From: a virus
IMG/VR virus record: IMGVR_UViG_3300045454_000060
Span: 1 to 64,000 of that record
Strand: one strand, 5' to 3'
DNA length: 64,000 nucleotides
Every line of letters starts with the position of its first letter. The first letter of the stretch is position 1. This document shows, in pieces, positions 1 to 64,000 of this stretch. The position numbers and the translations under genes are program-made. Under the pieces are notes generated by a model. It worked only from the letters and a program-made list of their open reading frames with translations. It did not search any database and had not been told where the DNA came from.

Positions 1-15
1 AGTAGGCGGGGGGGG

Positions 16-40
16 GGCGGCAGGAAACTGCCGCCTTTCC
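16..40 (+). terminator. Rho-independent terminator at left edge
   Basis: An 8-bp GC stem (16-23 with 28-35) closes on a GAAA tetraloop and is followed by TTT. It ends transcription entering from left of the window; the gene it serves is not visible. Confidence 0.6.
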
Positions 41-94
41 CGTGCCTGGGGCGGGCCGCGGTGAGCCATGGCGCACCATGGCGTCTGTCACGGT

Positions 95-179
95 CAGGCG
101 TTCCTCGGCGCCAGGCGTTTCTCCCGTTCAGGCGTTTCGCGGCGCCAGGCGTTTGTGGCTGCCAGGCGTTTCGATCACC
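95..179. repeat. Five tandem 17-bp direct repeats
   Basis: The word CAGGCGTT starts at 95, 112, 129, 146 and 163, exactly every 17 bp. The first 8-10 bases of each unit are conserved and the rest varies. This looks like an iteron or protein-binding array; no convincing gene overlaps it. The function is unknown. It lies upstream of the first gene but 130 bp before that gene's promoter. Confidence 0.75.
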
Positions 180-296
180 GCGGCGATCCATGGCGCGCCC
201 ATCGCATCAGAGGATCACATCAGAAACTCGCATCCAGCGCTGCCCAAGCCGCACTTCGCCTGAACATCGCCTGACTTCCCCGCTTGTCGTCCTACC

Positions 297-330
297 TCAC
301 TGCTGACATAGTGTCGAACGTCAGCAATGA
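297..330 (+). promoter_or_regulatory. Dyad operator pair and promoter
   Basis: Two copies of the TCA-N4-TGA dyad, at 297-306 and 321-330. The first is followed after 2 bp by a -10-like TAGTGT (309-314). The second covers the expected transcript start. They control the gene starting at 359. Confidence 0.65.
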
Positions 331-358
331 CGCTGACACTGCCAAGGGACAAGCCGTC

Positions 359-715
359 ATGAGCAACGCTCTCGCCACCTTCGATGTCACGCTCGAATAC
401 AATCCGATCTCGGGGCGCATCGCCGCGAGCGTGAACGACGATCACATCGGCTACATCTGGCACGAGCGGCACCCGCGCTACGGCACGCCGCAGATCCGCT
501 TTCGGCACTCCCGTGCGGCGAGCTCGCGTGTGTTGAACGCACACTGGAACCTGTTCGATCTGAGCGACACCCCGAGCCCTGACGAGATCATGAAGATCGT
601 CGCCGAGCGCTTCGCCGGCAAGCTGATCTACGCTTGGCAGATCTACGGGGCCACCAAGCGCGTCGCCTTCGATCAGCCTGAGCATCGCGCGGGGCGGCAG
701 CGCAAGATCGCCTGA
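359..715 (+). CDS. Hypothetical protein, 118 aa
   Basis: I do not recognise this small soluble protein. The frame is open further upstream to 284, but I chose ATG 359 because AAGGGA lies about 12 bases before it and two operator dyads and a -10 lie between 284 and 330, so an earlier start would precede the transcript. The product is mixed alpha/beta in appearance, with a basic C-terminus (RQRKIA) and no membrane segment or signal peptide. It stands alone between two terminators, as a moron-type cargo gene would. The function is unknown. Confidence 0.7.
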   Translation: MSNALATFDVTLEYNPISGRIAASVNDDHIGYIWHERHPRYGTPQIRFRHSRAASSRVLNAHWNLFDLSDTPSPDEIMKIVAERFAGKLIYAWQIYGATKRVAFDQPEHRAGRQRKIA

Positions 716-721
716 CAGGGG

Positions 722-745
722 AGGGGCGGGAAACCGCCCCTTTTC
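722..745 (+). terminator. Rho-independent terminator
   Basis: An 8-bp stem (722-729 with 734-741) with a GAAA loop is followed by TTT. It ends the gene at 359-715 and has the same design as the hairpin at 16-40. Confidence 0.75.
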
Positions 746-987
746 GCTTATAGGGGTCACGCCGCGGTGCGCCATGGATCGCCATGGATCGCCACAAATC
801 GGCGAAATGGTTCGGCGCGGGCGGTTTTTAGGTTCGGCTGGCTTGAAATCCGGTGGCAAAGGACCGACCGTGGCGAGCCTCGGCGGGGTCGGGCCGCGGT
901 CAGGTTCGGCGACAATCCGCATTAGGAACCTAGGATTTTCCGCGTGCCTCCAGCGTCTACCACTTCTGGTAGCTTCATATGCTCGAA

Positions 988-1040
988 TGCAACTAGGGGT
1001 TGAAACCCGCCGCGCGGCACGATTGCAATCCCTAGTTGCA
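988..1040. repeat. Nested inverted repeats
   Basis: An 11-bp perfect inverted repeat (988-998/1030-1040) encloses GGGTT-GA-AACCC (997-1008) and the palindrome GCCGCGCGGC (1009-1018). It could form a branched RNA or cruciform. No T-run follows, so it is not an obvious terminator. Confidence 0.6.
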
Positions 1041-1495
1041 CGCGCATAGCGCGCAAGCATTGTGCAGCGCAGCATACACGCATTGCGTGTAACGCGGAAA
1101 GTTTCGCTACTCACTATTTCGTGATCTATGCTGCATCGCAGCATGCTAGACGATTGCGCTTGCGTTCCGACAAACGATAGCGTTGCGTGTGCGCAATCGT
1201 GCCGTTGCCGCGCTTGTTTCCTGCTAGCTGGTAGCATGCTGGCATCTCGGCATGTCGAGTCGTGATGCGTGATCCCTGCCGCGCGAGCGTGCGCGGCATG
1301 TGTTCCTGCCATCGTCCCTACCATCATGCCTGCCGCGTGCCGGCATGGCAGGGAACATCAACGCTAGTGCCGAAAATCTCGCGCTGGAACGCGATTGCCG
1401 CGCTGGCAGCTACCTACCTAGCGCAAACACGAAACCCCACTGTAGCGCGTTCCCAGGGGCTTCTAAGGGGTCCTTCACGAAATCGTGAGCAACGC

Positions 1496-1505
1496 TCATT
1501 GCTGA
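1496..1505. promoter_or_regulatory. Dyad operator
   Basis: TCATTGCTGA, one of the window-wide dyads, lies 85 bp before the gene at 1590. A second palindrome, TCACGA-AA-TCGTGA, sits just before it at 1475-1488. Confidence 0.5.
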
Positions 1506-1589
1506 CGAATCCCTATTGCCATTAACGCGGCAGGCATGATGTTGTCCCATGCATCGCGATGTTGCGATGCATGCCAAAGGGAAACGACG

Positions 1590-2198
1590 ATGACAGTCAA
1601 GATGAAGCATGACGCTACTCCCGACATGATCGAGGGGGCACGCGCGAATCTGATTCTGGCAATCGAGACGCGCGAGGCATTCGAGCGTTCCCTGATCACG
1701 GAAGCGAATGACAACGCTTCGATGATGAAGTTCCTCTCGCGCTACAAGCGCGAGGCATCGAAGCTTGACGCTTTCAGTCTCGCGTATGCTGCCGCGACGA
1801 ATTTCGATTTCGTCGCGCATTTCAACAGCACGCGCTATGAGGGGGCGCGCTTCAACATCTACGCTGCCCCGAAGCTTCACTTCCTGATGCGCGTGCTGAA
1901 CGGGGCAAACTGGCAGTCCCTGACTGACAGTGACTCGGCAACGCTTGCCGGCACGCTTGCCGCGCTGGAATCGGGGCACACGGAAGGCAAGCGCATTGCC
2001 AACGCGCTTGACGATTTCATGAACAGCATCGCGGGGCGCAGGGATTACAAGAGCGGGGGCACGCAAAGCGGCAGTAGCTTGCGCGCGCTTGAGGCACTCG
2101 GAATCGTGCGCAAGGCAAGCGCGCGCGCATGGGAAATTGCCGACAAGACGGCATTCAAGACGCTGGCACGCGCTGCCAGCAAGGCAACGCGCGAGTAG
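1590..2198 (+). CDS. Hypothetical protein, 202 aa
   Basis: No family recognised. The frame runs back to 1536, but ATG 1590 has a purine-rich AAAGGGAAACGACG leader directly before it, so I start there. A 9-bp hairpin (1549-1572) ends 18 bases upstream and could modulate translation. The protein looks helical and soluble, with a basic C-terminal part (RKASARAWEIADK onward) that could bind nucleic acid; that is only an inference. Codon choice (GCA, GGG, GGC without the GCC bias of the virion genes) sets it apart from the rest of the window and hints at recent acquisition. Confidence 0.65.
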   Translation: MTVKMKHDATPDMIEGARANLILAIETREAFERSLITEANDNASMMKFLSRYKREASKLDAFSLAYAAATNFDFVAHFNSTRYEGARFNIYAAPKLHFLMRVLNGANWQSLTDSDSATLAGTLAALESGHTEGKRIANALDDFMNSIAGRRDYKSGGTQSGSSLRALEALGIVRKASARAWEIADKTAFKTLARAASKATRE

Positions 2199-2208
2199 CG
2201 GCAGGGGC

Positions 2209-2231
2209 GGGGCAGGGGCAATCCCTGCCCC
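2209..2231 (+). terminator. Terminator-like hairpin
   Basis: GGGGCAGGG (2209-2217) pairs with CCCTGCCCC (2223-2231) over a 5-base loop and is followed by GTTT. It ends the gene at 1590-2198 and abuts the parS-like palindrome. Confidence 0.65.
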
Positions 2232-2245
2232 GTTTCACGTGAAAC
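2232..2245. promoter_or_regulatory. parS-like palindrome
   Basis: GTTTCACGTGAAAC is a perfect 14-bp palindrome equal to the core of the canonical bacterial chromosomal parS (TGTTTCACGTGAAACA), the site bound by host ParB. A near-canonical second copy lies at 47179-47194 beside repA. Confidence 0.6.
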
Positions 2246-2246
2246 G

Positions 2247-2256
2247 TCATCACTGA
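2247..2256. promoter_or_regulatory. Dyad operator
   Basis: TCATCACTGA lies between the parS-like site and the ATG at 2274. Confidence 0.5.
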
Positions 2257-2273
2257 CAGAAGGAACGCTTCCG

Positions 2274-2483
2274 ATGCTCAACCCCGAAACCCCGTATGCC
2301 GACATGCTGCGGCACGCGCAACGCTGGCAGGCAAGCATGCGCGCTGCCGTGTGCCGCAGCATGCATCGCGATTACATGACGCTCGCGCGCGTCTATCTCG
2401 CACAAGCGAACATGCGTTCCGCACACAACGCGCTGAATCGTGCCGCGTGTGCGCGCATGCTGTATTGCTACTTTAAGAGCTAG
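2274..2483 (+). CDS. Small hypothetical protein, 69 aa
   Basis: A small basic, helical protein of 69 residues rich in Ala, Arg, Met and Tyr, with no recognised domain. It is preceded by GAAGGAA about 9 bases before ATG 2274 and by an operator dyad. Its word usage matches the gene at 1590 and differs from the virion genes. It ends 250 bp before a convergent gene, with a three-copy repeat in the gap. The function is unknown. Confidence 0.55.
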   Translation: MLNPETPYADMLRHAQRWQASMRAAVCRSMHRDYMTLARVYLAQANMRSAHNALNRAACARMLYCYFKS

Positions 2484-2598
2484 CAAGCGGCATGCCAAAT
2501 GGGGCGGAAACGATTCCGTCCCTCCCGCGCTCAAATCGAAGTCTTAACGATTTTTTCGGGGTCAGACCCGGATCCCGCCACATCCTCGCACTGCCACC

Positions 2599-2693
2599 AC
2601 CAACCCTTGCAGCAAAATCCTCGCCCCGCCATCACCAACCCTTGCAGCAAAATCCTCACACCCCAGCCCCACCAACCCTTGCAGCAAAATCCT
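2599..2693. repeat. Three 23-bp direct repeats
   Basis: ACCAACCC-TTGCAGCAAAATCCT occurs at 2599-2621, 2634-2656 and 2671-2693, spaced 35 and 37 bp apart, with a decayed copy starting at 2707. The array fills the gap between convergent genes. The spacers are only 12-14 bp, so it is not CRISPR; a protein-binding or iteron array is possible. Confidence 0.75.
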
Positions 2694-2732
2694 GGCGCCC
2701 ACTCCCACCAACACCCTTGGAGGAAGAAGGGT

Positions 2733-3104
2733 CTAGATTTCCTTGTCCACCACCTGCAGCGCCGGCTTGCCCTCCGCCCTGGCGCGCTCGACCGCCTGCT
2801 GCACATATGCCTGCATCAGCACGTCCAGCTCCTCGAGTCTGGGAAGGCTGCCGTGCCTGCGACGGTGCATGACCATGAAGCCGAGCTGGCGCAGCGTCAC
2901 CGGGATTGCACCGAGCGCGATCGCCCGCTTCCTGACGCCGAGCGAGACATCGTAGTGGTCGCCCTGGAACCAGGCGCGCTTGAGCCCGAGCCTGTCGGCC
3001 ATCGCGTGCAGCTCGTCCTCGCTGTCGGCGATCATGTGCGACATCTTCATGGAGCGGAAGCGCCCCATGGGATGCCGATACATGTCATCAACATAGACTG
3101 TCAT
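2733..3104 (-). CDS. DUF4031-family protein
   Basis: 123 residues. The N-terminus MTVYVDDM, followed by GRF-SMKMSHMIADSEDELHAMA and then WFQGDHYDVS, matches the DUF4031 family, small proteins of unknown biochemistry common in phages and bacteria. I start at ATG 3104; the frame is open further upstream but only overlaps the small membrane gene there. It is the last gene of a leftward operon with a small membrane protein (22 bp upstream), a DUF2493 protein and a 124-aa protein. The acidic and His residues (VDD, DSEDE, GDHYD) could form a metal site; that is inference. Confidence 0.8.
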   Translation of the reverse strand: MTVYVDDMYRHPMGRFRSMKMSHMIADSEDELHAMADRLGLKRAWFQGDHYDVSLGVRKRAIALGAIPVTLRQLGFMVMHRRRHGSLPRLEELDVLMQAYVQQAVERARAEGKPALQVVDKEI

Positions 3105-3126
3105 CGCGCCGCCCCCGTCACCCGCA

Positions 3127-3234
3127 TCACACGTATCGAAGCGGCAGCGTGAGAATGTGGTAGACGCCGAACAGCCACGGCAGAACGCCACAGACGAACC
3201 ACAGAACCGTCTCGACCACCTTATGCATGGGCAT
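3127..3234 (-). CDS. Tiny single-span membrane protein, 35 aa
   Basis: A 35-codon frame between DUF2493 and DUF4031 reads MPMHKVVETVL, then a continuous hydrophobic span (LWFVCGVLPWLFGVYHILTL, residues about 11-30), then a basic tail PLRYV. It overlaps the end of the upstream gene by 14 bases and stops 22 bases before the next, which fits a translated operon member. Start ATG 3234 or 3228. The composition is clearly that of a membrane helix; the function is unknown (perhaps a toxin-like or lysis-modulating peptide). Confidence 0.5.
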   Translation of the reverse strand: MPMHKVVETVLWFVCGVLPWLFGVYHILTLPLRYV

Positions 3235-3604
3235 GAACGGAACCCCGTCTGATGACCTGGAGAACCAGCAGATCGCTGATCCCGGCGCGCTTGATCATGT
3301 CGTTGGTGCCGCGACCGCCCGGAAAGGCGGCGACGAGATGAGGCTTGCCTTCGTCGAGCATGCGCTGATTGCGCACGAAGCCGGCGCGCAGCCCGTAGCG
3401 CATCCAGTTGGCGCGGTAGATCTCGAGCTGAATGCGACGCATCAGCGCCCATTCGCCGGCGGCGGTATCGACCCCGCGAGCGCCACCATGGATCAGCACG
3501 GCGATCGGCTTGATGGCGTGCAGGCGATCGAGCAGGTGGAAGATCTGCTGGCGCTCGGACTCGACGAGTCCGAAATCACGACCGCCGCAGACCAGCACCC
3601 TCAC
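3221..3604 (-). CDS. DUF2493 (SLOG-type) protein
   Basis: 127 residues beginning MRVLVCGGRDF, with IHGGARGVDTAAGEWA, a basic YRANW segment, NQRMLDEGKPHLVAAFPGGRGTNDMIK and a C-terminal extension. This is the DUF2493/YspA branch of the SLOG Rossmann fold, related to DprA and cytokinin-LOG proteins, which bind nucleotide-derived ligands. It starts with GTG at 3604, whose TGA overlaps the stop of the preceding gene (GTGA), so translation is coupled. The phage role is unknown; the family is frequent in phage and conflict operons as a candidate ligand sensor. Confidence 0.85.
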   Translation of the reverse strand: MRVLVCGGRDFGLVESERQQIFHLLDRLHAIKPIAVLIHGGARGVDTAAGEWALMRRIQLEIYRANWMRYGLRAGFVRNQRMLDEGKPHLVAAFPGGRGTNDMIKRAGISDLLVLQVIRRGSVHAHA

Positions 3605-3975
3605 AGGGGATCGCCCCGTCGTGCGATCTCGCGCAGCTCCTCGCGCGAGAGACGCCGCACATAGTCACGCGGATCACGCTCGGGCGAGCGCACGTCGCCG
3701 GGAACAATGCCGGCGGTGATTCTGGACATGTCCAGATGCGTCCGAAGATGCAGATCGCCCCGAGCGGTCGGGGCACTCCTGGGACCGACCAGCTCCTGCA
3801 TCGCGGCGTCCAGGCCGCGCCGCATGGACTCGAGACGCTGGGCGAGCTGCTGGCGTTCCTCGAGCAGCCCCTTCAGGAGCTCGACATCGCTCCAATGCAA
3901 GGCAAGCGGGCGCGTCTCGGGGTTCGAGACCACGCCAGCGAAACGCGCGACCAGATCCTGAAGTGCCGACTGCAT
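3601..3975 (-). CDS. Hypothetical helical protein, 124 aa
   Basis: First gene of the leftward operon that ends with DUF4031. I start at ATG 3975, preceded by GGAG about 9 bases upstream; the frame is open to 4092 but that part lacks a start signal. Residues about 25-60 (ELLKGLLEERQQLAQRLES) predict a coiled coil and the C-terminus is charged (RRLSREELREIARRGDP). No domain is recognised. The operator/promoter lies about 130 bp upstream at 4102-4111. Confidence 0.65.
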   Translation of the reverse strand: MQSALQDLVARFAGVVSNPETRPLALHWSDVELLKGLLEERQQLAQRLESMRRGLDAAMQELVGPRSAPTARGDLHLRTHLDMSRITAGIVPGDVRSPERDPRDYVRRLSREELREIARRGDPL

Positions 3976-4101
3976 GCGGGGTGCTCCATCACAACGGGGT
4001 GCGAGCGCGGGATGGAGGGAGGGAACTCCACGGGAAGTCTCGTGCCGGGCAGGAGGGGAGGGGACCCGGACACCCCGCGCTCGCAGTGCCATAATAGGCA
4101 G

Positions 4102-4111
4102 TCAGCGCTTA
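4102..4111 (-). promoter_or_regulatory. Dyad operator, leftward
   Basis: TCAGCGCTTA (one mismatch from the dyad) overlaps the stop of the HslV-like gene. Reading leftward, a -10-like TATTAT follows 5 bp later at about 4091-4096. It should drive the operon starting at 3975. Confidence 0.5.
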
Positions 4112-4729
4112 CTTCGCAACGGAGACGCGCGAAGATTTTCTTGCCCTGGGGCGGGGTGTCCGAGACGCGGGCTTGCCGCGCGCGATCGGGGCGAGATGGA
4201 ACACACTCACGTCCATGCCGGAGTAGATGTCGAGCTCGATGGCGATGTCGAGCGTGCGGCGCACCAGGCGCTCGGGGTCGGGCTCGCTCTCGATCAGCGC
4301 ACGGCCGGCGGCGAAGGCGAAGTCGCGCCCCGAGCCGGCACCCCAGACGATGCCGGGCGGGACGGCGTGAATCGACAGATCCGAGCAGAACTCCCAGATG
4401 CCGAAGGGGCTGGCGAGCACGATCGTCATCTCGCCCCATTGCGAGGGGCCTGGTCCCTCCGAGTGCGCCTCGAAGCCGTTCTTGGCAAGCACCTCGCGCA
4501 GACGCTCGGCGAACTGCAGCGGGTGCTCGAGGTTGCGGAACAGGAAATCGCGCGCCGCCTGCATCGACACCAGCACGGCATACTGTCCGGCCGAGCCGGC
4601 GGCCCAACCATTGTCGCCCAGCACCCACTTCGAGACCGGGCCGAGCTTGAGACCGCCGGCGCTGATCATGCCGTCGGAGCCGACCCAGGTGCCGCGTTCG
4701 GGCAGATGGTAGGCGGCGAGGGTGGTCAC
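4109..4729 (-). CDS. HslV/proteasome beta-like Ntn peptidase
   Basis: 206 residues. After the start, MTTLAAY puts Thr at position 2, as in HslV where Thr1 is the catalytic nucleophile after Met removal. GSDGMIS (Asp about 19) and the SKW Lys (about 34) match the Asp17/Lys33 positions of HslV. GSAGQYA matches its GFAGS turn and GAGSGRDFAFAAGRALIE matches its GSGGNYALAAARAL helix. The family hydrolyses peptides inside a dodecameric chamber, normally with the HslU unfoldase. No HslU is seen here, so it would need host HslU or act alone. It starts with GTG 4729 overlapping the stop of the kinase-like gene (GTGA). The last 30 residues are basic and low-complexity. I assign the family with good confidence and the activity by inference. 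Confidence 0.8.
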   Translation of the reverse strand: MTTLAAYHLPERGTWVGSDGMISAGGLKLGPVSKWVLGDNGWAAGSAGQYAVLVSMQAARDFLFRNLEHPLQFAERLREVLAKNGFEAHSEGPGPSQWGEMTIVLASPFGIWEFCSDLSIHAVPPGIVWGAGSGRDFAFAAGRALIESEPDPERLVRRTLDIAIELDIYSGMDVSVFHLAPIARGKPASRTPRPRARKSSRVSVAK

Positions 4730-5361
4730 GACACGGCCTGCGCCGCCGGGGCCGGCTGCACTGGCTGCACTGGCGCGAAACCGAGCGTCTGCTCGAACAG
4801 CAGCGCGGCCTGCGCCTCGAAGTGACGCAGATCGCCCGCATTATCCAGCGTATAGTTCACCAGTGACGTATCATAGTGGTCGAAATCGTTCACCGGGACA
4901 TGGCCGGGGCGACGCACCTCGATCACGACGCCGCGGCGCTCGCGATAGGTCAGCCCCTGCGTCTTGCGCACCGAGGGGAAGACGAAGAAGGGGTGATCCC
5001 AGAGCTCGGTATCGGCGTGAAAGCGCCGCTGCAGCGCTCTGAGCGTCAACTCAGGGATGATCTGCTCGCCGTAGTGGCTCTCGAGCAGATTGCCGAGCTG
5101 GCCGAGGAGCTGACGATGATCGAACGTCCTGCCGCAGAGCTCGATCCGCTTCGCCTTGCCTTCCTGAGTCGTCACATCGTCCCAGGACAGCCCGTAGAGC
5201 GCCATCGCGGCGCGCCGCAGCACCTCGCCGTCATCGACCAGATGAGCGTTGTAGCGGCGTTCCAGGAACTCGGCGAGCGTGGTCTTGCCGGCCTTGGGCG
5301 CGCCACAGAGCGCGATCAGCGTGGGGCGGTGACCGGGGTGATGGCTGGGGCGGACATTCAT
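4726..5361 (-). CDS. P-loop (deoxy)nucleotide kinase-like protein
   Basis: 211 residues with a Walker A GAPKAGKTT (residues about 20-28) directly after the first strand (TLIALC). Then follow a DDGE segment and IELCGRTFDHRQLLGQLGN, an arrangement like that of phage deoxynucleoside-monophosphate kinases and dephospho-CoA/adenylate-kinase folds. The last 20 residues are rich in Pro, Val, Ala and Gln. I start at ATG 5361 because GGAGAG lies 8 bases before it; the frame opens at 5382. It is translationally coupled to the HslV-like gene. The substrate cannot be told from the sequence; supply of dNTP precursors is the usual role. Confidence 0.7.
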   Translation of the reverse strand: MNVRPSHHPGHRPTLIALCGAPKAGKTTLAEFLERRYNAHLVDDGEVLRRAAMALYGLSWDDVTTQEGKAKRIELCGRTFDHRQLLGQLGNLLESHYGEQIIPELTLRALQRRFHADTELWDHPFFVFPSVRKTQGLTYRERRGVVIEVRRPGHVPVNDFDHYDTSLVNYTLDNAGDLRHFEAQAALLFEQTLGFAPVQPVQPAPAAQAVS

Positions 5362-5421
5362 GCGGACTCTCCGGATCGACACGACGTGAGAAGTTCATGG
5401 AAGATCAAAGCGATGATCCGC

Positions 5422-5823
5422 TCATCTGGACGGACATGGCGGGGTCTCGCCGACCGCGAGCACAGGGATACCCGGCGTCTCCGCCTCGTCGAGATGCGGA
5501 TTGATTAGATGCCCCGCGATCCGGCGCCCGCGCTCGGGGCCGAGCCCCAGCTCGCCGGCTGCGCGCACGACCGCCTCGTAGAACGTGAGATTATCCTCGT
5601 GATCGCGCAACAGAATCGCGGCGGCCGTGACCAGCACGGCAGTCACCTGCGTCGTCTCGCTGGCCGCGAGACGGTCATCGGCTGGGATTCTGAGAATCCC
5701 CGCCGAATGGCAGGGAAGCACGAAGGCTGCATCATCGGGCCCGATGATCACCGCGCGAATCCCGGCCCAGCGAAAGACCGGGTTGGCCAAACCGATCAGA
5801 GCCCGACGAAACCAATGCCGCAT
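5422..5823 (-). CDS. Hypothetical protein, 133 aa
   Basis: No family recognised. The N-terminus (RHWFRRALIGLANPVFRWAG) is an amphipathic or weakly membrane-associated helix. A beta-rich part (RAVIIGPDDAAFVLP) and a helical, charged C-terminal half follow. ATG 5823 is used; an in-frame GTG at 5835 lies inside the operator dyad and is less likely. It is a single-gene leftward unit with its own dyad at 5832-5841. Confidence 0.6.
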   Translation of the reverse strand: MRHWFRRALIGLANPVFRWAGIRAVIIGPDDAAFVLPCHSAGILRIPADDRLAASETTQVTAVLVTAAAILLRDHEDNLTFYEAVVRAAGELGLGPERGRRIAGHLINPHLDEAETPGIPVLAVGETPPCPSR

Positions 5824-5831
5824 TGATCCAC

Positions 5832-5841
5832 TCACTGTTGA
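5832..5841 (-). promoter_or_regulatory. Dyad operator
   Basis: TCACTGTTGA immediately precedes the start at 5823. On the minus strand a -10-like TATGCT (about 5853-5858) lies upstream, so the dyad would cover the transcript start. Confidence 0.5.
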
Positions 5842-5901
5842 CTGCCTAGTCTAGCATAGACCCCGCGCGCTGTGGAGCAACGCGCGACACAGACGGCCCG
5901 A

Positions 5902-6168
5902 TCAGGGGACACGAAACTTGACCGGCCTGCCGGGGCGTCGCGGCTTGAACCCCACCTGCTTGATCTCCTGCGCGATCTCGGCGACGGAGCGGGAAATCAC
6001 CAGATACTCGACCACGCTGGAGCGCGGCAACCCGCTCAGCTTGGAGATCTTGGCGAGCTGCTCGCGGGTCAGACTGCTGACCCAGATCGTCGTGCTGGTC
6101 CCCTCCGACCCGGTGCGCTTGGTGCGCCGCTTGACGGGGGTTTCGGATGTATTCGCCGCCTCGATCAT
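5902..6168 (-). CDS. Possible ribbon-helix-helix DNA-binding protein
   Basis: 88 residues from ATG 6168; the frame is open to 6240 but overlaps the helicase gene there. The N-terminal 25 residues are basic (PVKRRTKR). The stretch TIWVSSLTREQLAKISKLSG, followed by PRSSVVEYLV, has the strand-helix-turn-helix pattern of Arc/MetJ-type RHH repressors. The C-terminus is basic (KPRRPGRPVKFR). It follows the helicase gene by 10 bp, so it is probably co-transcribed and coupled. It is a candidate regulator, perhaps of the window-wide dyads, but the XRE protein is the better candidate. Confidence 0.6.
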   Translation of the reverse strand: MIEAANTSETPVKRRTKRTGSEGTSTTIWVSSLTREQLAKISKLSGLPRSSVVEYLVISRSVAEIAQEIKQVGFKPRRPGRPVKFRVP

Positions 6169-6178
6169 GTTGTCGAGG

Positions 6179-7687
6179 CTAGGGGTGCTTCCATGACGTG
6201 TAGTCAAAGTCGCCTCCTTCCGGCAGGATGTTTTCGGCAAACCCAGGGGTCTGGAGCAGGATGGCGCGGCGCGTCAACGCATGCTCCTGCAGCGTGCGAT
6301 TGCCGGCATCGGCGAAATCCAGCACATGGCACAGATTGGGGCCGGTTTTCTTGGCCCTGAGGCCGCGCCCGATACGCTGGCGATGCGCCACCTCGGCCTT
6401 GCCGCCGCCAGCAAGCACGACCAGGCCGACCGCCGGCACATCCACCCCGACATCGAGAATGGTCGATCCGATCAGCGCCTGCAGCTCGCCCGAGGCAAGC
6501 GCACGCAGGGCGCGCTGACGCTCGTCGTTCTGGTGCTCGCCGAAGATGAAGGCCGTCTTGACCCCCGCATCCCTGAGCGCCCCGAGCAGGATTTCGCCGT
6601 GCTTGCGACGATTGATCAGAATGAGCGACGGCAGACCATAGGCGGCGGCGCGCCCCACCTCGAACACGATCACGCGATTGCGTTCCGGGTTCTCGACAAT
6701 GCCCAGGTCATAACAGGCGGGCCAGCGAGTTGAGCGCCGCAACCCTGGCGGGGCGGGCGCGTCGGCGATCTTGAAACGCGGCCGGGCCAGAATGCCGCGC
6801 TCGATCAGAAGCTGCTCCGAGACGTCGATGCCGATCGGCCCGAAACCCGCCATCAAACGCATATTCGCCTCGGCATCGGGGCGCATGAACGGGGTGGCGG
6901 TGAGCGCCAGACGGTAATGCGCGTTCAGGCAGTGCTGCAGGATCTCGAAATACTCGCCCCCGCCCGCCTCGTGCGCCTCCTCGCCGATCACGACCTCGAA
7001 GTAGCGCAGCAGCGCCAGCGTTCGCATGCGATCGGGGTGATTCTCCACCAGACGCGCGGCGAAGGTCTGCACCATGCCGATATTCACGCCGCGCCGCGGA
7101 TCCCACACCCCGTCGCCGATGAAGCCAGGGGTGAAGCCGGCGGCACGGAACCCCTCGGCCATCTGATGCGCAAGCACCGTGCGGGTGGTGAGGAACAGCG
7201 TCGGCCGGCGGATCGTGCCGACCGCCTGAACGGCGATGTTGGACTTGCCTCCTCCGGTCGCCACGCGCGCGATCATCCGCCCGTGCCGCAACAGCCTCCT
7301 GACCGTCTCAGACTGGTAATCATACCTGGGATCGAAGCCGAACCCCAGATAGTCCACGCTGCCGAGCACCGGGCCCAGGGGCTCAGGCGGAGGCTTCACC
7401 ACCACCCGCACGGAATGGCCGAGTCGGACCAATTCGCGCTCCACCACCGGCACAAACCCGGCCGGGAAGGTGCCGGTGCGGAAGTCGAAGAACGAGCTGC
7501 GCCCGTCCCAGCGGCGCGCCTTGAACGCCTCCGAGCGCTCATAGCCCTCGACCTGGTAGGAAAGCAGCTCGGAAACCGCGAGCTTCACCTCGCGCGAAGC
7601 GTCGAGCAGGCGCGCCGCGACCGCGTTGGCGGCCAGGCGCAGCGTCTCGCCGGTCGGCAGGGCTTGAGTGAGCGATGTCGGTTGCAC
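6179..7687 (-). CDS. UvsW-like superfamily 2 DNA helicase
   Basis: About 502 residues. Motif I is ATGGGKS (residues about 143-149), motif II is the DEAH-like EEAH (236-239), motif III is LTATP (262-266), and motif VI is HRQRIGRGLR near the C-terminus. The N-terminal 110 residues (WDGRSSFFD onward) match the UvsW/Rad25-type DNA-binding region. In T4, UvsW unwinds R-loops and branched DNA and switches replication from origin- to recombination-dependent mode. I start at GTG 7687 because GGGGGAG lies 7 bases before it and because the minus-strand -10 (7706-7711) lies inside the longer frame that opens at 7720. It is divergent from the ParB operon and shares one operator with it. Confidence 0.85.
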   Translation of the reverse strand: MQPTSLTQALPTGETLRLAANAVAARLLDASREVKLAVSELLSYQVEGYERSEAFKARRWDGRSSFFDFRTGTFPAGFVPVVERELVRLGHSVRVVVKPPPEPLGPVLGSVDYLGFGFDPRYDYQSETVRRLLRHGRMIARVATGGGKSNIAVQAVGTIRRPTLFLTTRTVLAHQMAEGFRAAGFTPGFIGDGVWDPRRGVNIGMVQTFAARLVENHPDRMRTLALLRYFEVVIGEEAHEAGGGEYFEILQHCLNAHYRLALTATPFMRPDAEANMRLMAGFGPIGIDVSEQLLIERGILARPRFKIADAPAPPGLRRSTRWPACYDLGIVENPERNRVIVFEVGRAAAYGLPSLILINRRKHGEILLGALRDAGVKTAFIFGEHQNDERQRALRALASGELQALIGSTILDVGVDVPAVGLVVLAGGGKAEVAHRQRIGRGLRAKKTGPNLCHVLDFADAGNRTLQEHALTRRAILLQTPGFAENILPEGGDFDYTSWKHP

Positions 7688-7734
7688 GGAATCTCCCCCG
7701 AGACTATAGTAAATCACCACTGATTGAACAACAA
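7682..7734. promoter_or_regulatory. Divergent promoters around one dyad operator
   Basis: The dyad TCACCACTGA (7714-7723) serves both directions. Leftward, TTGTTG (7734-7729), a 17-bp spacer containing the dyad, and TACTAT (7711-7706) form the helicase promoter. Rightward, TTGCAC (7682-7687), 17 bp and TATAGT (7705-7710) place the dyad just after the -10. Occupancy of one site would block both. Confidence 0.65.
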
Positions 7735-7737
7735 CAG

Positions 7738-8424
7738 ATGACGATCACATCTCCGAACCCTCTCGCGGTCACGCTGCGCGACCCGCACACCCTCGTGCCG
7801 GCGCCGTGGAATCCCAATCGCGCCACCCCCGAAGACGAGCGGAAGCTGGACGAGAGCATCCGCCGCTTCGGCATGTTCAAGCCGGTGATCTGCCGCGAAC
7901 TGCCGACCGGCGCGCTGCAGATCCTGGGCGGGCACTACCGCGTGCAGGCAGCGCTGCGCCTCGGCATCAGCGAGGTGCCGGTGATCAATCTCGGCACGGT
8001 CGATGACCGTCGCGCCAAAGAGATCACCCTGATCGACAACGGCCGCTATGGCCGGGACGACACCATGGCACTGGCGGGGCTGCTGGAGGAACTCGGCAGT
8101 CCAACCGAGCTCGCCCTGTTCATGCCCTACGACCTGGTCGAGATCGACGCGATCTGCGCCGCCAGCAAGATCGACCTGGAGACGCTCGGGCTTGTCGAGG
8201 AGCCCGAGGAGAAGGCGATCGAGGACAAGCCCGCCCGGGCGCCCAAGACCCACGAAATCCTGCGTCTGAAGGTCGCGCTGGAGGATGCCGAACGGGTGCG
8301 CCGCACCCTCGAGACGATCATGCAGGCGCAGGGCTTCACCGACAGCGACGCGCTCACCAATGCCGGCGACGCGCTGGTCTGGCTGATCAATGACTGGCTC
8401 GAGCAGACAAAAGGCGAGGGGTGA
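7738..8424 (+). CDS. ParB/Srx-domain protein 1
   Basis: 228 residues. The first 110 carry a ParB/sulfiredoxin-type N-terminal domain: NPNRATPEDERKLDESIRRFG, KPVI, then GGHYRVQAALRLG (residues 64-76), which corresponds to the nucleotide-binding ParB box 2. There is no canonical ParB central helix-turn-helix, so it is not a plain partition protein. The C-terminal half is helical (RLKVALEDAERVRRTLETI). It is the first gene of an eight-gene operon joined by start/stop overlaps. In phages such domains accompany DNA-modification enzymes; the role here is inferred from context only. ATG 7738 lacks a strong Shine-Dalgarno sequence. Confidence 0.8.
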   Translation: MTITSPNPLAVTLRDPHTLVPAPWNPNRATPEDERKLDESIRRFGMFKPVICRELPTGALQILGGHYRVQAALRLGISEVPVINLGTVDDRRAKEITLIDNGRYGRDDTMALAGLLEELGSPTELALFMPYDLVEIDAICAASKIDLETLGLVEEPEEKAIEDKPARAPKTHEILRLKVALEDAERVRRTLETIMQAQGFTDSDALTNAGDALVWLINDWLEQTKGEG

Positions 8425-8639
8425 TGCGTCTCAAGTTCGAGGATTGCCGCGACTGCCGCCACCGCAGACGGCCAGCGATCTGCCGCGACTGCGACTATGG
8501 CGAGCTGTTCGAGGACCGCGAACGCATGACCGTGGACGAGCTGTTCAAGCAGACCACCGCGCGCTTCGGAGACTCAGTCATCCATGACGATGACACCCAG
8601 GACGACGATCTGCCGCAGGACGAGAACGACGATGAGTGA
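8424..8639 (+). CDS. Small CxxC zinc-finger-like protein
   Basis: 71 residues. CRDC (about 8-11) and CRDC (about 19-22), separated by a basic RHRRRPAI segment, form a four-Cys knuckle likely to bind zinc. The rest is acidic, ending in a run of Asp/Glu. ATG 8424 overlaps the stop of the first ParB-like gene (TGATG), and the gene ends inside the next one, so it is translationally coupled to both. The function is unknown; a nucleic-acid or protein adaptor is plausible. Confidence 0.65.
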   Translation: MRLKFEDCRDCRHRRRPAICRDCDYGELFEDRERMTVDELFKQTTARFGDSVIHDDDTQDDDLPQDENDDE

Positions 8640-9303
8640 ACCCAACATCCGGCTGATGCCGCTCGAGTGGCTGCAGCCCTACGCCAAGAACGCCAAGCTG
8701 CACCCGCCGGAGGAGATCAAGCGTCTCGCCGCGACCATCAAGCGCTTCGGCTGGGATCAGCCGATCGTCGCCGAAGCCGACGGGACCATCATCAAGGGCC
8801 ACGGCCGTCGCCTGGCCGCGATCGAGCTCGGGCTCGACACGGTGCCGGTGTGGATTCGCAGCGATCTCAGCAGGGCCGAGGCCGATGCCGCGCGCATCGC
8901 CGACAACGCCGCCTTCGGCATGCGCTACGACACCGCGCTGATGCAGGAGGAGCTGCGCCGGCTGATGGCGGAGGCGCCGGAGATCTCGCTCGACGACCTG
9001 GCGCTTACCGACAAGGATCGCACCCTGCTCACCGAGCAGCTCGATCGCGCCGACGCCGACGCCATCCTCGACGAGATGGACAGCGAGATCGAGCGGCAGA
9101 AGAAGGAGGATGCCGAACGGGTCGAGAACGCGGATGCCGAGATGGTGCCGCTCGCCAAGGCGTTCGGCTTCGGCAAGATCCGCAAATCCGACGAGCGCGT
9201 GCTGATGAGCTTCATGGCCGAGGCCGAGGCGGCAACCGGCAAGGAAGGCTACGAGGCCTTCATCGGCGGGCTGAAGCTCGCCGCCGAGCGAGGGTTCGCG
9301 TGA
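8632..9303 (+). CDS. ParB/Srx-domain protein 2
   Basis: 223 residues. The N-terminal 100 match the ParB/Srx domain often fused to phage and plasmid DNA methyltransferases: LEWLQPYAKNAKLHPPEEI, IKRFGWDQPIVAEADGTIIK, then GHGRRLAAIELG (residues 56-67). The C-terminal half is a long charged helical region (EMDSEIERQKKEDAERVENA). It is distinct from the ParB-like protein 0.2 kb upstream; two different ParB/Srx proteins in one operon is unusual. It starts at ATG 8632 inside the end of the previous gene and ends overlapping the ABC ATPase start (GTGA). Catalytic methyltransferase motifs are absent. Confidence 0.82.
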   Translation: MSEPNIRLMPLEWLQPYAKNAKLHPPEEIKRLAATIKRFGWDQPIVAEADGTIIKGHGRRLAAIELGLDTVPVWIRSDLSRAEADAARIADNAAFGMRYDTALMQEELRRLMAEAPEISLDDLALTDKDRTLLTEQLDRADADAILDEMDSEIERQKKEDAERVENADAEMVPLAKAFGFGKIRKSDERVLMSFMAEAEAATGKEGYEAFIGGLKLAAERGFA

Positions 9304-9938
9304 TCTACACCATCACCAGGGGCTTCGAGACCCGCACCGAGCGCTCCGAGCGCGTGCTCGAAATCGCCGAAACCTTCGGCCTCGGGCTGAGCGACCGCCG
9401 GTTCTGGGTATTCCGCGACCTGAAGGTCGAGATCAGACAGGGCGAGGTGGTCTACATCACCGGCCAGTCCGGCAGCGGCAAGTCGCTGCTGCTGCGCGAA
9501 CTCTCGGCGCAGATGAGCGCCTCGGGGCTGCGCGTGACGAACATCGACCAGGTGGAGCTCGAGGATCGCGCCCTGATCGACCAGGTGGGCCGCTCGATGA
9601 GCGAGGCGATCGAGCTTCTGAGTCGCGCCGGCATCAACGACGCCTACCTGGCCATCCGCAAGCCGGCCGAGCTGTCCGACGGGCAGCGCTATCGACTGCG
9701 CCTGGCGAAGCTGATGCAGACCGAGGCGGATGTCTGGGTCGCCGACGAGTTCGGCGCCGTGCTCGATCGCGTCACCGCCAAGGCGGTGGCCTTCAACGCC
9801 CAGAAGCTCGCCCGCGCCCGCAAGGTGACGCTGCTGGTCGCCACCACCCACACCGATCTCGAAGAGGAGCTTGGACCCGATCTGCTGATCACCAAGCGCT
9901 TCCAGAACAGGGTTGAACTTGTCCGGAAGGATCAGTAA
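9300..9938 (+). CDS. Soluble ABC-type ATPase
   Basis: 212 residues from GTG 9300, overlapping the ParB-like stop. Walker A is GQSGSGKS (55-62), the ABC signature is LSDGQ (125-129), Walker B is VWVADE (145-150) and a switch His lies in ATTHTDLEE. There is no membrane segment and no permease gene nearby, so it is not a transporter. The closest match I know in layout is the ATPase half of COG2401 proteins (ABC ATPase fused to a predicted acetyltransferase). Here the acetyltransferase half appears to be the separate gene at 10917, in the same operon. Confidence 0.8.
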   Translation: MIYTITRGFETRTERSERVLEIAETFGLGLSDRRFWVFRDLKVEIRQGEVVYITGQSGSGKSLLLRELSAQMSASGLRVTNIDQVELEDRALIDQVGRSMSEAIELLSRAGINDAYLAIRKPAELSDGQRYRLRLAKLMQTEADVWVADEFGAVLDRVTAKAVAFNAQKLARARKVTLLVATTHTDLEEELGPDLLITKRFQNRVELVRKDQ

Positions 9939-9941
9939 GCG

Positions 9942-10184
9942 ATGACGATCAAGCAGAGACTGCGCCGCTATCTCAAGGAAATCGGACGCGGCGGCTCGCG
10001 CCTGCTGAACGCGATGTTCGGCGGGCCCGGGGACGTGACCTTCTCGGCCTGGAGCTGGGAGCTGGTGCTGCGCGGCAGCGCCTGGGGACGCTGGCGCGTC
10101 CGGGTGCTGGACGCGATCAGCGGCGAGAACCACTGCTACGACGCCTGGATCTGGCACCGCACGCGGGGGCTGATCGTCCGATGA
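9942..10184 (+). CDS. Small phage hypothetical protein
   Basis: 80 residues with a basic N-terminal helix (IKQRLRRYLKEIGRGGSRLL) and the pattern NAMFGGPGDVTFSAWSW, then HCYDA. This resembles a family of short phage proteins carrying NAL-GG-P-ET-S-R-W and a late HC pair. The function of that family is unknown to me. It begins 3 bases after the ABC ATPase and its last codons overlap the phosphatase start (ATGA). Confidence 0.6.
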   Translation: MTIKQRLRRYLKEIGRGGSRLLNAMFGGPGDVTFSAWSWELVLRGSAWGRWRVRVLDAISGENHCYDAWIWHRTRGLIVR

Positions 10185-10645
10185 ACCCGCAGGTCGTGAT
10201 CATGGACATCGACGGCACGCTCGCCAATGCCGATCATCGCCTGCACCACATCCGGGGCATGACCTCGGAGGAGGCGGAGCAGAAGGCGGAGGGCTGGCGC
10301 GCCTTCCTCGCCGCCGCCGAGCATGACTCGGTAAACGACGAGATCCGCTTCCTCAACAACGTGCTGCACGAGCACGCCCTGGTGTTCATCGTCACCGGGC
10401 GCAACGAGAACGATCGTGCGATGACGCTCGCCTGGCTGGCGCAGCACGGCATCCTCTACGACCGCATCTACATGCGCCGCGCCGACGATCGCCGCCCGGA
10501 CACCGAGGTGAAGCGCGAGGTGCTGGAACAGATCCGCGCCGAGGGGTTCAAGGTGCAGTTCGCGGTCGAGGACCGCGCTTCGGTGACCGCCATGTGGCGC
10601 GCCGAGGGGCTGCGCTGCCTGCAGGTCTGCGACGGCAAGTATTGA
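10181..10645 (+). CDS. HAD 3'-phosphatase (polynucleotide kinase C-domain type)
   Basis: 154 residues. The HAD nucleophile motif DIDGTLA (Asp 9 and Asp 11) lies at the N-terminus, VFIVTGRNEND is motif II, and the tail FAVEDRASVTAMWRAEGLRC with QVCDGKY closely resembles the C-terminal phosphatase domain of T4 Pnk (DDR-VVEMWR--G--C-QV--G-F). That domain removes 3'-phosphates from DNA and RNA ends. The kinase half of Pnk is absent. It overlaps both neighbours by 1-4 bases in the ParB/ABC operon. A role in end repair or in processing nucleotides for modification is inference. Confidence 0.85.
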   Translation: MNPQVVIMDIDGTLANADHRLHHIRGMTSEEAEQKAEGWRAFLAAAEHDSVNDEIRFLNNVLHEHALVFIVTGRNENDRAMTLAWLAQHGILYDRIYMRRADDRRPDTEVKREVLEQIRAEGFKVQFAVEDRASVTAMWRAEGLRCLQVCDGKY

Positions 10646-10920
10646 TGAGCTGGGCCGACACCCTGCTGGTGTTCGCCAGCTCCTACGCGCTGGTGTTCCT
10701 GCTGGTGATCCAGCAGCGCACGATCCAGGCCTCGCGTTACCTGATGGCGTTCCTGTTCTCGAGCCTGATCGGCGTGGTCAACACGCTGATCGTGCGCGGC
10801 GCGGTCGGCGACGACCTGACCTGGTTCCTGATCGCGCACTGCCTGGGCGGCTCGTCCGGGGTGGTGTGCGCGATCTGGCTCTATGACACCGTGCTCGGCC
10901 ACAAGGACAAGAGCGCATGA
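10645..10920 (+). CDS. Small three-span membrane protein
   Basis: 91 residues with three hydrophobic segments at about 7-25 (LLVFASSYALVFLLVI), 33-52 and 63-83, and a short basic tail. It resembles small phage membrane proteins of unknown function whose N-terminus reads W-D-LLVF-ASF-FVFL---QQ. ATG 10645 overlaps the phosphatase stop and the gene ends over the next start (ATGA), so it is part of the ParB/ABC operon. It is far from the lysis cassette, so I do not call it a holin. Confidence 0.65.
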   Translation: MSWADTLLVFASSYALVFLLVIQQRTIQASRYLMAFLFSSLIGVVNTLIVRGAVGDDLTWFLIAHCLGGSSGVVCAIWLYDTVLGHKDKSA

Positions 10921-12062
10921 ATTGGCAATGGCCAGCACCAGTCAGTCCGGAATTGGCACAGCGTCAATTCGAGGCGCTGAAGCGATCCGATGGCACCATG
11001 GACGATGACCTGAGCGCGATCTTCAGCGGCTCAGACTGCGCCATCCGGCGTGTTCCCAAACCACGTGCGCGCTTCCCGCTGCTCGAGGAGATGTGGGTCG
11101 AGCGCGGCGATCGAGCGGATTGGGACCTGCTGCACGGGCTTCACTACAAGATGCAGTCCACGCCGGTCGGGGCGAAATACTGGCGCGTGCGCTTCCGCGG
11201 CGAGACCATCGGTGTCTGCGTGTTCGGCATGTCGCGCCCGCTCTTGAAGGAGCGCCACGCGATCTTCCCGCGCCTGACCCCGGGGCAGGACACGCAGCTC
11301 ACCAACATCCACCGCTACCGCTACATCAACGACAACTTCCGGGTGATCGGGCGGCTGGTGGTGGACACGATGTTCCGCTCCGCCGGCGTGGCCTACCGCT
11401 TCGCCAACCTGGCCTCGCGCATGACCGGCTTCACCTACATCGAGATCCAGTCCTCGATGTCGAAATACAACCTGTTTGCCCAGCGTGCCGGCTTCACCTT
11501 TGTTCGGCCGATCCGCTCGCCCAACTACGACAAGGGGCTGCGCTTCATGCGCCGCTTCTTCGCGGCGCATCCTGGCGATCAGGAAGCACTGATGGAGGAG
11601 TTCGCGCGTTTCCCGCCCGCCATGCAGAAGAAGGTCGAGCGGGAGCTGAAGGCCTTCTACTACGACCATTCGCCGCTGGAGAAGACCGGCTCGCGGCGCT
11701 TCTACAGCGATCGGGTGGTGGACAATTGGGGGGTGCGCCGCACCATCTCGAAGATCCAGGGGCTCTGCTTCGCCAGCCCGCTCTACGGGCTCTACAAGAA
11801 CCCCGACGCGGTCGGGCGCGCCGGCGCGAGCTGGGGCGGGGATCTGCCCGCTCGTCTGCCGCTGCTCGCCTTCGACCTGCAGGCGCCCGAACAGCCCCTG
11901 GCACTGGCGCGGCTCGACAAGGTTCCGGGTTGGGGCGAGCTGCAGGCGGCTCTCGCCACGCACCCTGAATGGGGTGCGCCGACGCGGCTCCCGGAAGGTT
12001 TCCTGGAGGCGGAGGACGATGGCGAGGAGCTGCAGGATCTGCAGGAGGTAAGTCATGCGTGA
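10917..12062 (+). CDS. GNAT-like acyltransferase, COG2401/Mom-related candidate
   Basis: 381 residues. A central region (about 60-190) reads LHGLHYKMQSTPVGAKYWRV, GETIGVCVFGMSRPLLKER, INDNFRVIGRLVVDTMFRSA and IEIQSSMSKYNLFAQRAGF, a GNAT-type core with the GVCVFG strand and the final YNLF-AGF helix. The same sequence style occurs in the acetyltransferase part of COG2401 ABC-ATPase fusions. The Mu Mom DNA-modifying enzyme also has a GNAT fold, so transfer to DNA is a reasonable hypothesis but unproven. The C-terminal 130 residues are of unknown type. It is the last gene of the ParB/ABC operon and the start overlaps the membrane-protein stop. Confidence 0.65.
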   Translation: MNWQWPAPVSPELAQRQFEALKRSDGTMDDDLSAIFSGSDCAIRRVPKPRARFPLLEEMWVERGDRADWDLLHGLHYKMQSTPVGAKYWRVRFRGETIGVCVFGMSRPLLKERHAIFPRLTPGQDTQLTNIHRYRYINDNFRVIGRLVVDTMFRSAGVAYRFANLASRMTGFTYIEIQSSMSKYNLFAQRAGFTFVRPIRSPNYDKGLRFMRRFFAAHPGDQEALMEEFARFPPAMQKKVERELKAFYYDHSPLEKTGSRRFYSDRVVDNWGVRRTISKIQGLCFASPLYGLYKNPDAVGRAGASWGGDLPARLPLLAFDLQAPEQPLALARLDKVPGWGELQAALATHPEWGAPTRLPEGFLEAEDDGEELQDLQEVSHA

Positions 12063-12069
12063 CTATCAT
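12053..12069 (+). promoter_or_regulatory. Dyad operator with -10
   Basis: TCATGCGTGA (12053-12062) overlaps the end of the GNAT-like gene and is followed after 1 bp by TATCAT (12064-12069). It should drive the small gene at 12096. Confidence 0.55.
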
Positions 12070-12095
12070 AGTCTGGACGGGGTTGGAGAGGCAAC

Positions 12096-12344
12096 ATGAG
12101 CCCGAAAATGAAACGGGTGCTGAAGCTGGTGGCGGCGGCACCCTCTGGGAAGGAGCTGAGCCTTGATGATCTCATCAGGGTTCTGGGAGAGGGTGCCAGC
12201 AGGCAGGCGATGCAGTCCACCATCCGCTACCTGGAAGGGAAGTATCTCCTGGAGAGGGTCTATGAGACCCGTGGTGGCAAGGTTCGCATGGTGCTGAGGC
12301 CTACCCCGAGGGGAAGTGCCATGGCTGCCGCGCTGGAGAGGTAA
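12096..12344 (+). CDS. Possible winged-helix DNA-binding protein, 82 aa
   Basis: 82 residues starting after a good GGAGAGG (about 8 bases before ATG 12096). The order helix (KRVLKLVAAA), helix (SLDDLIRVLG), helix (RQAMQSTIRYLEGKYLLERV), then a basic wing (RGGKVRMVLRPTPRG) is typical of a winged helix. It sits alone just before the packaging and head genes under its own dyad promoter, so it may regulate them. No named family is recognised. Confidence 0.65.
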   Translation: MSPKMKRVLKLVAAAPSGKELSLDDLIRVLGEGASRQAMQSTIRYLEGKYLLERVYETRGGKVRMVLRPTPRGSAMAAALER

Positions 12345-12687
12345 TTCCTGGGGGAGATTCAATGAGTTAGAGAGCATGGTTTGCGATTCTTGTTGATTTT
12401 CCTGGGAGGGTGTTGAGATTCTTGAGTGTTTTCAATGGGTTGGAGAAAGATCGAAACCTTGGCTGCAACGATGTCTTCGGGCTAAGTTTGTAGTATTTAT
12501 GTATATATATTATATATATAATACTTATATATCTTACGTAGAAAGAGGGTGTTTGGCTTCAAGGGGCAGGGACGCAAAAATCTCACTTAGCGCTGAGTTA
12601 GCCCCTTGATGTGGCATTTCTGCCACAGGTATAGGTCAGTCAGCCGTGAGTGTGTTATGATGTTGCGCAGCAGCGCCAGAGAACGCA
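12345..12687. other. AT-rich gap before the terminase genes
   Basis: No gene is seen. The stretch 12484-12540 is almost pure A/T with alternating TATATA runs, which is extreme for this GC-rich element. It is followed by an inverted repeat (12560-12567 with 12601-12608), two dyad operators and a 7-bp hairpin (12610-12627). Being directly before the small terminase gene, it could be the packaging site, a replication site or a late-promoter region. Confidence 0.6.
12587..12649 (+). promoter_or_regulatory. Dyad operator pair before terminase
   Basis: TTAGCGCTGA (12587-12596, one mismatch) and TCAGCCGTGA (12640-12649) flank a TGTGGCA-TTTC-TGCCACA hairpin (12610-12627). A -10-like TATGAT follows the second site at about 12655. 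Confidence 0.6.
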
Positions 12688-13332
12688 ATGAGTGACGCGA
12701 ACCAGGACAAGACCGAACTTGACGCGGGAGAGGGCAGGCCTGCCCGGCCCATGCGCAAGCTGTTCCCGAAGGAATGGCTCGAGATCGTCGGCATGGCCAA
12801 GTCCGGCGTGCCGGTCGAGAAGATCGCCAAGAGCTTCGGCGTCCAGCCTTCCACGATCTACAAGGGCCTGAAGCGGCGCAACATCACGATCGGCGCCTAC
12901 ACGCCCTCGGCCGCCGAGGTGCATGAGAGCGCCGAGCGGCGCGAACTGATCGCCAGGATCAAGGAGACCAAGGACAAGGACTACCGCTTCACCGAGTTCC
13001 TGCAGCGCCAGGTGGTCACTCTGATCGCCGAGCAGCAGAAGGAGAAGCGCCCCTTCGCCGCCGTGATCGACGACGTCAAGGCGCTCAAACTGGCGCTCGA
13101 CGCGGTGCGCTCCGGCACCGACAACAAGTGGAAGATCCTCGGGCTCGACAAGGAGAACGACGACGCCGACAAGGAGCTGCCGGAGCTGCCGCTGCGCGAG
13201 CTCACCGAGGACGAGATCGCCGCGATTCGCGACCGCCAGATCATGGAGGATGGCGGCGAGGCGCTCGAGGCGCTCGATGGCGAGGACGAGGGCGAGATCG
13301 TCGAGGAGTCCGGCGAGCCGGACGAGGACTGA
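12688..13332 (+). CDS. terS: Terminase small subunit-like protein
   Basis: 214 residues. LFPKEWLEIVGMAKSGVPVEKI, then AKSFGVQPSTIYKGLKRR (about 27-66), is a helix-turn-helix of the resolvase/HTH_23 type, as in many small terminases. The middle is helical and the C-terminal 55 residues are strongly acidic. Position directly before the large terminase, with TGA next to its ATG, supports the call. The small subunit binds the packaging site and hands DNA to TerL. Identification rests on context plus the HTH. Confidence 0.75.
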   Translation: MSDANQDKTELDAGEGRPARPMRKLFPKEWLEIVGMAKSGVPVEKIAKSFGVQPSTIYKGLKRRNITIGAYTPSAAEVHESAERRELIARIKETKDKDYRFTEFLQRQVVTLIAEQQKEKRPFAAVIDDVKALKLALDAVRSGTDNKWKILGLDKENDDADKELPELPLRELTEDEIAAIRDRQIMEDGGEALEALDGEDEGEIVEESGEPDED

Positions 13333-14598
13333 ATGCCCGCGCTCGCCGCGCGTCCGGCCGTCGTCGGCCTGGCGCTCCATCCGCGTCAGAATCAGGTCTT
13401 CCAGGCGCCGCATCGCTTCAAGGTGGTGGTTGCCGGGCGGCGCTGGGGCAAGTCCAAACTCGCCCTTGCCGAGCTGCTGCGCGCCGCCAAGAAGCCGCGC
13501 CAGCTCGTCTGGTATGTCTGCCCGACCTACCGCATGGCGAAGCAGATCATGTGGGTGGATCTCATGGACACGATCCCCCGCGCCTGGATTCGCAAGTCCA
13601 ACGAGACCGCGCTCGAGGTGCTGCTGGTCAACGGCTCCAGGATCTGCCTGAAAGGTGCGGACAAGGCCGATACTCTCCGCGGCGTCGGCATTCACTACCT
13701 GGTCATGGACGAGATGCAGGACATCCGCCCCGAGGTGTGGGACGTGGTGCTGCGTCCTACGCTCGCCTCGACGCGCGGGCGTGCTCTGTTCGTCGGCACG
13801 CCGAAATCCTACAACCACTTCTACGAGCTCTATCAGCGCGGCCAGAAGGAGATCAACCAGAAGACCGGCCAGTGGAGGAGCTGGCAGTTCCCGACCATCA
13901 CCAGCCCCTTCATCCCGCTCTCCGAGATCGAGGCGGCGCGTGCCGACATGGACGAGCGCTCCTTCCGCCAGGAGTTCGAGGCGACCTTCGAGTCGATGTC
14001 CGGGCGGGTCTACTACAACTTCTCGCGCACGATGCATGTCGGGGATTACCCGTTCAACCCCAAGCTGCCGATCTGGATCGGTCAGGACTTCAACGTCGAT
14101 CCGATGTGCTCGGTCATTCTGCAGCAGCAGGTGAACGGAGAGATCTGGGCGGTGGATGAGATCTACCAGCCCAACTCCAATACCGACGAGGTGATCGACG
14201 AGATCGAGCGTCGCTACTGGCGCCACATGAAGCAGATCACGGTGTTTCCTGACCCTGCCGGCGCCAATCGCTCGACGCGCGGGCGAGGGGAGAGCGACAT
14301 GGACATCTTCCGCGAGCGCGGCATCCTGCGCCTGCGCTACCGCCGCAAGCACCCCTCGGTGACCGATCGCGTCAACGCGGTCAACCGCATGCTGCGCACC
14401 GCCGACGGCACGATCCGCCTGCGCGTGAACGGCGCCTGCCGGCATCTGATCGAGAGCCTGGAACAGACCCTCTACAAGAAGGGCTCGCCCGAGATCGACA
14501 AAAGCCAGGGGCTCGAGCACATGACCGATGCGCTCGGCTACCCGATCGAGCTGCTGTTCCCGCGCCGGCGCATCGAGCCTGTGGGCGTTTCGATCTGA
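13333..14598 (+). CDS. terL: Terminase large subunit
   Basis: 421 residues. Walker A is GRRWGKS (35-41), Walker B is YLVMDE with Asp 126 and Glu 127, and the C-terminal RNase-H-like nuclease starts at IGQDFNVDP (first Asp about 252), with a further acidic pair in the later part (VFPDPAG). The protein is the ATP-driven DNA packaging motor and headful or cos nuclease. The length is normal. It begins immediately after the small subunit gene and is followed by the portal gene under a new dyad promoter. Confidence 0.95.
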   Translation: MPALAARPAVVGLALHPRQNQVFQAPHRFKVVVAGRRWGKSKLALAELLRAAKKPRQLVWYVCPTYRMAKQIMWVDLMDTIPRAWIRKSNETALEVLLVNGSRICLKGADKADTLRGVGIHYLVMDEMQDIRPEVWDVVLRPTLASTRGRALFVGTPKSYNHFYELYQRGQKEINQKTGQWRSWQFPTITSPFIPLSEIEAARADMDERSFRQEFEATFESMSGRVYYNFSRTMHVGDYPFNPKLPIWIGQDFNVDPMCSVILQQQVNGEIWAVDEIYQPNSNTDEVIDEIERRYWRHMKQITVFPDPAGANRSTRGRGESDMDIFRERGILRLRYRRKHPSVTDRVNAVNRMLRTADGTIRLRVNGACRHLIESLEQTLYKKGSPEIDKSQGLEHMTDALGYPIELLFPRRRIEPVGVSI

Positions 14599-14600
14599 CG

Positions 14601-14629
14601 TTGCGTCTTAGTCAGCGCTGAGCTATACT
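14601..14629 (+). promoter_or_regulatory. Sigma-70-like promoter with dyad in the spacer
   Basis: TTGCGT (14601-14606), a 17-bp spacer and TATACT (14624-14629). The perfect dyad TCAGCGCTGA (14612-14621) occupies the spacer. It is the clearest example of the arrangement and drives the portal gene, whose GGAGAG follows. Confidence 0.75.
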
Positions 14630-14648
14630 TCCCCCGGAGAGACGCATC

Positions 14649-16223
14649 GTGCCCTTTACCCTCCCAACCGAGCAGAAGGAGCTGCTGGCCCTCGTGGACC
14701 GGCGGCACCCGCGCTATGCCGAGCGTCTGGCGCACTGGCTGTTCTGCCGGGCGACGCATGACGGCGGGCGCGACTGGTTCCTGACCAACATCTTCCGCTA
14801 CCTGAAGGAAGGGAACCGGGAGTTCAGGGATCGTCTGAGGCGCGCCTATCGCTTCAATCACACGCGCGAAGTCGTGCGCCTGGTGACCAAATACATCTTC
14901 AAGTCGGGTGTCATCCGCAATCTGGAGGAGACGCCGAAAGAGCTTCGGCGCTTCTGGAAGCACACCACCGTGAAGGGCGCGGGGATCGACGAGTTCATGC
15001 GGCGCGCCTCGGATCTGGCGTCGATCTACGGTCGGGTCTGGCTGGTGGTGGACAGCGACGTGCCGGCGGATGTGCTCACCCGTGCCGATGAGCAGAGCGG
15101 GCGGTCGCGTCTGTTCGCCTACACGGTCACGCCCGAGGACATGCTGGACTATGCCTGGGACGATCATGGCGAGCTGCTCTGGGCGCTCTGGCGCGTGACG
15201 TATCGCGATGACGCCGATCCCGTGCTGTCCTCCGGCGCGGTGCTGCCGCGCTACATGCTCTGGACGCGCGAGGGTTTCGCCGTGCTGCAGGAGCATGCCG
15301 GGCGCCGGCGCGAGGAGCGCCAGATCGAGGTCATCCGCGTCGGCGACAACCCGATCGGCCAGGTGCCGCTGGTGCCGCTCGACGAGCAGGAATCGGACGA
15401 TCCCTACGATGTGCCGGGGCTGATCGCCGACATCGCCTATCTCGACCGCGCGGTCGCCAACTACGTTTCGAATCTCGACGCGATCATCCAGGATCAGACC
15501 TTCTCGCAGCTCGCCATGCCTGGCCAGGGGCTGCTGCCGGGCGAGGATGCCTACAACAAGGTGCTCGAAATGGGCACCAAGCGCGTGTTCATCTACGACG
15601 GCGAGGCCTCCTCCGGGCCCGAATACATCTCCCCCGACGCCTCGCAGGCGCAGGTCATTCTCGGCACGATCAACAAGATTATCGCCGAGATCTACCACTC
15701 GGTCGGGCTCGCCGGCGAGCGCACCAAGCAGGACAACGCGGTCGGCATCGACAATTCCTCCGGCGTGGCCAAGGCCTACGACTTCGAGCGGGTGAACAGC
15801 CTGCTCGCCGGCAAGGCGGATGTGCTGGAGCGCGCCGAGGATCGCCTGCTCGCTCTGGCCGCGCTCTGGATCGGCGTCAAGCTTCCCAGGGGCGAGGACG
15901 ACGAGGTCAAGGATCTGGTCAAGTATCCCGACAGCTTTGACGTGCGCTCGCTCTACGACGAGTTCGAGATCGCCGAGAATCTGGCTCTGCTCGAGGCCCC
16001 CGACGAGGTGCGGCGCGAGCAGATGCGCACCCTGGTCGCCAAGATGTTCCCGCGCCATCCGCGCGCGAAGCTCGAGGCGATGGAGAAGGACGTGGCGGCC
16101 TGGCCGCCACGGGCGGAGATCGCCCCCGCGGGATCGCCGTTCGATCAGCCGACGCCTGGGCGCCGTCCCGTCGGGTCCCAGCCCCGCCAGGGCCAGGTCA
16201 CGGCCGACACCGACACCGAGTAA
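14649..16223 (+). CDS. Portal protein
   Basis: 524 residues from GTG 14649, preceded by GGAGAG. The position after TerL, the size and the sequence pattern (FRYLKEGNREF-DRL-RAY, a long helical C-terminal region with the AGERTKQDNAVGIDNSSG loop and ERVNSLLAGKADVLERAEDR helix) fit the dodecameric portal ring at the capsid vertex. The final 30 residues are Pro/Gly-rich and disordered. There is no fused protease domain. Confidence 0.85.
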   Translation: MPFTLPTEQKELLALVDRRHPRYAERLAHWLFCRATHDGGRDWFLTNIFRYLKEGNREFRDRLRRAYRFNHTREVVRLVTKYIFKSGVIRNLEETPKELRRFWKHTTVKGAGIDEFMRRASDLASIYGRVWLVVDSDVPADVLTRADEQSGRSRLFAYTVTPEDMLDYAWDDHGELLWALWRVTYRDDADPVLSSGAVLPRYMLWTREGFAVLQEHAGRRREERQIEVIRVGDNPIGQVPLVPLDEQESDDPYDVPGLIADIAYLDRAVANYVSNLDAIIQDQTFSQLAMPGQGLLPGEDAYNKVLEMGTKRVFIYDGEASSGPEYISPDASQAQVILGTINKIIAEIYHSVGLAGERTKQDNAVGIDNSSGVAKAYDFERVNSLLAGKADVLERAEDRLLALAALWIGVKLPRGEDDEVKDLVKYPDSFDVRSLYDEFEIAENLALLEAPDEVRREQMRTLVAKMFPRHPRAKLEAMEKDVAAWPPRAEIAPAGSPFDQPTPGRRPVGSQPRQGQVTADTDTE

Positions 16224-16245
16224 CACATCGCAGAGAGTGGACGTC

Positions 16246-17229
16246 ATGCCGAGCATCACCCCGCCGATCGCCGTTCCAGGTTCCGGCTACAAGGACAAGG
16301 TTCCGGTCGCCCTGTCGGCCGAGTTTGCGCATCGTGGCCTGCGGGGCCTGATGGCCGACATGCTGCGCTACGGCGTGCGCTTCGAGCCGGAGAATGGCAG
16401 CGGCGGCGGCGTGTCCGATGTCGGCGACAACGCCGGTGATGCCGGCGACGACGGGCAGAGCGAGACTCAGAAGAAGCCTGTCAAGCAGGCGAAGAAGCCT
16501 GTCAAGTCATCCGACAAGAGCGACGGGGGCGATGATGGCGCGAGCGATGATGCGCGCGCCGCGCTCGAGCGTCAGATTCGCGATCTGAACGAGCGTCTCG
16601 CCGGCTACGGTGACGCCACGCCCGAGGAGATCAAGGAGCTGCGCGATCTTCGCCGGCGTGCCGACGAGGAGAAGGTCAAGCGTGACAAGGAGGCGCGCGA
16701 GGCCGAGGAGCGGCGTCTGCGCGAGACCGGCGATTTTGAGACGCTGAAGCAGCGCATGGCCGAGGAGCATGAGCGCGAGGTCGAGACGATCCGCAAGCAG
16801 GCGCGCGAGCTCGAGGGTCAGGTCGAGGCGTTGACTCGTCAGGTGCAGAACATGGCGCTCAGCTCGGCCTTCTCAGGGTCGCGTTTCATCGCCGAGGAGA
16901 CCGTGCTGACCCCAGGCAAGGCGCACAAGATCTACGGCGATCACTTCGAGGTCGAGAACGGCACGGTGGTCGGCTACGACGCTCCCAAGGGGGCGGAGAA
17001 GCGCACCCGGTTGGTGGACTCGCGCGGCCGTCCGCTGCTGTTCGACGAGGCGATGAAGCGTCTCGTCGAGACCGACGGCGATCGCGATCTGGTGCTGCGC
17101 GCGAAGCAGAAGCCGGGTTCCGGCGTAGTGCCTTCGGGCAGCAAGCCGGCCGAGAAGAAGTCGGCCGAGATCAGTGGCATCGCGCGCATCAAAGCCGGTC
17201 TCGGCGCGCTGATGGGCAGCGCCGACTGA
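16246..17229 (+). CDS. Capsid scaffold protein
   Basis: 327 residues from ATG 16246; the same frame stays open upstream through the portal gene but antiparallel to good sense. The middle (about 95-205) is a long charged coiled coil (RRADEEKVKRDKEAREAEER and EEHEREVETIRKQARELEGQ), preceded by an acidic low-complexity linker. The C-terminal part is basic and ends in a helix (ISGIARIKAGLGALM) of the kind that docks on the coat protein. Its position between portal and major capsid gene is diagnostic. No protease domain is visible. Confidence 0.85.
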   Translation: MPSITPPIAVPGSGYKDKVPVALSAEFAHRGLRGLMADMLRYGVRFEPENGSGGGVSDVGDNAGDAGDDGQSETQKKPVKQAKKPVKSSDKSDGGDDGASDDARAALERQIRDLNERLAGYGDATPEEIKELRDLRRRADEEKVKRDKEAREAEERRLRETGDFETLKQRMAEEHEREVETIRKQARELEGQVEALTRQVQNMALSSAFSGSRFIAEETVLTPGKAHKIYGDHFEVENGTVVGYDAPKGAEKRTRLVDSRGRPLLFDEAMKRLVETDGDRDLVLRAKQKPGSGVVPSGSKPAEKKSAEISGIARIKAGLGALMGSAD

Positions 17230-17242
17230 TTCGGCTACCCAC

Positions 17243-17309
17243 TCAGCATTGACTGAAAAAAGATGTTGGCGCGCGCCTTCATTCGTGGCAGAATATAAGT
17301 CACTGATGA
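17243..17309 (+). promoter_or_regulatory. Dyad operator pair before the capsid gene
   Basis: TCAGCATTGA (17243-17252) and TCACTGATGA (17300-17309), with a -10-like TATAAG (17294-17299) directly before the second. The major capsid gene thus has its own promoter, as expected for the most abundant product. Confidence 0.6.
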
Positions 17310-17347
17310 GTGACGGCCTCGTGCCGATCTGAGAAAGAGGAACACCC

Positions 17348-18250
17348 ATGCCCCTGCTTCGCACCGAGGCCGAGAAGCTGTCGAACAACCATCTCGTCGC
17401 CGGCGTGATCGAGGAGATTCTCGACACCGACGAGATGTTCGCGCTGCTGCCGTTCGTCCAGGTGAACGGCAAGGCCTATGTCTACGACCGCGAGAACGCC
17501 CTCCCGGGTGCCGACTTCCTCGACCCGAACGACCCGATCAACGAGAGCGCGGCGACCTTCACCGAGGTGACGGCCAAGCTCAAGATCCTCGCGGGCGACG
17601 TGGACGTGGACAAGTTTCTCGCGCAGACCATGGGCGACACCAACGACCAGGTGGCTATTCAGGTCGCGGCCAAGGCGAAGGCGGTGGCGCGCAAGTTCTC
17701 GGCCACGCTCGCCGCGGGCGATGTGACCGTGGACGCCAAGAGCTTCGACGGCATCCCCAAGCTGGTCGCGGCCGGTCAGACCATCACCGCTGGCGCCAAC
17801 GGCGCGGCCGTGTCGCTGTCGATGATCGACGAGCTGAAGGACGCGGTGCCGCTGCGCCCGGACGCCTATGTGATGCGCAAGGGCACCTGGCGCGCGATCA
17901 AGGCGCTGCTGCGCGCCGCCGGCGGCAACACCGCCGAGACCATGATGCTCGAGAACTTCGGTCGCCCGGTGCCCGCGTTCGATGGCATCCCGGTGCTGGT
18001 GAACGACTTCCTGGTCGCCAACGAGGTGCAGGGCACGGCGCCCAACACCTGCTCGATCTATGCCGTGCGCTTCAACGAGGCCGACGGCCTGCACGGGCTC
18101 TATGGTGGGCCGAATGCCGGCATGGTGGTCGAGAACATCGGCACCGTCCAGAACAAGGACGCCAACCGCATCCGCGTGAAGTGGTATTGCGGTCTGGCGC
18201 TGAAGTCCACGCGCTCGATCGCGCGCATCAAGGGCATCACCAACATCTAG
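17348..18250 (+). CDS. Major capsid protein (HK97-fold type)
   Basis: 300 residues after AAGAGGAA. It has an N-terminal arm (LLRTEAEKLSNNHLVAGVIEEI), a helix with QTMGDTNDQVAIQVAAKAKAVAR, the FDGIPKLVAAGQTI loop, RPDAYVMRKGTWRAIKALLR, FDGIPVLVNDFL and a closing strand-rich end (RIRVKWYCGLALKS). These features are typical of HK97-fold coats of siphophages with the duplicated FDGIP motif. It has its own operators upstream and a strong terminator downstream. Confidence 0.9.
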   Translation: MPLLRTEAEKLSNNHLVAGVIEEILDTDEMFALLPFVQVNGKAYVYDRENALPGADFLDPNDPINESAATFTEVTAKLKILAGDVDVDKFLAQTMGDTNDQVAIQVAAKAKAVARKFSATLAAGDVTVDAKSFDGIPKLVAAGQTITAGANGAAVSLSMIDELKDAVPLRPDAYVMRKGTWRAIKALLRAAGGNTAETMMLENFGRPVPAFDGIPVLVNDFLVANEVQGTAPNTCSIYAVRFNEADGLHGLYGGPNAGMVVENIGTVQNKDANRIRVKWYCGLALKSTRSIARIKGITNI

Positions 18251-18260
18251 TCATCGGTGA
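18251..18260. promoter_or_regulatory. Dyad operator
   Basis: TCATCGGTGA begins directly after the capsid stop codon and lies before the terminator, so its target is unclear; it may serve the gene at 18361. Confidence 0.4.
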
Positions 18261-18312
18261 GTGCCTGACCACCCTGAAGGAAGGGCGGGGCGTGCCTTCC
18301 CCGTCTGAGTGA

Positions 18313-18343
18313 AGGGCGGGGCGCGCGCCCCGCCCTTTTTTTC
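18313..18343 (+). terminator. Strong Rho-independent terminator
   Basis: A perfect 12-bp GC palindrome arm (AGGGCGGGGCGC and its complement, 18313-18336) is followed by seven T. A partial copy of the arm occurs 40 bp upstream. It ends the capsid transcript. Confidence 0.9.
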
Positions 18344-18360
18344 GTCACTGACACGGATTG

Positions 18361-18915
18361 ATGATGTCGGATCAGACTCCCGAGAACACGCCTGAGCAGC
18401 TCGAATCCCAGAGGTCGGGTGAGGTCAATCCCTTCCGCCCGCGACGGATTCGCATCATCGAGAGCGGCTGGGAAGGATTCACCGGCGATTTCGGCGTGAC
18501 GGCCTTCGTCGCCGGCGTGTCGGTGGATCTCGTGCCCTGGATCGAGCAGCAGCGCCTCGGCGGGCTGCTGCGCATCGAGTCCGCCGAGAGCGACGAGATC
18601 GAGGCCCAGCTTGGTCCCTCCGCCGAGCTGGTGCGCGGTCGCGCGCTTGCTGCTGACGATGAGCGCGTGGCGGCCGTCAATACCGGCGTTGCTGGCGTGA
18701 ACGGTGAGATGAGGCTCGCGATCGAGCGGTTCACCCGCGAGGATCTCGAGGACATCGCCGATCGCAAGGGCATCAACGGACTCCGCGATGTCGCCAAGGC
18801 CTGGGGCGTGAAGGGTCGCTCGATCGCCGAGCTGATCCACGAGATCCTCGAGGCGCAGGAAGCGGCCAACGCAGGCGCGGTGCCGGACTCCGCAACCTCC
18901 CGCGAGGTGAACTGA
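18361..18915 (+). CDS. Virion-region protein with HeH/SAP-like C-terminus
   Basis: 184 residues; starts TTG 18358, ATG 18361 and ATG 18364 are all possible, and I use 18361. The N-terminal half is mixed. Near the C-terminus, FTREDLEDIADRKGINGLRD, then VAKAWGVKGRSIAELIHEIL, has the helix-extended loop-helix pattern of SAP/Rho-N-like DNA-binding folds. Position after the capsid gene suggests a head or connector component. The function is not established. Confidence 0.65.
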   Translation: MMSDQTPENTPEQLESQRSGEVNPFRPRRIRIIESGWEGFTGDFGVTAFVAGVSVDLVPWIEQQRLGGLLRIESAESDEIEAQLGPSAELVRGRALAADDERVAAVNTGVAGVNGEMRLAIERFTREDLEDIADRKGINGLRDVAKAWGVKGRSIAELIHEILEAQEAANAGAVPDSATSREVN

Positions 18916-18916
18916 C

Positions 18917-19669
18917 ATGAGCTCCCTGACCGACACGGCGGAGACGCTGCTGCTGCAGTGGCTGCTTACCGCCAGTGCAGTGACGCGGCCGACCGTCTGG
19001 TATGTGGGCATCGGCTCGGGCGCGACCGAGGCGGGGTTGACGGGCGAGTTCGTGGGCAACGGCTACGCGCGCAAGGCGGTGACCTTCGGCGTTGTGAACG
19101 GGCTGGCGGAGAACAATGCGGCGGTGCTGTTCGACGCTGCCACCGGGCTCTGGGGCACCGGCTCGCATTTCGGCATCTTCGACGCGCTCACCGGCGGCAC
19201 CTGTCTGCTCAAGGGGGCGATGAGCACCTCGAAGACCTACGACACCGGCGACCGTCCGGAGTTCGCGGTCGGCGACATCGACGTCTCCTTCACCAACCTG
19301 CCGACCGATGCCGCCACGCTGGTGCTGCAGTGGCTGCTCACTGCCGTCGCGGTGACGCGCCCGACCGCCTGGCATGTGGCGCTCGGCACGGGCTCGGGTG
19401 TCGCGGGTCTGACCGGCGAGCCGGTCGGCAACGGCTACGCGCGCAGAAGCACGACCTTCTCGGTGTCGGGCAATGTGGGCTCGAACCCGTCCAGCGTGCT
19501 GTTCGACACTCTCACCGGGCCGATCGGCAGCATTTCGCATGGCGGGGTGTTCACCGCCGCCACCGCCGGCACCTGCCTGTTCGCGGGCGCGCTCGGTGCC
19601 GCCAAGACGTTCGATGCCAATGACCGTCCGGAGTTCGCCGCCGGCGCCCTGTCGCTGTCGCTCGACTGA
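18917..19669 (+). CDS. Phage fibre-type protein with internal duplication
   Basis: 250 residues made of two copies of about 120. Both contain LLQWLLTA-AVTRPT-W, GLTGE-VGNGYAR, VLFD--TG, GGTCL or AGTCL and DRPEFA-G. Each resembles the single-domain phage tail-fibre/head-fibre family (Gp80-like: start SLTD-AE--LL-WLL). The duplication inside one chain is unusual. It lies 1 bp after the previous gene and before more fibre genes. It is probably a surface decoration or fibre protein. Confidence 0.7.
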   Translation: MSSLTDTAETLLLQWLLTASAVTRPTVWYVGIGSGATEAGLTGEFVGNGYARKAVTFGVVNGLAENNAAVLFDAATGLWGTGSHFGIFDALTGGTCLLKGAMSTSKTYDTGDRPEFAVGDIDVSFTNLPTDAATLVLQWLLTAVAVTRPTAWHVALGTGSGVAGLTGEPVGNGYARRSTTFSVSGNVGSNPSSVLFDTLTGPIGSISHGGVFTAATAGTCLFAGALGAAKTFDANDRPEFAAGALSLSLD

Positions 19670-19678
19670 TGTTTTTGG

Positions 19679-19688
19679 TTAGCGCTGA
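19679..19688. promoter_or_regulatory. Dyad operator
   Basis: TTAGCGCTGA followed by CT (one mismatch in the core), 22 bp before the start at 19710. Confidence 0.5.
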
Positions 19689-19709
19689 CTAATTCTGACG
19701 GAGAACGTC

Positions 19710-20216
19710 ATGGGTATTCCGATGGCATTGCGGCTGGTGCTCGAGCCGGCGAGCGGTTCCGAGTTCGAGCCTCCCAAGGCATGGCTCGAGGCCGCGCGTC
19801 ACGGCCTGGCGAGTGCCGCCGACCTGGCGGCTCTGGCCGCGCGTGTCATGCGGATCGAGGCAGACACCAATATCCGCGTGATCGTCGATCCCGACACCAA
19901 CGTGCTGAGGATCAGCGCGGTCGGCGGGGTGGCGTCTTACCGCACGGTGTCGGCTGATGCCGCGCTTGATCTCGACGACAACGGCCGCGTCGTCGAGGTG
20001 GATAGTGCTGTGCCGGTGACGCTCGCGCTGCCGACCGGCCTGCCGCGCGGCTGGGTCTGCCTGGTGCGCCAGGTCGGCGCCGGGACGGTGACGGTGCGGC
20101 GCGCCTCGGGCGTGCGCATCGCACCCGATGATGGCGATCTGGCGACGGCCGCCCCATGGCAGGAGATCGCGCTCGAGTCGCGTGGCGACGATCAGGTGAT
20201 CGGTCGCGTGGTGTGA
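19710..20216 (+). CDS. Virion structural protein with beta-sandwich C-terminus
   Basis: 168 residues after GGAGAAC. Residues about 95-168 (PVTLALPTGLPRGWVCLVRQ and GAGTVTVRRASGVRI) follow the repeated beta pattern found in phage fibre and baseplate proteins (a TLP-GL-GF-V-V-Q-GAGTVTV element). The N-terminal part is helical. It lies among fibre-like genes between capsid and tail connectors. The exact location in the virion is unknown. Confidence 0.65.
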   Translation: MGIPMALRLVLEPASGSEFEPPKAWLEAARHGLASAADLAALAARVMRIEADTNIRVIVDPDTNVLRISAVGGVASYRTVSADAALDLDDNGRVVEVDSAVPVTLALPTGLPRGWVCLVRQVGAGTVTVRRASGVRIAPDDGDLATAAPWQEIALESRGDDQVIGRVV

Positions 20217-20225
20217 CACCCTGAC

Positions 20226-21104
20226 ATGAGCTTCCGGCACGCACACGAGGCCACTGAGACCTCGAACACCACCAACCAGTTGAACGGCGCGGGCGCGCAC
20301 GTCACCGACGGCGTGGGTGTGATCGGGTCGGATCAGGCCGGCTCGGCGGTGCTGGTCAAGCGTCTGCCGCTCGGGGCTGAGCTGGAGATCGTCGAAGGGC
20401 GGCTGGGGAGGGTGCTGGAGCCCGCTTCGATCTACCGGGCGTTCCACGACTGCGATTGCTCTCTTGGCCTTCACAGCACTTTTTCCGCGGTCGCCGCCGG
20501 CACCGGTTCGGGCGTGACGGTGCCGTCCGGCTCGAGCGTGACGGCGTTGAATCGCTATGCCGGCTTGGCGCGTCTCGCCACCGGCACATCATCGACCGGC
20601 CATGCGCGCATCGTCAGCCATAGCGCAAATGGTGCCGCGTGGGTCAATGTGCGGCTTGACGACGCGCGGCGGCATATTGCCATCGCTCGCGCTGCGCCCG
20701 AGAACCTGCCGGATGGCACGAATGATTTCACGATCGCGTTCGGCTGGCGGCAGATCAACAACTATACCTCGCATGGGGTCGAGCTGGTGTGCGGTGCGGG
20801 TTTTCCGCTCACCAATCGCTGGTATCTGCGCACGCGCCGATCCGGCATTGAGACCCTGGTGGATACCGGCGTCAATGTCACCACGGTCAACACGTTCCAG
20901 CGGCTGCGGCTCGAGGTGCCGGCCGCTGGCAGTCAGGCGCTCGCTTATATCGACGACGTGCTGGTCGCGACCAGCACCAGCAATGTGCCGACCGACCAGA
21001 GCACGACCTACGGTGTCAATCTGGAGATCGTCAAGACGCTGGGGACTGCTGATCGTTTCCTGTGGTGCGACTGGATCGGCTGGCAGAGCGAGGGGGCACG
21101 CTGA
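20226..21104 (+). CDS. Tail-fibre or lectin-like structural protein
   Basis: 292 residues. The C-terminal 190 are beta-rich (TNDFTIAFGWRQINNYTSHG, RWYLRTRRSGIETLVDTGVN, QRLRLEVPAAGSQALAYIDD, VLVATSTSNVP), which fits a concanavalin A/laminin-G-like sandwich used for glycan binding. The N-terminus (residues 1-70) resembles an attachment or oligomerisation region. Its stop overlaps the next start (TGATG). Receptor or environment binding is an inference. Confidence 0.65.
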   Translation: MSFRHAHEATETSNTTNQLNGAGAHVTDGVGVIGSDQAGSAVLVKRLPLGAELEIVEGRLGRVLEPASIYRAFHDCDCSLGLHSTFSAVAAGTGSGVTVPSGSSVTALNRYAGLARLATGTSSTGHARIVSHSANGAAWVNVRLDDARRHIAIARAAPENLPDGTNDFTIAFGWRQINNYTSHGVELVCGAGFPLTNRWYLRTRRSGIETLVDTGVNVTTVNTFQRLRLEVPAAGSQALAYIDDVLVATSTSNVPTDQSTTYGVNLEIVKTLGTADRFLWCDWIGWQSEGAR

Positions 21105-21580
21105 TGCGCGTGGTGGACATCCTCGCATGGCACGACAACAGCACTGGTCCGGCGGGCGTGCCGGCTCGCTGCGTTGAGCACGACGGATCGCGCCAGCTTG
21201 GCGCGGGCGAGACGCGCCTGACAGCGGACGAGTATCGCGCGCAGCAGCCGGTCTGGGCCGCGGCCTACGAGACATGGATGGCGCAGCAGCCGCCGCAGCC
21301 GTCGATCGAGCCGGTGCCGTTCGAGGTCACCAACTTCCAGGCGCGCGCGGTGCTGCTCAACATCCCGTCGTCGTCCGGCGTTCAGGGTCGCACGCTGTTC
21401 CACGACGTGGATGACGCGATCCGCTCGCTCGGGCCGACCGCTCCCGCCTACCAGGCGTGGGAGTATGCCAACACGATCACGCGCCATGGCGCCACGGTGC
21501 AGACCATGGCCACGCAGTTCGGGTTGACCGAGGCGCAGCTCGACCAGATGTTCCGCAACGCCGCGCTGATCGAGGCGTAG
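21104..21580 (+). CDS. Hypothetical protein of the fibre cluster
   Basis: 158 residues from ATG 21104, overlapping the lectin-like gene. The C-terminal 60 residues (DVDDAIRSLGPTAPAYQAWE and ANTITRHGATVQTMATQFGL) are helical. The layout resembles small tail-fibre assembly or DUF4376-type proteins, but no motif is decisive. It ends 2 bp before the repeat protein gene. Confidence 0.55.
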   Translation: MRVVDILAWHDNSTGPAGVPARCVEHDGSRQLGAGETRLTADEYRAQQPVWAAAYETWMAQQPPQPSIEPVPFEVTNFQARAVLLNIPSSSGVQGRTLFHDVDDAIRSLGPTAPAYQAWEYANTITRHGATVQTMATQFGLTEAQLDQMFRNAALIEA

Positions 21581-21582
21581 CG

Positions 21583-22542
21583 ATGGCCTGGTTTGCGCCA
21601 GGCTGGTTCCAGGCGGGCCATTTCAATACCGGCGGCAGCAGCGGGGCAATCTCGCTCGGCGTCGCTGCTGCTGCGACCACAAGTGCCCTGGTGCGGCGGC
21701 ATCGCGGGCTCACGCTGCAGGCGAGCGCCGCCGTCTCGACGAGCGCGACGGCGATTCGACGTCGTGATGTCGCGGCTTCCCAGGCGGTTGCCGGCTCGGC
21801 CGCTGTCGTCGTGGCGCGCCGGCGTGCGGTTGCGCTGGGCGCTGCTGCCGCCATCGACACTGCGGTTCAGGTGCAGCGTCGGCGTCCAATAGGCTGTGCG
21901 GCGAGCGTCGCGGCGGGGCTCGCCGCAGGTGCCATGCGCCGACGCGCGCTGCAGGCGCAGGTCTTGGCTTCGGCGCAGGCTTCGGCCATCCCGGCCGACC
22001 AGGGTTTCATCTCGTTGCAGATGGGCGCGGCGGTGACGCTTGGCGCCATCGTGCAGCGACGTCGCGCTCTGGGGGTCACGGTCGGTGCCGGCGTCGGCAT
22101 GACGGTGTCTGATCGGCGCAGGCGCCAGGTTTCACTTGCCTCCGCCCCGTTCACGAATCTTGCGGCTCAGCCCCGTCGTCGTCGCGCTGCCGGGCTGGCG
22201 ACGGGCGCGGCGGGCATGCTCGTCGTGGCGCAGCGGCGGCGACGGCATGTTGTGGTTCATGGTGTCGCCGCCGCCGGGTTGATCGGAGCGGCGCGTCGTC
22301 GGATGCCGGTTGTGCTGCCGGCCGCCGCTGCCGCCATGCTGGAGGGCCTGGTTCGACTGCCGTTCCGCGCGCCCCCGGGCTACCGGGTCGTCGCCTCGGA
22401 GACGCTGCAGGGCGGTGCGAGGGTCGCCGCTTCGGAGACTTTGCAGAATGGCGTGAGGGTTGTCGTCTCGCAGCCTGCGTGGACGCGCATCGTGACGAGC
22501 CAACCGCGTCTCTCCGATCGCAGTCCAGACAGTCTTCAGTAG
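21583..22542 (+). CDS. Arg-punctuated 20-residue repeat protein
   Basis: 319 residues from ATG 21583. After a 37-residue leader (AWFAPGWFQAGHFNTGGSSG) the chain consists of about 11 units of 20 residues. Each opens with Arg-Arg-Arg, then about 17 small or hydrophobic residues, mainly Ala, Val and Gly. Arg triplets fall near 38, 59, 79, 99, 119, 159, 179, 199, 219, 239 and 258. The C-terminus has short 12-residue repeats (RVVASETLQGGA and variants). I know no family with this design. The position suggests a fibre; a beta-solenoid or trimeric beta-spiral is possible. Confidence 0.75.
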   Translation: MAWFAPGWFQAGHFNTGGSSGAISLGVAAAATTSALVRRHRGLTLQASAAVSTSATAIRRRDVAASQAVAGSAAVVVARRRAVALGAAAAIDTAVQVQRRRPIGCAASVAAGLAAGAMRRRALQAQVLASAQASAIPADQGFISLQMGAAVTLGAIVQRRRALGVTVGAGVGMTVSDRRRRQVSLASAPFTNLAAQPRRRRAAGLATGAAGMLVVAQRRRRHVVVHGVAAAGLIGAARRRMPVVLPAAAAAMLEGLVRLPFRAPPGYRVVASETLQGGARVAASETLQNGVRVVVSQPAWTRIVTSQPRLSDRSPDSLQ

Positions 22543-22569
22543 CGGCCGGGTTTCGCGTGCGTTAGTCAG

Positions 22570-22586
22570 TCAGCTCGGACTATAAT
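22570..22586 (+). promoter_or_regulatory. Dyad operator with consensus -10
   Basis: TCAGCTCGGA (22570-22579, one mismatch) lies 1 bp before a perfect TATAAT (22581-22586). GGAGAA and ATG 22609 follow. Confidence 0.65.
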
Positions 22587-22608
22587 ATGTGATCTGTGGA
22601 GAACCCGC

Positions 22609-22884
22609 ATGCCGCTGACCTGGCCCGCCAAGGATCCTGACGAGTTCCTTGATTACGGCATCGACTGGACCCCCCGGCTGGAGTCCAGCGAAACCATCGT
22701 GAGCGCGCTTTGGATCCCGCCGCCCGGGGTGACCACCTCGAACGCCTCCTGGGGTGACAAGGTGACTGTGATCTGGGTCGCCGGCGGCTCGCATGGCGTG
22801 ACCTATCTGTTCACTAATCGGATCACGACCAGTGCCGGGCGCATTCTCGAGGAGACCGCGAAGCTGAAGGTCAAGAACCGATGA
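22609..22884 (+). CDS. Fibre-tail adaptor-like protein
   Basis: 91 residues. FLDYGIDWTPRLESSETIVS, ALW and GDKVTVIWVAGGSHGVTYLF, then NRITTSAGRILEETAKLKV, match the small phage protein family annotated as phage fibre-tail adaptor, a beta-sandwich domain. It is preceded by GGAGAA and overlaps the next gene by 4 bases (ATGA). Confidence 0.75.
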   Translation: MPLTWPAKDPDEFLDYGIDWTPRLESSETIVSALWIPPPGVTTSNASWGDKVTVIWVAGGSHGVTYLFTNRITTSAGRILEETAKLKVKNR

Positions 22885-23672
22885 TCTGGCGTCACGCGCA
22901 GGCGCTTTCGCTCAAGTTCGCGCTTGAGACCGTTGGCGAGCCGGATGAGATCCTGGTCACACTCGAGGACGATCTTGGCGGCCTTGTCGCCACCGGCATC
23001 GGCGACGGCATCATCATCGACAGCGAGCTGAACAGCCTGCTGGTCACGATCGACGCGGCCAAGAACACGCTGCCGGGGGGCGTCGCCTCGGCGTTCCGGC
23101 TGCTGCGCGTGCGTTACCGCGCCGAGGACGAGTTTCCGGGCTGGAAGGAGCTCGAGTTCGGCTATGAGCTGTTCGCCCTGCAGGAGCTGCAGGTTCAGCG
23201 CAACAGTTTCCAGACCTACAACGAGGCTCTGGCGATCGCGCATGCCATGCACGACATCGCTCGCTTCCGCGCCGCCTCGCGCGAGGATCGCGTGCGCGTG
23301 CTGCGTCAGGCCTGGGAGGCGCTGGTGCATCTGCCGTTCGATCTGACGCTGGAGGATCGCCAGGATCGCCTCAGCGATGTGCCCTGGCGCCAGCCGGGCG
23401 ATCTGTCGCGCATGACGGCGGACGAGCTGCTGGCGCTCGATCCGCTGTTCGTGCGCGCTTTGCGGCGGGCCCAGGTGGTGGAGGCGGACGAGCTGCTCGC
23501 CGGCGACACCATCCACGCGCGCCGTCGCGACGGCCTGATGAGCTCCTCCGTGGGCGAGACCAGCCAGATGTATCGCCCGCGCAAGCCGCTCGACCTTGCG
23601 GTGTCCGTGCGGGCGCTGCGCGAGCTGCGCGGCTATGTCTCCTTCGCGGTGACACTCGGCCGCGGGGCATAG
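22881..23672 (+). CDS. Virion morphogenesis protein, 263 aa
   Basis: 263 residues of mixed structure. The N-terminal half is beta-rich (EILVTLEDDLGGLVATGIGD), and the middle is helical with an arginine-rich segment (DIARFRAASREDRVRVLRQA). It is tied by ATGA overlap to the adaptor gene and by a 1-bp gap to the next. A head-tail connector or minor head role fits the context. No decisive motif. Confidence 0.6.
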   Translation: MIWRHAQALSLKFALETVGEPDEILVTLEDDLGGLVATGIGDGIIIDSELNSLLVTIDAAKNTLPGGVASAFRLLRVRYRAEDEFPGWKELEFGYELFALQELQVQRNSFQTYNEALAIAHAMHDIARFRAASREDRVRVLRQAWEALVHLPFDLTLEDRQDRLSDVPWRQPGDLSRMTADELLALDPLFVRALRRAQVVEADELLAGDTIHARRRDGLMSSSVGETSQMYRPRKPLDLAVSVRALRELRGYVSFAVTLGRGA

Positions 23673-23673
23673 C

Positions 23674-24432
23674 GTGGACGGTGCGGCGCTGACCCGGATC
23701 GCCGAGCGTGCGTCCGGGCGCTATTCCCTGTTGCTGGCCGGGTTCCGTGACGGTCTCGAGCGCGTGATCGGTTCCCATAGTCCCGGCACCGATCGGGCGC
23801 GTCGGCGTCTGCGCGAGGAGGTCTATGGCTATGCCAGGGTCTATCTCGGCGAGGAGGTGCCGATGCTGCGCGAGGAGATTCTGGCGATCGGCCTCGGCGG
23901 CATGGAGGCGACCGATGCCGCGATCGGCGGCGTGACAAGACAGGGCAGGGGCGATGACATCGACGCGCATCTCGCCGAGCTCGCCGCCGATCTCGAGACC
24001 GCGCTGCGCCTGCAGATCGAGCGTGACGTGTCCCTGACGATGCGCGCGCTTCGGGATACGGCACTCGCCGGTGCCATCGGCAAGCGTCTGGGGCCGTCCA
24101 GGGGTGCACGCGGGGGTGCTGCCGCATCCCGACGCGCGGCGCTCTCAGGGCTCGTCTTCGAGTTCGTCGATCGTGGCGGGCGACGCTGGCCCTCGCCGCG
24201 GCATGTGCGTGTGCTCTGGCGTCAGGCGCTCGTGCTGGCCTGGAACGAGACGGCACTGCTGCGCATGGCCGAGCTCGGCATCGCTGCCGCCGAGGTGAAT
24301 CACCCCGACCCCCAGCACGGCGAGACCGGCCGGCGTTTCGCCGTGGCCGACGGTGGCTTCTGGCAGGAGTTGCGATCGGAGGTGTTCCACCCCAACAGCA
24401 ATGCCTGGCTGATCCCGGTCACTCAGTCGTGA
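23674..24432 (+). CDS. Minor head / morphogenesis-like protein
   Basis: 252 residues from GTG 23674. It is helical, with an arginine-rich first half. The C-terminal region, VLAWNETALLRMAELGIAAA and NHPDPQHGETGRRF, then FWQELRSEVFHPNSNAWLIP, resembles the end of SPP1 gp7/MuF-type head morphogenesis proteins, where an H-N-C/H-P-N-C-R pattern is common; here the Cys is missing. The stop codon lies inside the dyad promoter for the next gene. Confidence 0.55.
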   Translation: MDGAALTRIAERASGRYSLLLAGFRDGLERVIGSHSPGTDRARRRLREEVYGYARVYLGEEVPMLREEILAIGLGGMEATDAAIGGVTRQGRGDDIDAHLAELAADLETALRLQIERDVSLTMRALRDTALAGAIGKRLGPSRGARGGAAASRRAALSGLVFEFVDRGGRRWPSPRHVRVLWRQALVLAWNETALLRMAELGIAAAEVNHPDPQHGETGRRFAVADGGFWQELRSEVFHPNSNAWLIPVTQS

Positions 24433-24438
24433 TATAAT
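24423..24438 (+). promoter_or_regulatory. Dyad operator fused to a consensus -10
   Basis: TCAGTCGTGA (24423-24432) runs directly into TATAAT (24433-24438). The next ATG is at 24445, only 6 bases after the -10, so this promoter would make a leaderless mRNA. Confidence 0.6.
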
Positions 24439-24444
24439 GACCGC

Positions 24445-24798
24445 ATGGCGATCCTGTTCCCCCAGCTCACGGTGAAGCTGTTCCCCCTCAAGGGGCATGA
24501 CAGCTACGGCAAGCCGCTGCTCGACGCGCCCAGGAGTGTGCGCGTCGGCGTGGTGCGCCTGCGCTTTGGCACCGCCAAGAGTTCGGTGCGCGCCGACAGC
24601 TCGGCCAGCCGTGGGCGGGTCGATGAGTCCAACGACGAGTCCGTGCTGCTGTTCGAGCCGACCGTCGCGCCGCGCCAGGGCGAGGTCGTCGAGTGGAACG
24701 GGGCCCGGCTCAGGGTCGTGCGTGTCGAGCCACGCTACACCCTCAGCGGCGAGCTGGCGCACTACCAGGTCGATCTCAGCGCCGCCGGGGCAGTCTGA
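24445..24798 (+). CDS. Head-tail connector-like protein, 117 aa
   Basis: 117 residues, beta-rich (VGVVRLRFGTAKSSVRADSS, LLFEPTVAPRQGEVVEWNGA, RLRVVRVEPRY), like head-closure or stopper proteins (SPP1 gp16 type) that sit between portal and tail. Position before an HK97-gp10-like gene and a tail-terminator-like gene supports this. ATG 24445 follows a -10 box so closely that the message may be leaderless. The stop overlaps the next start. Confidence 0.65.
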   Translation: MAILFPQLTVKLFPLKGHDSYGKPLLDAPRSVRVGVVRLRFGTAKSSVRADSSASRGRVDESNDESVLLFEPTVAPRQGEVVEWNGARLRVVRVEPRYTLSGELAHYQVDLSAAGAV

Positions 24799-25232
24799 TG
24801 CCGGCGCGTGTGAGCAGCGATTTTGGTGGGTTCGTGGGGCGCGTGCGCCAGATCGGCGGGCGCATTCGGCGCGCGGTCAACGATCAGCTCGAACGCGAAG
24901 CCAAGATCATTCAGGATTACGCGCGGCGCATGGTGCCGGAGGAGTTCGGCAACATGGAGCGTGCGATCAAGATCGCCTCCTCCGACTATCGCCGGAGCTG
25001 GGTGATCTATGTGGACGAGACTGTGCCCGACGACACGGGCCACTACACCGTCGGGGCCTATCTGACCTTCTTGCATGAGGGCGAGTATGCGCTCGGCCCG
25101 ATCAGCCGCGCCAAGCAGGGACAGGGGGTGCGCGTCGGCCCGAAGTTCCTCGAGCGCGCCTTCAACCGTGCTGTGCGCGAGGGCATGCGGCGGCGGATTG
25201 TCGAGGCGGCGCGGCGCGCGGGGGTGCTCTGA
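24798..25232 (+). CDS. HK97 gp10-like tail-completion protein
   Basis: 144 residues. The pattern helix (GGRIRRAVNDQLEREAKIIQ), then ARRMVPEEFGNMERAIK, a strand pair, HYTVGAYLTFLHEG, YALGPISRAKQ, GPKFLERAFNRAVREGMRRR, is that of HK97 gp10/Gp13-type proteins (minor tail or neck component). ATG 24798 overlaps the previous stop (TGATG) and the stop overlaps the next start, so the connector genes are coupled. Confidence 0.75.
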   Translation: MPARVSSDFGGFVGRVRQIGGRIRRAVNDQLEREAKIIQDYARRMVPEEFGNMERAIKIASSDYRRSWVIYVDETVPDDTGHYTVGAYLTFLHEGEYALGPISRAKQGQGVRVGPKFLERAFNRAVREGMRRRIVEAARRAGVL

Positions 25233-25636
25233 TGCTGGTGATGGAGCAGGTGGCGAATCTTCTTGTTGCGGCCGGGCTCGGCACGCTCGGCAAGGATCTG
25301 TTCGTGCACGGGATGCCCGAGAGCGTGCCGGCGGGCCTGGTCGTGCTGAATCGCGTGGCTGCCAACGACATCGACTATGATCTCCCCGCCTGGCGGCGCG
25401 ACGGGTTCCAGGTGGTGGCGCGGCATGGCTCCCCGCTCGAGGCGGAGAAGCTCGCGCGTCGCGTCATGGCGGCGCTGCATTTCCACGGCTGGCGCCAGCT
25501 CGCCCCGGCCGGCGCGATGACGGTGCCGACCGACGTGCTGTTCATTCGTCCGCGCCATGAGCCGATCGTCTATCCCCGCTCCCCGGGCGATCTGCACGAG
25601 GCTTCCGTCAATTTCGACTATGCCTGCGCGGCCTGA
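25232..25636 (+). CDS. Tail terminator-like protein
   Basis: 134 residues. The alternation of helix (EQVANLLVAAG), strand (GLVVLNRVA), basic strand (GFQVVARHGSPLEAEKLARR) and helix (VMAALHF), with the late strand VLFIRPRHEPIVY, fits the lambda gpU/HK97 gp12-type fold that caps the tail tube. Position directly before the tube gene agrees. Confidence 0.7.
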   Translation: MLVMEQVANLLVAAGLGTLGKDLFVHGMPESVPAGLVVLNRVAANDIDYDLPAWRRDGFQVVARHGSPLEAEKLARRVMAALHFHGWRQLAPAGAMTVPTDVLFIRPRHEPIVYPRSPGDLHEASVNFDYACAA

Positions 25637-25650
25637 TATGGCATAATAGC

Positions 25651-25660
25651 TAAGCACTGA
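25651..25660. promoter_or_regulatory. Dyad operator
   Basis: TAAGCACTGA followed by CT (one mismatch), with a -10-like CATAAT (25642-25647) 3 bp before it. It controls the tail-tube gene. Confidence 0.55.
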
Positions 25661-25689
25661 CTGAACACCCCTAGGAGACCATTGCACCG

Positions 25690-26553
25690 ATGGCAAACGA
25701 CCCCAAGAACATCCGTCTCGGCCCCTGCCGCGTGCTCTGGGGTGGCGTGGATCTCGGGCTGACCAAGGGCGGCGTCGAGGTCGAGGTCACCACCTCCACC
25801 AAGGAGGTGATGGTCGATCAGTTCGGCGAGACGCCGGTCAACGAGTATATCACCGGGCGCAAGCTGTCGGTGCGCTGCCCGTTCGCCGAGACCGATCTGG
25901 ACACGCTGTATGCGCTGATGAAGGACGCTGGCGCCACGCTGGTCGATGACGGCATCAAGGCCTCCGGCACGATCCAGGTCGTCGCGAACCCGGTGACGAA
26001 TGACACGCTGACCGTGAACGGCACGGTGTTCACCTTCAAGACCACCGGCCTGACCGGCGTGCGCGACGTGAAGATCGGCGCCAATGCCGCGGCCACGGCG
26101 CAGAGCCTGCTGGCTGCGCTGCAGTTCTCGACCGACGCCAACGTCGTCAAGGCGAACTATGCTCTGGATGTGGCCGTCAACACCACGATCGTGGTGACTC
26201 ACGCCAAGACCGGCACCGAGGGCAACACCTTCACGCTCGCCCGCACCGGCACCGCGCTCACGGTTCCGGCCACCCTGACCGGCGGCACGGCGTCCACGCG
26301 CCGGCGCATCGAGATGAGCTCGGGCATCGGCCTGTCGCTGCTCGACAAGGCGAAGGAGCTGGTGCTGCGTCCGGTCGAGAAGGCCGACAACGACTATACC
26401 GAGGATTTCGTCGTGCCGCTCGCCGGCACCTCGGGCGCGATCCAGTTCGCCTATCAGCAGAACGAGGAGCGCCTGTTCAATCTCACCTTCGTCGGCTACC
26501 CGAACCCGACCACCAAGGTGATGTTCCTGTATGGCGACAAGCGCTCGGCGTAA
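25690..26553 (+). CDS. Major tail tube protein
   Basis: 287 residues after AGGAG. The N-terminus GPCRVLWGGVDLGLTKGGVE and VTTSTKEVMVDQFGETPVNE, then GRKLSVRCPFAETD, is a typical siphophage tube strand pattern. The tube domain resumes at about 215 (SSGIGLSLLDKAKELVLRPV, FVVPLAGTSG, NLTFVGYPN). Between them, residues about 97-205 are Thr/Ala/Val-rich and look like an inserted Ig- or decoration-like domain (NDTLTVNGTVFTFKTTGLTG). It has its own dyad promoter. Confidence 0.85.
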   Translation: MANDPKNIRLGPCRVLWGGVDLGLTKGGVEVEVTTSTKEVMVDQFGETPVNEYITGRKLSVRCPFAETDLDTLYALMKDAGATLVDDGIKASGTIQVVANPVTNDTLTVNGTVFTFKTTGLTGVRDVKIGANAAATAQSLLAALQFSTDANVVKANYALDVAVNTTIVVTHAKTGTEGNTFTLARTGTALTVPATLTGGTASTRRRIEMSSGIGLSLLDKAKELVLRPVEKADNDYTEDFVVPLAGTSGAIQFAYQQNEERLFNLTFVGYPNPTTKVMFLYGDKRSA

Positions 26554-26589
26554 TCCGGTGCGCGCCGGCGCTGCGTCGGCTATGATTGT

Positions 26590-26599
26590 TCAGCGGTGA
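26590..26599. promoter_or_regulatory. Dyad operator
   Basis: TCAGCGGTGA lies 3 bp after a -10-like TATGAT (26581-26586), so it covers the start of the chaperone/tape-measure transcript. Confidence 0.6.
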
Positions 26600-26601
26600 G
26601 T

Positions 26602-26627
26602 GTTCCCCTCCCTCGCGGGAGGGGAAC
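26602..26627 (+). repeat. Perfect hairpin in the tail-chaperone leader
   Basis: An 11-bp perfect stem (26602-26612 with 26617-26627) with a TCGC loop and no T-run, located between the operator and the ATG at 26666. It could be a partial terminator of the tube transcript or an mRNA-stabilising 5' hairpin. Confidence 0.7.
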
Positions 26628-26665
26628 GCCGCTGGAACACATGTTTTGTGAGGACGAAAGCCAAC

Positions 26666-27007
26666 ATGGCGCAGAAGGTCATTCCGCTCAATCTGGACGA
26701 GCTGACGGTTCCCACCAAGACCATTGTGCTGGATGGTGTGACGCACGTGATGCGCGAGCTCACCGTGCAGGAGTTCATCGAGCGCAGCCGCCAGGCCCAG
26801 GAGGTCGAGGCGCAGGACGCCGATCTCACCATGGCGCAGAAGATCGAGAAGATGGTCGAGGTGATCCATGACGCCTTCCCGACGCTCGCCAAGGAGCGCC
26901 TCGGCAGGCTCAGCCTGACCTACCTGACCAAGATCATCGAGTTCACCCTGAAGGCTCCCGAGGAGATCGAGCGCGAGGTCGAGGCGCAGACCAAGGGAAA
27001 CGCCTGA
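26666..27007 (+). CDS. Tail assembly chaperone (gpG-like)
   Basis: 113 residues, small and acidic-helical: NLDELTVPTKTIVLDGVTHV, then MRELTVQEFIERSRQAQEVE and MAQKIEKMVEVIHDAFPTLA. Position between tube and tape measure, and the slippery sequence near its 3' end, mark it as the lambda gpG equivalent that binds the tape measure protein. I start at ATG 26666. Most ribosomes stop at TGA 27005-27007; a fraction should shift at GGGAAAC to make the longer gpGT-like protein. Confidence 0.8.
   Translation: MAQKVIPLNLDELTVPTKTIVLDGVTHVMRELTVQEFIERSRQAQEVEAQDADLTMAQKIEKMVEVIHDAFPTLAKERLGRLSLTYLTKIIEFTLKAPEEIEREVEAQTKGNA
26995..27001 (+). promoter_or_regulatory. Slippery heptamer for -1 ribosomal frameshift
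   Basis: G-GGA-AAC, in frame after AAG, is a canonical X-XXY-YYZ heptamer (lambda G-T uses GGGAAAG). It sits one codon before the TGA of the G-like gene, and the -1 frame continues open into the next segment to 27333. Confidence 0.8.
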
Positions 27008-27333
27008 CGGGTGACCCCGACGGGGCAGGGGGCGCGATCGAGGTCGATTTCGCCTTCCTGTTCTGCCGGGTGGTCGCCCATTACGCGCTCGACCCCGAGC
27101 GCATCCTGGTGATGCCGCTGCGCCTGTTCTGGGTGCTGGCCTCCAATATCGACCGGATGCGCGCCCAGGATCAGATCGAGCTCCTCGACCTGATGATCGT
27201 CGCTCAGGCGGGCGATGTGAAGGCGAGGGGGGACATGCATCAGGCGCTGCGCGAGCGGCTCGGCACGCCGGTGCGTCATGTGAAGCCGCGCTCGTCCCGA
27301 ACCGAGATTCTCTCGGTGATCCAGGAGCTGTGA
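27001..27333 (+). CDS. T-like extension of tail chaperone, via -1 frameshift
   Basis: This frame has no good start of its own; GTG 27070 lies well inside conserved sequence. Entered by a -1 slip at 26995-27001 it adds about 110 residues (RLTGDPDGAGGAIEVDFAFL, CRVVAHYALDPERILVMPLR, FWVLASNIDRMRA), giving a fusion of about 222 residues from 26666. The first residues GDP-GAGGAIE-D-AFLF are conserved before any possible start, which supports frameshift expression. In lambda the gpGT product recruits tube subunits to the tape measure. It ends 25 bp before the tape measure gene. Confidence 0.75.
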   Translation, partial: RLTGDPDGAGGAIEVDFAFLFCRVVAHYALDPERILVMPLRLFWVLASNIDRMRAQDQIELLDLMIVAQAGDVKARGDMHQALRERLGTPVRHVKPRSSRTEILSVIQEL

Positions 27334-27358
27334 AAGGGCCCGTCAGGGTTAGACGTCG

Positions 27359-30300
27359 ATGTCGTCGGTCGGAAGTCTGAGGGTTGAGTTGGAGCTGAAG
27401 GACGGCTCCTTCACCACCCGCGTCATTCGCGCCGGAACGACGCTGAAGCAGCTCGAAGCCCAGGTCGGCGGCACTGTGGTCGCGGTGCGTCGGCTTGATA
27501 CCGTCATGGCCAGCCTGGGCGAGCGTGTGCGCAATGTCGTGCTCACGCTCGGTCTGGCGCGCGCCGCGGTCGAGAATCTTCACTCGGTCTTCGGCGCCTG
27601 GGCCGTCAACATCATCAAGATCAACGCCGAGCTCGAGCGCTCGGAGGTGCTGCTGCGCGGGCTCTCGAATGCGGCCACCGAGGCCGGGCGAGCCGCCGAG
27701 GCAGCGCGGGGTGTGCAGGATCTGCTGACCCTCGCGTCCCAGTCTCCGTTTGGTCTGACGGGGTTGCAGGACGCTTTCGTCAAGCTGCGTGCGGCCGGGA
27801 TCGAGCCGACCAGGGATGCACTGGTCTCCCTGGTCGATGCCGTGGCCGCCGCCGGCGGCACCGAGGAGCAGCTCAAGCGTGCCGCCATCGCCATGCAGCA
27901 GATGGCGGGCAAGGGCGTGATCTCGATGGAGGAGCTGCGCCAGCAGCTCGGCGAGGCGGTGCCGCGCGCGGTCGAGCTGATGGCGCGGTCGATGAACATG
28001 TCCATCGGCTCCCTGGTGGACAAGGTGTCCCGCGGCCAGGTTGAGGCCAAGGGAGCCCTGGCCAGCTTGGCGGCCGAGTTCGAGCGCACCTTCGGGGGTG
28101 CTGCGATCGAGCGCATGGATACGTTCGACGGCAAGCTTGCTCAGCTCGACGTGGCCTGGAAGCGCTTCGCACTCGAGTTCGGTCGCAATGCCGAGAACGG
28201 CGGCTTCTTCCAGTCCGTGAAGGATGCAATCGACGAGCTGATCGACGGGCTCGGGTCGAATCAGGCTGCGGTGTTCGCGCGGGAGCTGAACGAGACGCTC
28301 GAAGGTCTCGTCGAGGGCTTCGTCAGCGTCACGCGCACGATGATCGCCTGGCGGGAGGAGATCGCGATCGCCGGGCGCGCTTTGCTGGTCTTTTTCGCCA
28401 TCACGCGGGGTTATGCGGCCCTTGTCGGTCTGCTGACTGCCCTGCGTGCGGTGACGCTGGCCTTTGCTGCGCTGCCGGGTCGCATTGCCGCCGCGACCAC
28501 CGCACTGTCCGCGTTCCGCGTGGCGGCAGCCGGTGCTGCGGCACCGGCCGCAGTCGGTGCCATCGCTCAGATGGCCTCCAGCCTGACCAGTCTTGGCGGC
28601 GCGGCGCTCGGCGCGTTCAATCGCATGTCCATGTTTGGCCGGCTGATGTTCACGTTCAGTTCGGTTGGTCTGGTTATCGGGGGCCTGAGCCTTCTGGCTC
28701 AGGCGCTGGAGTGGATCGGCATCACGGCCGATCGCTCGGCCGAGGCGATCGAGCGCCTGAAGATGGGCGCGAATGACGACGAGACCGTGCGCAGGGCAAG
28801 TGAGCGCGCTGCCGCTCTGGCGCGCGATATCGACAAGCTGACGAAGGCCGAGAAGGGTTACGATGAACTTGTGAAGGCTCGCGCCCAGAGCACTTTTAGT
28901 GCACCGGGTGTCGGTGATCTTGAAACGAGTTCATTGACGATATATGGCGGTGTGAGGCGCGGTCTAAGCACGTTTGAACAAAGTCGCGATCGCATCACCG
29001 CCGAGCTTGAACGACTTCGGCGCGAGCGCGCTCAGCTTATGGCTGATATCGAAGGTGCAAACAGTGCGCGCGAGGATCAGCGCGCGGAGGTGATCGCGCA
29101 GCGTCGCATCGCGGCGGTGCGGCGCGAAAGCCGTTCGGTCATTGCCGCCTACGATCAGATGTTCAAGGAGATTCAGGAGCGGCGCAACCAGTTCGAGCGC
29201 GAGGACAAGACGACCGATTCCGATCGCATCCTGGCGCTCAATGCCGAGGCGATGGAGAAGCGCGCGCAGTTCTATCGTGACATGATCGCGATCGCCGAGC
29301 GCGCCTTGAACGAGGAGACCGAAAAGCAGCGACAGGCGCTTGAGAGAAGGGATGAGCTTGAAGCATCCCATCGGGGCCGGTCGATCGAGCGTTTGAATGA
29401 GTATATCGCCGACATTCGTCGCAGGCAGGAGGCGGCGAATCTGGAAGGCAACCCGGCGATGCTGACGGGCGCCAATCAGCGGCAGATCGACGAGGCCGAG
29501 CGTCGCATCGCGTTCATGAAGGCTCGCATCGAGGAGCTGCGCGCCGAGATCACTCGCGGCAATCCCGAGCTTGCCAAGGCGCAGACGCTGCTCGCTGAGC
29601 TCGCCAAGATGCAGGGTCTGCCGGACAGGACCAAACAGAGCTTCATCGAGGTCGCGACCGAGCTCGGCGAGGTTGAGCAGGCGGCCAAGCTCGCACGGCG
29701 CGAGATGGTGCTGATGCGTCAGATCGACAGCGGGCTCGATCGCGCGCGTGCCGATGTCGAGCGCTATACCGCGGCGCTGACTGATCCCACCTTGCCGGAG
29801 GCGCAGCGCAACTTCATCACCTTCGAGCGGCAGATGATCGCTGTGCTGCGCGAGCTTGGCACCGTGCTGGATGTCGAGAGCGAGAAGTTCAAGGAGGCCG
29901 CCGACAGGATCAACGAGGCGGTGCGTCTGGCGCGCACCGCAGCGAATCTGAGCACTGTCGAAAGCTATCTGAGTGGCGCGGACAGCGCTCGCGCCCGTGC
30001 GGCCGAGCGGGGGCCCGAGCGCGCCGCGATCCAGCGTCGACTCGCCGAACAGGCGCGCGATCGTGCGCTCGAGGCCAATCTGCAGGCCGTGCTGGACGGC
30101 GGCGTGAACAAGGCCAAGGAGATTCTGGGCGCCTTCCATGACTACATCGCTGCGATCGAGGCCGATTCCAGTCGCGCCCTGGCCTCCGCCGGAGCTCGCC
30201 TGGAAAGCCATCTGACGCGCCTGCAGGGGCGCCTGGCCGATCTCGCCGACGAGGTGCAGGGCGGGGCGGGCGAGTGGGCCAAGTTGAACGCCCAGCTCAG

Positions 30301-31639
30301 CGACGCCCAGAAGGCCACCGCGGCCGGCCAGCAGATCCTGATGCTGGCGCGCCAGGTCGATGACATGACCAAGCATGTCGAGGCGGCGCGCAGTGCCTGG
30401 TCGGCGCTCGAGGAGGTGCAGCGCTCCGGCGCTCAGGCGCAGTTCCGCTTCGCCGAGTATTTCGCCCAGCTCCAGGACCCCGGCGCCTCCGAGGACAGCC
30501 GGCAGATCATTGCCATGCGGGCGCGCACCAGCATGGCGCTGCAGGAGTTGCAGCGCCTCGGCGTGGCCGAGAGCGTTCTGGCGGATCAGCGCCGCTCCAA
30601 CGAGGAGGCGATCACGCGCCTGACGGCCGAGTATGCCGCTCGGCAGGCGCTCGCGCATCGCGACAAGGAGCGCCAGATCCGGCAGGCGATGGCCGGCACG
30701 CTGGAGGAGCGCCGCGCGCTGGCGCTGCAGGAGCTGCAGTTCGAGGAGCAGCAGGGCCTCCGCCTGATCGAGCTCGCCAAGGTTCATGCTGATGAGCGCG
30801 CTGAGTTGGAGCGCAACCTGCAGAACTACATCGCGGCGCGCCGCGAGCAGGCGCTGCGGGAGACCGAGGGTCCGCTGGCGCGCTTCTTCCGGCAGACCGA
30901 GAGCTACGCACATCAGCTTGAGAACGTCTTCGTCAGCGCGTTCGATCGCATGGGCGATGCCCTGGCCGAGTTCGTCGCCACCGGGAAGCTCGACTTCAAC
31001 AGTCTCGCCAATGCGATCATCGCCGATCTGATTCGGATGCAGATTCGTGCTGCGGCTTCGGGCCTGTTCGGCATGCTCGGCAATCTGATCGGGCCGCTCT
31101 TTGGCGGCGGCCTGTCCGCGACCGGCTACACCGCCGGGATTCGCGGCGGCTTCGGAATGCTGGTTGGCGGCGTGCATGAGGGCGGCATTGCCGGGCGCGA
31201 GGCGACGTTCTGGCGCGAGGTGCCGGAGGCGTTGTTCGCGGGCGCTCAGCGCTTCCACACTGGCGGCTGGCTGCGCGACGACGAGGTGCCGGCCATCCTG
31301 CAGAGGGGCGAGGCGGTCTTCACGGCCGAACAGCTTGCCGCGATCGGCCGCCTGAACCACTCCTACGAGCTGGTCGAGGCCGCCGTCGTGCGCATCGCCA
31401 CGGCACTTGCCAGAATGCCCGAGGAGGCGGTGCCGAGCGTCGGCGTGGCCCCCGTGGCATCGGGTGGCCCCGGTGCGCGCGGTGGGGTGACGGTCAATCT
31501 GATCAACCAGTCCGGCCAGCAGCTCGAGGCTAATGCCGCTCCGCCGCGCTTCGATTTCGAGGGCATGGTGGTCGATGTGGTGATCCGCAACGCACAGCGT
31601 CCCGGGGCGCTGCGCGACACGCTGAAGGCGGTGGTCTGA
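27359..31639 (+). CDS. Tape measure protein
   Basis: 1426 residues, the typical size and place for a siphophage tape measure that sets tail length. N-terminus VGSLRVELELKDGSFTTRVI; tape-measure domain at about 85-260 (LLTLASQSPFGLTGLQDAFV and AAIAMQQMAGKGVISMEELR). Hydrophobic segments lie at about 335-460. Long charged coiled coils fill about 470-1150. A C-terminal Gly-rich segment ends in HTGGWLRDDEVPAILQRGEA, then VFTAEQL, the common phage tape-measure tail signature. No lysozyme or peptidase domain is visible. Confidence 0.93.
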   Translation: MSSVGSLRVELELKDGSFTTRVIRAGTTLKQLEAQVGGTVVAVRRLDTVMASLGERVRNVVLTLGLARAAVENLHSVFGAWAVNIIKINAELERSEVLLRGLSNAATEAGRAAEAARGVQDLLTLASQSPFGLTGLQDAFVKLRAAGIEPTRDALVSLVDAVAAAGGTEEQLKRAAIAMQQMAGKGVISMEELRQQLGEAVPRAVELMARSMNMSIGSLVDKVSRGQVEAKGALASLAAEFERTFGGAAIERMDTFDGKLAQLDVAWKRFALEFGRNAENGGFFQSVKDAIDELIDGLGSNQAAVFARELNETLEGLVEGFVSVTRTMIAWREEIAIAGRALLVFFAITRGYAALVGLLTALRAVTLAFAALPGRIAAATTALSAFRVAAAGAAAPAAVGAIAQMASSLTSLGGAALGAFNRMSMFGRLMFTFSSVGLVIGGLSLLAQALEWIGITADRSAEAIERLKMGANDDETVRRASERAAALARDIDKLTKAEKGYDELVKARAQSTFSAPGVGDLETSSLTIYGGVRRGLSTFEQSRDRITAELERLRRERAQLMADIEGANSAREDQRAEVIAQRRIAAVRRESRSVIAAYDQMFKEIQERRNQFEREDKTTDSDRILALNAEAMEKRAQFYRDMIAIAERALNEETEKQRQALERRDELEASHRGRSIERLNEYIADIRRRQEAANLEGNPAMLTGANQRQIDEAERRIAFMKARIEELRAEITRGNPELAKAQTLLAELAKMQGLPDRTKQSFIEVATELGEVEQAAKLARREMVLMRQIDSGLDRARADVERYTAALTDPTLPEAQRNFITFERQMIAVLRELGTVLDVESEKFKEAADRINEAVRLARTAANLSTVESYLSGADSARARAAERGPERAAIQRRLAEQARDRALEANLQAVLDGGVNKAKEILGAFHDYIAAIEADSSRALASAGARLESHLTRLQGRLADLADEVQGGAGEWAKLNAQLSDAQKATAAGQQILMLARQVDDMTKHVEAARSAWSALEEVQRSGAQAQFRFAEYFAQLQDPGASEDSRQIIAMRARTSMALQELQRLGVAESVLADQRRSNEEAITRLTAEYAARQALAHRDKERQIRQAMAGTLEERRALALQELQFEEQQGLRLIELAKVHADERAELERNLQNYIAARREQALRETEGPLARFFRQTESYAHQLENVFVSAFDRMGDALAEFVATGKLDFNSLANAIIADLIRMQIRAAASGLFGMLGNLIGPLFGGGLSATGYTAGIRGGFGMLVGGVHEGGIAGREATFWREVPEALFAGAQRFHTGGWLRDDEVPAILQRGEAVFTAEQLAAIGRLNHSYELVEAAVVRIATALARMPEEAVPSVGVAPVASGGPGARGGVTVNLINQSGQQLEANAAPPRFDFEGMVVDVVIRNAQRPGALRDTLKAVV

Positions 31640-32010
31640 TGCCCATTCCCGCGCTTGACGCCACGGGTTTCCTTGCGCGCGAGGACAGCCAGTTCTTCAA
31701 GGAGGCGCCGGCTGATCCTGCCATGCGCAAGGAGATCGAGGGCGGGTTCGCGATCACGCGCCCGCGCTACACGCGCGCCCCGCCGATCACCTTCACGACC
31801 GGCTGGACCGACATTTCCGATGCCGACAAGAAAAGACTCATGACCTTCTACGCCAATCAGCGTGGCGGATCGAACAGCTTTGACTATGTTCACCCCATCG
31901 ACGGTCACACCGTGCAGGTGCGCTTCGTCGGCAAGGTCGAGCCGGAATATGCGGGCTTTGGCGGCAATCATCGCTGGAACATCAAGAACGTCACTCTGGA
32001 GATCGTCTGA
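31639..32010 (+). CDS. Minor tail protein (lambda gpM-like)
   Basis: 123 residues, beta-rich (RPRYTRAPPITFTTGWTDIS, then FDYVHPIDGHTVQVRFVGKV and NHRWNIKNVTLEIV). The start overlaps the tape-measure stop (TGATG). The place directly after the tape measure and before L- and K-like genes is that of lambda M, which joins the tip complex to the tube. Confidence 0.75.
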   Translation: MPIPALDATGFLAREDSQFFKEAPADPAMRKEIEGGFAITRPRYTRAPPITFTTGWTDISDADKKRLMTFYANQRGGSNSFDYVHPIDGHTVQVRFVGKVEPEYAGFGGNHRWNIKNVTLEIV

Positions 32011-32012
32011 CC

Positions 32013-32639
32013 GTGCCAACCCATATTTCCATCGGCACCGCCATCGACAAGTCGCGTCTCGCTTCCAACGTCACCTATATCGACTTGCTTGAGGTCGATA
32101 TCATGAATCGCACCAATTGGACGGTGATCGACACGCTGCGGTTCGCGCATAACAGCGAGAATTACGTGTTCCGCGGGCAGACCTATGTGCGCGCATCCTT
32201 CACGTTCGACATTTCCCGCGGGAAGGGCGAGTTGCCCCAGATCACCATCGAAGTGGTGGACGTGGCCCAGGTGCTGCAGGCCATGCTGCAGGAGCATCAG
32301 GGCGGGACGGATTTTCCCATGCGTCTGCTGATGGTCGCCAGCACCAACACTGCTGCGCCTGAGCTCGAGGAGCGCTTCACGATCCTCTCTGCGCGAGCAA
32401 GCTCCGATCATCACATCGTCTCGCTTGAGCTTGGCGCGGAAAACCCGCTGCTGCTGCGCTTTCCGACCCGCCTGACGTCGCGCCGGCGCTGCACGTTCAG
32501 CTATCGCGACGCGGATTGCGGCTACACCGGCCCCATGCCGAGCTGCGACTATTCGCGCGACGGGCCGAACGGCTGCAAGGCGCACAACAACATCGCCAAT
32601 TTCGGCGGCTTCAGCGGGATTCGTCGCGTCGGCGCATGA
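32013..32639 (+). CDS. Tail tip protein (lambda gpL-like)
   Basis: 208 residues from GTG 32013. After a beta-rich N-terminal domain, the C-terminal region RRRCTFSYRDADCGYTGPMP, then SCDYSRDGPNGCKAHNNIAN, has four Cys spaced as in lambda gpL-type proteins, which bind an iron-sulfur cluster. It ends with the conserved NFGGFSGI. It lies between the M-like and NlpC/P60 genes as expected and overlaps the next start (ATGA). Confidence 0.85.
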   Translation: MPTHISIGTAIDKSRLASNVTYIDLLEVDIMNRTNWTVIDTLRFAHNSENYVFRGQTYVRASFTFDISRGKGELPQITIEVVDVAQVLQAMLQEHQGGTDFPMRLLMVASTNTAAPELEERFTILSARASSDHHIVSLELGAENPLLLRFPTRLTSRRRCTFSYRDADCGYTGPMPSCDYSRDGPNGCKAHNNIANFGGFSGIRRVGA

Positions 32640-33034
32640 CGGATCTCGCCCCCCGCTTCTGGGCGGATCTGATCGGTCTGCCGTTCCGGCCACTGGCGCG
32701 TGGTCCGGAGGCCTATGATTGCTGGGGGGTTTTCTTGGAGATCTTCCGCCGTCGTGGTATAGTCATTCCTGACTGGACTTACCCCGATGACGAGGGGGCG
32801 CATGCGGATGCGTTGCTGGCCGGGCTCGCGCGCGGCGGCTGGCGCGAAACCGAGGTCAGCCCCGGTGTCGGGCTGCTGTTCCGCTCCCGGCAGAGCCTGC
32901 TGCCGCAGCATGTCGGGGTGGCGATCGACGGTGATCGCTTTGTTCACGCAACGGTTGATCGCGGGCAGGTCTGCATTGAGCGGCTGTCGCGCGGTTTCCG
33001 CCCATTCCTGCTGAAAGCCTACGAGCCGATCTGA
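32636..33034 (+). CDS. NlpC/P60 peptidase of the tail tip (gpK-like)
   Basis: 132 residues. The catalytic Cys is in EAYDCWG (Cys 29) and the His in LPQHVGVAI (about 92), followed by an acidic or polar third residue in HATVDRG. It is an NlpC/P60-type cysteine peptidase as in lambda gpK and gene-transfer-agent tail tips, used to cut peptidoglycan peptides during DNA entry. It overlaps L-like and J-like genes at both ends. Confidence 0.88.
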   Translation: MTDLAPRFWADLIGLPFRPLARGPEAYDCWGVFLEIFRRRGIVIPDWTYPDDEGAHADALLAGLARGGWRETEVSPGVGLLFRSRQSLLPQHVGVAIDGDRFVHATVDRGQVCIERLSRGFRPFLLKAYEPI

Positions 33035-36000
33035 TGCCGTTTGACGGTGTGCCGAGCGATCCGATTCCGCCGCGCCAGCTTGGTGCGGTGCGCGCGATCG
33101 TGTTCTACAACCCGCTCGATCCGAAGGATCGCACGATCGCGGATCTCGATTGGGCGCCGAACAAGACGGTTGCCGAGTATCTTGCGGGTCTGCCCGAAGG
33201 CGTGGAGTGGGCGGTCGCGGCGGCCGGCAGAATGCTGCCGCGTGAGCAGTGGGCAAGCACCACGCTGCTCGAGGACGACGTGATCATCCTGAGCGTCCTC
33301 CCCCAGAAGGGGTTCGGTCGTATGTTCGGGATGGTGCTGATGCTGGCACTTGCGGTGGCCGCACCGTATATTGCAGGTGCGATCCTCGGCCCGACCGGCA
33401 CGCTGTTCGGTCTGAGCGCGGCGGCATCCAAGGCACTGCTCTCCAGCATTATCACCATCGGCGGTTCGATGTTGATCTCGGCGCTGTTGCCTGCGCCGAA
33501 GCCTGATTTGCCGGATCGCAGAACCTCGGATTCCAGCTCGAGTCCGAGCTACGGCATCGACGGGCCGAAATCGACGGCGCGCGAGGATGCGCCCGTTCCG
33601 GCCGTCTATGGGACATTTCGCGTAGGCGGCAATCGCATCAACTACTACGCCGAGAACACCGACAACGGCAAGGCGCAGGATCTGTTCATGCAGTTTGCCG
33701 TGTCGGAGGGGCCGATCGACGCCATCTCCGACATCCAGATCAACAACCAGCCGATCAGCAATTTCAAGGGCGTCGAGACCGCTGTCCGCATGGGCGAGCG
33801 GGGCCAGCAGCCGCTCGCCTGGTTCAACGACACCATCACACCCTATTTCGACGGCCGCACCGTCACGACATCCGACATCCTCTACACCACCATTGAGAGC
33901 GTGGACCGGATTCGTCTCGACTTCAATTTCCCCAACGGGCTCTACGAGATCGTCAAGGAGACCGGTGACCGCCGGTCTCGCACGGTCGGGATCGAGGCTT
34001 ACGCCGAGCCGCTCGGCGGCGGCGGGCTGATCCCCTTCCGGGGCGAGAAGTGGGAGGCAGCGCAGATCAGCGGCACCGGGCTGGTGGTCATCCCGAGCAC
34101 CAGCACGGCGCGGGTCGGGCAGCGCATTCGCGTCACGGTGACCGTCAATGGCAGTGCCGGGGCAGCGCCGACGACCCCCTACAGCGTGCGCACTCAGGTC
34201 TGGTCGAACGGCACCAAGACCGGCGCGCCGCTGTTCGACAAGACCGAGTCCGGCGCGATCGTCAATCTCTACCGCAGTGACGGCAATTGGGCCGCCGGCA
34301 CGATCACGCACTCCTACGAGATTGACTCGAACAGCAGCACGGCGATCACCTGGTCGGCCCAGATCGACGGCGGCACCGCGTTCGTGCAGGTGCTGCAGAT
34401 CAACGCCGGCACCGCGGTCACGTTCAGCGATCGCAACTCGGTTCGCTTCTCCCTCAGCAGTCCGCCGCTGGCGCGCGGCCGGTATGTGGTCAGGGTCAAG
34501 CGCACCACACCGCAGGCCGTGTCCGACTACATCTCGGATCAGCTCGTGCTGTCCGAGATCAACGAGATCACCGCCGATGCGGTGAACTACAACCGCACCG
34601 CGTATTACGCGGTCAAGGTGCGCCTGACCGAGCAGCTCAGCGGCGAGCCCAATGTCAGCGCTCTGGTGCGCGGGCGCAAGGTCTGGCGCTACGACCGCAA
34701 CGGCAATCGCTCCGACTTCTCCTGGTCCGACAACCCGGCCGACATCGCGCTCGACATCCTGCTGTCCGAGGACTGGCGCCGCCCGCTGCTGCCGAGCCGC
34801 ATCGATTTCCCGGCGTTCCATCGCTGGCGGCAGTTCTGCGAGAGCAACAGCCTCAAGTTCAACGGCACCTTCGACTTCCTGACCAATGTCTGGGATGCGC
34901 TCACCACCGTGATGCGCGTCGGTCGCGCCTCCCCGGTGATTGCCGGGTTGAAGTGGTCGGTGGTGATCGAGGGGCCCGACGCGCCGGTGATGCTGTTCGG
35001 CGCGCAGAACATGCTCGCCGGCAGTTTCGAGGTGTTCTGGCAGGGTCGCGCCGATCGCGCCAACTCGATCGAGGGGCAGTTCTACGACGAGACCGACGGC
35101 TATCGCCGCAAGAGCGTCTACGCGATCGACGAGGCCGCGCTGGCTCGGGGTGAGCCGCTGCGTCAGGTGAGCGTCAATCTGCTCGGCGTGACCAGGGCTC
35201 AGCAGGCCAAGGCCGAGGTCGATCTGCAGCTTAGGCTGAACCAGCTTGTCGTGCAGGGCTGCAAGTTCCAGGCGCATGTGGATGCAATCGGCTCCGTGGT
35301 CGGGGACCTGATCTACGTTCAGCACGACATGCCCAAATGGGGCTGGGCGGATCGCCTGGCGGGTGTCACCGGCAGCGGGATCGGCGCCACGCTCGCGCTG
35401 CACAACCCGCTGTCGAGCCAGGATGGCGGGGTCGAGGGCGATCCCATGCCGGACGGCGACTGGCGCGTGCTGGTGCTGAAGCCTGCGGTGGAGCGGCTGA
35501 CGCGCACGATCACGGCCGCATCCGGGGTGATGATCTCCGTCGCTCTGGTGGACAGTGCGACGCGCATCACCCGCGTCATGATCAACGGCCAGGACTACCA
35601 GGTGACGGATCGGGTCGATACCAGCGTGACGACCTTCACGCTGGATCGCGACCCCGGCAGTGTCGTCGGGCTGACGGCCGGGCTGTGGCAGACCGACATG
35701 ATGATCGAGGGCACGATCGCCCGTCCGAATGTCGGCGCCAGCAGCGTGACCCTGACCGGCTGGTCGCACAGCGTGATGCCCGCGGCTGGTGATCATGTGC
35801 TGATCGGCCGTGTCGGCAAGTTCAAGAAGATCTTCCGGGTCATGAAGATGACCCGCGATCACGAGAAGGTCTGCACGCTCGAGTGCGAGGAGTATGTCGA
35901 GGCGGTCTACAACCCTTCTGGCGAAAGCCCGGTGGTCGAGACCGAGCTGCAGATCTTCCCGTTGCATGTCGTCAATCTGCGCACCGAGCAGTTCACGCGG

Positions 36001-37425
36001 AGCGTTCAGGGGGGCGGCGTTCTCTACTTCGCGCGTGCGATCTGGACCCGTCCGCTGAACGACATCCGGGGTCATGCCGGCGCGCATGTCTGGGTGGCGC
36101 GCGGTGATGGCGATTTCGAGTTCCACGAGAGCGTCGGCGAGGGGCGGCGCGAGAGCGTGGTCGAGACCGCGGTTGGCGAGGTTGTCCGTTTCCGTGTGAT
36201 CGCCTTCGATCGCAACGGCTTCATGGCACCGACGATCTCGGCGCCGACGGCGGCGATCACGATCGGCGCGCGTGTGCGTGCTCCCCTGAAGCCGGTCGGC
36301 CTGACTGCCACCGGCGGGGTGCGGCTGATCGGGCTGCGCTGGGATCGCCCCGCCGATCCGGACGTGAAGCTGTTCGAGGTGTTCGAGAACACCTCGAACA
36401 ACGTCAATACGGCCTACAAGATCGTCGAGACGGCCTCGAACGCCTACACTGTCGCCGGGCTGATGCCGAATGTGCAGCGCTGGTATTGGGTGCGCTCGGT
36501 GTCCTATGCCGGGGAGTTCTCCGGGTTCGAGGGCCCGGTGAACGCCACAACCAGTCTGCTGGTCGCCGACGACATCCAGAACGGCATTCTCGAGACGGCC
36601 AAGTTCGCCTCCTCGATCCGCCCCGTTGCCACGCCGGCGACGCAGGCCGAGCTGGTGGCCGCGAAGTCGAACCAGCAACTGGTGTTCCCCCAGACGGCGC
36701 TGACCGATCCCGTCACGCTGCAGGCGCTGCAGGCGCAGCGGCTCTACAGGTGGGACGGGTCGGCGTGGCGCGCCGTGGTGTCGGCGAACGATCTCGAGGG
36801 CCAGATCGGGTCGGGCGGCATTGCCGATGGCGCGATCGTTGCCGGCAAGATCGCCGCGGGTGCGGTGAGTGCCAACGAGATCGCCGGCTCGGCCGTCAGA
36901 GCCGTGCATCTGGCGTCCGAGACGATCATCACGCAGACGATCCAGATCGGCAATGCGGTGATCGGCGCGGCAAACATTCAGGATGGGTCGATCGGCACGG
37001 CGAAGATCGGCGACGCCGTGATCACGACCGCCAAGATCGGCGATCTGCAGGTTGACACGATCAAGATCAGGAACGGCGCCGTCACGGAGTCGGCCAGCGT
37101 TTCCGGCAGCACCACACACCCAACGCAGACAATAAACCTATCTTTCTATTCCGACGGCACGTCTCCGATTCTTGTTTTGGCGCAACAGTATCACTCGGGG
37201 GCGTGGGAAAACACCAGTGATAATTCAAGTTATTTTCCGTCTGGCGGTTCGGTTTCCAGGGGAGGGGTTGCTGTGGGAAATGTTGGCGATGGGGGTGGCG
37301 CCATTGTCGCTCGCGACATCGCCCCCATTGGTTGGCACACTTACTCGATGCGAGGCGGGCATCAGGGCACCACGTCTCACAGCGGTATGAGTGGCACAAT
37401 GGCTCTGATTACGCTCAAGAGGTGA
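33034..37425 (+). CDS. Host-specificity tip protein (lambda gpJ-like)
   Basis: 1463 residues. Near the N-terminus are two hydrophobic segments (about 95-155, GMVLMLALAVAAPYIAGAIL and SSIITIGGSMLISALL), as in J/I-like proteins. PVPAVYGTFRVGGNRINYYA follows, then the phage-tail hub region (about 240-1000). A fibronectin III-like domain follows at about 1085-1180 (PLKPVGLTATGGVRLIGLRW). The region after about 1195 holds repeated IADGAIVAGKIAAGAVSA-type units, typical of J C-termini. The last 90 residues are encoded by more AT-rich DNA and form the likely receptor-binding tip. Confidence 0.9.
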   Translation: MPFDGVPSDPIPPRQLGAVRAIVFYNPLDPKDRTIADLDWAPNKTVAEYLAGLPEGVEWAVAAAGRMLPREQWASTTLLEDDVIILSVLPQKGFGRMFGMVLMLALAVAAPYIAGAILGPTGTLFGLSAAASKALLSSIITIGGSMLISALLPAPKPDLPDRRTSDSSSSPSYGIDGPKSTAREDAPVPAVYGTFRVGGNRINYYAENTDNGKAQDLFMQFAVSEGPIDAISDIQINNQPISNFKGVETAVRMGERGQQPLAWFNDTITPYFDGRTVTTSDILYTTIESVDRIRLDFNFPNGLYEIVKETGDRRSRTVGIEAYAEPLGGGGLIPFRGEKWEAAQISGTGLVVIPSTSTARVGQRIRVTVTVNGSAGAAPTTPYSVRTQVWSNGTKTGAPLFDKTESGAIVNLYRSDGNWAAGTITHSYEIDSNSSTAITWSAQIDGGTAFVQVLQINAGTAVTFSDRNSVRFSLSSPPLARGRYVVRVKRTTPQAVSDYISDQLVLSEINEITADAVNYNRTAYYAVKVRLTEQLSGEPNVSALVRGRKVWRYDRNGNRSDFSWSDNPADIALDILLSEDWRRPLLPSRIDFPAFHRWRQFCESNSLKFNGTFDFLTNVWDALTTVMRVGRASPVIAGLKWSVVIEGPDAPVMLFGAQNMLAGSFEVFWQGRADRANSIEGQFYDETDGYRRKSVYAIDEAALARGEPLRQVSVNLLGVTRAQQAKAEVDLQLRLNQLVVQGCKFQAHVDAIGSVVGDLIYVQHDMPKWGWADRLAGVTGSGIGATLALHNPLSSQDGGVEGDPMPDGDWRVLVLKPAVERLTRTITAASGVMISVALVDSATRITRVMINGQDYQVTDRVDTSVTTFTLDRDPGSVVGLTAGLWQTDMMIEGTIARPNVGASSVTLTGWSHSVMPAAGDHVLIGRVGKFKKIFRVMKMTRDHEKVCTLECEEYVEAVYNPSGESPVVETELQIFPLHVVNLRTEQFTRSVQGGGVLYFARAIWTRPLNDIRGHAGAHVWVARGDGDFEFHESVGEGRRESVVETAVGEVVRFRVIAFDRNGFMAPTISAPTAAITIGARVRAPLKPVGLTATGGVRLIGLRWDRPADPDVKLFEVFENTSNNVNTAYKIVETASNAYTVAGLMPNVQRWYWVRSVSYAGEFSGFEGPVNATTSLLVADDIQNGILETAKFASSIRPVATPATQAELVAAKSNQQLVFPQTALTDPVTLQALQAQRLYRWDGSAWRAVVSANDLEGQIGSGGIADGAIVAGKIAAGAVSANEIAGSAVRAVHLASETIITQTIQIGNAVIGAANIQDGSIGTAKIGDAVITTAKIGDLQVDTIKIRNGAVTESASVSGSTTHPTQTINLSFYSDGTSPILVLAQQYHSGAWENTSDNSSYFPSGGSVSRGGVAVGNVGDGGGAIVARDIAPIGWHTYSMRGGHQGTTSHSGMSGTMALITLKR

Positions 37426-37427
37426 TC

Positions 37428-37853
37428 ATGCCTGGATTCGTGGTCTACGACGCCGATGGGCGCATCCTGCAGACGGGTCGAATCCCGTCCACCTGGGACT
37501 GGAACGCCTGGGCCACGCACCAGCTTGCCGGCTCCGGCAACGCCGTCGCTCCCGTCGTGAACCCGGAGAATCTCTCGCCCGAGACGCATTATGTTTCTTC
37601 CGGCGAGCCGCAGCTCCGCCCTCAGCTTGCGTCGAGCTGGTCCAAGCTGACCGTGATCGCGAACGGCACGGACGAGGCGGTGCTGTCCGGACTGCCGGGC
37701 AATGCGGAGGTGCGCATTGACGGCGGCGCCTGGACCGCGGTGCTGAACGGCACTCTGGTGTTCGCGTCCGACATGCCGTCGTCCTACCGTGTCGAGTTCC
37801 GTGCCTGGCCGTATCGCGACGAGACCTGGACCCTGCAGGCGATCGCCCCATGA
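37428..37853 (+). CDS. Hypothetical tail-fibre-associated protein, 141 aa
   Basis: 141 residues from ATG 37428, following the J-like gene by 2 bp. It opens FVVYDADGRILQTGRIPSTW, a pattern seen in small proteins next to fibre genes, and ends SSYRVEFRAWPYRDETWTLQ. The stop overlaps the next start (ATGA). A fibre subunit or fibre chaperone role is plausible; nothing decisive. Confidence 0.6.
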   Translation: MPGFVVYDADGRILQTGRIPSTWDWNAWATHQLAGSGNAVAPVVNPENLSPETHYVSSGEPQLRPQLASSWSKLTVIANGTDEAVLSGLPGNAEVRIDGGAWTAVLNGTLVFASDMPSSYRVEFRAWPYRDETWTLQAIAP

Positions 37854-38257
37854 CCCGAGTGCTGGCGACCAAGACTCTCGCGCCCCTGAAGGCCGCGGCG
37901 ATCCGCAAGATCGACATCGAGGCCGAGCAGGTGCGCCTGCGCGTGTTGACCCCAGGCGCAGGACAAGCTTTGGTTTACGAGGCAAAGCGTCGCGAGGCGA
38001 GCGAGTTCAAGCACGCTCACGACACCGGCCAGAATCCCAATGTCGCGCAGTATCCGCTGGTGCAGGCCGAGATCGGCATCACCGCTCCGACCGCGATCGA
38101 GGTTGCTCAGACCATTCTCGCTCTTGCCCAGCAATGGTCGAGCTTTGCCGGGCTGATCGAGGCTGCGCGGCTGGGCGCCAAGCGCGCGGTCGAGCTTGCC
38201 ACCACGCCGGCTGCGATCGAGACCGCCAGCACTGTGAGCTGGCCCCAATTGCCGTGA
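37850..38257 (+). CDS. Hypothetical fibre-chaperone-like protein, 135 aa
   Basis: 135 residues. A helical protein with YEAKRREASEFKHAHD, then QYPLVQAEIGIT and repeated Ala-rich helices. DUF4376-like fibre assembly proteins have a similar layout (K-R-EA--F----YP-L-AE-G-T). Coupled to the previous gene. It closes the tail module; the next gene has its own operator. Confidence 0.6.
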   Translation: MTRVLATKTLAPLKAAAIRKIDIEAEQVRLRVLTPGAGQALVYEAKRREASEFKHAHDTGQNPNVAQYPLVQAEIGITAPTAIEVAQTILALAQQWSSFAGLIEAARLGAKRAVELATTPAAIETASTVSWPQLP

Positions 38258-38262
38258 TCTGC

Positions 38263-38280
38263 TATGCTAGTCAGCGCTGA
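38263..38280 (+). promoter_or_regulatory. Promoter with downstream dyad operator (lysis genes)
   Basis: TATGCT (38263-38268), 2 bp, then the perfect dyad TCAGCGCTGA (38271-38280). The dyad would cover the transcript start of the lysis cassette. Confidence 0.6.
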
Positions 38281-38298
38281 CGAATTAAGGGCGATGCG

Positions 38299-38691
38299 AT
38301 GACTCTCATGAGCGATTCCTTCAGGGAGCCGACGACCATAGTCGGTCGAACCAGCAGCTCAACCGAGCACCAGCTCGGCGAGATCGTTGGCACGCTGCGC
38401 ATGACCGTCACGGCCGTCGAGAATCTGCGCGTGACGGTCGAGCGCCTCGCCAACACGGCGGTTCTCAAGGTGGATCTCGACGGCCATCGCGCGATGATTC
38501 GCGACGAGATCGCCACCCGTTTGCAGGCGAGTTCCGAGCGCGAGACGCGCCTCCTGAAGCAGCTCGAGGAGCTGCAGGCCAAGGTCGGCTCCGTGCAGCG
38601 ATGGATGTGGATGCTGATGGGCGGCGGCACGACGCTGATGCTGCTCTCGCGGCTGGTGTCCATCCCCGTGAAACTCACGATCGGCGGTTGA
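38299..38691 (+). CDS. Single-span membrane protein of the lysis cassette
   Basis: 130 residues. Residues about 25-105 form a coiled coil (VENLRVTVERLANTAVLKVD, RETRLLKQLEELQAKVGSV). One membrane segment follows (WMWMLMGGGTTLMLLSRLVS, about 103-122). The layout, soluble coiled coil then a C-terminal anchor, resembles hemolysin XhlA or pinholin-partner proteins. It is immediately upstream of the holin gene under a shared promoter. Confidence 0.65.
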   Translation: MTLMSDSFREPTTIVGRTSSSTEHQLGEIVGTLRMTVTAVENLRVTVERLANTAVLKVDLDGHRAMIRDEIATRLQASSERETRLLKQLEELQAKVGSVQRWMWMLMGGGTTLMLLSRLVSIPVKLTIGG

Positions 38692-38692
38692 T

Positions 38693-39196
38693 ATGATCCC
38701 AGGCATCGAAACCCTGCTCGGCGGCGCGCTTGGCGGACTGTTCCGGCTCGGCCAGGCGTTTCTCGAGACGCGCGAGAAGCAGCGCGACCGCGACCACGAG
38801 TTCCGCATGATGGAGCTGCAGGGTCGGCAGGCGGTGGCGGCCGCCGAGGCCCGGCTGCGCGAGGTCGCAATCGACGGGCAGTTCAAGCTGGAAGCGACCG
38901 ATGTCCAGGCGATCATGGAAGCGACCAAGGCGCAGGCGCTCGAGGCCTCCACCGCCGGCGGCTGGGCGGCGTTCCTCTCCGCCACCGTGCGCCCCGTTCT
39001 CACCTATCTCCTGGCGCTGCTCTATATCGGCCACAAGATCGCTCTGATCGGCGCCGCGCTGATGGTGTCCGGCGACCCGCTGCCTTCGGTGGTTCTCGCC
39101 TTCACCGAGGCCGATCATGCGATCCTGTCCTCGATCCTGTCCTTCTGGTTCGTCGATCGTTCGCTCCGCAAGGGGCGCAGTCCGATCACCAGCTAG
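38693..39196 (+). CDS. Holin of the 3TM type
   Basis: 167 residues. The N-terminal 30 (LLGGALGGLFRLGQAFLETR) and the helical charged stretch (KQRDRDHEFRMMELQGRQAV) are followed by hydrophobic segments near 103-122 (VRPVLTYLLALLYIGHKIAL) and 123-160. This is the plan of the Holin_3TM family found in phages and gene-transfer agents. It lies 1 bp after the coiled-coil membrane protein and 6 bp before the endolysin gene. It forms the pore that releases or activates the endolysin. Confidence 0.78.
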   Translation: MIPGIETLLGGALGGLFRLGQAFLETREKQRDRDHEFRMMELQGRQAVAAAEARLREVAIDGQFKLEATDVQAIMEATKAQALEASTAGGWAAFLSATVRPVLTYLLALLYIGHKIALIGAALMVSGDPLPSVVLAFTEADHAILSSILSFWFVDRSLRKGRSPITS

Positions 39197-39202
39197 ACGA
39201 TC

Positions 39203-39802
39203 ATGCGCACGCCTGACGAGGCCAAGGCGCTGATCAAGCGTGCCGAGGGGTTCCATCGACGCCTGCCGGATGGCCGTGCCGCCCCCTATCTCTGTCCCGC
39301 CAATATCTGGACCATCGGCTGGGGCTCGACGCGCGATCTTCAGGGGGCGCCGATCACTCGCGACACGCCGCCCGTCACGGTCGAGGAGGCCGAGCTGCTG
39401 TTCGGGCGCGATCTGCGTCTGTTCGAGGAGGGAGTGCGTCGGCTGGTCAGCGTGCCGCTCACCAACAACCAGTTCGGCGCTCTGGTGTCTTTCGCCTACA
39501 ATCTCGGGCTCGGTCGGCTGCGCAGTTCGACGCTGCTGCGCCGGCTGAACGCCGGTCGATATGAGGATGCGGCCAACGAGTTCCCGAAATGGGTGATGGC
39601 GGGCGGCCGACGCCTGCCCGGGCTGGTCATCAGGCGCGAGCAGGAACGAGTGCTGTTCCTCAAGCCGGACAGCGCAGGCCCGCCCGCTGATTCGGCGACA
39701 GACCGCCATGCAACCACCGGAGATGGCGGAAGCTGGATCAGCCGTTTTCTGAGGGCGTTTCAGCGCGGCGCCGAAGGATCGGTCTGGGCTGGCCGCTTCT
39801 AA
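39203..39802 (+). CDS. Endolysin, GH24 lysozyme
   Basis: 199 residues. GH24 signature: catalytic Glu in KRAEGF (Glu 15), then YLCPANIWTIGWGST with the catalytic Thr (about 37). The usual Asp between them is Cys 31, a common GH24 variant. NNQFGALVSFAYNLG and the WVMAGGRRLPGLVIRREQER helix complete the domain by about 155. The last 45 residues are Gly/Ser/Ala-rich and end basic. No signal peptide, so export depends on the holin. No spanin gene was identified. Confidence 0.92.
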   Translation: MRTPDEAKALIKRAEGFHRRLPDGRAAPYLCPANIWTIGWGSTRDLQGAPITRDTPPVTVEEAELLFGRDLRLFEEGVRRLVSVPLTNNQFGALVSFAYNLGLGRLRSSTLLRRLNAGRYEDAANEFPKWVMAGGRRLPGLVIRREQERVLFLKPDSAGPPADSATDRHATTGDGGSWISRFLRAFQRGAEGSVWAGRF

Positions 39803-39815
39803 TCTGTGGTATAAG

Positions 39816-39825
39816 TCACCACTGA
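39816..39825. promoter_or_regulatory. Dyad operator
   Basis: TCACCACTGA directly after a -10-like TATAAG (39810-39815). A separate TTGACA lies at 39860. Controls the phosphoesterase gene. Confidence 0.55.
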
Positions 39826-39898
39826 TTACTATAAAAGCTACAACTGAATCTAGTTTCGCTTGACAGTGGGCTTCGCCCAGCCCGAGACGGAGAAAGTG

Positions 39899-41068
39899 AT
39901 GGCGGTCAGTAAGAAACCCGATGCTGCAGCTCAGCGCGCCGAGGTTCCGTTCTCGGAAGATGCCTCCAAGCTCACTGTGGCATCGCGCCGGGAGCTGATC
40001 GCCGATCTGCGGCGGCTCGTGGAGGCCGAGCCCACGCGGGTGATCAGCCGGAATTACTACCGGGTGAACGGCCGCTACGCCGAGAGCGCCTGGACCGGCG
40101 TGTTCGGGACCTTCGCGGAGTTCAAGAAGCAGGCCAATGTCACGCCGTCGCGGCACGTGCAGGCGCTGGAGAAGCAGGTCGCCAAGCACGCCTCGGTCGA
40201 GCGCATTCGCGTGCTCTCGGAGGAGCGCAAGGGCTATGCCGAGCGTTACCTGATTCCGGACAAGCGCCGCTTCCAGACGCATGTGGTCGTGTCCGACATC
40301 CATGATCGCAGAGCGGATCCGTTCGTGGTCCGGGTGCTGCTCGACACCCTCGAGCGCATCCAGCCCTCGCGCTTCATCGAGGGCGGCGACACCTTCGACC
40401 TTCCCGAGTTCGGCAAATACGCCATCGACCCGCGCGAGTGGGATGTCACCGGGCGAATCCAGTGGGTGCGCGAGTTCCATGCCGAGGTGCGCCGGCGTTG
40501 TCCGAACACGCAGATCGACGTGCTGGAGGGCAATCATGAGCATCGCCTGCTGCGCCATCTGGCCGAGGCCTCGCCGGCGATGCGCGCGGTGCTGGCCGAT
40601 CTGCACGGCTTCACGGTTCCGAAGCTGCTCTGCCTCGACGAGTTCGGCATCAACTACGTGGCGCGTTCCGATCTCGCCACCTTCACTCAGGCCGACGTCA
40701 AGCGCGAGGTGGCGAAGAACTACCTGATCGTCGATGGCGCCTTCCTGGTGCACCATTTCCCCGAGGGGATGGCGATGGGCTTCCCGGGCATGCACGGGCA
40801 TCACCACAAGCACATCGCGTGGCCGCACTACAGCCCGGTCTTCGGGTCCTTCACCTGGCACCAGCTCGGCTGCGTGCATCGTCGCGAGGCGTCCTACTGT
40901 GCCGGCGAGAAGTGGGCGAACGGCTTCATGATCGCGCATGTGGACACGCTGAAGAAGCACACCGCCCTCGAATATGTCGAGTTCCAGGAGGATCACGTGG
41001 TCGTCGGCGGCAAGTGGTATGAGCGTTCCGAGAGCGAGCGATTCGTCCACGTCAAGCAAAAGGTGTAA
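39899..41068 (+). CDS. Calcineurin-like metallophosphoesterase
   Basis: 389 residues from ATG 39899 (GGAGAAAG upstream). The C-terminal 260 carry the five metallophosphoesterase motifs: VVSDIHD (about 136-142), GGDTFD, GNHEHR, a late His in VHHFPEG and GHHHKH. The N-terminal 110 (ASRRELIADLRRLVEAEPTR, ISRNYYRVNGRYAESAW) look like a DNA-binding or helical domain. Phage homologues act on nucleotides or nucleic acid ends. It is a single-gene unit with its own operator. Confidence 0.85.
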   Translation: MAVSKKPDAAAQRAEVPFSEDASKLTVASRRELIADLRRLVEAEPTRVISRNYYRVNGRYAESAWTGVFGTFAEFKKQANVTPSRHVQALEKQVAKHASVERIRVLSEERKGYAERYLIPDKRRFQTHVVVSDIHDRRADPFVVRVLLDTLERIQPSRFIEGGDTFDLPEFGKYAIDPREWDVTGRIQWVREFHAEVRRRCPNTQIDVLEGNHEHRLLRHLAEASPAMRAVLADLHGFTVPKLLCLDEFGINYVARSDLATFTQADVKREVAKNYLIVDGAFLVHHFPEGMAMGFPGMHGHHHKHIAWPHYSPVFGSFTWHQLGCVHRREASYCAGEKWANGFMIAHVDTLKKHTALEYVEFQEDHVVVGGKWYERSESERFVHVKQKV

Positions 41069-41097
41069 CTGACAATCAGTCATCGCTGAGATATGCT
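41069..41097 (+). promoter_or_regulatory. Sigma-70-like promoter with dyad in the spacer
   Basis: CTGACA (41069-41074), 17 bp, TATGCT (41092-41097); the dyad TCATCGCTGA (41080-41089) fills the spacer. It drives the PhoH-like gene. Confidence 0.72.
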
Positions 41098-41135
41098 AGT
41101 GTTCGCCATTGAATAGGCGACACAGGAGCATACCG

Positions 41136-41951
41136 ATGAGCAAGTCCCTTCGCGGTTCCCGGCGTGAAAACGCCAAGAACAAGAGGGAGGGACGTGGTGT
41201 GCTCCCCCTCACGTCCTCTTGCGAGGACGCATTGCGCGACTTTCCTGCCGCGCGCGAGACTGCATTCCGACCCATCAACACCTCCCAGGCGCGCTATGCC
41301 GGTTTGATCGGCTCGATGGAGCTGGTCTTCGGGCTGGGCCCGGCCGGCACCGGCAAGACCTATGTCGCCGGGATGCTGGCCGCCGAGGCGCTGCTCGAGG
41401 GCAGGGTGAAGCGCATCATCGCCACGCGGCCGATCGTCGAGGCGGGAGAGGAGCTCGGCTTCCTGCCCGGCGAGCTCGAGGAGAAGACCGCCCCTTATTT
41501 CCGCCCGCTGCGCGAGGTGCTGGAGCGGCGTCTCGGCCGCGGCCATGTCGAGGCGCTGATCAAGGGGCGCAAGATCGAGATGCTGCCGCTCGCCTTCATG
41601 CGCGGGCACTCCTTCCAGGACGCCTTCGTCATTCTCGACGAGGCGCAGAACACCACCCCGACGCAGATGAAGATGTTCCTGACCCGCCAGGGGGAGGGGT
41701 CGGTCGTGGTGGTGGACGGCGACAGCACGCAGAAGGACATTCCCGGCCCGTCCGGCCTGGTCGATGCCGTGCGTCGCCTGCGCGATCTGCCGAGCGTCGG
41801 CGTTCATCGCTTCACGCGCGAGGATATCGTGCGCTCCGGGCTGGTGCAGGCGATCGTGGAGCGCTACGAGGAGCCCGACGAGGCCTTCGAGGCCGAGGTC
41901 GAGGATGCCACGGCGGGGTTGCAGCGGGTGCTGGATCTGCGTCGCCCTTGA
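41136..41951 (+). CDS. phoH: PhoH-like ATPase
   Basis: 271 residues from ATG 41136 (AGGAG upstream). ELVFGLGPAGTGKTYVAGML is the P-loop (about 62-81), RIIATRPIVEAGEELGFLPG, LEEKTAPYFRPLREVL and FVILDEAQNTTPTQMKMFLT (Walker B) are PhoH hallmarks. PhoH is a P-loop NTPase related to superfamily 1 helicases, frequent in phages, with a poorly understood RNA role. The basic N-terminal 30 residues could bind nucleic acid. A hairpin-rich gap follows. Confidence 0.9.
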   Translation: MSKSLRGSRRENAKNKREGRGVLPLTSSCEDALRDFPAARETAFRPINTSQARYAGLIGSMELVFGLGPAGTGKTYVAGMLAAEALLEGRVKRIIATRPIVEAGEELGFLPGELEEKTAPYFRPLREVLERRLGRGHVEALIKGRKIEMLPLAFMRGHSFQDAFVILDEAQNTTPTQMKMFLTRQGEGSVVVVDGDSTQKDIPGPSGLVDAVRRLRDLPSVGVHRFTREDIVRSGLVQAIVERYEEPDEAFEAEVEDATAGLQRVLDLRRP

Positions 41952-42257
41952 AAATCCCGGGCGGGGCGGGCATATTGCCGGAGGCCTGGAGCGGGAGCGA
42001 TCCCGCCCCAGGCGCCGTCCGGTAGGCTACCCGGCGGTTCCGAATTGCACTCGGAACCGCCACCTACCGAACCGGACTTCCAGATACACCCTCACGAGCA
42101 TATCTGTTCTCCGGTTGGTGTGGCGTGATTGCCACACCCTTCGGGCGTCGTGACGCCCGAAGCCCGAGCGCGAGGTGCATCCCGCGTCGTGCCGTGATGC
42201 TAGCAGATTCTCCCGGAGAGCGGGGCATCTCCTGCCCCGCGCGACTATGCTTGCCGC
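41952..42257. ncRNA. Hairpin-rich gap, candidate structured RNA
   Basis: No protein gene is seen. Five strong hairpins follow one another: 41985-42012 (5 plus 6 bp with one mismatch), 42019-42077 (inner 11-bp stem 42033-42043/42051-42061 inside CGGTAGG/CCTACCG), 42117-42138 (8 bp, loop GTGATT), 42139-42162 (9-11 bp) and 42220-42240 (8 bp). Only GC-rich loops and no long T-runs follow. In the second, CCGGT can pair with either CCTACCG or ACCGGAC, a switch-like choice. It could be a structured RNA, an attenuator array or a replication site. Confidence 0.5.
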
Positions 42258-43061
42258 ATGACGAGACTGAGCGATCTGACGTGGTGGGAGGCCGACTTCC
42301 CCGGCAAGTCCCTCGACCGCGACGCCTGCGAGGCGCTGTTGTTCGACCGCTGGCCCGAGCGTGAGCGTCGGCGCGAGCCGGAGCTGATGGGCACCAAGTG
42401 GTGGGATGTGCGCCTGCTGCACCCTGTCCAGGCGACCTATTGGTTTGCGCATCTGCTCACGTTCGAGGTGCGGCGGATCATTCGCGAGCATCTCGACGAC
42501 CGCGCGCCCTCGCTCAGCGCGTCCGGGCGCGTGCTCGACTGGCACCCGATCAAGAGCGGTGACGTGTTCGAGCCGCCCTTGGATGAGCGCCGGCGACCCT
42601 ACTGGAAGCGCAAGATCATCGGTCTGATTCGGGCACGCCAGGCAGCCGATCTCGACGGGGTGCCCTACGAGGTGTTTGTCGCCTCCGGCCTCAAGCATTT
42701 CTATTTCGGCCGCGGCGCCTATGTGCTGGCACGGTCGGCGGTGAAGATGCCGGAGCCCAATCTGCTCTACGGCGAGAACTGCCTGGCGCAGATCCGCGAG
42801 GACTGGCTCGCGCAGCTCCAGGTGCGTCCCTGGGCGGCCAGGCACGGGCGCTATCGCCTCGCGCATGATGACGGCCATCCCGATCATCGCGCGCATCGCG
42901 ACTGGCTGGTGCAGCAGCTCTCCCTGCGCTCCCAGCCCGAGCTTGCTGCGGCGCGGCTGGTGCGCGACGGGCTGCTGTCGCGCCCTGAGGCCGAGAAGGT
43001 CTGTCTTGCGCGGGGGCGATCGGTGTTGACGCGGTTCAGCCGCGCCCTGGAAGGGGCGTGA
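42258..43061 (+). CDS. Hypothetical protein, 267 aa
   Basis: Not recognised. It is rich in Trp and Arg with a conserved-looking core (LMGTKWWDVRLLHPVQATYW, KHFYFGRGAYVLARSAVKMP) and a helical, charged C-terminus. No membrane segment and no obvious catalytic motif. A -10-like TATGCT lies 10 bases before ATG 42258 at the foot of the last hairpin, so its message would have a very short leader. It lies between PhoH and the replicative helicase, so a DNA-metabolism role is possible. Confidence 0.65.
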   Translation: MTRLSDLTWWEADFPGKSLDRDACEALLFDRWPERERRREPELMGTKWWDVRLLHPVQATYWFAHLLTFEVRRIIREHLDDRAPSLSASGRVLDWHPIKSGDVFEPPLDERRRPYWKRKIIGLIRARQAADLDGVPYEVFVASGLKHFYFGRGAYVLARSAVKMPEPNLLYGENCLAQIREDWLAQLQVRPWAARHGRYRLAHDDGHPDHRAHRDWLVQQLSLRSQPELAAARLVRDGLLSRPEAEKVCLARGRSVLTRFSRALEGA

Positions 43062-43069
43062 AAACGCGC

Positions 43070-43112
43070 TTGCCGGTCAGTCATACGTGACTTATGACTC
43101 TGTGAGCGCTGA
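43070..43112 (+). promoter_or_regulatory. Promoter with dyad in the spacer, plus second half-site
   Basis: TTGCCG (43070-43075), 17 bp, TATGAC (43093-43098); dyad TCATACGTGA (43081-43090) in the spacer. A second imperfect dyad TGAGCGCTGA is at 43103-43112. It drives the helicase and primase genes. Confidence 0.68.
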
Positions 43113-43124
43113 TGGGATCAGGTG

Positions 43125-44465
43125 ATGACGACGCCGGTTTACGAGTTCGACGCCGAGACACAGACCGAGATCTGCTCGCTGCTGATGTGGGACCATGATT
43201 TCGCTCGTCGCACCGATGGGCTGATCAAGCCTGCCTATCTGGAGAACGATGTCGAGCGCGGCTTTGCGCGGCTCGCGATCGCCTTCTTCCGTCGCTATGG
43301 CGAGGTGCCGTCGCGCACTGCCTGGGTCGAGCTGGTCAAGGATGGCTTCAAGCTGAAGCCGCCGATCTGGCGCGAGGATCAGAAGAAGGACGTGGTCGAG
43401 AGGCTGGCGCTGACCGCGCGGCTGACCGTGCGCTCCCGCCAATTTCTGCTCGACAAGATCGCCGAGTTCGCGCAGCAGCAGGAGATCACCCAGGCGATGA
43501 TCTCGGCGGCGGCCGAGCTCGGTAAGACGCACGACCCGGAGCGCTTCGCGCGCATCAAGGACAGGCTCGGCCAGGCCTTCGCGGTCGGGCTGCGCGACGG
43601 CGACGAGGATTACGACTTCTTCGAGCGGATCGAGGAGCGCACGGAGGATCGCCTTGCGCGTGCCTCGGGTTCCCTGCCGCGCACCGGCATCACCACCGGG
43701 ATCAGGGAGCTTGATGGTCTGCTGACCACGCATGGCGGCTGGGGCCGCAAGGAGCTCAGCCTGTTCATGGGGGCGATGAAGGCCTCCAAGAGCTTCCATC
43801 TCACGAGTGCGGCGGCGGCGGCCGTGATGGCCGGCAAGAACGTGCTGTTCGTCACCTGCGAGAACGCGATCGACATCCAGGCCAGGCGCATCGACGCCTA
43901 CATGTCCGACATCGCCATGTCGGATTTCCTGCGCAGTCCGCATACCGTGCGCGGCGCGGTCGAGGCGGTGGCGGTCTCGGGCAGAGTCGGCAAACTCAAG
44001 ATTCGCGAGTTCCCGACCATGCAGTTCCGCCCCCGCGACCTCGAGCGATTGATCGAGGAATACAAGACCAAGGGGCTGATCTTCGATCTGGTCGTGATCG
44101 ACTATCTCGACCTGATGACCTCCGACATGCCGATCGAGAAGGACACCGAGCGCTCCAAGCACATCTATGCGCGTTGTCGCGGCATCGCCATGAAGGAGGG
44201 GTTCGCGCTGCTGAGCGCCACCCAGACCACGCGCCAGGGGGCGAAGGCCGCCGTCGCCACTGCCACCGATGTTGCCGAGGACATCAATCGGGTGCGCATC
44301 GCCGATCTCGTGATCTCGATCAATCGCACGGAGGAGGAGCGCGCGAACGGCAAGGCACGCCTCTACATCGCGGCGGCACGCAATGAGCGCGACGGTGTCA
44401 CCCTGTTCATCACGCAGGATCTTGATCGTGGCAGGGCGGTCAAGGACGTCGAGGCGGTCGAGTGA
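43125..44465 (+). CDS. DnaB-like replicative helicase
   Basis: 446 residues from ATG 43125 (GTG 43122 also possible). The RecA-like core has GAMKASKS as Walker A (216-223) with Ala-Ser in place of the usual Gly-x-Gly, FVTCENAIDIQARRIDAYM as motif 1a, LVVIDYLDLM as Walker B (Asp about 326) and LLSATQTTRQG as motif 3. This is the pattern of phage DnaB/gp41-type helicases. The N-terminal 190 are helical, the primase-interaction half. The stop overlaps the primase start (GTGA). It is the hexameric fork helicase of the phage replisome. Confidence 0.85.
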   Translation: MTTPVYEFDAETQTEICSLLMWDHDFARRTDGLIKPAYLENDVERGFARLAIAFFRRYGEVPSRTAWVELVKDGFKLKPPIWREDQKKDVVERLALTARLTVRSRQFLLDKIAEFAQQQEITQAMISAAAELGKTHDPERFARIKDRLGQAFAVGLRDGDEDYDFFERIEERTEDRLARASGSLPRTGITTGIRELDGLLTTHGGWGRKELSLFMGAMKASKSFHLTSAAAAAVMAGKNVLFVTCENAIDIQARRIDAYMSDIAMSDFLRSPHTVRGAVEAVAVSGRVGKLKIREFPTMQFRPRDLERLIEEYKTKGLIFDLVVIDYLDLMTSDMPIEKDTERSKHIYARCRGIAMKEGFALLSATQTTRQGAKAAVATATDVAEDINRVRIADLVISINRTEEERANGKARLYIAAARNERDGVTLFITQDLDRGRAVKDVEAVE

Positions 44466-45553
44466 GGGGCGAGCTCGAGGCGCTGATCGCTGACCTCGAT
44501 CTCGAGGCGCTGCTCGATCACTTCGGGGTGGATTACCGGCGCACCGGCGGCGGCTCGAATCTCAACCTGCGCGAGTGCCCGTTCTGCCATGACGATCGCT
44601 GGCGCGCCTATATGAGCGTCGAGAAGAAGCTCGGGCTCTGCTTTCACGCCGACTGCCAGAAGCGCTGGAACCTGTTCTCCTTCGTCCGCGCCAAGCTCGA
44701 GACCGATGCGCGCGGGGCGATCAGATTCCTCGAGGATTACGGCAGCCAGGTGCTGGGCAGATCGACCCGCGCCAGCCTGGCGCGTGGCCAGGCGAGGCTG
44801 CCGACCGCATGGGAGCTGCCGGCGTCGGTGCCGCTGCCGACCGATGACGGCATGACGCATCCCTACCTGGTGACGCGGCGCATCCTGCCCTTGACGCAGA
44901 GCCTGTTCGGGCTGCGCTGGTGCGAGGACGGCATCTACAGCTACGAGGACGTGGACGGGCGGGCGCGGCGCATGTGGTTCGGCGGGCGGGTGCTGCATCC
45001 GATCTGCGATCTCGACGGCACGGTGGCGACCTTTGTCGGTCGCGATGTCGGTGGCGCCTCCACCGTTCGCTACCTGTTCCCGCCCCTGCTGCCGGCGGCC
45101 GGGCGCTACCTTTACGGGGGCGAGCGTCTGTCCGGTTTTGCGCATGTGGTGCTGGGCGAGGGCCCTTATGACTGCCTGGCGATTCACCAGGCGATCGTCG
45201 ACCACCCGGATTTTCGCGATACGGCCGCCGCGGCCACATTTGGCCTGTCGATCGGACATGCCGATCCCGAGAGCGGGAACGACCAGCTCGGGAGGCTGCT
45301 GCGCCTCAAGGAGACGGGTCTGCGGCGCGTGACCTTCCTCTGGGATGGCGAGAGGAACGCGCTCAAGGCGGCGCTCGAGGCGGCCGAGCTGGTGGCTGCG
45401 CATACCGGGTTGCACGTGCGCATCGGTCTTCTTCCCGGGGGCAAGGATCCGGCCGAGCTGGAGACCAGGGAGGTGCGTGCTGCGATCGGCCAGGCCAGAC
45501 CGTTCGAGCCGCGTCTCAAGCTGCTGTGGAGCCTGAAGAACCCCTATGATTAA
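44462..45553 (+). CDS. DNA primase with CHC2-type zinc finger and Toprim
   Basis: 363 residues from GTG 44462. The zinc ribbon uses Cys 39, Cys 42, Cys 60 and Cys 65 (CPFC and CFHADC). The Toprim domain begins HVVLGEGPYDCLAIHQA with Glu 233 and has LWDGERNALKAA with Asp 295. This is the two-domain DnaG/T7-gp4-like layout without a helicase part; the helicase is the preceding coupled gene. It is shorter than bacterial DnaG (about 580) because it lacks the helicase-binding C-domain. Confidence 0.87.
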   Translation: MRGELEALIADLDLEALLDHFGVDYRRTGGGSNLNLRECPFCHDDRWRAYMSVEKKLGLCFHADCQKRWNLFSFVRAKLETDARGAIRFLEDYGSQVLGRSTRASLARGQARLPTAWELPASVPLPTDDGMTHPYLVTRRILPLTQSLFGLRWCEDGIYSYEDVDGRARRMWFGGRVLHPICDLDGTVATFVGRDVGGASTVRYLFPPLLPAAGRYLYGGERLSGFAHVVLGEGPYDCLAIHQAIVDHPDFRDTAAAATFGLSIGHADPESGNDQLGRLLRLKETGLRRVTFLWDGERNALKAALEAAELVAAHTGLHVRIGLLPGGKDPAELETREVRAAIGQARPFEPRLKLLWSLKNPYD

Positions 45554-45563
45554 TCACGGGTGA
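45554..45563. promoter_or_regulatory. Dyad operator
   Basis: TCACGGGTGA begins right after the primase stop, 3 bp after a -10-like TATGAT (45545-45550). It controls the four small genes that follow. Confidence 0.55.
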
Positions 45564-45632
45564 GTGTTGACGCCTGCGCGCGTCTGAGCGATAGCGTCGT
45601 GTGCAGTGGGGCGCTGAGAGGAGGGCGGGGAC

Positions 45633-46211
45633 ATGGGGCTGTATGTTGTGCGCGGCACAGTGATGACCCGGAGGAACGGGGATGTCTGGCGCGCCGCGCT
45701 CTGCCAGGCTGTCGGGCTCAGGCTGGACAAGGCCATCCTGGTGCGCTCCTGGGCAAGCCGGAAGCACCCGCCCGGCGCCGCTGTCATGACGGGCACTTAC
45801 CACGGCATGCACTCCAAGTTCGTCGAGGCGGTCGAGACCAAGACCTTCTCTGGATATGAGTCCATCTCCGATCGTCGTGCCGATGATCTGGAGGTCTCCC
45901 TGCGGGATCTGATCACGGGCGGCACTCACAGGACCTCCTGGATCTTCAACGAGACTGCGGCGGAGGAGCTTGATCGTCTGGCGAAGGCTTTTGTTTCGAT
46001 CGAGGCGATCTTGGCGCCGGAGAATCGCGATCAGTTGTCGCTGGATGCTCTGGCTCTGATTTCGGCCGGAGCGTCGCTCATCGACGCGCAGGCGATGCTG
46101 CGGGGTCATGTTCGGGATGTGGACGCGCCGATCGAGCGGCGGATCGAGCGGGAGATCGCGCCGGGCGTGCCGATGGAGGAGTTGATCCCCGCCTGGGGAT
46201 CCTGGGCATGA
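45633..46211 (+). CDS. Hypothetical protein, 192 aa
   Basis: Not recognised. ATG 45633 is preceded by GGAGGGCGGGG. The N-terminal 60 residues are basic (MTRRNGDVWRAALCQAVGLR), the middle has AAEELDRLAKAFVSIEAILA as a clear helix, and the C-terminus is acidic-amphipathic. First gene of a four-gene small-protein unit downstream of the primase. No membrane segment. Confidence 0.6.
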   Translation: MGLYVVRGTVMTRRNGDVWRAALCQAVGLRLDKAILVRSWASRKHPPGAAVMTGTYHGMHSKFVEAVETKTFSGYESISDRRADDLEVSLRDLITGGTHRTSWIFNETAAEELDRLAKAFVSIEAILAPENRDQLSLDALALISAGASLIDAQAMLRGHVRDVDAPIERRIEREIAPGVPMEELIPAWGSWA

Positions 46212-46224
46212 GGGAGAACAGGGC

Positions 46225-46749
46225 GTGAACAAGACCTCGATTGTGGGCAGCAACCGCTACACCTTTCACTGCCCCGTGGTGGACAGGAACGAGCGGTTCC
46301 TGGCCTGCGCGTTCCGCAAGCACCGCAAGTGGCGCGGCGAGTCGATCGACGCGGAGGACTGCTCGGTGGTCATGAACGCCTCCAAGTGTCCGGCGGTGCA
46401 TATGCTCGAGCTGGAGCATCGCGAGGGCAGGGCGATGTTTTTCGATTCGGCCGCCGACGAGGTGCACAAGCTGCCGTCAGCGATTCTGGATCGGATCGCG
46501 CGTATTCTGGTGTTGCCGTTCCACGGCATCGGCACAAAGATCGACCCGGAGACGCTTTCGGCGTTGGTCGGGCGCAAGGTCGAGCTGCCGGAACGGCAGG
46601 CGGCAGGTTCTGCCGAGACGGCACGCAAGGTGCCGCGTTCGGCGGCACGGGGTGCCGGCGGCAGGGGGTCGCAGGCGGAGCGCGGCAGTGTGCTCGATCA
46701 CGTGGAGGGCGATGTGGCGAAGCAGATCAACAAGGCGATCGGGTCATGA
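46225..46749 (+). CDS. Hypothetical protein with His/Cys N-terminal part, 174 aa
   Basis: 174 residues from GTG 46225 (GGGAGAACAGG upstream). The N-terminal half has scattered Cys and His (FHCPVVDRNERFLACAFRKH, EDCSVVMNASKCPAVHML), which may bind zinc or an iron-sulfur cluster. The C-terminal 60 are basic and disordered (RKVPRSAARGAGGRGSQAER), typical of nucleic-acid contact. The stop overlaps the next start (ATGA). The function is unknown. Confidence 0.55.
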   Translation: MNKTSIVGSNRYTFHCPVVDRNERFLACAFRKHRKWRGESIDAEDCSVVMNASKCPAVHMLELEHREGRAMFFDSAADEVHKLPSAILDRIARILVLPFHGIGTKIDPETLSALVGRKVELPERQAAGSAETARKVPRSAARGAGGRGSQAERGSVLDHVEGDVAKQINKAIGS

Positions 46750-46931
46750 TGATGGTGCGCTGGGTGTTGCGGGGGCTGGGTGGTCTGGCTCTGCTGCTGT
46801 GGGGATTCGCGATGGTGGCGATCTATCGGGAGTTCGACATCAACTCCACGATGATGATGTTCCTCGTCTCCACGGTCGGGATGACGGGCATTCTGCTGCT
46901 CTGTGGCTCGTTTCTGGGGCAGAGGGAATGA
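46746..46931 (+). CDS. Small two-span membrane protein, 61 aa
   Basis: 61 residues with two hydrophobic segments (LRGLGGLALLLWGFAMVAIY and MMMFLVSTVGMTGILLLCGS) joined by a short polar loop (REFDINST). Three consecutive ATG codons (46746, 46749, 46752) precede VRWV. It overlaps both neighbours (ATGA at each end). The design resembles small phage inner-membrane proteins such as superinfection-exclusion or lysis-timing factors; the role is unknown. Confidence 0.6.
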   Translation: MMMVRWVLRGLGGLALLLWGFAMVAIYREFDINSTMMMFLVSTVGMTGILLLCGSFLGQRE

Positions 46932-47155
46932 GCACCCCCTACCTTGTGCTGCGGGGTGATCTGGCCGATGACGACGAGTCGGAGGCGGTCTGGCTCGAGC
47001 GGCATCCGAACGCGATCCTGTTCGGGGTCGATGACGGCATCGTCGCGGCGTTCACCGATCCGAACATCGCCGCCGCATGGCTGATCGGGATTCTGCTGGG
47101 CGACGACATGCCCGAGCACGTCGAGGAGTGGTGCGCCTGGGCACGCGCGGAGTAG
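46928..47155 (+). CDS. Small acidic protein, 75 aa
   Basis: 75 residues, strongly acidic (RGDLADDDESEAVWLERHP, GDDMPEHVEEWCAWARAE), preceded by AGAGGGA at ATG 46928. Coupled to the membrane-protein gene. The last rightward gene before the convergent repA gene. No recognised domain; acidic small phage proteins often act as DNA mimics or inhibitors, but nothing here proves that. Confidence 0.55.
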   Translation: MSTPYLVLRGDLADDDESEAVWLERHPNAILFGVDDGIVAAFTDPNIAAAWLIGILLGDDMPEHVEEWCAWARAE

Positions 47156-47178
47156 GGTGTCGTGGGTTGTTCCCCGGA

Positions 47179-47194
47179 TGTTCCACGTGAAACA
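47179..47194. promoter_or_regulatory. parS-like site beside repA
   Basis: TGTTCCACGTGAAACA differs at one position from the canonical chromosomal parS TGTTTCACGTGAAACA. It lies in the 56-bp gap between the convergent small-protein gene and the end of repA. With 2232-2245 it makes two such sites in the window. Confidence 0.65.
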
Positions 47195-47211
47195 GAGTCC
47201 GGGAAGGTATA

Positions 47212-48210
47212 TTATGACAAATCTTGGGCCTGGGTGATCAGCCGGAAGCCCTGCATCTGGGTGCGCGGCACCGCCGCTGGCGACGGCTTCAGCGTCAGCC
47301 CGTATGAGCCGCACTCGATCTGCGCGTCGGGATAGACCGCCAGCACGTCCGGCAGCACCTGACGGATGCGCTGCGCCAGGGACGAGACACGCGCATCGCC
47401 GGCGCCGAGCTGGGCGCGCAGCGTGCCCCAGCGGAGATGCAGCGGCGTGGTGAGGCGTGGCAGCCGGTAGGCGAACAGGGCGTAGAGATCGAGCCCCAGC
47501 GAGTTGTCGGCCAGGTAGGCGATTGCACGTCGATCCAGCGGCACGGCGTGCTCGCGCAGATGCGCGTGGAATCGATCGGAGAGCTCCACCGTCTGTGCCC
47601 AACGCCCCTCGCCGCGTTCGGTCCAGAGCTCGAGCCCCTCGACAATGCGGCTCTCCTGGACGAGCGTTCGCGTCTCTCCGTTCGCACCTGCAGCATCCCA
47701 TTGCAGCGTGAACGAGCACCGCGCGATTCGCAGCGCCTGCTGCCGCACGGCCTGGATCGAGCCTCGCGCCCCGCCGGTGACCGGCAGTCCGAGCGAGCGA
47801 ATCCAGGCGCTCATGGAGGGTCCGAGCTGGACGATCTTGTCCTTCAGGCCCTCGGTCTGGAGATAGATCAGGATCAGGCGTGCCTTGGGGCCGTAGGGCA
47901 CGCCGACGCGCACCGCCTTCCCCTCCTCCACGATCGCCCCGGGGCTGACCAGCAGATGGAACCGTCCCGCACTGCGCTGCCAGATGGCGTTGTCGTTCGG
48001 CGGGCGGCTGTGCGGCAGGAAGGTCTGGCAGAGCCCGGAATGCAGAAAGGCGAGCTCCTCGGCATTCGGCAGATCGGACAGGATCTCGTGCGCGACCTCG
48101 ATTCGCTGGCGAAGTTGACGCTGCTTCGTCGGGCTCGGTTCGGCCGCGACGGCGTTCAGGCTCGCTTCGAGACCAATCAGCTCGAGCTGGCTTCGCTGTG
48201 TGCGACTCAT
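47212..48210 (-). CDS. repA: Plasmid replication initiator RepA
   Basis: 332 residues. I start at ATG 48210 because GGAGGTG lies 5 bases before it. FLPHSRPP, WQRSAGRFHLLVSPGAIVEE and VRVGVPYGPKARLILIYLQT, then GPSMSAWIRSLGLPVTGGAR, match the RepA (RepA_C) initiators of alphaproteobacterial plasmids, which bind iterons and melt the origin. The iteron array lies directly upstream (48255-48524). It is the last gene of a leftward parA, rhh, ori, repA block. A plasmid-type initiator inside a complete phage gene set is the basis for the phage-plasmid call. Confidence 0.88.
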   Translation of the reverse strand: MSRTQRSQLELIGLEASLNAVAAEPSPTKQRQLRQRIEVAHEILSDLPNAEELAFLHSGLCQTFLPHSRPPNDNAIWQRSAGRFHLLVSPGAIVEEGKAVRVGVPYGPKARLILIYLQTEGLKDKIVQLGPSMSAWIRSLGLPVTGGARGSIQAVRQQALRIARCSFTLQWDAAGANGETRTLVQESRIVEGLELWTERGEGRWAQTVELSDRFHAHLREHAVPLDRRAIAYLADNSLGLDLYALFAYRLPRLTTPLHLRWGTLRAQLGAGDARVSSLAQRIRQVLPDVLAVYPDAQIECGSYGLTLKPSPAAVPRTQMQGFRLITQAQDLS

Positions 48211-48230
48211 GGGCACCTCCGCCGACGCTG

Positions 48231-48550
48231 ATACAGGATTCGGCGACGGGGGCTACGCTGAATCGCCTACCTTTCGGCGTTGAGCCACAAGATTTTGTGT
48301 CCCCTGCCCTTCCTGAATGCCGGATGTGAGGGTCGCGCGGTTGCTCACGAACCCGTGACGCTGAATCGCCTACCCTGCGCCGCCTATAGGAGAAAGGTAT
48401 AGGTTTTATATAGGGTTGGGTTGGCGATTCAGCGTGGATAACGCGAGTCGCGGTCGGCGATTCAGCGTGCGACTCGGCCGTGCCCGGTAGGCGATTCAGC
48501 GTAGCTCGGTCGGCGATTCAGCGTGGATAACTCGCCGATGCTGTGGATAA
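48231..48550. other. oriV: Iteron-type replication origin
   Basis: Six copies of GGCGATTCAGCGT: four direct at 48423, 48456, 48490 and 48512, and two inverted at 48255 and 48358. An AT-rich stretch with repeated TATAGG words (48385-48420) sits between the orientations and could be the melting region. A perfect DnaA box (TTATCCACA on the minus strand) is at 48542-48550, and two GTGGATAAC boxes follow iterons at 48435 and 48524. This is a full iteron plasmid origin. Confidence 0.88.
48542..48550 (-). promoter_or_regulatory. DnaA box
   Basis: TTATCCACA on the minus strand equals the E. coli DnaA-box consensus and adjoins the iterons. Confidence 0.8.
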
Positions 48551-48551
48551 C

Positions 48552-48935
48552 TCAGAACCCCAGATGGCGCAGATATCGGTCAAGCGCCTCCTCGACGATG
48601 GCCTGCTTTTCGCGCCGCGCGTGGAACGCGGCCTGGCGCAGACGCTCCTGCAGGCTCGCGGGCAGACGCACCGAGACGGTGATGCGGGGTTCGATCGGTG
48701 CCGGGTCGGGCGCTGCCGCGCGTGCCCCCTCCCCCCCGCGCGCCCTGGATGTGGGGTTGTGGGGCTCGTAGAGTGCCTCTGGTGCGTCCGCGCGGGTTGT
48801 CCCCTCCCCTCCCCCATCGTGTTCCAGCAGCACTCTGGGCGCTTCCTGGGGCAGTGCTGGCACGGGAACCGCAGCGCCCTTGGTGGCGCGCGGGATGGCG
48901 AGATCCTCGAGGGTCGGTCGCTTGCTGGCGCTCAT
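48552..48935 (-). CDS. RHH protein, ParA partner
   Basis: 127 residues from ATG 48935 (GGAAGGTG upstream), overlapping the parA stop (ATGA). The first 80 are Pro/Ala-rich and disordered. The C-terminal RITVSVRLPASLQERLRQAA and FHARREKQAIVEEALDRYL form a ribbon-helix-helix domain. Small RHH proteins after ParA usually bind the centromere and stimulate the ATPase (ParG/omega type). It ends at the origin, so centromere sites may lie among the origin repeats or upstream of parA. Confidence 0.8.
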   Translation of the reverse strand: MSASKRPTLEDLAIPRATKGAAVPVPALPQEAPRVLLEHDGGGEGTTRADAPEALYEPHNPTSRARGGEGARAAAPDPAPIEPRITVSVRLPASLQERLRQAAFHARREKQAIVEEALDRYLRHLGF

Positions 48936-49603
48936 GCCGGCACCTTCCTGTTGACGAGCTGGCTGGCTGGCAAGCTGGCGGGCTTGCCGTTCAGACGGTT
49001 GCTCAGATAGCGCCACAGCTCGGCGAACTCCCGTGCCGGCGTGCCCTTCGGGTCGATTTCGACCGCGGTGCGACCGTCGATCCCGCTCTCGCGGATCTTC
49101 GTGCTGAGCGAGATGATCGCTGGGGCGACCGTGCCGTGCTGGCTGAGCTTGATCGCGGTCTGTGCGGTCAGCCTGGCGCGCCGATTGGCGCCGTTGATGA
49201 TGAACACCACGGGTTTGCCTTCGCTCTCCACCAGGTCGATCGTGCCGCCGACCGCCCGCAGGTCGTCCGGTGAGGGCAGTGTTGGCACCAGCACCAGGTC
49301 GGCCAGGTGGATCATCGCGCGCACCAGCTCCGAGGCTTGCGGCGGCGTGTCGATCATGGCGTAGCGGTAGCCGCTCTGGCGCAGGCGGGCCAGGATCGCG
49401 GGCATCTCGGCGAGGCTGGACTGCACGAAATCCGGCCGCTCCTCCGCCCTGGCGTTCCACCACTGCGACAGCCCGCCCATCTCGTCGGCGTCGATCAGGG
49501 CGACCGGCCCCTCCCCTGCCCTCTCCGCCTCGACCGCCAGATGGCGCACCACGGTCGTCTTGCCCGCGCCACCCTTGCGGCAGGCCACCACGATGGTCTT
49601 CAT
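48932..49603 (-). CDS. parA: ParA partition ATPase
   Basis: 223 residues from ATG 49603. The deviant Walker A KGGAGKTT (10-17) follows MKTIVVACR. ALIDADEMGGLSQWW is motif A', YAMIDTPPQ is Walker B, and VLVPTLPSPDDL follows. It lacks the long N-terminal domain, so it is a type Ib ParA as in small-ParA/RHH systems. It segregates low-copy replicons over the nucleoid. It forms an operon with the RHH gene and lies just outside the origin. Confidence 0.9.
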   Translation of the reverse strand: MKTIVVACRKGGAGKTTVVRHLAVEAERAGEGPVALIDADEMGGLSQWWNARAEERPDFVQSSLAEMPAILARLRQSGYRYAMIDTPPQASELVRAMIHLADLVLVPTLPSPDDLRAVGGTIDLVESEGKPVVFIINGANRRARLTAQTAIKLSQHGTVAPAIISLSTKIRESGIDGRTAVEIDPKGTPAREFAELWRYLSNRLNGKPASLPASQLVNRKVPA

Positions 49604-50069
49604 CTGCGACTCCGTGTGCGACTCCGTGCCAACCGGCAGGCAACCTGGCATGCCGCGCGGCTGGCAGGCAAGTCGAGTGCGCGGCTGGCAGGCTGGTCAG
49701 CGGGACGGATGGGCGAGGGGGCAGCTTGCGGGCCGTTCGGCTTGGCGCGTGGCTGGCTGGCGGGAAAGCGGACTGCGCGGCGAGAGGGCCAGCAGGCGGG
49801 CTTAAAGGCGGACGGGCTGACGGACAAGCTGGAAGGCGGGCAGGCCGGCTGACGGGTGGGGTGACCAGTCAGCGGGCGGGCGGGCTGTTTGGCAGGCAGG
49901 TGGCACGGCCTGCTGTCAAGTCTGCCGTCAAGCCGGGCGTCAAGCCGGACGGCAAGCAGAGCAGTGGTGTGGCTGGCGGGCTGCGCGCCTGGGCAGCGGC
50001 GTTGCTGTCTGAGCGGTCATGTTGGAAGCTTGCTAGTCAGCATGCTTGCTGGCAGAGCAGCAAACAAGA
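49604..50069. repeat. Degenerate GGC-x-GGC repeat region upstream of parA
   Basis: No convincing gene in these 470 bases. GGCAGGC, GGCTGGC and GGCGGGC words recur in dense irregular runs, notably at 49630-49700 and 49740-49900, together with repeated GTCAAG-CGG words (49917-49950). The position before the par operon makes it a candidate centromere (parC/parS of the RHH type). It may also simply be low-complexity sequence. Confidence 0.45.
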
Positions 50070-50095
50070 AGGGCCGCTCGCGATGGAGCGGCCCT
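50070..50095 (-). terminator. Rho-independent terminator of xre gene
   Basis: A perfect 10-bp stem AGGGCCGCTC/GAGCGGCCCT with a 6-base loop. Read leftward it is followed by TTCTTGTTT. It lies 22 bp past the stop of the XRE gene. Confidence 0.8.
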
Positions 50096-50116
50096 CTCGG
50101 CGGCGCGGCAGCAGGA

Positions 50117-50551
50117 TCAATGCGCGCTCTTGCCCCGACGCTTGGCGAGCGGCTTCAGCGCGTCCTCGACCACCTCGTCGAAGGGCGGCAGGCTCTCCGG
50201 GAACATCGTGCGGAGCCCGGTCAGCCACTCCCGCTCGACCTTCGAGACGGTCGGGTCCATGTATTCGTCCAGCACGCGCAGGATCTCCGGCGCATACTCG
50301 CTCATCCAGAGCCGCAGCATGGCGGTGGGGTCCGCCTCGAGCGCCTGGGCGAGCGCGGGCACCTTGTCGAGCGGCACGCGGGTCACGCCGGTCTTGAACA
50401 TGGAGATGATGTTGGCGCGCTCGTAGCCGAGCGCTTCGGCGATCTCGCGCTGCGTCATGCCGCGCGCATTCGCCTCCACAAGCAGTCGCTCCAGGTGTCG
50501 CACGAACTTCGCACCCAGTCGTCGCGCCTTCGTTGCCTGGGTCATGTCCAT
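50117..50551 (-). CDS. XRE-family repressor candidate
   Basis: 144 residues from ATG 50551 (ATG 50545 also possible; AAGGAGG and AAAGG precede). Residues about 30-70, ARGMTQREIAEALGYERANI then ISMFKTGVTRVPLDKVPALA, form a lambda-cI/XRE helix-turn-helix. The C-terminal part is helical without the LexA-type Ser-Lys protease. It is a single-gene unit with the best housekeeping-like promoter in the window and an operator dyad over its start. It is my best candidate for the protein that binds the TCA-N4-TGA dyads. Confidence 0.8.
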   Translation of the reverse strand: MDMTQATKARRLGAKFVRHLERLLVEANARGMTQREIAEALGYERANIISMFKTGVTRVPLDKVPALAQALEADPTAMLRLWMSEYAPEILRVLDEYMDPTVSKVEREWLTGLRTMFPESLPPFDEVVEDALKPLAKRRGKSAH

Positions 50552-50622
50552 CCTTTGCACCCCCTCCTTGGGGTGATCAGCCCTCACTGACCACCCTCAC
50601 CCACGTCCCCGTGACGCGGATT

Positions 50623-50665
50623 TCACTTATGACTTACTTAATAGATAGTGATTAGTCAGTGTCAA
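50623..50665 (-). promoter_or_regulatory. Promoter of xre gene with downstream dyad
   Basis: Leftward: TTGACA (50665-50660), 16 bp, TATTAA (50643-50638), then the dyad TCATAAGTGA (50632-50623) over the transcript start. A full -35 and an operator placed for autorepression. Confidence 0.72.
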
Positions 50666-50864
50666 CGGATATTTGTGCGTGGGCGCGTGTCATTTTTTAA
50701 TACCATGGTAGTTATCTAGACTCTGATCATTGGTGTCACAAAAACTCTGGAATCGCGTTGCGCCCCCCGAGTGCCTACGCTAAGTAAGCGCTAACGTGGG
50801 CACTCGGTCGGGCGCTGCGCGTGGGTTGCGTTTTGATGTTCATCCTGTAACGAAGGAGCAAGCG
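50665..50864. other. Control region between xre and the 85-aa gene
   Basis: A relatively AT-rich divergent region. It holds the dyad variant TAAGCGCTAA (50785-50794) framed by an 8-bp inverted repeat (50769-50776 with 50800-50807). This is probably the rightward operator opposite the xre promoter. Confidence 0.55.
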
Positions 50865-51122
50865 GTGCGCGTGGATGCGGTGAATCTGGATGAGGCGGCT
50901 CTTTTGGTCGATGAGCTGTCAAAGAACGGCGACGCGAAGATGGTGGATCTCGGCGATTTTGCCGTCACCACATGGGTGGACGAGGGTCAGATTCGAGCCG
51001 TTCTGGTGCAGGGGGTTCTGGCCGGGGTCAGTCTGCTGGTGCAGCAGGTGGGGCGGACTCTGGTGGACGTGGATGCGTTTCTCGCGAAGGAGTCGGCCGT
51101 TCAGCTCGAAGCTGCCGGCTGA
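50865..51122 (+). CDS. Small hypothetical protein, 85 aa
   Basis: 85 residues from GTG 50865, chosen because AAGGAG lies 7 bases before it. MRVDAVNLDEAALLVDELSK, FAVTTWVDEGQIRAVLVQ and a helical C-terminus. The gene faces away from xre across the control region, the place of cro or an early gene in lambdoid phages, but it has no helix-turn-helix. It is closed by its own terminator. Confidence 0.6.
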   Translation: MRVDAVNLDEAALLVDELSKNGDAKMVDLGDFAVTTWVDEGQIRAVLVQGVLAGVSLLVQQVGRTLVDVDAFLAKESAVQLEAAG

Positions 51123-51160
51123 GCTGATCGTTCGGGCGGCATCGCCGGAACAAAGTCGAG

Positions 51161-51190
51161 GCGGGCGACTTGTCGCCCGCTTCTGCTTTT
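51161..51190 (+). terminator. Rho-independent terminator
   Basis: GCGGGCGA (51161-51168) pairs with TCGCCCGC (51173-51180) over CTTG, then TTCTGCTTTT. Confidence 0.75.
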
Positions 51191-51205
51191 GCGAGTATGC
51201 GTCTG

Positions 51206-51215
51206 TCAGCACTGA
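51206..51215. promoter_or_regulatory. Dyad operator
   Basis: TCAGCACTGA, a few bases after a -10-like TATGCG (51195-51200) and before GGTAGGAGG and the ATG at 51234. Confidence 0.55.
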
Positions 51216-51233
51216 GGTAGGAGGGGCAAGGGA

Positions 51234-53588
51234 ATGAGCAGGGCGGGATTGTCGAGGGTCGCTGAGTTCCGTGCCACCGTCGATAAGGTGGTGACGATGT
51301 TGATCGAGCGTGGCCTGAAAGTCACGCAGCAGGGCATTGATGCCAAGGTGCTCTACGACCAGGACGGGATGCCGATCTTGGTCAATCTGCCCCAGATCCC
51401 GGATGACGCCGACGAGGCCTTCATCTCGGCGATGCGGGGCTTCATCGACCATGAATGCGCGCATGTGCTGGAGACTGACGGCCCCGTGATGGTGGCGGCC
51501 GTGCGCAAGAACCCAAAGATCAGGAACCTGCTGAACGTCATCGAGGACGTGCGAATCGAGCGCGCCATGCGCCGGCGCTTCCCGGGCTCGGCGGGGCATC
51601 TCGAGGATCTCTGGGGTTTCGTGTCCGAGCGCAGCATCCTGCCGGCCGCGCAGAAGGCGGCGAACGAGCGCGAGCTGTTCGGCGCGCTGCTTCCGACCAT
51701 CCTGCATGCCTGGTCGGGCAAGCGCGCCTCCCAGGAGCTGATGGACAAGCATCATCTCTGGCCGGCGGTCGAGAAGCTGACCAGGGTTCTCGAGCCGTTG
51801 CGCGAGGGGCTGGCGGACGGGGCGCTGAAGTCGAGCGAGGATGCGATCCTGCTCGCCGAGCGCATGCTGAAGGCGCTGCAGGAGGCCGAGCAGCCGGAGA
51901 AGCCCAAGCCGCCGCCCATGCAGGAGGGTGACGAGGGTGAGAAGGACGAGGGTCAGTCTGGCGAGCCCGACGATTCGGGCGATCGGTCGGAGCCGTCCGA
52001 GGGGGAGGGGGCTGCCGGCTCGGAGGGTTCCGAGAACGAGGGCGCGGGAGAGGACGAGCGTTCTCAGGACGAGCGTTCTCAGGACGAGCGTTCTCAGGAC
52101 GAGCGTTCTCAGGACGAGCGTTCTCAGGACGAGGGCGACGAGCAGGATCGGGGTTCCGAGGACGAGGGTGAGGGTTCCGAGGACGAGGGTGAGGGTTCCG
52201 AGGACGAGGGTGAGGGTTCCGAGGACGAGGGTGAGGGTTCCGAGGGCGAGGCTTCCAGGGAGAATGACCAGCGTTCCGAGGGCGCGGGAGAGGACGAGCG
52301 TTCTCAGGACGAGGGCGACGAGCAGGACGAGCAGGATCGGGGTTCCGGTGACGACGGCGATGGCCAGGGCGCTGAGGGTGACGATCGGGGTCAGGACGAC
52401 AGCTCCGACAGCTCCGAGGGGCTCGGGGGTGGCGAGTCCGATCCTGCCGAGGAAGCTCGGGAAGGTGAGGGGGATTCCTCCGATGATCCCGCGGGGGAGT
52501 CGGCTGTTGAAGGTGCGTTGATCGACAGCACCGACTTCCTGGATGAGATGCGCCAGCTCGAGGATCACGCGGTGGAGGCGCTGCGCAAGGGCGTGCTGCA
52601 TGCCCTGACCGACGCGGCCTACATCCCCTACACCACCGATTGGGACACCTGGGTGACGCTCAACCCACATCCGGGCACGGAATCGGCGGTTGAGCGCGAG
52701 GCTGCCAAGATGGACGAGCAGACCCGGGCAATGGTCGGTCAGCTCGCCAATCAGTTCCGGCGTCTGTTCGCGCAGAAGGAGATCTCGGTTCCGATTGGCG
52801 GGCTGCGTGCCGGGCGGCTGCATGCGCCAGCGTTGCATCGCCTGATGGCGGGCGACGATCGCGTGTTCTTCCGCCGCGAGGAGCACAATGCGACCGACAC
52901 CGCCGTGACGCTGCTGGTTGATTGCTCCGGCTCGATGAACGGGCACGGCAAGATGGATCTGGCGCTGATCGCCGCCAATGCCTTTTCGCAGACGCTGGAT
53001 CTGGTGCGGATCGCGCATTCCGTGTGCGGCTTCACCACGCGCTCCGACATGGATGACCATTACATTGGCATGTTCCATCCCAGGTCGCGCAAGACGCCGC
53101 TTCTCACCGACAAGGTGAGGGAGGAGATCGGCGCTCAGCAGGACAAGATGGGTCGGCAGTTCAGTCGGATCGAGCCGATCGCCATGCTGCGATTCAAGGG
53201 CTTCGAGGAGAGCTACCGCGTGGCGCGACCGCGTTTCGCGGCGATGCGCCAGTCGCTCGGGGATCATCGCGCCTACCCGATGGTCTCGAATGTCGATGGC
53301 GAAAGCGTCCAGTATGCCGCCAGGGAGCTGCTGGTGCGGCGCGAAAAGCGCAAGGTGATGATCGTCTTCTCCGACGGCTACCCGGCGGCGATGGCGCAGG
53401 CCAGTCACCTGCAGTCGCACCTCGTCGAGACCGTGAAGCGGCTCGAGAAGGCGGGTGTCGAGATGCTGGGTATCGGTATCCTGTCGGATGCGGTGCGACG
53501 CTACTACAGCAAGCATGTGGTGCTGACGAATGCCGCGGAGCTGCCGACCACGACCATGCGCGAGCTGACCAGGATGCTTCTGCGCTGA
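51234..53588 (+). CDS. CobT-like VWA-domain protein
   Basis: 784 residues. The N-terminal 200 include HECAH (His 73-His 77), a zinc-peptidase-like motif also seen in CobT-type proteins, and NVIEDVRIER. Residues about 220-440 are acidic low-complexity, with five (ERSQD) and four (GEGSEDE) repeats encoded by perfect 15- and 21-bp DNA repeats (52053-52127 and 52152-52243). The C-terminal VWA domain has the MIDAS LVDCSGSMNG starting at Asp 563 and VMIVFSDGYPAAM. It pairs with the AAA+ gene downstream like CobT-CobS or MoxR-VWA systems that remodel or metallate partner proteins. Confidence 0.85.
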   Translation: MSRAGLSRVAEFRATVDKVVTMLIERGLKVTQQGIDAKVLYDQDGMPILVNLPQIPDDADEAFISAMRGFIDHECAHVLETDGPVMVAAVRKNPKIRNLLNVIEDVRIERAMRRRFPGSAGHLEDLWGFVSERSILPAAQKAANERELFGALLPTILHAWSGKRASQELMDKHHLWPAVEKLTRVLEPLREGLADGALKSSEDAILLAERMLKALQEAEQPEKPKPPPMQEGDEGEKDEGQSGEPDDSGDRSEPSEGEGAAGSEGSENEGAGEDERSQDERSQDERSQDERSQDERSQDEGDEQDRGSEDEGEGSEDEGEGSEDEGEGSEDEGEGSEGEASRENDQRSEGAGEDERSQDEGDEQDEQDRGSGDDGDGQGAEGDDRGQDDSSDSSEGLGGGESDPAEEAREGEGDSSDDPAGESAVEGALIDSTDFLDEMRQLEDHAVEALRKGVLHALTDAAYIPYTTDWDTWVTLNPHPGTESAVEREAAKMDEQTRAMVGQLANQFRRLFAQKEISVPIGGLRAGRLHAPALHRLMAGDDRVFFRREEHNATDTAVTLLVDCSGSMNGHGKMDLALIAANAFSQTLDLVRIAHSVCGFTTRSDMDDHYIGMFHPRSRKTPLLTDKVREEIGAQQDKMGRQFSRIEPIAMLRFKGFEESYRVARPRFAAMRQSLGDHRAYPMVSNVDGESVQYAARELLVRREKRKVMIVFSDGYPAAMAQASHLQSHLVETVKRLEKAGVEMLGIGILSDAVRRYYSKHVVLTNAAELPTTTMRELTRMLLR
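52053..52243. repeat. Tandem 15-bp and 21-bp repeats inside the VWA gene
   Basis: Five exact GACGAGCGTTCTCAG units (52053-52127), then four units of 21 bp (about 52152-52243). Both are in frame and code for acidic linkers. The near-perfect DNA identity indicates recent expansion. Confidence 0.85.
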
Positions 53589-53602
53589 CCGGAAAAGTTC
53601 AG

Positions 53603-53612
53603 TCACGGATGA
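53603..53612. promoter_or_regulatory. Dyad operator
   Basis: TCACGGATGA in the gap between the VWA and AAA+ genes. No convincing -10 is seen. Confidence 0.45.
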
Positions 53613-53686
53613 CTTGCGTTCGCGCGCGGGATGCAGCATAAGCATCTTGCGCACGGGGCGCGGGATACGAGGGAAAGGAGGGGCAT

Positions 53687-54862
53687 GTGAGCGACCACGA
53701 CGATCACGATCATGGCGACGGAAAGATCGCGTGCGCGATCTGCGGCGAGCGGGTGCACGTGATGAAGCTGCATCTGCAGGAGGCGCACCCCAAGGTCACG
53801 CTCGAGGCCTACAAGGTCAAGTTCCCCGATGCGCCGGTGCTGTCGCCGACGGCGCTTGCCAAGCTCGAGGAGGCCCGTCGCAAGACGGCCTCCGCTCCCG
53901 CACCCACCGGCATCCCGACCGACATCGAGACCGGGCAGGGGGCTCTCCACGAGGTGTTCCGGCTCGGCACCGTGAAGGCGGCGATGAACGCGCGCACCGG
54001 CGCGCCGCTTCCGATCACGGTCTATCGCGCGCCGCCGGCGCTGCGCCACTTCGTTCCCGAGGTGGACCCCGCCTACATCTTTCCGATCGACCTGCTCAAG
54101 ACCGGCGTGATGGCGCTGGAGATGCGCATGCCCGCGTTGTTCTGGGGGCACGCGGGCACCGGCAAGTCCTCCATGTGGGAACAGATCCACGCCAATATCG
54201 GCAAGCCGATCATCCGCATCCAGCACACGCGCAACACGGAGGAAAGCCACGTGGTCGGGCAGTGGGTGGTGCGGGACGGCCGCACCGTGTTCGAGCTCGG
54301 CCCGCTCGCCTTCGCCATGAAGTTCGGGCTGACCTATCTCGCCGACGAATACGACTTCGCCATGCCGTCCGTGCTCTCGGTCTACCAGCCGGTGATGGAA
54401 GGCAAGCCGATGGTGATCAAGGAGGCCGACGAGGCCAATCGGATCATTCGCCCGCATCCGCTGTTCCGCTTCGTCGCCACCGGCAACACCAACGGGACGG
54501 GCGACGAGACCGGGCTCTACCAGGGCACGCTCTTGCAGAACGCCGCCAACTACGAACGCTTCGCGGTCGTCGAGGAGGTGCGCTACATGGATCGCAAGAC
54601 CGAGACCCAGGTGGTGGCGGCGCAGGCGCAGCTCTCGAAGGAGATCGCCGAGAAGCTGGTCAACTTCGCCAATCAGTGCCGCGAAGCCTATGCGCAGCAG
54701 AAGCTCGGCGTGCCGCCCAGCCCGCGCGCGATGATCCATGCCGGCATCATCGGCCGGCTGCGGGGTGACATGACGGCGGGGTTGCGTCTCGCCTACATCA
54801 ATCGCCTGCCGCGTGTCGATCAGGAGGCGGCGAACGAAGTGCTGCGGCGCATCGTGTTTTGA
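53687..54862 (+). CDS. CobS/MoxR-like AAA+ ATPase
   Basis: 391 residues from GTG 53687 after a strong AAAGGAGG. The N-terminus is His/Asp-rich (SDHDDHDHGDGK), then CAICGERVHVMKLHLQEAHP (16-35), a C2H2 finger as in CobS and MucR-type proteins. Walker A is GHAGTGKS (154-161), Walker B is TYLADEYDF, and FVATGNTNGTGDETGLYQGT is sensor 1. The family is close to CobS, the AAA+ subunit of aerobic cobaltochelatase. With the preceding CobT-like gene it makes a two-part motor. No cobalamin genes are nearby, so another substrate is likely. Confidence 0.88.
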   Translation: MSDHDDHDHGDGKIACAICGERVHVMKLHLQEAHPKVTLEAYKVKFPDAPVLSPTALAKLEEARRKTASAPAPTGIPTDIETGQGALHEVFRLGTVKAAMNARTGAPLPITVYRAPPALRHFVPEVDPAYIFPIDLLKTGVMALEMRMPALFWGHAGTGKSSMWEQIHANIGKPIIRIQHTRNTEESHVVGQWVVRDGRTVFELGPLAFAMKFGLTYLADEYDFAMPSVLSVYQPVMEGKPMVIKEADEANRIIRPHPLFRFVATGNTNGTGDETGLYQGTLLQNAANYERFAVVEEVRYMDRKTETQVVAAQAQLSKEIAEKLVNFANQCREAYAQQKLGVPPSPRAMIHAGIIGRLRGDMTAGLRLAYINRLPRVDQEAANEVLRRIVF

Positions 54863-54867
54863 GACCG

Positions 54868-55512
54868 ATGCAACAGTCATCGGTGAGCGATTGTGCGATC
54901 AGATTCGAGGACTACGAGAAGCTGACGCACTGGTTGAGCCGGCGTCTGGTCGCGCGCGGGCAGGGTGAGGGAGTCGCCTTGCCATATGGGGACGTGTTCC
55001 AGGAGCTCGTCCTCGTATGGCTGCGCTGCAGGGACGGTTTCGATCAGGCGGTCGGGGTCAAGTTCTCGACCTATTACGTGCGCGCGGCTGTGTGGGAATA
55101 CCGCAACATCAAGCGGGCCCTGGCGGGGCAGTATGCACGACACATGGTCAGCCTGAGCGACCAGGTCGGTGGGGCGGGCGAGGAGTCGCTCGATTGGATC
55201 GACGTCATCCCGGATCTGTCCGCCGAGAACCCGGAAGCTCAGGTCGCGCTGGCCCAGAGTGTCGAGCAGGAGATGGCGATCAATCCCGCGTTGCACCGCC
55301 TGACGGAATTGGCTGCCAATCCGCCGCCCGAGCTCGCGCGGGAGCTGGAGGCGCTCGCGGCCCAGGCGGCGTGGGCGAAGCATCTTGGGGTTGTGCAGCC
55401 CGAGACGATGCCGACCGCGCTCACGCCGATGATGCTGCGTCGGCTGTTCCGGCTGAACTGGCGGCAAAGGAAGCTTTCTCTGCCGCGTGCCGAGGCGTTT
55501 TCTGGAGCGTGA
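54868..55512 (+). CDS. Sigma-70 region-2-like protein
   Basis: 214 residues from ATG 54868; TTG 54859 and GTG 54883 are alternatives. YGDVFQELVLVWLRCRDGFD, then GVKFSTYYVRAAVWEYRNIK (about 45-90), matches sigma-70 region 2 (DL-QEG-IGL-RA---FD---G-KFSTYA-WWIR--I), the -10 recognition and core-binding part. The C-terminal half is helical without a clear region 4, so -35 recognition may differ. A dyad overlaps the start region. It may be a phage late-transcription factor; promoter specificity cannot be read from sequence. Confidence 0.7.
   Translation: MQQSSVSDCAIRFEDYEKLTHWLSRRLVARGQGEGVALPYGDVFQELVLVWLRCRDGFDQAVGVKFSTYYVRAAVWEYRNIKRALAGQYARHMVSLSDQVGGAGEESLDWIDVIPDLSAENPEAQVALAQSVEQEMAINPALHRLTELAANPPPELARELEALAAQAAWAKHLGVVQPETMPTALTPMMLRRLFRLNWRQRKLSLPRAEAFSGA
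54877..54886. promoter_or_regulatory. Dyad at the start of the sigma-like gene
   Basis: TCATCGGTGA overlaps the first codons if ATG 54868 is used. It could act as a roadblock operator. Confidence 0.4.
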
Positions 55513-55513
55513 C

Positions 55514-56080
55514 ATGATCCACGATGAGGCGTTCCGTCCTGGTTGCTTCGGCAGCCCGCTGTGCCATGGGGATTCGCGGCTGCCCTGCACGGTTTGCCCG
55601 CATTCCAAGTCCTGCGGTGAGGAGGCCGAGCGTCGTGCCGAGGCGCTGCGCGTGAAGTTCGGTCTTGATGCGTTGCGTGCCAAGCCGACGCGCTCGGCGC
55701 GCGTGATGCGGGTGGCGGGGTCGCGCGAGTCCGCTGCGGCACCAGGCCAGCCGCCTGCGGCGAGTCTCGATCTGCCCAAGAAGTCGCTTGAGCTCAAGGC
55801 GCGGCTGGAAGGCAAGGGGATCGACCTCCTGCGTGCGGCGCGCCGGCGCGCCAACCCGTTCGAGCCCGATCGGCCGCCGGCGTTCATGCGCATCCTGTTC
55901 CGGATGCTGCTCGAGGGCTCGCTGACGCGCGGCGGCGCAAGTGCCGCCCTGCAGCGCGAGCTCGGCTGGTCGAAGGCGAGCGCGGACAGTCACGTGGCCC
56001 TTGCCATGCCGCTGCTGCTGGCGAGCGGGGCGGGGGTTGCCCTGCCGGACGGACGGATTCGTCCCTGCGAGGAGTGCTGA
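55514..56080 (+). CDS. Cys-rich hypothetical protein, 188 aa
   Basis: 188 residues from ATG 55514 (GGAG 8 bases upstream). Five Cys cluster at the N-terminus (Cys 11, 17, 25, 28, 34: CFGSPLC, PCTVCPHSKSC), which suggests a zinc or iron-sulfur site. The C-terminal 70 residues (SLTRGGASAALQRELGWSKA, SADSHVALAMPLLLASGAGV) look like a winged helix. It lies between the sigma-like and polymerase genes, with a 1-bp gap to the latter. A transcription or replication accessory role is possible. Confidence 0.6.
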   Translation: MIHDEAFRPGCFGSPLCHGDSRLPCTVCPHSKSCGEEAERRAEALRVKFGLDALRAKPTRSARVMRVAGSRESAAAPGQPPAASLDLPKKSLELKARLEGKGIDLLRAARRRANPFEPDRPPAFMRILFRMLLEGSLTRGGASAALQRELGWSKASADSHVALAMPLLLASGAGVALPDGRIRPCEEC

Positions 56081-56081
56081 G

Positions 56082-59000
56082 ATGAGTTTTCCTTGGCTGA
56101 ACGCGCGCTCGCATTTCTCGGTCGGCGAGAGTCTGGCGGAGCCTGCAGCCCTGGCGAAGACGGCCGATCAGCTCGGCCTGTCGGGGATTCTGCTGTCCGA
56201 CACGATGAGCGTGTCCGGCATGCCGGAGCTGTTCACGTCAGCCAGCAAGCTGGCTTGCAAGCCCATGATCGGGGTCCGCCTGCGCGTCGTGCGCGGGCTC
56301 GAGAAGGACAAGGCTGCCGCGAAGAAGGATCAGCCGATGTTCCTGCGCGCGCTGGTGCTTGATCAGCGCGGCTGGGATGCCACGCTCGGGCTGCTCTCGC
56401 GTGCCTTCGACGACGACCATTTCTATAGCGTGCCGCGTCTGCTGCTTGCCGACGTGATCGCGGCATATGCCCCCGGGGGCGCAGCATTGACGCTAGGGGA
56501 TACCTACGGGGCGTTGTCGCAGGGGAGGGGGGCGGAAGTTGTCAAGGCATGCAGGGACGCGGGAATCCCGCTCTATGCCGAGACCACCCTGACCCCGACA
56601 CCCCTGGGCGTGCGCCTGTTCCGGGATGCGCTGTTCCTGCAGAGCTTCGGCGTGCCGACGCTGATCGCGCCGCTGGCGCTCTACGATGATGCCTCCCAGG
56701 CCGACACGTTGGATCTGATGGCGTCGATCGCGCGCAACATGCCGCTGGATGATCTGAGTCCGCGGCATCCGTATCGCGAGCACCACCTGCAGGAATGGGA
56801 GCGGCTGCGCCGGCGCCTGGCGGTGATGGTGAAGCTGGCCTCCGCTCGCTACGGGGCGGGCATGGACTGGACTGAGCGCGTGCGTGTGGCGATCGAGAGC
56901 ACGCGGGCGTTCCCGTCGCTGGTCAGTTTCGCCTGGCGGAAGATGCCGGTGTCGCTGCCGAAGATGGCCGATGACGAGTTTGCCGAGCTGGTCGGTCGTT
57001 GCCGGCAGGGCTGGCGGTCCCGCTTCGCGGGCGAGGTGTTCGGGCACCGACCGACGCTGGCAGAGCAGGGGCTCTATGCCGAGCGTCTGGCGCACGAGCT
57101 GAAGGTGATCAGGTCGCTCGGATTCGCCGCCTACTTCCTGTTGGTGGCCGATGTGGTGAATTGGGCCAAGTCGCAGGGGATTCGCGTCGGCCCGGGGCGG
57201 GGCAGCGTGGGCGGCAGCCTGATCGCCTATCTGATCGGCATCACCGATGTCGATCCGATCCGCTTCGGGCTGCTGTTCGAGCGCTTCATCAATCCGGAGC
57301 GCATCGACCTGCCCGACGCCGATCTTGATTTCGCTTCTTTGCGGCGCGACGAGGTCGTGCGCTACCTGAAGGATCGTTTCGGCGAGGACTATGTGGGCGG
57401 CGTGGTCAACTACAACAGCATGCAGGCCGCCGGGGCGCTGAAGGATGTGTGCCGCATGCTGGGGGTCGAGAACACCGGCCCCGCCTTCTCCAAGATCGTG
57501 CCGAAGGAGCACGGCGAGTCCTGGTCGATCGAGCAGGCGATCGCGGAGGTGCCGGAGCTCGCGGCTTTCGCCTCGCGTCATCCCGAGGTGATCCAACATG
57601 CCAGGGCTCTCGAGGGCAAGGTGCGCGCCTTCGGCAAGCACGCGGCCGGCATGATCGTCGCCGGCGTGCCGCTGCGCGAGCGTGCCGTGGTCGAGCGCCG
57701 CAACGGCGATGCCGTGATCAATTGGGATAAGCGTCTGGCGGAGGATTTCGGGCTGGTGAAGCTCGACGTGCTCGGCCTCTCCACGCTCGACATGCTGGAC
57801 ATCTCCCTGAGGCTGATCAGGGGGCGGCGCGGTCGATCGCTCGACCTCCTGACGATCCCGCTGGACGACGCGAAGACGCTGGATGCGTTCGGGCGCGGCG
57901 AGACGGTGGGCGTGTTCCAGTTCGAGAGCGCCGGCATGCGTCGGCTGCTGTGCGATCTCGCGGAGGGCGGCCGGCTGAGCTTCGAGGATCTGGCGGTCGC
58001 GACCGCGCTCTACCGTCCGGGCCCGATGGATTCCGGGCTGATGGAGGACTTCATCAAGATCCGCCAGGGCAAGAAGGTCGAGACCTACGACCACCCGTCG
58101 ATGCGCGAGGCGCTGCGCGAGACCAGGGGGGTGATGGTCTACCAGGAACAGGTCATGCAGGTCGCGCGCGACTTCGCCGGCTTCTCGATGCCCGAGTCGG
58201 ATACGCTTCGCAAGGCCATGGGGAAGAAATCGAAGGATCTCATGGCAAAGTTTAAGGAGAAGTTCCTGGACGGCGCCGTGCTCATGCATGGCGTGCCCGC
58301 CGCGCTCGCCCAGGAGGTGTTCGATCGGATCGCCAAGTTCGCGGCATACGGGTTCAACAAGAGCCATGCCGTGGAGTATGCGCTGATCTCCTACCAGACC
58401 ATGTATGTGAAGCAGCACTACCCGGTGGAGTTCTGGGCCGGGGTGCTGACGATGGTCAAGGAGGATCGGCGCGACGCCTGCCTGGCCGATATGGGGCGGA
58501 TGGGAATCCGGCTGCTGCCACCCGACGTGAACAACTCCGGGGTCACGTTCGTGGCGCTGAACGATGCCGTGCTGTTGGCACCCTTCTCGGCGCTCAAGGG
58601 GCTGAGCGATCGCACGGCCGCCGCCATTGTGCAGGCGCGCGAAAGCGGCGGACCCTTCCAGTCGATGCAGGACTTCGAGGAACGCTGCGGCGGACGCAAC
58701 TGCACATCCCGACAGCGCGAGATCCTCGACAGGGTGGGTGCCTTCGCGCGCATCGAGCCGGGGCAGAAGCCGGCGGATGATCCGTCGCGGCGGGCGGACC
58801 AGGTGGAGTTCCTGCAGGGTCTGGTGAGCGAGGCCGTGATCGTCGATCGTCCGCTCGATCTGAGCGACAAGGCGATGGAAAGCCTGGACGATCTGGTGAA
58901 CGGCTGGAGGGGCTGCACGCTTTGCGAGCTGGCCGGGAAGTGCCATCCCAGATCCTATCTCAATGGCCCGGCGCGCGTGATGCTGGTGGTCGATGGACCG

Positions 59001-59432
59001 AACTATCGCGAGGAGGCCGATGACGAGCTCGGGCGTGGCTCGCATGTCGCGGCGCTTGAGCAGGCGCTCGAAGGGGTCGGCCTGACGCTGAACGAGACCT
59101 ATCTGACGGCGCTGATCAAGAGCCCGAAGCCGGAAAAGAGCAAGGTGTGGCCGACCAAGACGCTCGCCGAATGCCCCGTCTGGCTCGAGCGGGAGATCGA
59201 GGTTCTGAAGCCGCCGGTGGTCGTCGTGCTCGGCAGTTTGACCTTCAAGCACTTCTTCCCTGGCATGAAGGGCGGGATCAACGAGCATGCCGGGCGGGTG
59301 ATCTACGACAAGGGCAGGAAGCTCAACTTCCTGATCGGCATCAACCCGAACGCGATTCACTTCGACGCCTCGAAGCAGAATATTTTGAACGGAGTGATCG
59401 CGAAACTACCTGACATCCTGCCTTTCGCTTGA
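56082..59432 (+). CDS. dnaE: DnaE-type DNA polymerase with C-terminal UDG-like domain
   Basis: 1116 residues from ATG 56082 (GAGGAG upstream). A PHP-like N-terminus (SHFSVGESLAEPAALA), then the C-family palm: VGPGRGSVGGSLIAYLIGI, PDADLDF (Asp 414 and Asp 416 equal E. coli alpha Asp401/403) and KLDVLGLSTLDM (Asp 562 equals Asp555). Fingers and the helix-hairpin-helix region follow to about 900. Residues about 940-1115 are a family-4-type UDG fold: CTLCELAGKC (945-954), AECPVW (Cys 1031) and PPVVVVLGSLTFKHF. The usual GEAPG and HPS catalytic motifs are changed to VVDGPNYREE and INPNAIHFD, so glycosylase activity is doubtful. It is the phage replicase. Confidence 0.88.
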   Translation: MSFPWLNARSHFSVGESLAEPAALAKTADQLGLSGILLSDTMSVSGMPELFTSASKLACKPMIGVRLRVVRGLEKDKAAAKKDQPMFLRALVLDQRGWDATLGLLSRAFDDDHFYSVPRLLLADVIAAYAPGGAALTLGDTYGALSQGRGAEVVKACRDAGIPLYAETTLTPTPLGVRLFRDALFLQSFGVPTLIAPLALYDDASQADTLDLMASIARNMPLDDLSPRHPYREHHLQEWERLRRRLAVMVKLASARYGAGMDWTERVRVAIESTRAFPSLVSFAWRKMPVSLPKMADDEFAELVGRCRQGWRSRFAGEVFGHRPTLAEQGLYAERLAHELKVIRSLGFAAYFLLVADVVNWAKSQGIRVGPGRGSVGGSLIAYLIGITDVDPIRFGLLFERFINPERIDLPDADLDFASLRRDEVVRYLKDRFGEDYVGGVVNYNSMQAAGALKDVCRMLGVENTGPAFSKIVPKEHGESWSIEQAIAEVPELAAFASRHPEVIQHARALEGKVRAFGKHAAGMIVAGVPLRERAVVERRNGDAVINWDKRLAEDFGLVKLDVLGLSTLDMLDISLRLIRGRRGRSLDLLTIPLDDAKTLDAFGRGETVGVFQFESAGMRRLLCDLAEGGRLSFEDLAVATALYRPGPMDSGLMEDFIKIRQGKKVETYDHPSMREALRETRGVMVYQEQVMQVARDFAGFSMPESDTLRKAMGKKSKDLMAKFKEKFLDGAVLMHGVPAALAQEVFDRIAKFAAYGFNKSHAVEYALISYQTMYVKQHYPVEFWAGVLTMVKEDRRDACLADMGRMGIRLLPPDVNNSGVTFVALNDAVLLAPFSALKGLSDRTAAAIVQARESGGPFQSMQDFEERCGGRNCTSRQREILDRVGAFARIEPGQKPADDPSRRADQVEFLQGLVSEAVIVDRPLDLSDKAMESLDDLVNGWRGCTLCELAGKCHPRSYLNGPARVMLVVDGPNYREEADDELGRGSHVAALEQALEGVGLTLNETYLTALIKSPKPEKSKVWPTKTLAECPVWLEREIEVLKPPVVVVLGSLTFKHFFPGMKGGINEHAGRVIYDKGRKLNFLIGINPNAIHFDASKQNILNGVIAKLPDILPFA

Positions 59433-59445
59433 TATACACTGCCAG

Positions 59446-59455
59446 TCAGCACTGA
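59446..59455. promoter_or_regulatory. Dyad operator
   Basis: TCAGCACTGA followed by GC and TATGGA; a TATACA box also lies upstream (59433-59438). The upstream box fits better because TGGAG of the downstream box is also the ribosome binding site of the next gene. Confidence 0.55.
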
Positions 59456-59472
59456 GCTATGGAGCAAAGACG

Positions 59473-59931
59473 ATGACGGTTGAGATCACTCTCGACCACG
59501 AGAGGTTCCATCGGGACGTCGCCATCGACGGCAACGACCTGAACAGGGGTTTCCTGGAGCATGCCGGGCTGTTCGCCTACTACGCCTCCGCGCATGTGAA
59601 GGCGATGCGCGCGGAGGGCCAGGCCAAGATTCGCGTCGAGCTGACCGAGTCGAAGGTGGGCAAGGCGCTGCGCGAAAAGGCGCTCGCCGACGGGACGAAG
59701 ATGACCGAGAAGCAGCTCGAGGAGCTGGTCAGCCTGGATGCCGAGGTCATCAAGGCGCGTCTCGCCTATGTGAACGCGAAGGCGACCACGCAGCTCGCGC
59801 AGCATGCGGTCGAGGCCTTCCGGCAGCGGCGCGACATGCTGATCCAGATCGGCGCGTCGGCGCGCGAGGAGCTGAAGGGGGATGTGCGCGCGGCGAATGT
59901 CGAGCGTCTGCGCGGCATGATCGGCGCCTAG
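59473..59931 (+). CDS. Hypothetical helical protein of the recombination module, 152 aa
   Basis: 152 residues, nearly all helical: ESKVGKALREKALADGTKMT, EKQLEELVSLDAEVIKARLA, YVNAKATTQLAQHAVEAFRQ. Position just before the SSB, exonuclease and recA genes suggests a recombination mediator or SSB/RecA loader (UvsY-like in role), but I see no sequence signature. It is a single-gene unit between two dyads. Confidence 0.6.
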   Translation: MTVEITLDHERFHRDVAIDGNDLNRGFLEHAGLFAYYASAHVKAMRAEGQAKIRVELTESKVGKALREKALADGTKMTEKQLEELVSLDAEVIKARLAYVNAKATTQLAQHAVEAFRQRRDMLIQIGASAREELKGDVRAANVERLRGMIGA

Positions 59932-59972
59932 GATTCGCGACGCGGCACCTGAAGAAAGTCGGGGAGTATAAC

Positions 59973-59990
59973 TCACGGCTGAGCTATAAT
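59973..59990 (+). promoter_or_regulatory. Dyad operator with consensus -10
   Basis: TCACGGCTGA (59973-59982), GC, then a perfect TATAAT (59985-59990). No good -35 is seen. It drives the SSB gene. Confidence 0.7.
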
Positions 59991-60081
59991 ATGGGGCGAG
60001 CGTGCCTTCGGGCAGGTTCATGAACGGAAGCACTGCAAGCACCGCAAGGACAGCAAGCACAGAAAGGACCAGGTAGCACCA

Positions 60082-61044
60082 ATGGACATGAACAAGCTGA
60101 TGGCGATGGTCAAGGCGCGACAGGCCGAGATCGACGCCAGGAAGACCGCCGGGACGCAGTTCGCCGAGATCCCGCAGGGCCAGTCCCGCTGGCGCATTCT
60201 CCCGGGCTGGCGCAAGGATGCCCCGGAGGTCTACTTCCACGATTTCGGGCAGCACTGGATCAAGGACGAGAACGGCAAGCCGATCGCCGTCTATGTCTGC
60301 GACTGGGATACCTTCGCGCGCCCGTGCGAGATCTGCGAGGTGGTCAAGACCGCGATCCGCGCGACGAAGGACGACAAGACGCTGCAGGCGCTCAAGGAGA
60401 TGGCGAGCAAGCGGCGCGTGCTCGTCAACGCTCTGCAGATCCAGGGGCCGAATGCTGATCCCGGCAAGCCCGTGCTGGTGGCGCTGCCCTATTCGATCGG
60501 CACGCGCTTCCACGAGCTGTTCGCCGCTCGGCTCGGTGACGAGATCAACATGCTCGACCTCAGCGACGGCCGCGACATCATCATCAACCGCACCGGCTCG
60601 GGCTTCAACACCGAGTATTCGCTGACCGACGCGGCGAAGAACACGGCGGTCGATCCGGCGGTGATGGCCAAGCTGATCGACATCGACGCCTTCATCGAGG
60701 CTGAGCGCAACAAGGGGCTGCAGAAGGGCACGGCGCCGGTCAACAACGCGATCCGCTCCGTGCTCAAGGGGCTGCTCGCCGGCCCCGCTGGGCGGAGCTC
60801 GCTGGTCGCGGCGGCGGCGCCGGCGATCGCCGCCCCGAGCCCTCTGCTCGAGAGCCCGGTCGCTGCCCCGGTCGTCGCGGTGGCCGCTCCGACACCGGCT
60901 GCCGCTCCGACACCGGCTGCCGCTCCGACACCGGCTGCCGCTCCGACACCGGCACCCGCTGCCGCTGCTGCCGCTGCTACCGGGTTCGGTGAGGTGCTGA
61001 GCGACCAGGAGCTGATGAAGCTGCTGGGCGAGATCGGCTCCTGA
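60082..61044 (+). CDS. gp32-like single-stranded DNA-binding protein
   Basis: 320 residues. WRILPGWRKDAPEVYFHDFG with His 53/58, then Cys 73, Cys 82 and Cys 85 (CDWDTFARPCEIC), give the H-C-x8-C-x2-C zinc pattern of T4 gp32 within an OB fold. Residues about 245-300 are a Pro/Ala linker with four PTPAAA-type repeats. The tail (GFGEVLSDQELMKLLGEIGS) is acidic-amphipathic, the usual site for recruiting replication partners. It coats ssDNA at the fork and in recombination. Confidence 0.82.
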   Translation: MDMNKLMAMVKARQAEIDARKTAGTQFAEIPQGQSRWRILPGWRKDAPEVYFHDFGQHWIKDENGKPIAVYVCDWDTFARPCEICEVVKTAIRATKDDKTLQALKEMASKRRVLVNALQIQGPNADPGKPVLVALPYSIGTRFHELFAARLGDEINMLDLSDGRDIIINRTGSGFNTEYSLTDAAKNTAVDPAVMAKLIDIDAFIEAERNKGLQKGTAPVNNAIRSVLKGLLAGPAGRSSLVAAAAPAIAAPSPLLESPVAAPVVAVAAPTPAAAPTPAAAPTPAAAPTPAPAAAAAAATGFGEVLSDQELMKLLGEIGS

Positions 61045-61051
61045 CGGGGAG

Positions 61052-61075
61052 GGGAGGGGCCCTATGGCCCCTCCC
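61052..61075 (+). terminator. GC hairpin between SSB and exonuclease genes
   Basis: A perfect 10-bp stem (61052-61061 with 61066-61075) with a CTAT loop and no T-run. It ends 6 bp before the exonuclease ATG and may attenuate readthrough or hide the start. Confidence 0.6.
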
Positions 61076-61080
61076 ATGCC

Positions 61081-62007
61081 ATGAGGACGTTTCCGCGTTC
61101 GGTTGTGCTGATCGACGGCAACAACCTGGGGTTCGCTGCGCAGATGAGCGGCGGCGCCAGGTTGTCTGTCGGCGCACTGGAGACCACAGCCCTCTATGGC
61201 TTCCTGCGCGCCTTGCGCAAGCTGCGCGAGGAACATGCGGGCAAGCCGATCGTGCTCTGGGATGGGCGTTCCTGGCGCTACGAGGAATACCCGGATTACA
61301 AGGCCGGGCGCGACGACAGACCTGAGATGCGCGAATTGAGGCAGAGCTGGAGTGCGGCGCGACCGATGGTGGCTGGCGCGCTGCGCGATCTCGGGGTGAG
61401 CCAGGTGATCGCGGCGAATATGGAGGCCGACGACATGGCCGCCAGGATGCGGCGTGTCTATGCCGATCACGGCACGACGGTCACGCTGATTTCGTCGGAT
61501 CACGACTGGCTGCAGCTTGTTGGCGAGGGCGTGTCCCTGTTCGATCCCCGCAAGGCGCGGCATGTCACGCTTGCGAGCTTCGAGGATCACGTGAAGCTGC
61601 CGAGCCCGATGGCGCTTGCCGAGATGAAGGCGTTGGTCGGCGACAAGTCGGACAACATTCCCGGCGTCGGCGGCATCGGCGAGAAGACCGCGCAGGCCAT
61701 TCTTGCGCGATGGGGGTCGGTGCCGGCCTTCGTGGGCGCGCTGCGGGACAATCTTGATCTTCGTCTCGACTGTGATCGTCGCCAGCTCAGTCTGGTTGAT
61801 GACCCCGACAAGATGGCGCGCTTCGCGCGCAACATGCGCCTGATCTGGCTCGATCATGTGGATGCCCCGGAGACCAAGGGTGCGCGGCATATCGGCGGTG
61901 CGCTCAATCGCGAGGCATTCGCGCGATGCTGCGAGGAGTGGGCCTTCGTCAGCATCCTGAAGTCCCTGGACGAGTGGGTTCAGCCCTTTGCCCGAAAGGA
62001 TCACTGA
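61081..62007 (+). CDS. 5'-3' exonuclease (FEN / PolA N-domain type)
   Basis: 308 residues. Metal-binding acids: LIDGNN (Asp 12), VLWDGRSWRYEEYPDYKAGR, MEADDMAARM and SSDHDWLQL. The helix-hairpin-helix is VGDKSDNIPGVGGIGEKTAQ. This equals T4 RNase H/T5 exonuclease and removes RNA primers and flaps. It lies between SSB and RecA, completing the fork-maturation set. The start ATG 61081 is close to the hairpin at 61052-61075. Confidence 0.9.
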   Translation: MRTFPRSVVLIDGNNLGFAAQMSGGARLSVGALETTALYGFLRALRKLREEHAGKPIVLWDGRSWRYEEYPDYKAGRDDRPEMRELRQSWSAARPMVAGALRDLGVSQVIAANMEADDMAARMRRVYADHGTTVTLISSDHDWLQLVGEGVSLFDPRKARHVTLASFEDHVKLPSPMALAEMKALVGDKSDNIPGVGGIGEKTAQAILARWGSVPAFVGALRDNLDLRLDCDRRQLSLVDDPDKMARFARNMRLIWLDHVDAPETKGARHIGGALNREAFARCCEEWAFVSILKSLDEWVQPFARKDH

Positions 62008-62010
62008 CGA
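62001..62010. promoter_or_regulatory. Dyad-like site before recA
   Basis: TCACTGACGA (one mismatch) overlaps the exonuclease stop and abuts ATG 62011. A weak member of the dyad set. Confidence 0.35.
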
Positions 62011-64000
62011 ATGACTGACTTCGCCAAGCTGGCTGCGGCGCTCGAGAAGGCCGCCGGCGGCAATGACGAGACGCAGGGGCCGATCGCGCTTCTGGATTCC
62101 GGCTTCGCGCCGCTGAACTACGCCATCTCCGGGCGCTGGGATGGCGGATTCCCGAGCGGCCGGATCGTAGAACTGTTCGGTCCCGAAAGCTCTGGGAAGT
62201 GCCTGACTGCCGGCACCTACCTGCTCGGCGAGCATGGTCTGGCGACCATCGAGGAGCTCTGGGGGCTGCGCGGCTTCACGGCAAGCTCGCGTCAGCACGA
62301 GGAGCCGGTGGTTCATCATCTGCTGAATGAGCTGGGCGAGCTGGAGCCGACCAGCCACTTCGTCTGGAACGGCCGGCGTCGGTTCCTGCGTCTCGTCACG
62401 CGCTCCGGGCGTGTGCTCGAGGCGACTGCGCGGCATCCCGTGCGGGTGATGAATGAGCGCGGGCGCATCGTCTGGCGGCATGCCGAGAAGGTCAGGGTCG
62501 GCGATCATCTGCCGACGCTGCGCGGGCAGAAGCTCGGCGGGTCCGGGACGCTTGAGACCGACGAGGCGCGCATGCTCGGCTACCTTGTTGCCGACGGCTA
62601 CTACGGCGACACGGGTCGGTTCTCGCTGTCCAACTCCGATCCCGAAATCGTGAATGACTGTCGGGCGTTGCTTCGTCGCTATCTGGGCGTCGACCCCAAG
62701 AGCACGCCGCCGCGCGAGGACAGCGCTTCGGTCGAGCATTGGGTGTATTCCGTCGAGTTGCGGCGGATTCTTCACGACCGCTATGGGCTGAGGCCGGTTC
62801 TGTCCAAGGACAAGATCGTGCCGCTGGCAGTTCGCGTGGCGAGCATCGAAGCGCAGCGTGCCTTCATTCGCGCCTACGTGGAATGCGAGGCTGCGATCAA
62901 TCCGGGGACGTGCATCGAGGTGTGCTCGGCGTCCCATGAGCTGCTGCGCCAGATTCAGTTGATGCTGCTCAACCTGGGCGTGTATGCGACCGTGCACGAC
63001 AAGCCTGTTGCGGGTCGCGAGCATGTCTATCGTCGGCTTGCGATCAGTGGGGCCGACTATGACCGCTACGGGCAGGAGATTGGCTTCGGCACGACTGCTC
63101 GCCAGGCGCAGTTCCGATCGCGCAGTGTCGCGATGGAGCGCACTTATTCGGACTGCATCCCGAATCTCGGCGGCATTCTGCGCGATCTTTTCGAGGCATC
63201 CGATACGGATCGCGAAGCCTCCTCGCTGCTCGAAGGCTACATGGGCGAGGGTGCGACGGCGATCGGGCGGGATCGGCTGCAGCGGGTGATCGCCTATTTC
63301 GGCGGGCGTCCCAATGCCTTCAATGTCGGTCTTGTGGCGTATCTGCGTCAGCTTGCGGCGCTGAACTATGCCTATGACGAGGTGGTTGCCGTCGAGGAGG
63401 GCGATGCGCCCACCTTCGACGTGGCGATGCCGGGGACGCACTCGTTCTGGTCGAATGGCTTCATCAGTCACAACACCTGGCTGGCAACGCAGGCGATGAT
63501 CGCCGCGCAGCGTGTGGGCGGTGTCGCCGGCTTCCACGATCACGAGCGCAGCTTCGTCTCGGCGGTCGCCGAGCGTCTCGGGCTCGATCTCACGCCCGGC
63601 CGCTTCTTCTTCAAGACCCCGGAGAGCTACGAGCAGTCGGTGGTGCACTTCATCAAGGCGACCACGGCCGTGCGCGAGGCGAAGGTGCTCGATCCCAAGA
63701 CGCCGCTCTGCTGGGTGTTCGACAGCCTGGCCTCGATGGTGCCGCAGCAGCGCATCGCCAAGGATGCGACCGAGCTGAACATGAACGACACCACGGCACT
63801 CGCGCGCCTGACCTCGACCACCTTCCCCTCGATCGCGCAGATCGCCGAGAAGAACAACGTGCTGGTGCTGGTGCTGAATCAGATCCGCCTCAAGCCCGGT
63901 GTCGTTTATGGCGACCCCACCACCACCCCGGGCGGCAACGCGCCAAAATACTACGCCTCCGTGCGCATCCAGCTTGCTGCCTCGCGTCTGATGAAGGACG
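62011..64000 (+). CDS. recA: RecA recombinase with in-frame intein, 3' end cut by window
   Basis: The frame is open from ATG 62011 to the window end (663 codons). The first 63 residues and those from about 489 on make a RecA core: ALLDSGFAPLNYAISGRWDG, FGPESSGK (Walker A, split), then TWLATQAMIAAQRVGG, CWVFDSLASMVPQ (Walker B), VLVLNQIRLKPGVVYGDPTT and GGNAPKYYASVRIQL. A 425-residue intein sits between the P-loop Lys and Thr. Splicing would restore GPESSGKT. RecA drives strand exchange and recombination-dependent replication. The C-terminus lies outside the window. Confidence 0.92.
   Translation, partial: MTDFAKLAAALEKAAGGNDETQGPIALLDSGFAPLNYAISGRWDGGFPSGRIVELFGPESSGKCLTAGTYLLGEHGLATIEELWGLRGFTASSRQHEEPVVHHLLNELGELEPTSHFVWNGRRRFLRLVTRSGRVLEATARHPVRVMNERGRIVWRHAEKVRVGDHLPTLRGQKLGGSGTLETDEARMLGYLVADGYYGDTGRFSLSNSDPEIVNDCRALLRRYLGVDPKSTPPREDSASVEHWVYSVELRRILHDRYGLRPVLSKDKIVPLAVRVASIEAQRAFIRAYVECEAAINPGTCIEVCSASHELLRQIQLMLLNLGVYATVHDKPVAGREHVYRRLAISGADYDRYGQEIGFGTTARQAQFRSRSVAMERTYSDCIPNLGGILRDLFEASDTDREASSLLEGYMGEGATAIGRDRLQRVIAYFGGRPNAFNVGLVAYLRQLAALNYAYDEVVAVEEGDAPTFDVAMPGTHSFWSNGFISHNTWLATQAMIAAQRVGGVAGFHDHERSFVSAVAERLGLDLTPGRFFFKTPESYEQSVVHFIKATTAVREAKVLDPKTPLCWVFDSLASMVPQQRIAKDATELNMNDTTALARLTSTTFPSIAQIAEKNNVLVLVLNQIRLKPGVVYGDPTTTPGGNAPKYYASVRIQLAASRLMKD
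62200..63474 (+). other. RecA intein with LAGLIDADG endonuclease
   Basis: 425 codons between Lys 63 and the Thr at codon 489. It opens with Cys (CLTAGTYLL, block A) and has TARHPVRVM (block B, with the TxxH-type His). A LAGLIDADG-type motif follows in RMLGYLVADGYYG (block C), with a decayed second one (RAFIRAYVECEAA, block E). It closes HSFWSNGFISHN (blocks F and G, His-Asn) before +1 Thr. This is a class 1 self-splicing intein. Block E has lost its acidic Asp-Gly, so homing may be weak. Confidence 0.92.

Follow-up and report, generated by a model that had tools for sequence, protein, structure and literature searches.

The operon described here, at positions 7738-12062 of the window (the whole 64,000-nucleotide stretch of DNA analysed), has a core of four genes, encoding two ParB/Srx domain proteins (ParB1 and ParB2), an ABC ATPase and a GNAT protein, which probably form a phage-encoded, ATP-dependent machine for DNA modification. 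The set would most likely attach a chemical group to the phage's own DNA. Computational comparison showed the four genes to be constantly linked to each other and to terminase genes. The idea that an ABC-coupled GNAT modifies DNA is not wholly new: Iyer et al. (2013; cited in PMC7824862) had already predicted that such a pair adds acyl groups to DNA. What is new is that the core of the SSU5-like group has this pair in split form, with two ParB genes and a link to the terminase. The ABC/ParB/acetyltransferase module is not discussed in the literature found on SSU5-like elements, and our literature search returned neither a nucleoside analysis of SSU5-like virion DNA nor a functional test of the four-gene set.

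Operon layout and the constant core

The source virus is SSU5-like, of the phage-plasmid type (102 kb), and carries the operon directly upstream of its terminase genes. Eight open reading frames on the + strand are joined at junctions of -1, -8, -4, +3, -4, -1 and -4 bases, which agrees with the original prediction of a chain of start-stop overlaps or gaps of a few bases (here at most 3); the ATG of the membrane protein gene, at 10645, shares 1 base with the phosphatase stop codon. GC3 lies between 0.82 and 0.96 across all eight genes. The operon and the genes that follow it are:

7738-8424, +, ParB1, ParB/Srx domain protein, core (Pfam ParB_N 5.9e-10, phrog_723 3e-57; 85/85 relatives with enough flank)
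8424-8639, +, small Cys-rich protein, possible zinc knuckle, optional (45/85; no Pfam or PHROGs family match)
8632-9303, +, ParB2, ParB/Srx domain protein, core (phrog_930 5.3e-61; 85/85)
9300-9938, +, soluble ABC ATPase, N-terminal half of the split ABC::GNAT, core (ABC_tran 6.3e-15, phrog_293)
9942-10184, +, small protein, phrog_3342, rare passenger (1/85 loci)
10181-10645, +, HAD phosphatase of the PNKP 3'-phosphatase type, variable passenger (HAD_PNKP 9.9e-27; 7/85 loci)
10645-10920, +, small hydrophobic holin-like protein, variable passenger (phrog_7045 4e-13; 4/85 loci)
10917-12062, +, GNAT-fold protein, predicted acyltransferase, C-terminal half of the split ABC::GNAT, core (phrog_886 9.5e-105)
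12096-12344, +, small protein, possibly winged-helix, phrog_900 (downstream in 81/93 relatives)
12688-13332, +, terminase small subunit-like HTH protein, linked neighbour (93/93 relatives)
13333-14598, +, terminase large subunit, linked neighbour (phrog_2 1.2e-51; 93/93 relatives)

The family matches listed confirm several identities that had been proposed from the letters alone, namely the two ParB/Srx proteins (by both Pfam and PHROGs), the soluble ABC ATPase and the Pnk-type phosphatase, and refine the predicted membrane protein to a holin family match. For the zinc knuckle suggested at 8424 the Cys-rich start was present but a family match in Pfam or PHROGs was not. All relatives whose flanks are long enough have the gene order ParB1-ParB2-ABC-GNAT-TerS-TerL, and because this order recurs across relatives the operon is more than a chance arrangement. 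The core consists of ParB1, ParB2, the ABC ATPase and the GNAT, and the remaining operon genes are passengers or optional. The phosphatase (which has no kinase domain), the membrane protein and the small ORF were considered as core parts and rejected on their occurrence in only 7, 4 and 1 of the 85 loci, respectively; the first two had originally been counted as members of the system.

A split ABC::GNAT pair and its comparison with Mom

The ABC ATPase has Walker A, signature, Walker B, D-loop and H-loop motifs, and also matches the fused ABC::GNAT family phrog_11143 (2.2e-21). In profile comparisons, the split and fused ABC domains aligned with an hhalign value of 99.8% (E 1.4e-27), and the split and fused GNAT domains with 95.5% (E 1.5e-8), or 87.7% (E 3.4e-6) in a second comparison. 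The ATPase and the 10917 protein thus correspond to the two halves of an ABC::GNAT protein that unrelated phages encode as a single fusion. The suggestion that they represent a split COG2401 is upheld in this form; the MK0520/COG2401 link itself comes from depositor names only, relatives being annotated as 'MK0520 ABC-type ATPase fused to acetyltransferase'. The ABC and GNAT domains lie on separate genes rather than on the one polypeptide of the fused family, and the pair is therefore classed as a split variant and not as a member of that family. Lactococcus P335 likewise has two genes, which overlap. In 65 of 68 loci the gene directly upstream of the fused ABC::GNAT encodes a ParB. Terminase genes adjoin the fusion in phages of Pasteurella, Leptospira, Gordonia, Lactococcus and Pseudoalteromonas; the fused set includes divergent terminases, and Pfam recognised a terminase in 9 of the 10 cases checked.

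An AlphaFold model of the 10917 protein (mean pLDDT 84) was compared with the PDB by Foldseek, which returned GNATs: the best match was the protein acetyltransferase HP0935, Mu Mom (8bv8) stood at rank 4 (E 4.8e-4), and NAT10 and TmcA were lower. Against viral structures a Mom was at rank 3, and a Leptospira ABC-GNAT matched with an rmsd of 3.5. Sequence motifs include HYK at 76-78, the acyl-CoA loop R154-G157-A159 and EIQSSMSK at 176-183. The loop pattern [RQ]xxGx[GA] occurs in 99 of 100 homologues, and R154, G157 and Y160 are invariant in 54 of 54 divergent homologues, with G, A or S at position 159. On this model the protein is a GNAT with an intact acyl-CoA loop, in line with its original description as GNAT-like.

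Mom of phage Mu modifies adenine in DNA. The match of the 10917 protein to Mom lay in the fold and not in the sequence family: its profile aligned with that of Mom at a non-significant hhalign value of 7.9%, and membership of the Mom family (PF25680/phrog_1384) by sequence was rejected. The protein had no Pfam match and phrog_886 as its single PHROGs match; phmmer found nothing among PDB sequences at E 10, and the profile gave chance annexin matches only. The fused ABC::GNAT family aligned with Mom at 63% (E 7e-5).

ParB proteins and their partner genes

ParB2 also matches phrog_498 (2.1e-29), a family in which a ParB domain is fused to a DNA methyltransferase, and is related to that ParB domain. 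When loci were picked on ParB similarity alone, 26 of the 38 long ParB ORFs carried an N6_N4 DNA methylase domain, and the gene following a stand-alone ParB encoded a TET-associated glycosyltransferase (TAGT; 4 clusters), a PAPS reductase, a methylase, Mom or ABC::GNAT; in phage Appa a true Mom gene overlaps the ParB gene. About one-third of the genes adjoining stand-alone ParBs are without recognised function. A search of the virus's own genome for an N6_N4 DNA methylase found none. The original premise that ParB/Srx domains accompany DNA-modifying enzymes thus holds for this kind of ParB, in both fusions and next genes. Association therefore gives good support to the DNA-modification reading, although a gene-neighbour argument of this kind does not speak to activity. 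DpdB, a ParB-like ATPase, also acts in a DNA-modification system (PMC12839542).

Proposed function, alternatives and known systems

As a tentative, more specific model, we suggest an ATP-driven DNA acyltransferase complex, in which two ParB clamps and the ABC ATPase deliver phage DNA to the GNAT for a novel base modification; this would be tied to packaging and belong to the core functions of the whole SSU5-like phage-plasmid group. On the main reading, the ParB proteins would act as a clamp or adaptor that loads on the phage DNA in a nucleotide-dependent way, ATP use by the ABC dimer would keep the duplex in place or distort it and so expose bases, and the GNAT would move an acyl-type group from acyl-CoA to the exocyclic amine of a base, either adenine N6 or cytosine N4. 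The system would probably act late, near packaging, such that virion DNA is shielded from host restriction. Counting against DNA modification are the activity of GNATs on proteins, small molecules and RNA as well, the top structural match of the GNAT, a protein acetyltransferase, its weak direct sequence link to Mom, the different acyl-CoA loop of Mom, and the stand-alone ParB neighbours without recognised function.

The HP0935 match would suit packaging-linked protein acylation, in which the GNAT would acetylate a protein of the phage or its host (terminase, ParB, capsid protein or RNA polymerase) while ABC/ParB provides the coupling to packaging. The constant position of the module beside TerS/TerL in the SSU5-like set (93/93), the frequent adjacency of terminase to the fused set, and the precedent of phage GNATs that act on RNA polymerase, Rac among them (PMC7824862), would suit it too. 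We nevertheless judge this unlikely, as at other loci the partner of ParB is a DNA methylase, a TET-associated glycosyltransferase, a PAPS reductase or Mom, and not a protein-modifying enzyme. In a defence or superinfection-exclusion role, the ABC/GNAT pair would block competing phages by acylating tRNA or proteins, which seems very unlikely: there are weak matches to ABC ATPases of defence systems (mad3, 5.3e-14), and an SSU5-like Klebsiella plasmid lowers phage infection and plasmid uptake (PMC8969562), but PADLOC gave no match for the GNAT or the phosphatase and for the ParBs hit just the ParB segment of a model for type II methylases, and the module is core and adjoins packaging genes, outside any variable defence island.

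The DNA-end-handling complex raised in the original prediction, in which the phosphatase, an SbcC/Rad50-like ABC ATPase and a ParB nuclease process ends for packaging or repair, has lost its main support because the phosphatase, membrane protein and small ORF are not core. A PNKP-type phosphatase, an ABC ATPase and a terminase neighbourhood are all present, but the constant partner is the GNAT rather than the phosphatase, the ATPase (212 aa) is too short for an SbcC coiled coil and the operon has no SbcD-like gene; we give this reading very little weight. No more credible is that ParB1 and ParB2 serve phage-plasmid partition, with the ABC and GNAT genes as unrelated companions. SSU5-like phages are indeed maintained as plasmids (PMC12977533), and ParB1 and ParB2 are the only ParB_N proteins found in the 102-kb record. 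However, the ParA gene (48932-49603, other strand) has its own small ribbon-helix-helix-like partner and lies some 36 kb away, Pfam found nothing of partition type in either protein beyond ParB_N, with no HTH domain match after it, and the order ParB-ABC::GNAT-terminase recurs in unrelated phages; a plasmid partition ParB was accordingly rejected.

The GNAT matches 905 of 72,556 plasmid records, many of them from Klebsiella, Escherichia, Acinetobacter, Enterobacter and Salmonella. If the DNA is modified, a major phage-plasmid class would carry hidden, probably new nucleobase chemistry, which could account for the crossing of restriction barriers by phage-plasmids; predicted ABC-coupled GNAT systems would become directly testable in E. 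coli, and the adjacency of ParB genes to so many different DNA-modifying enzymes would be accounted for.

Several known systems share parts of the proposed DNA-modification machine. In TmcA/NAT10 an ATPase module and a GNAT jointly acetylate cytidine N4 in RNA, a proposed mechanistic parallel in the use of both on a nucleobase amine, although the substrate is RNA and the ATPase is a helicase, not an ABC protein. Mu Mom appears to share with the 10917 protein the GNAT fold, an HY motif in the first helix and, by alignment, an R in strand 4 and an S after strand 5 at similar spacing, but is without an ABC partner and an RxxGxG loop. The ParB-DNA methyltransferase fusions (phrog_498) place the same type of ParB/Srx domain beside a DNA-modifying enzyme, which there is a SAM methylase and here a GNAT. 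The Dpd system (DpdA TGT and DpdB) similarly employs a ParB-like ATPase in DNA base modification (PMC12839542), but by base exchange chemistry, with no GNAT and no ABC. The fused ABC::GNAT proteins (phrog_11143; COG2401-type) resemble the SSU5-like form in their two domains and domain order, the homology of both domains, the ParB upstream and the terminase downstream; they differ in having one polypeptide and one ParB, where the SSU5-like form has two genes with others between them, and two ParB genes. The system predicted by Iyer et al. (2013; cited in PMC7824862) shares the GNAT, the ABC ATPase and the predicted acyl modification of a DNA base.

Conserved core of the operon

The eight genes at 7738-12062 do form a single operon, with junctions of -8 to +3 bases and high GC3, and family matches upheld the identities originally proposed for ParB1, ParB2, the ABC ATPase and the PNKP-type phosphatase; the operon's membrane protein matches a holin family. 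The GNAT acyltransferase encoded at 10917-12062 (the 10917 protein) falls in phrog_886 (9.5e-105, residues 43-331) and has no family match in Pfam. Its closest annotated relatives are SSU5-like phages, with hosts in Rhizobium, Pseudomonas, Stenotrophomonas, Klebsiella, Salmonella and Escherichia, and relatives also occur in 905 of 72,556 plasmid records; SSU5-related phage-plasmid groups have been described (PMC12977533). The IMG/VR virus record itself is 102,455 bases long, the window being the first 64 kb.

Neighbouring genes were mapped on 80 viral and 19 bacterial genome contigs encoding the 10917 protein, alongside annotated phages. Since these loci were picked via GNAT similarity and some are near-duplicates (100 GNATs give 69 long representatives at 85% identity), the counts are valid for the SSU5-like group, not for phages overall. 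Both ParB genes were present in all 85 loci for which 4.5 kb or more of upstream sequence was available, and none of the 85 lacked the ABC gene; TerS and TerL were present in all 93 loci with at least 3 kb downstream, and the phrog_900 gene in 81 of these. Less often found among the 85 were the Cys-rich gene (45), the phosphatase (7), the membrane protein (4) and the small ORF at 9942 (1). The gene order is identical in SSU5, nickie, RHph_X66, ANB28, ST13-OXA48phi12.3, RHEph10, RHph_N1_10, BUCTxx99 and Cyrano, the last having a direct overlap of the ABC and GNAT genes. The ABC-GNAT gap is a slot for variable genes, occupied by the phosphatase and holin-like protein in the window and by DUF2829 in Rhizobium phages.

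Divergent from the operon is a gene for a UvsW-like DEXH helicase (6179-7720, minus strand), found at the same location in SSU5, nickie, Rhizobium and Stenotrophomonas phages. The genome is otherwise GC-rich but has a very AT-rich island (tatatatatta...) at 12497-12560, between TerS and the phrog_900 gene, which might act as a promoter, as cos/pac or as another site related to packaging. A copy of the locus on the chromosome of Halomonas sulfidaeris (L110:5728-6848) has its GNAT match split over several frames.

The ABC ATPase and GNAT as a split protein

An AlphaFold model of the 10917 protein (mean pLDDT 84), computed on an alignment of 54 proteins from the window and the contigs, bore out the suggested GNAT fold. 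GNATs lead the Foldseek list against the PDB, including HP0935 (E 1.6e-4) and the S124A mutant of Mu Mom (8bv8, E 4.8e-4); NAT10 and TmcA come lower. Among viral models a Mom ranked third, and the Leptospira LE4 ABC-GNAT matched with an rmsd of 3.5. The acyl-CoA loop is intact, with R154 and G157 invariant and G, A or S at 159. Also invariant are HYK 76-78, R146, D150, Y160, N164 and EIxSSMSK 176-183. These residues are marks expected of an active acyl-CoA-dependent enzyme.

The ABC ATPase shares its Walker A, signature, Walker B, D-loop and H-loop motifs with nearly all of 109 homologues, and none of the genes adjoining it encodes a transporter membrane partner. Searching with the ATPase (tblastn) retrieved, from unrelated phages, proteins of ~370-410 aa in which an ABC domain precedes a GNAT domain (phrog_11143). 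Both parts of this fused protein proved homologous to the split ones by hhalign (ABC parts, E 1.4e-27; GNAT parts, 95.5%, E 1.5e-8, or on a deeper alignment 87.7%, E 3.4e-6), supporting the suggestion that the ATPase and GNAT are a split form of a fused protein. Lactococcus P335 likewise has separate, overlapping ABC and GNAT genes.

A ParB gene lies directly upstream of the fused gene in 65 of 68 loci with enough upstream sequence. Terminase was detected downstream in 25 of 44 by a narrow model, and Pfam found it in 9 of 10 loci which that model had missed. Examples of this neighbourhood are Pasteurella Pmp13, Leptospira LE3, Gordonia BiggityBass and Lactococcus P335; as the setting recurs in unrelated phages, it was formed or retained across very different hosts.

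Partners of phage ParB genes

To avoid circularity, loci were also gathered by ParB similarity alone, using the ParBs of P335 and phage Appa; a mild bias is left, because these queries stem from ABC/GNAT and Mom neighbourhoods. ParB_N was present in 37 of 38 long ParB ORFs, 26 of the 38 also containing an N6_N4 DNA methylase domain. For the 21 shorter ORFs, the next gene encoded a TET-associated glycosyltransferase in five (L246, L260, L264, L265 and L268, where ParB stands alone; four independent clusters), an N6_N4 methylase in three, a PAPS reductase in three (one cluster, the L249 group, again with stand-alone ParB), a fused-family ABC protein in two (one cluster) and Mom in one; another methyltransferase also occurs, and several next genes belong to no recognised family. 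A tblastn search with the window's ParB2 hit numerous phage genes whose annotation is DNA modification methylase. The ParB gene of phage Appa overlaps a true Mom gene (L237:3469-4728). A tRNA-Gly(ccc) lies 33 bases past this pair on the opposite strand, and may or may not be linked to the glycine-like group that Mom adds.

These neighbours and fusions agree with the original statement that ParB/Srx proteins accompany phage DNA-modifying enzymes, with which ParB seems to be associated quite generally. The Dpd system provides a precedent in the ParB-like ATPase DpdB (PMC12839542).

Proposed mechanism and known systems

Most likely, the ParB proteins would load onto phage DNA, an ABC dimer would hold or open the duplex using ATP, and the GNAT would move an acyl-type group onto the amine of a base, either ahead of packaging or while it proceeds. 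The ParB partnerships, an association, are the strongest argument for DNA modification by the ABC/GNAT pair; the main rival is acylation of protein, tied to packaging. A DNA-end-handling complex, which the phosphatase had suggested, was not borne out and is unlikely, because that gene is a rare passenger. Nor are the ParBs likely to serve partition, since the window encodes a separate ParA with its own partner, called ribbon-helix-helix-like from its sequence by eye:

48552-49603, minus strand: ParA ATPase beside a small protein that is ribbon-helix-helix-like, together a partition module of their own

DNA modification by an ABC/GNAT pair is of a kind already known as a prediction, since PMC7824862, citing Iyer 2013, says that an ABC ATPase-coupled GNAT had been predicted to acylate a DNA base in a manner not yet characterised; no experimental test of this was found in the literature searched. 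New, as far as that literature extends, are the split form with two ParBs, the strictness of its link to terminase, its core status among SSU5-like phages and the test of ParB partners.

Compared directly with seven Mom proteins, the split GNAT scored 7.9%, which is not significant, whereas the fused family matched Mom better (63%, E 7e-5). Three features align in Mom, fused and split proteins respectively: HY in the first helix (58-59, 231-232 and 76-77), R in strand 4 (111, 279 and 146) and S after strand 5 (146, 315 and 179). The split GNAT thus seems similar to Mom in its fold and in certain residues, but by sequence comparison lies outside the Mom family. TmcA/NAT10, in which an ATPase plus GNAT acts on a nucleobase, is the nearest mechanistic parallel, and both are also structural matches of the 10917 model.
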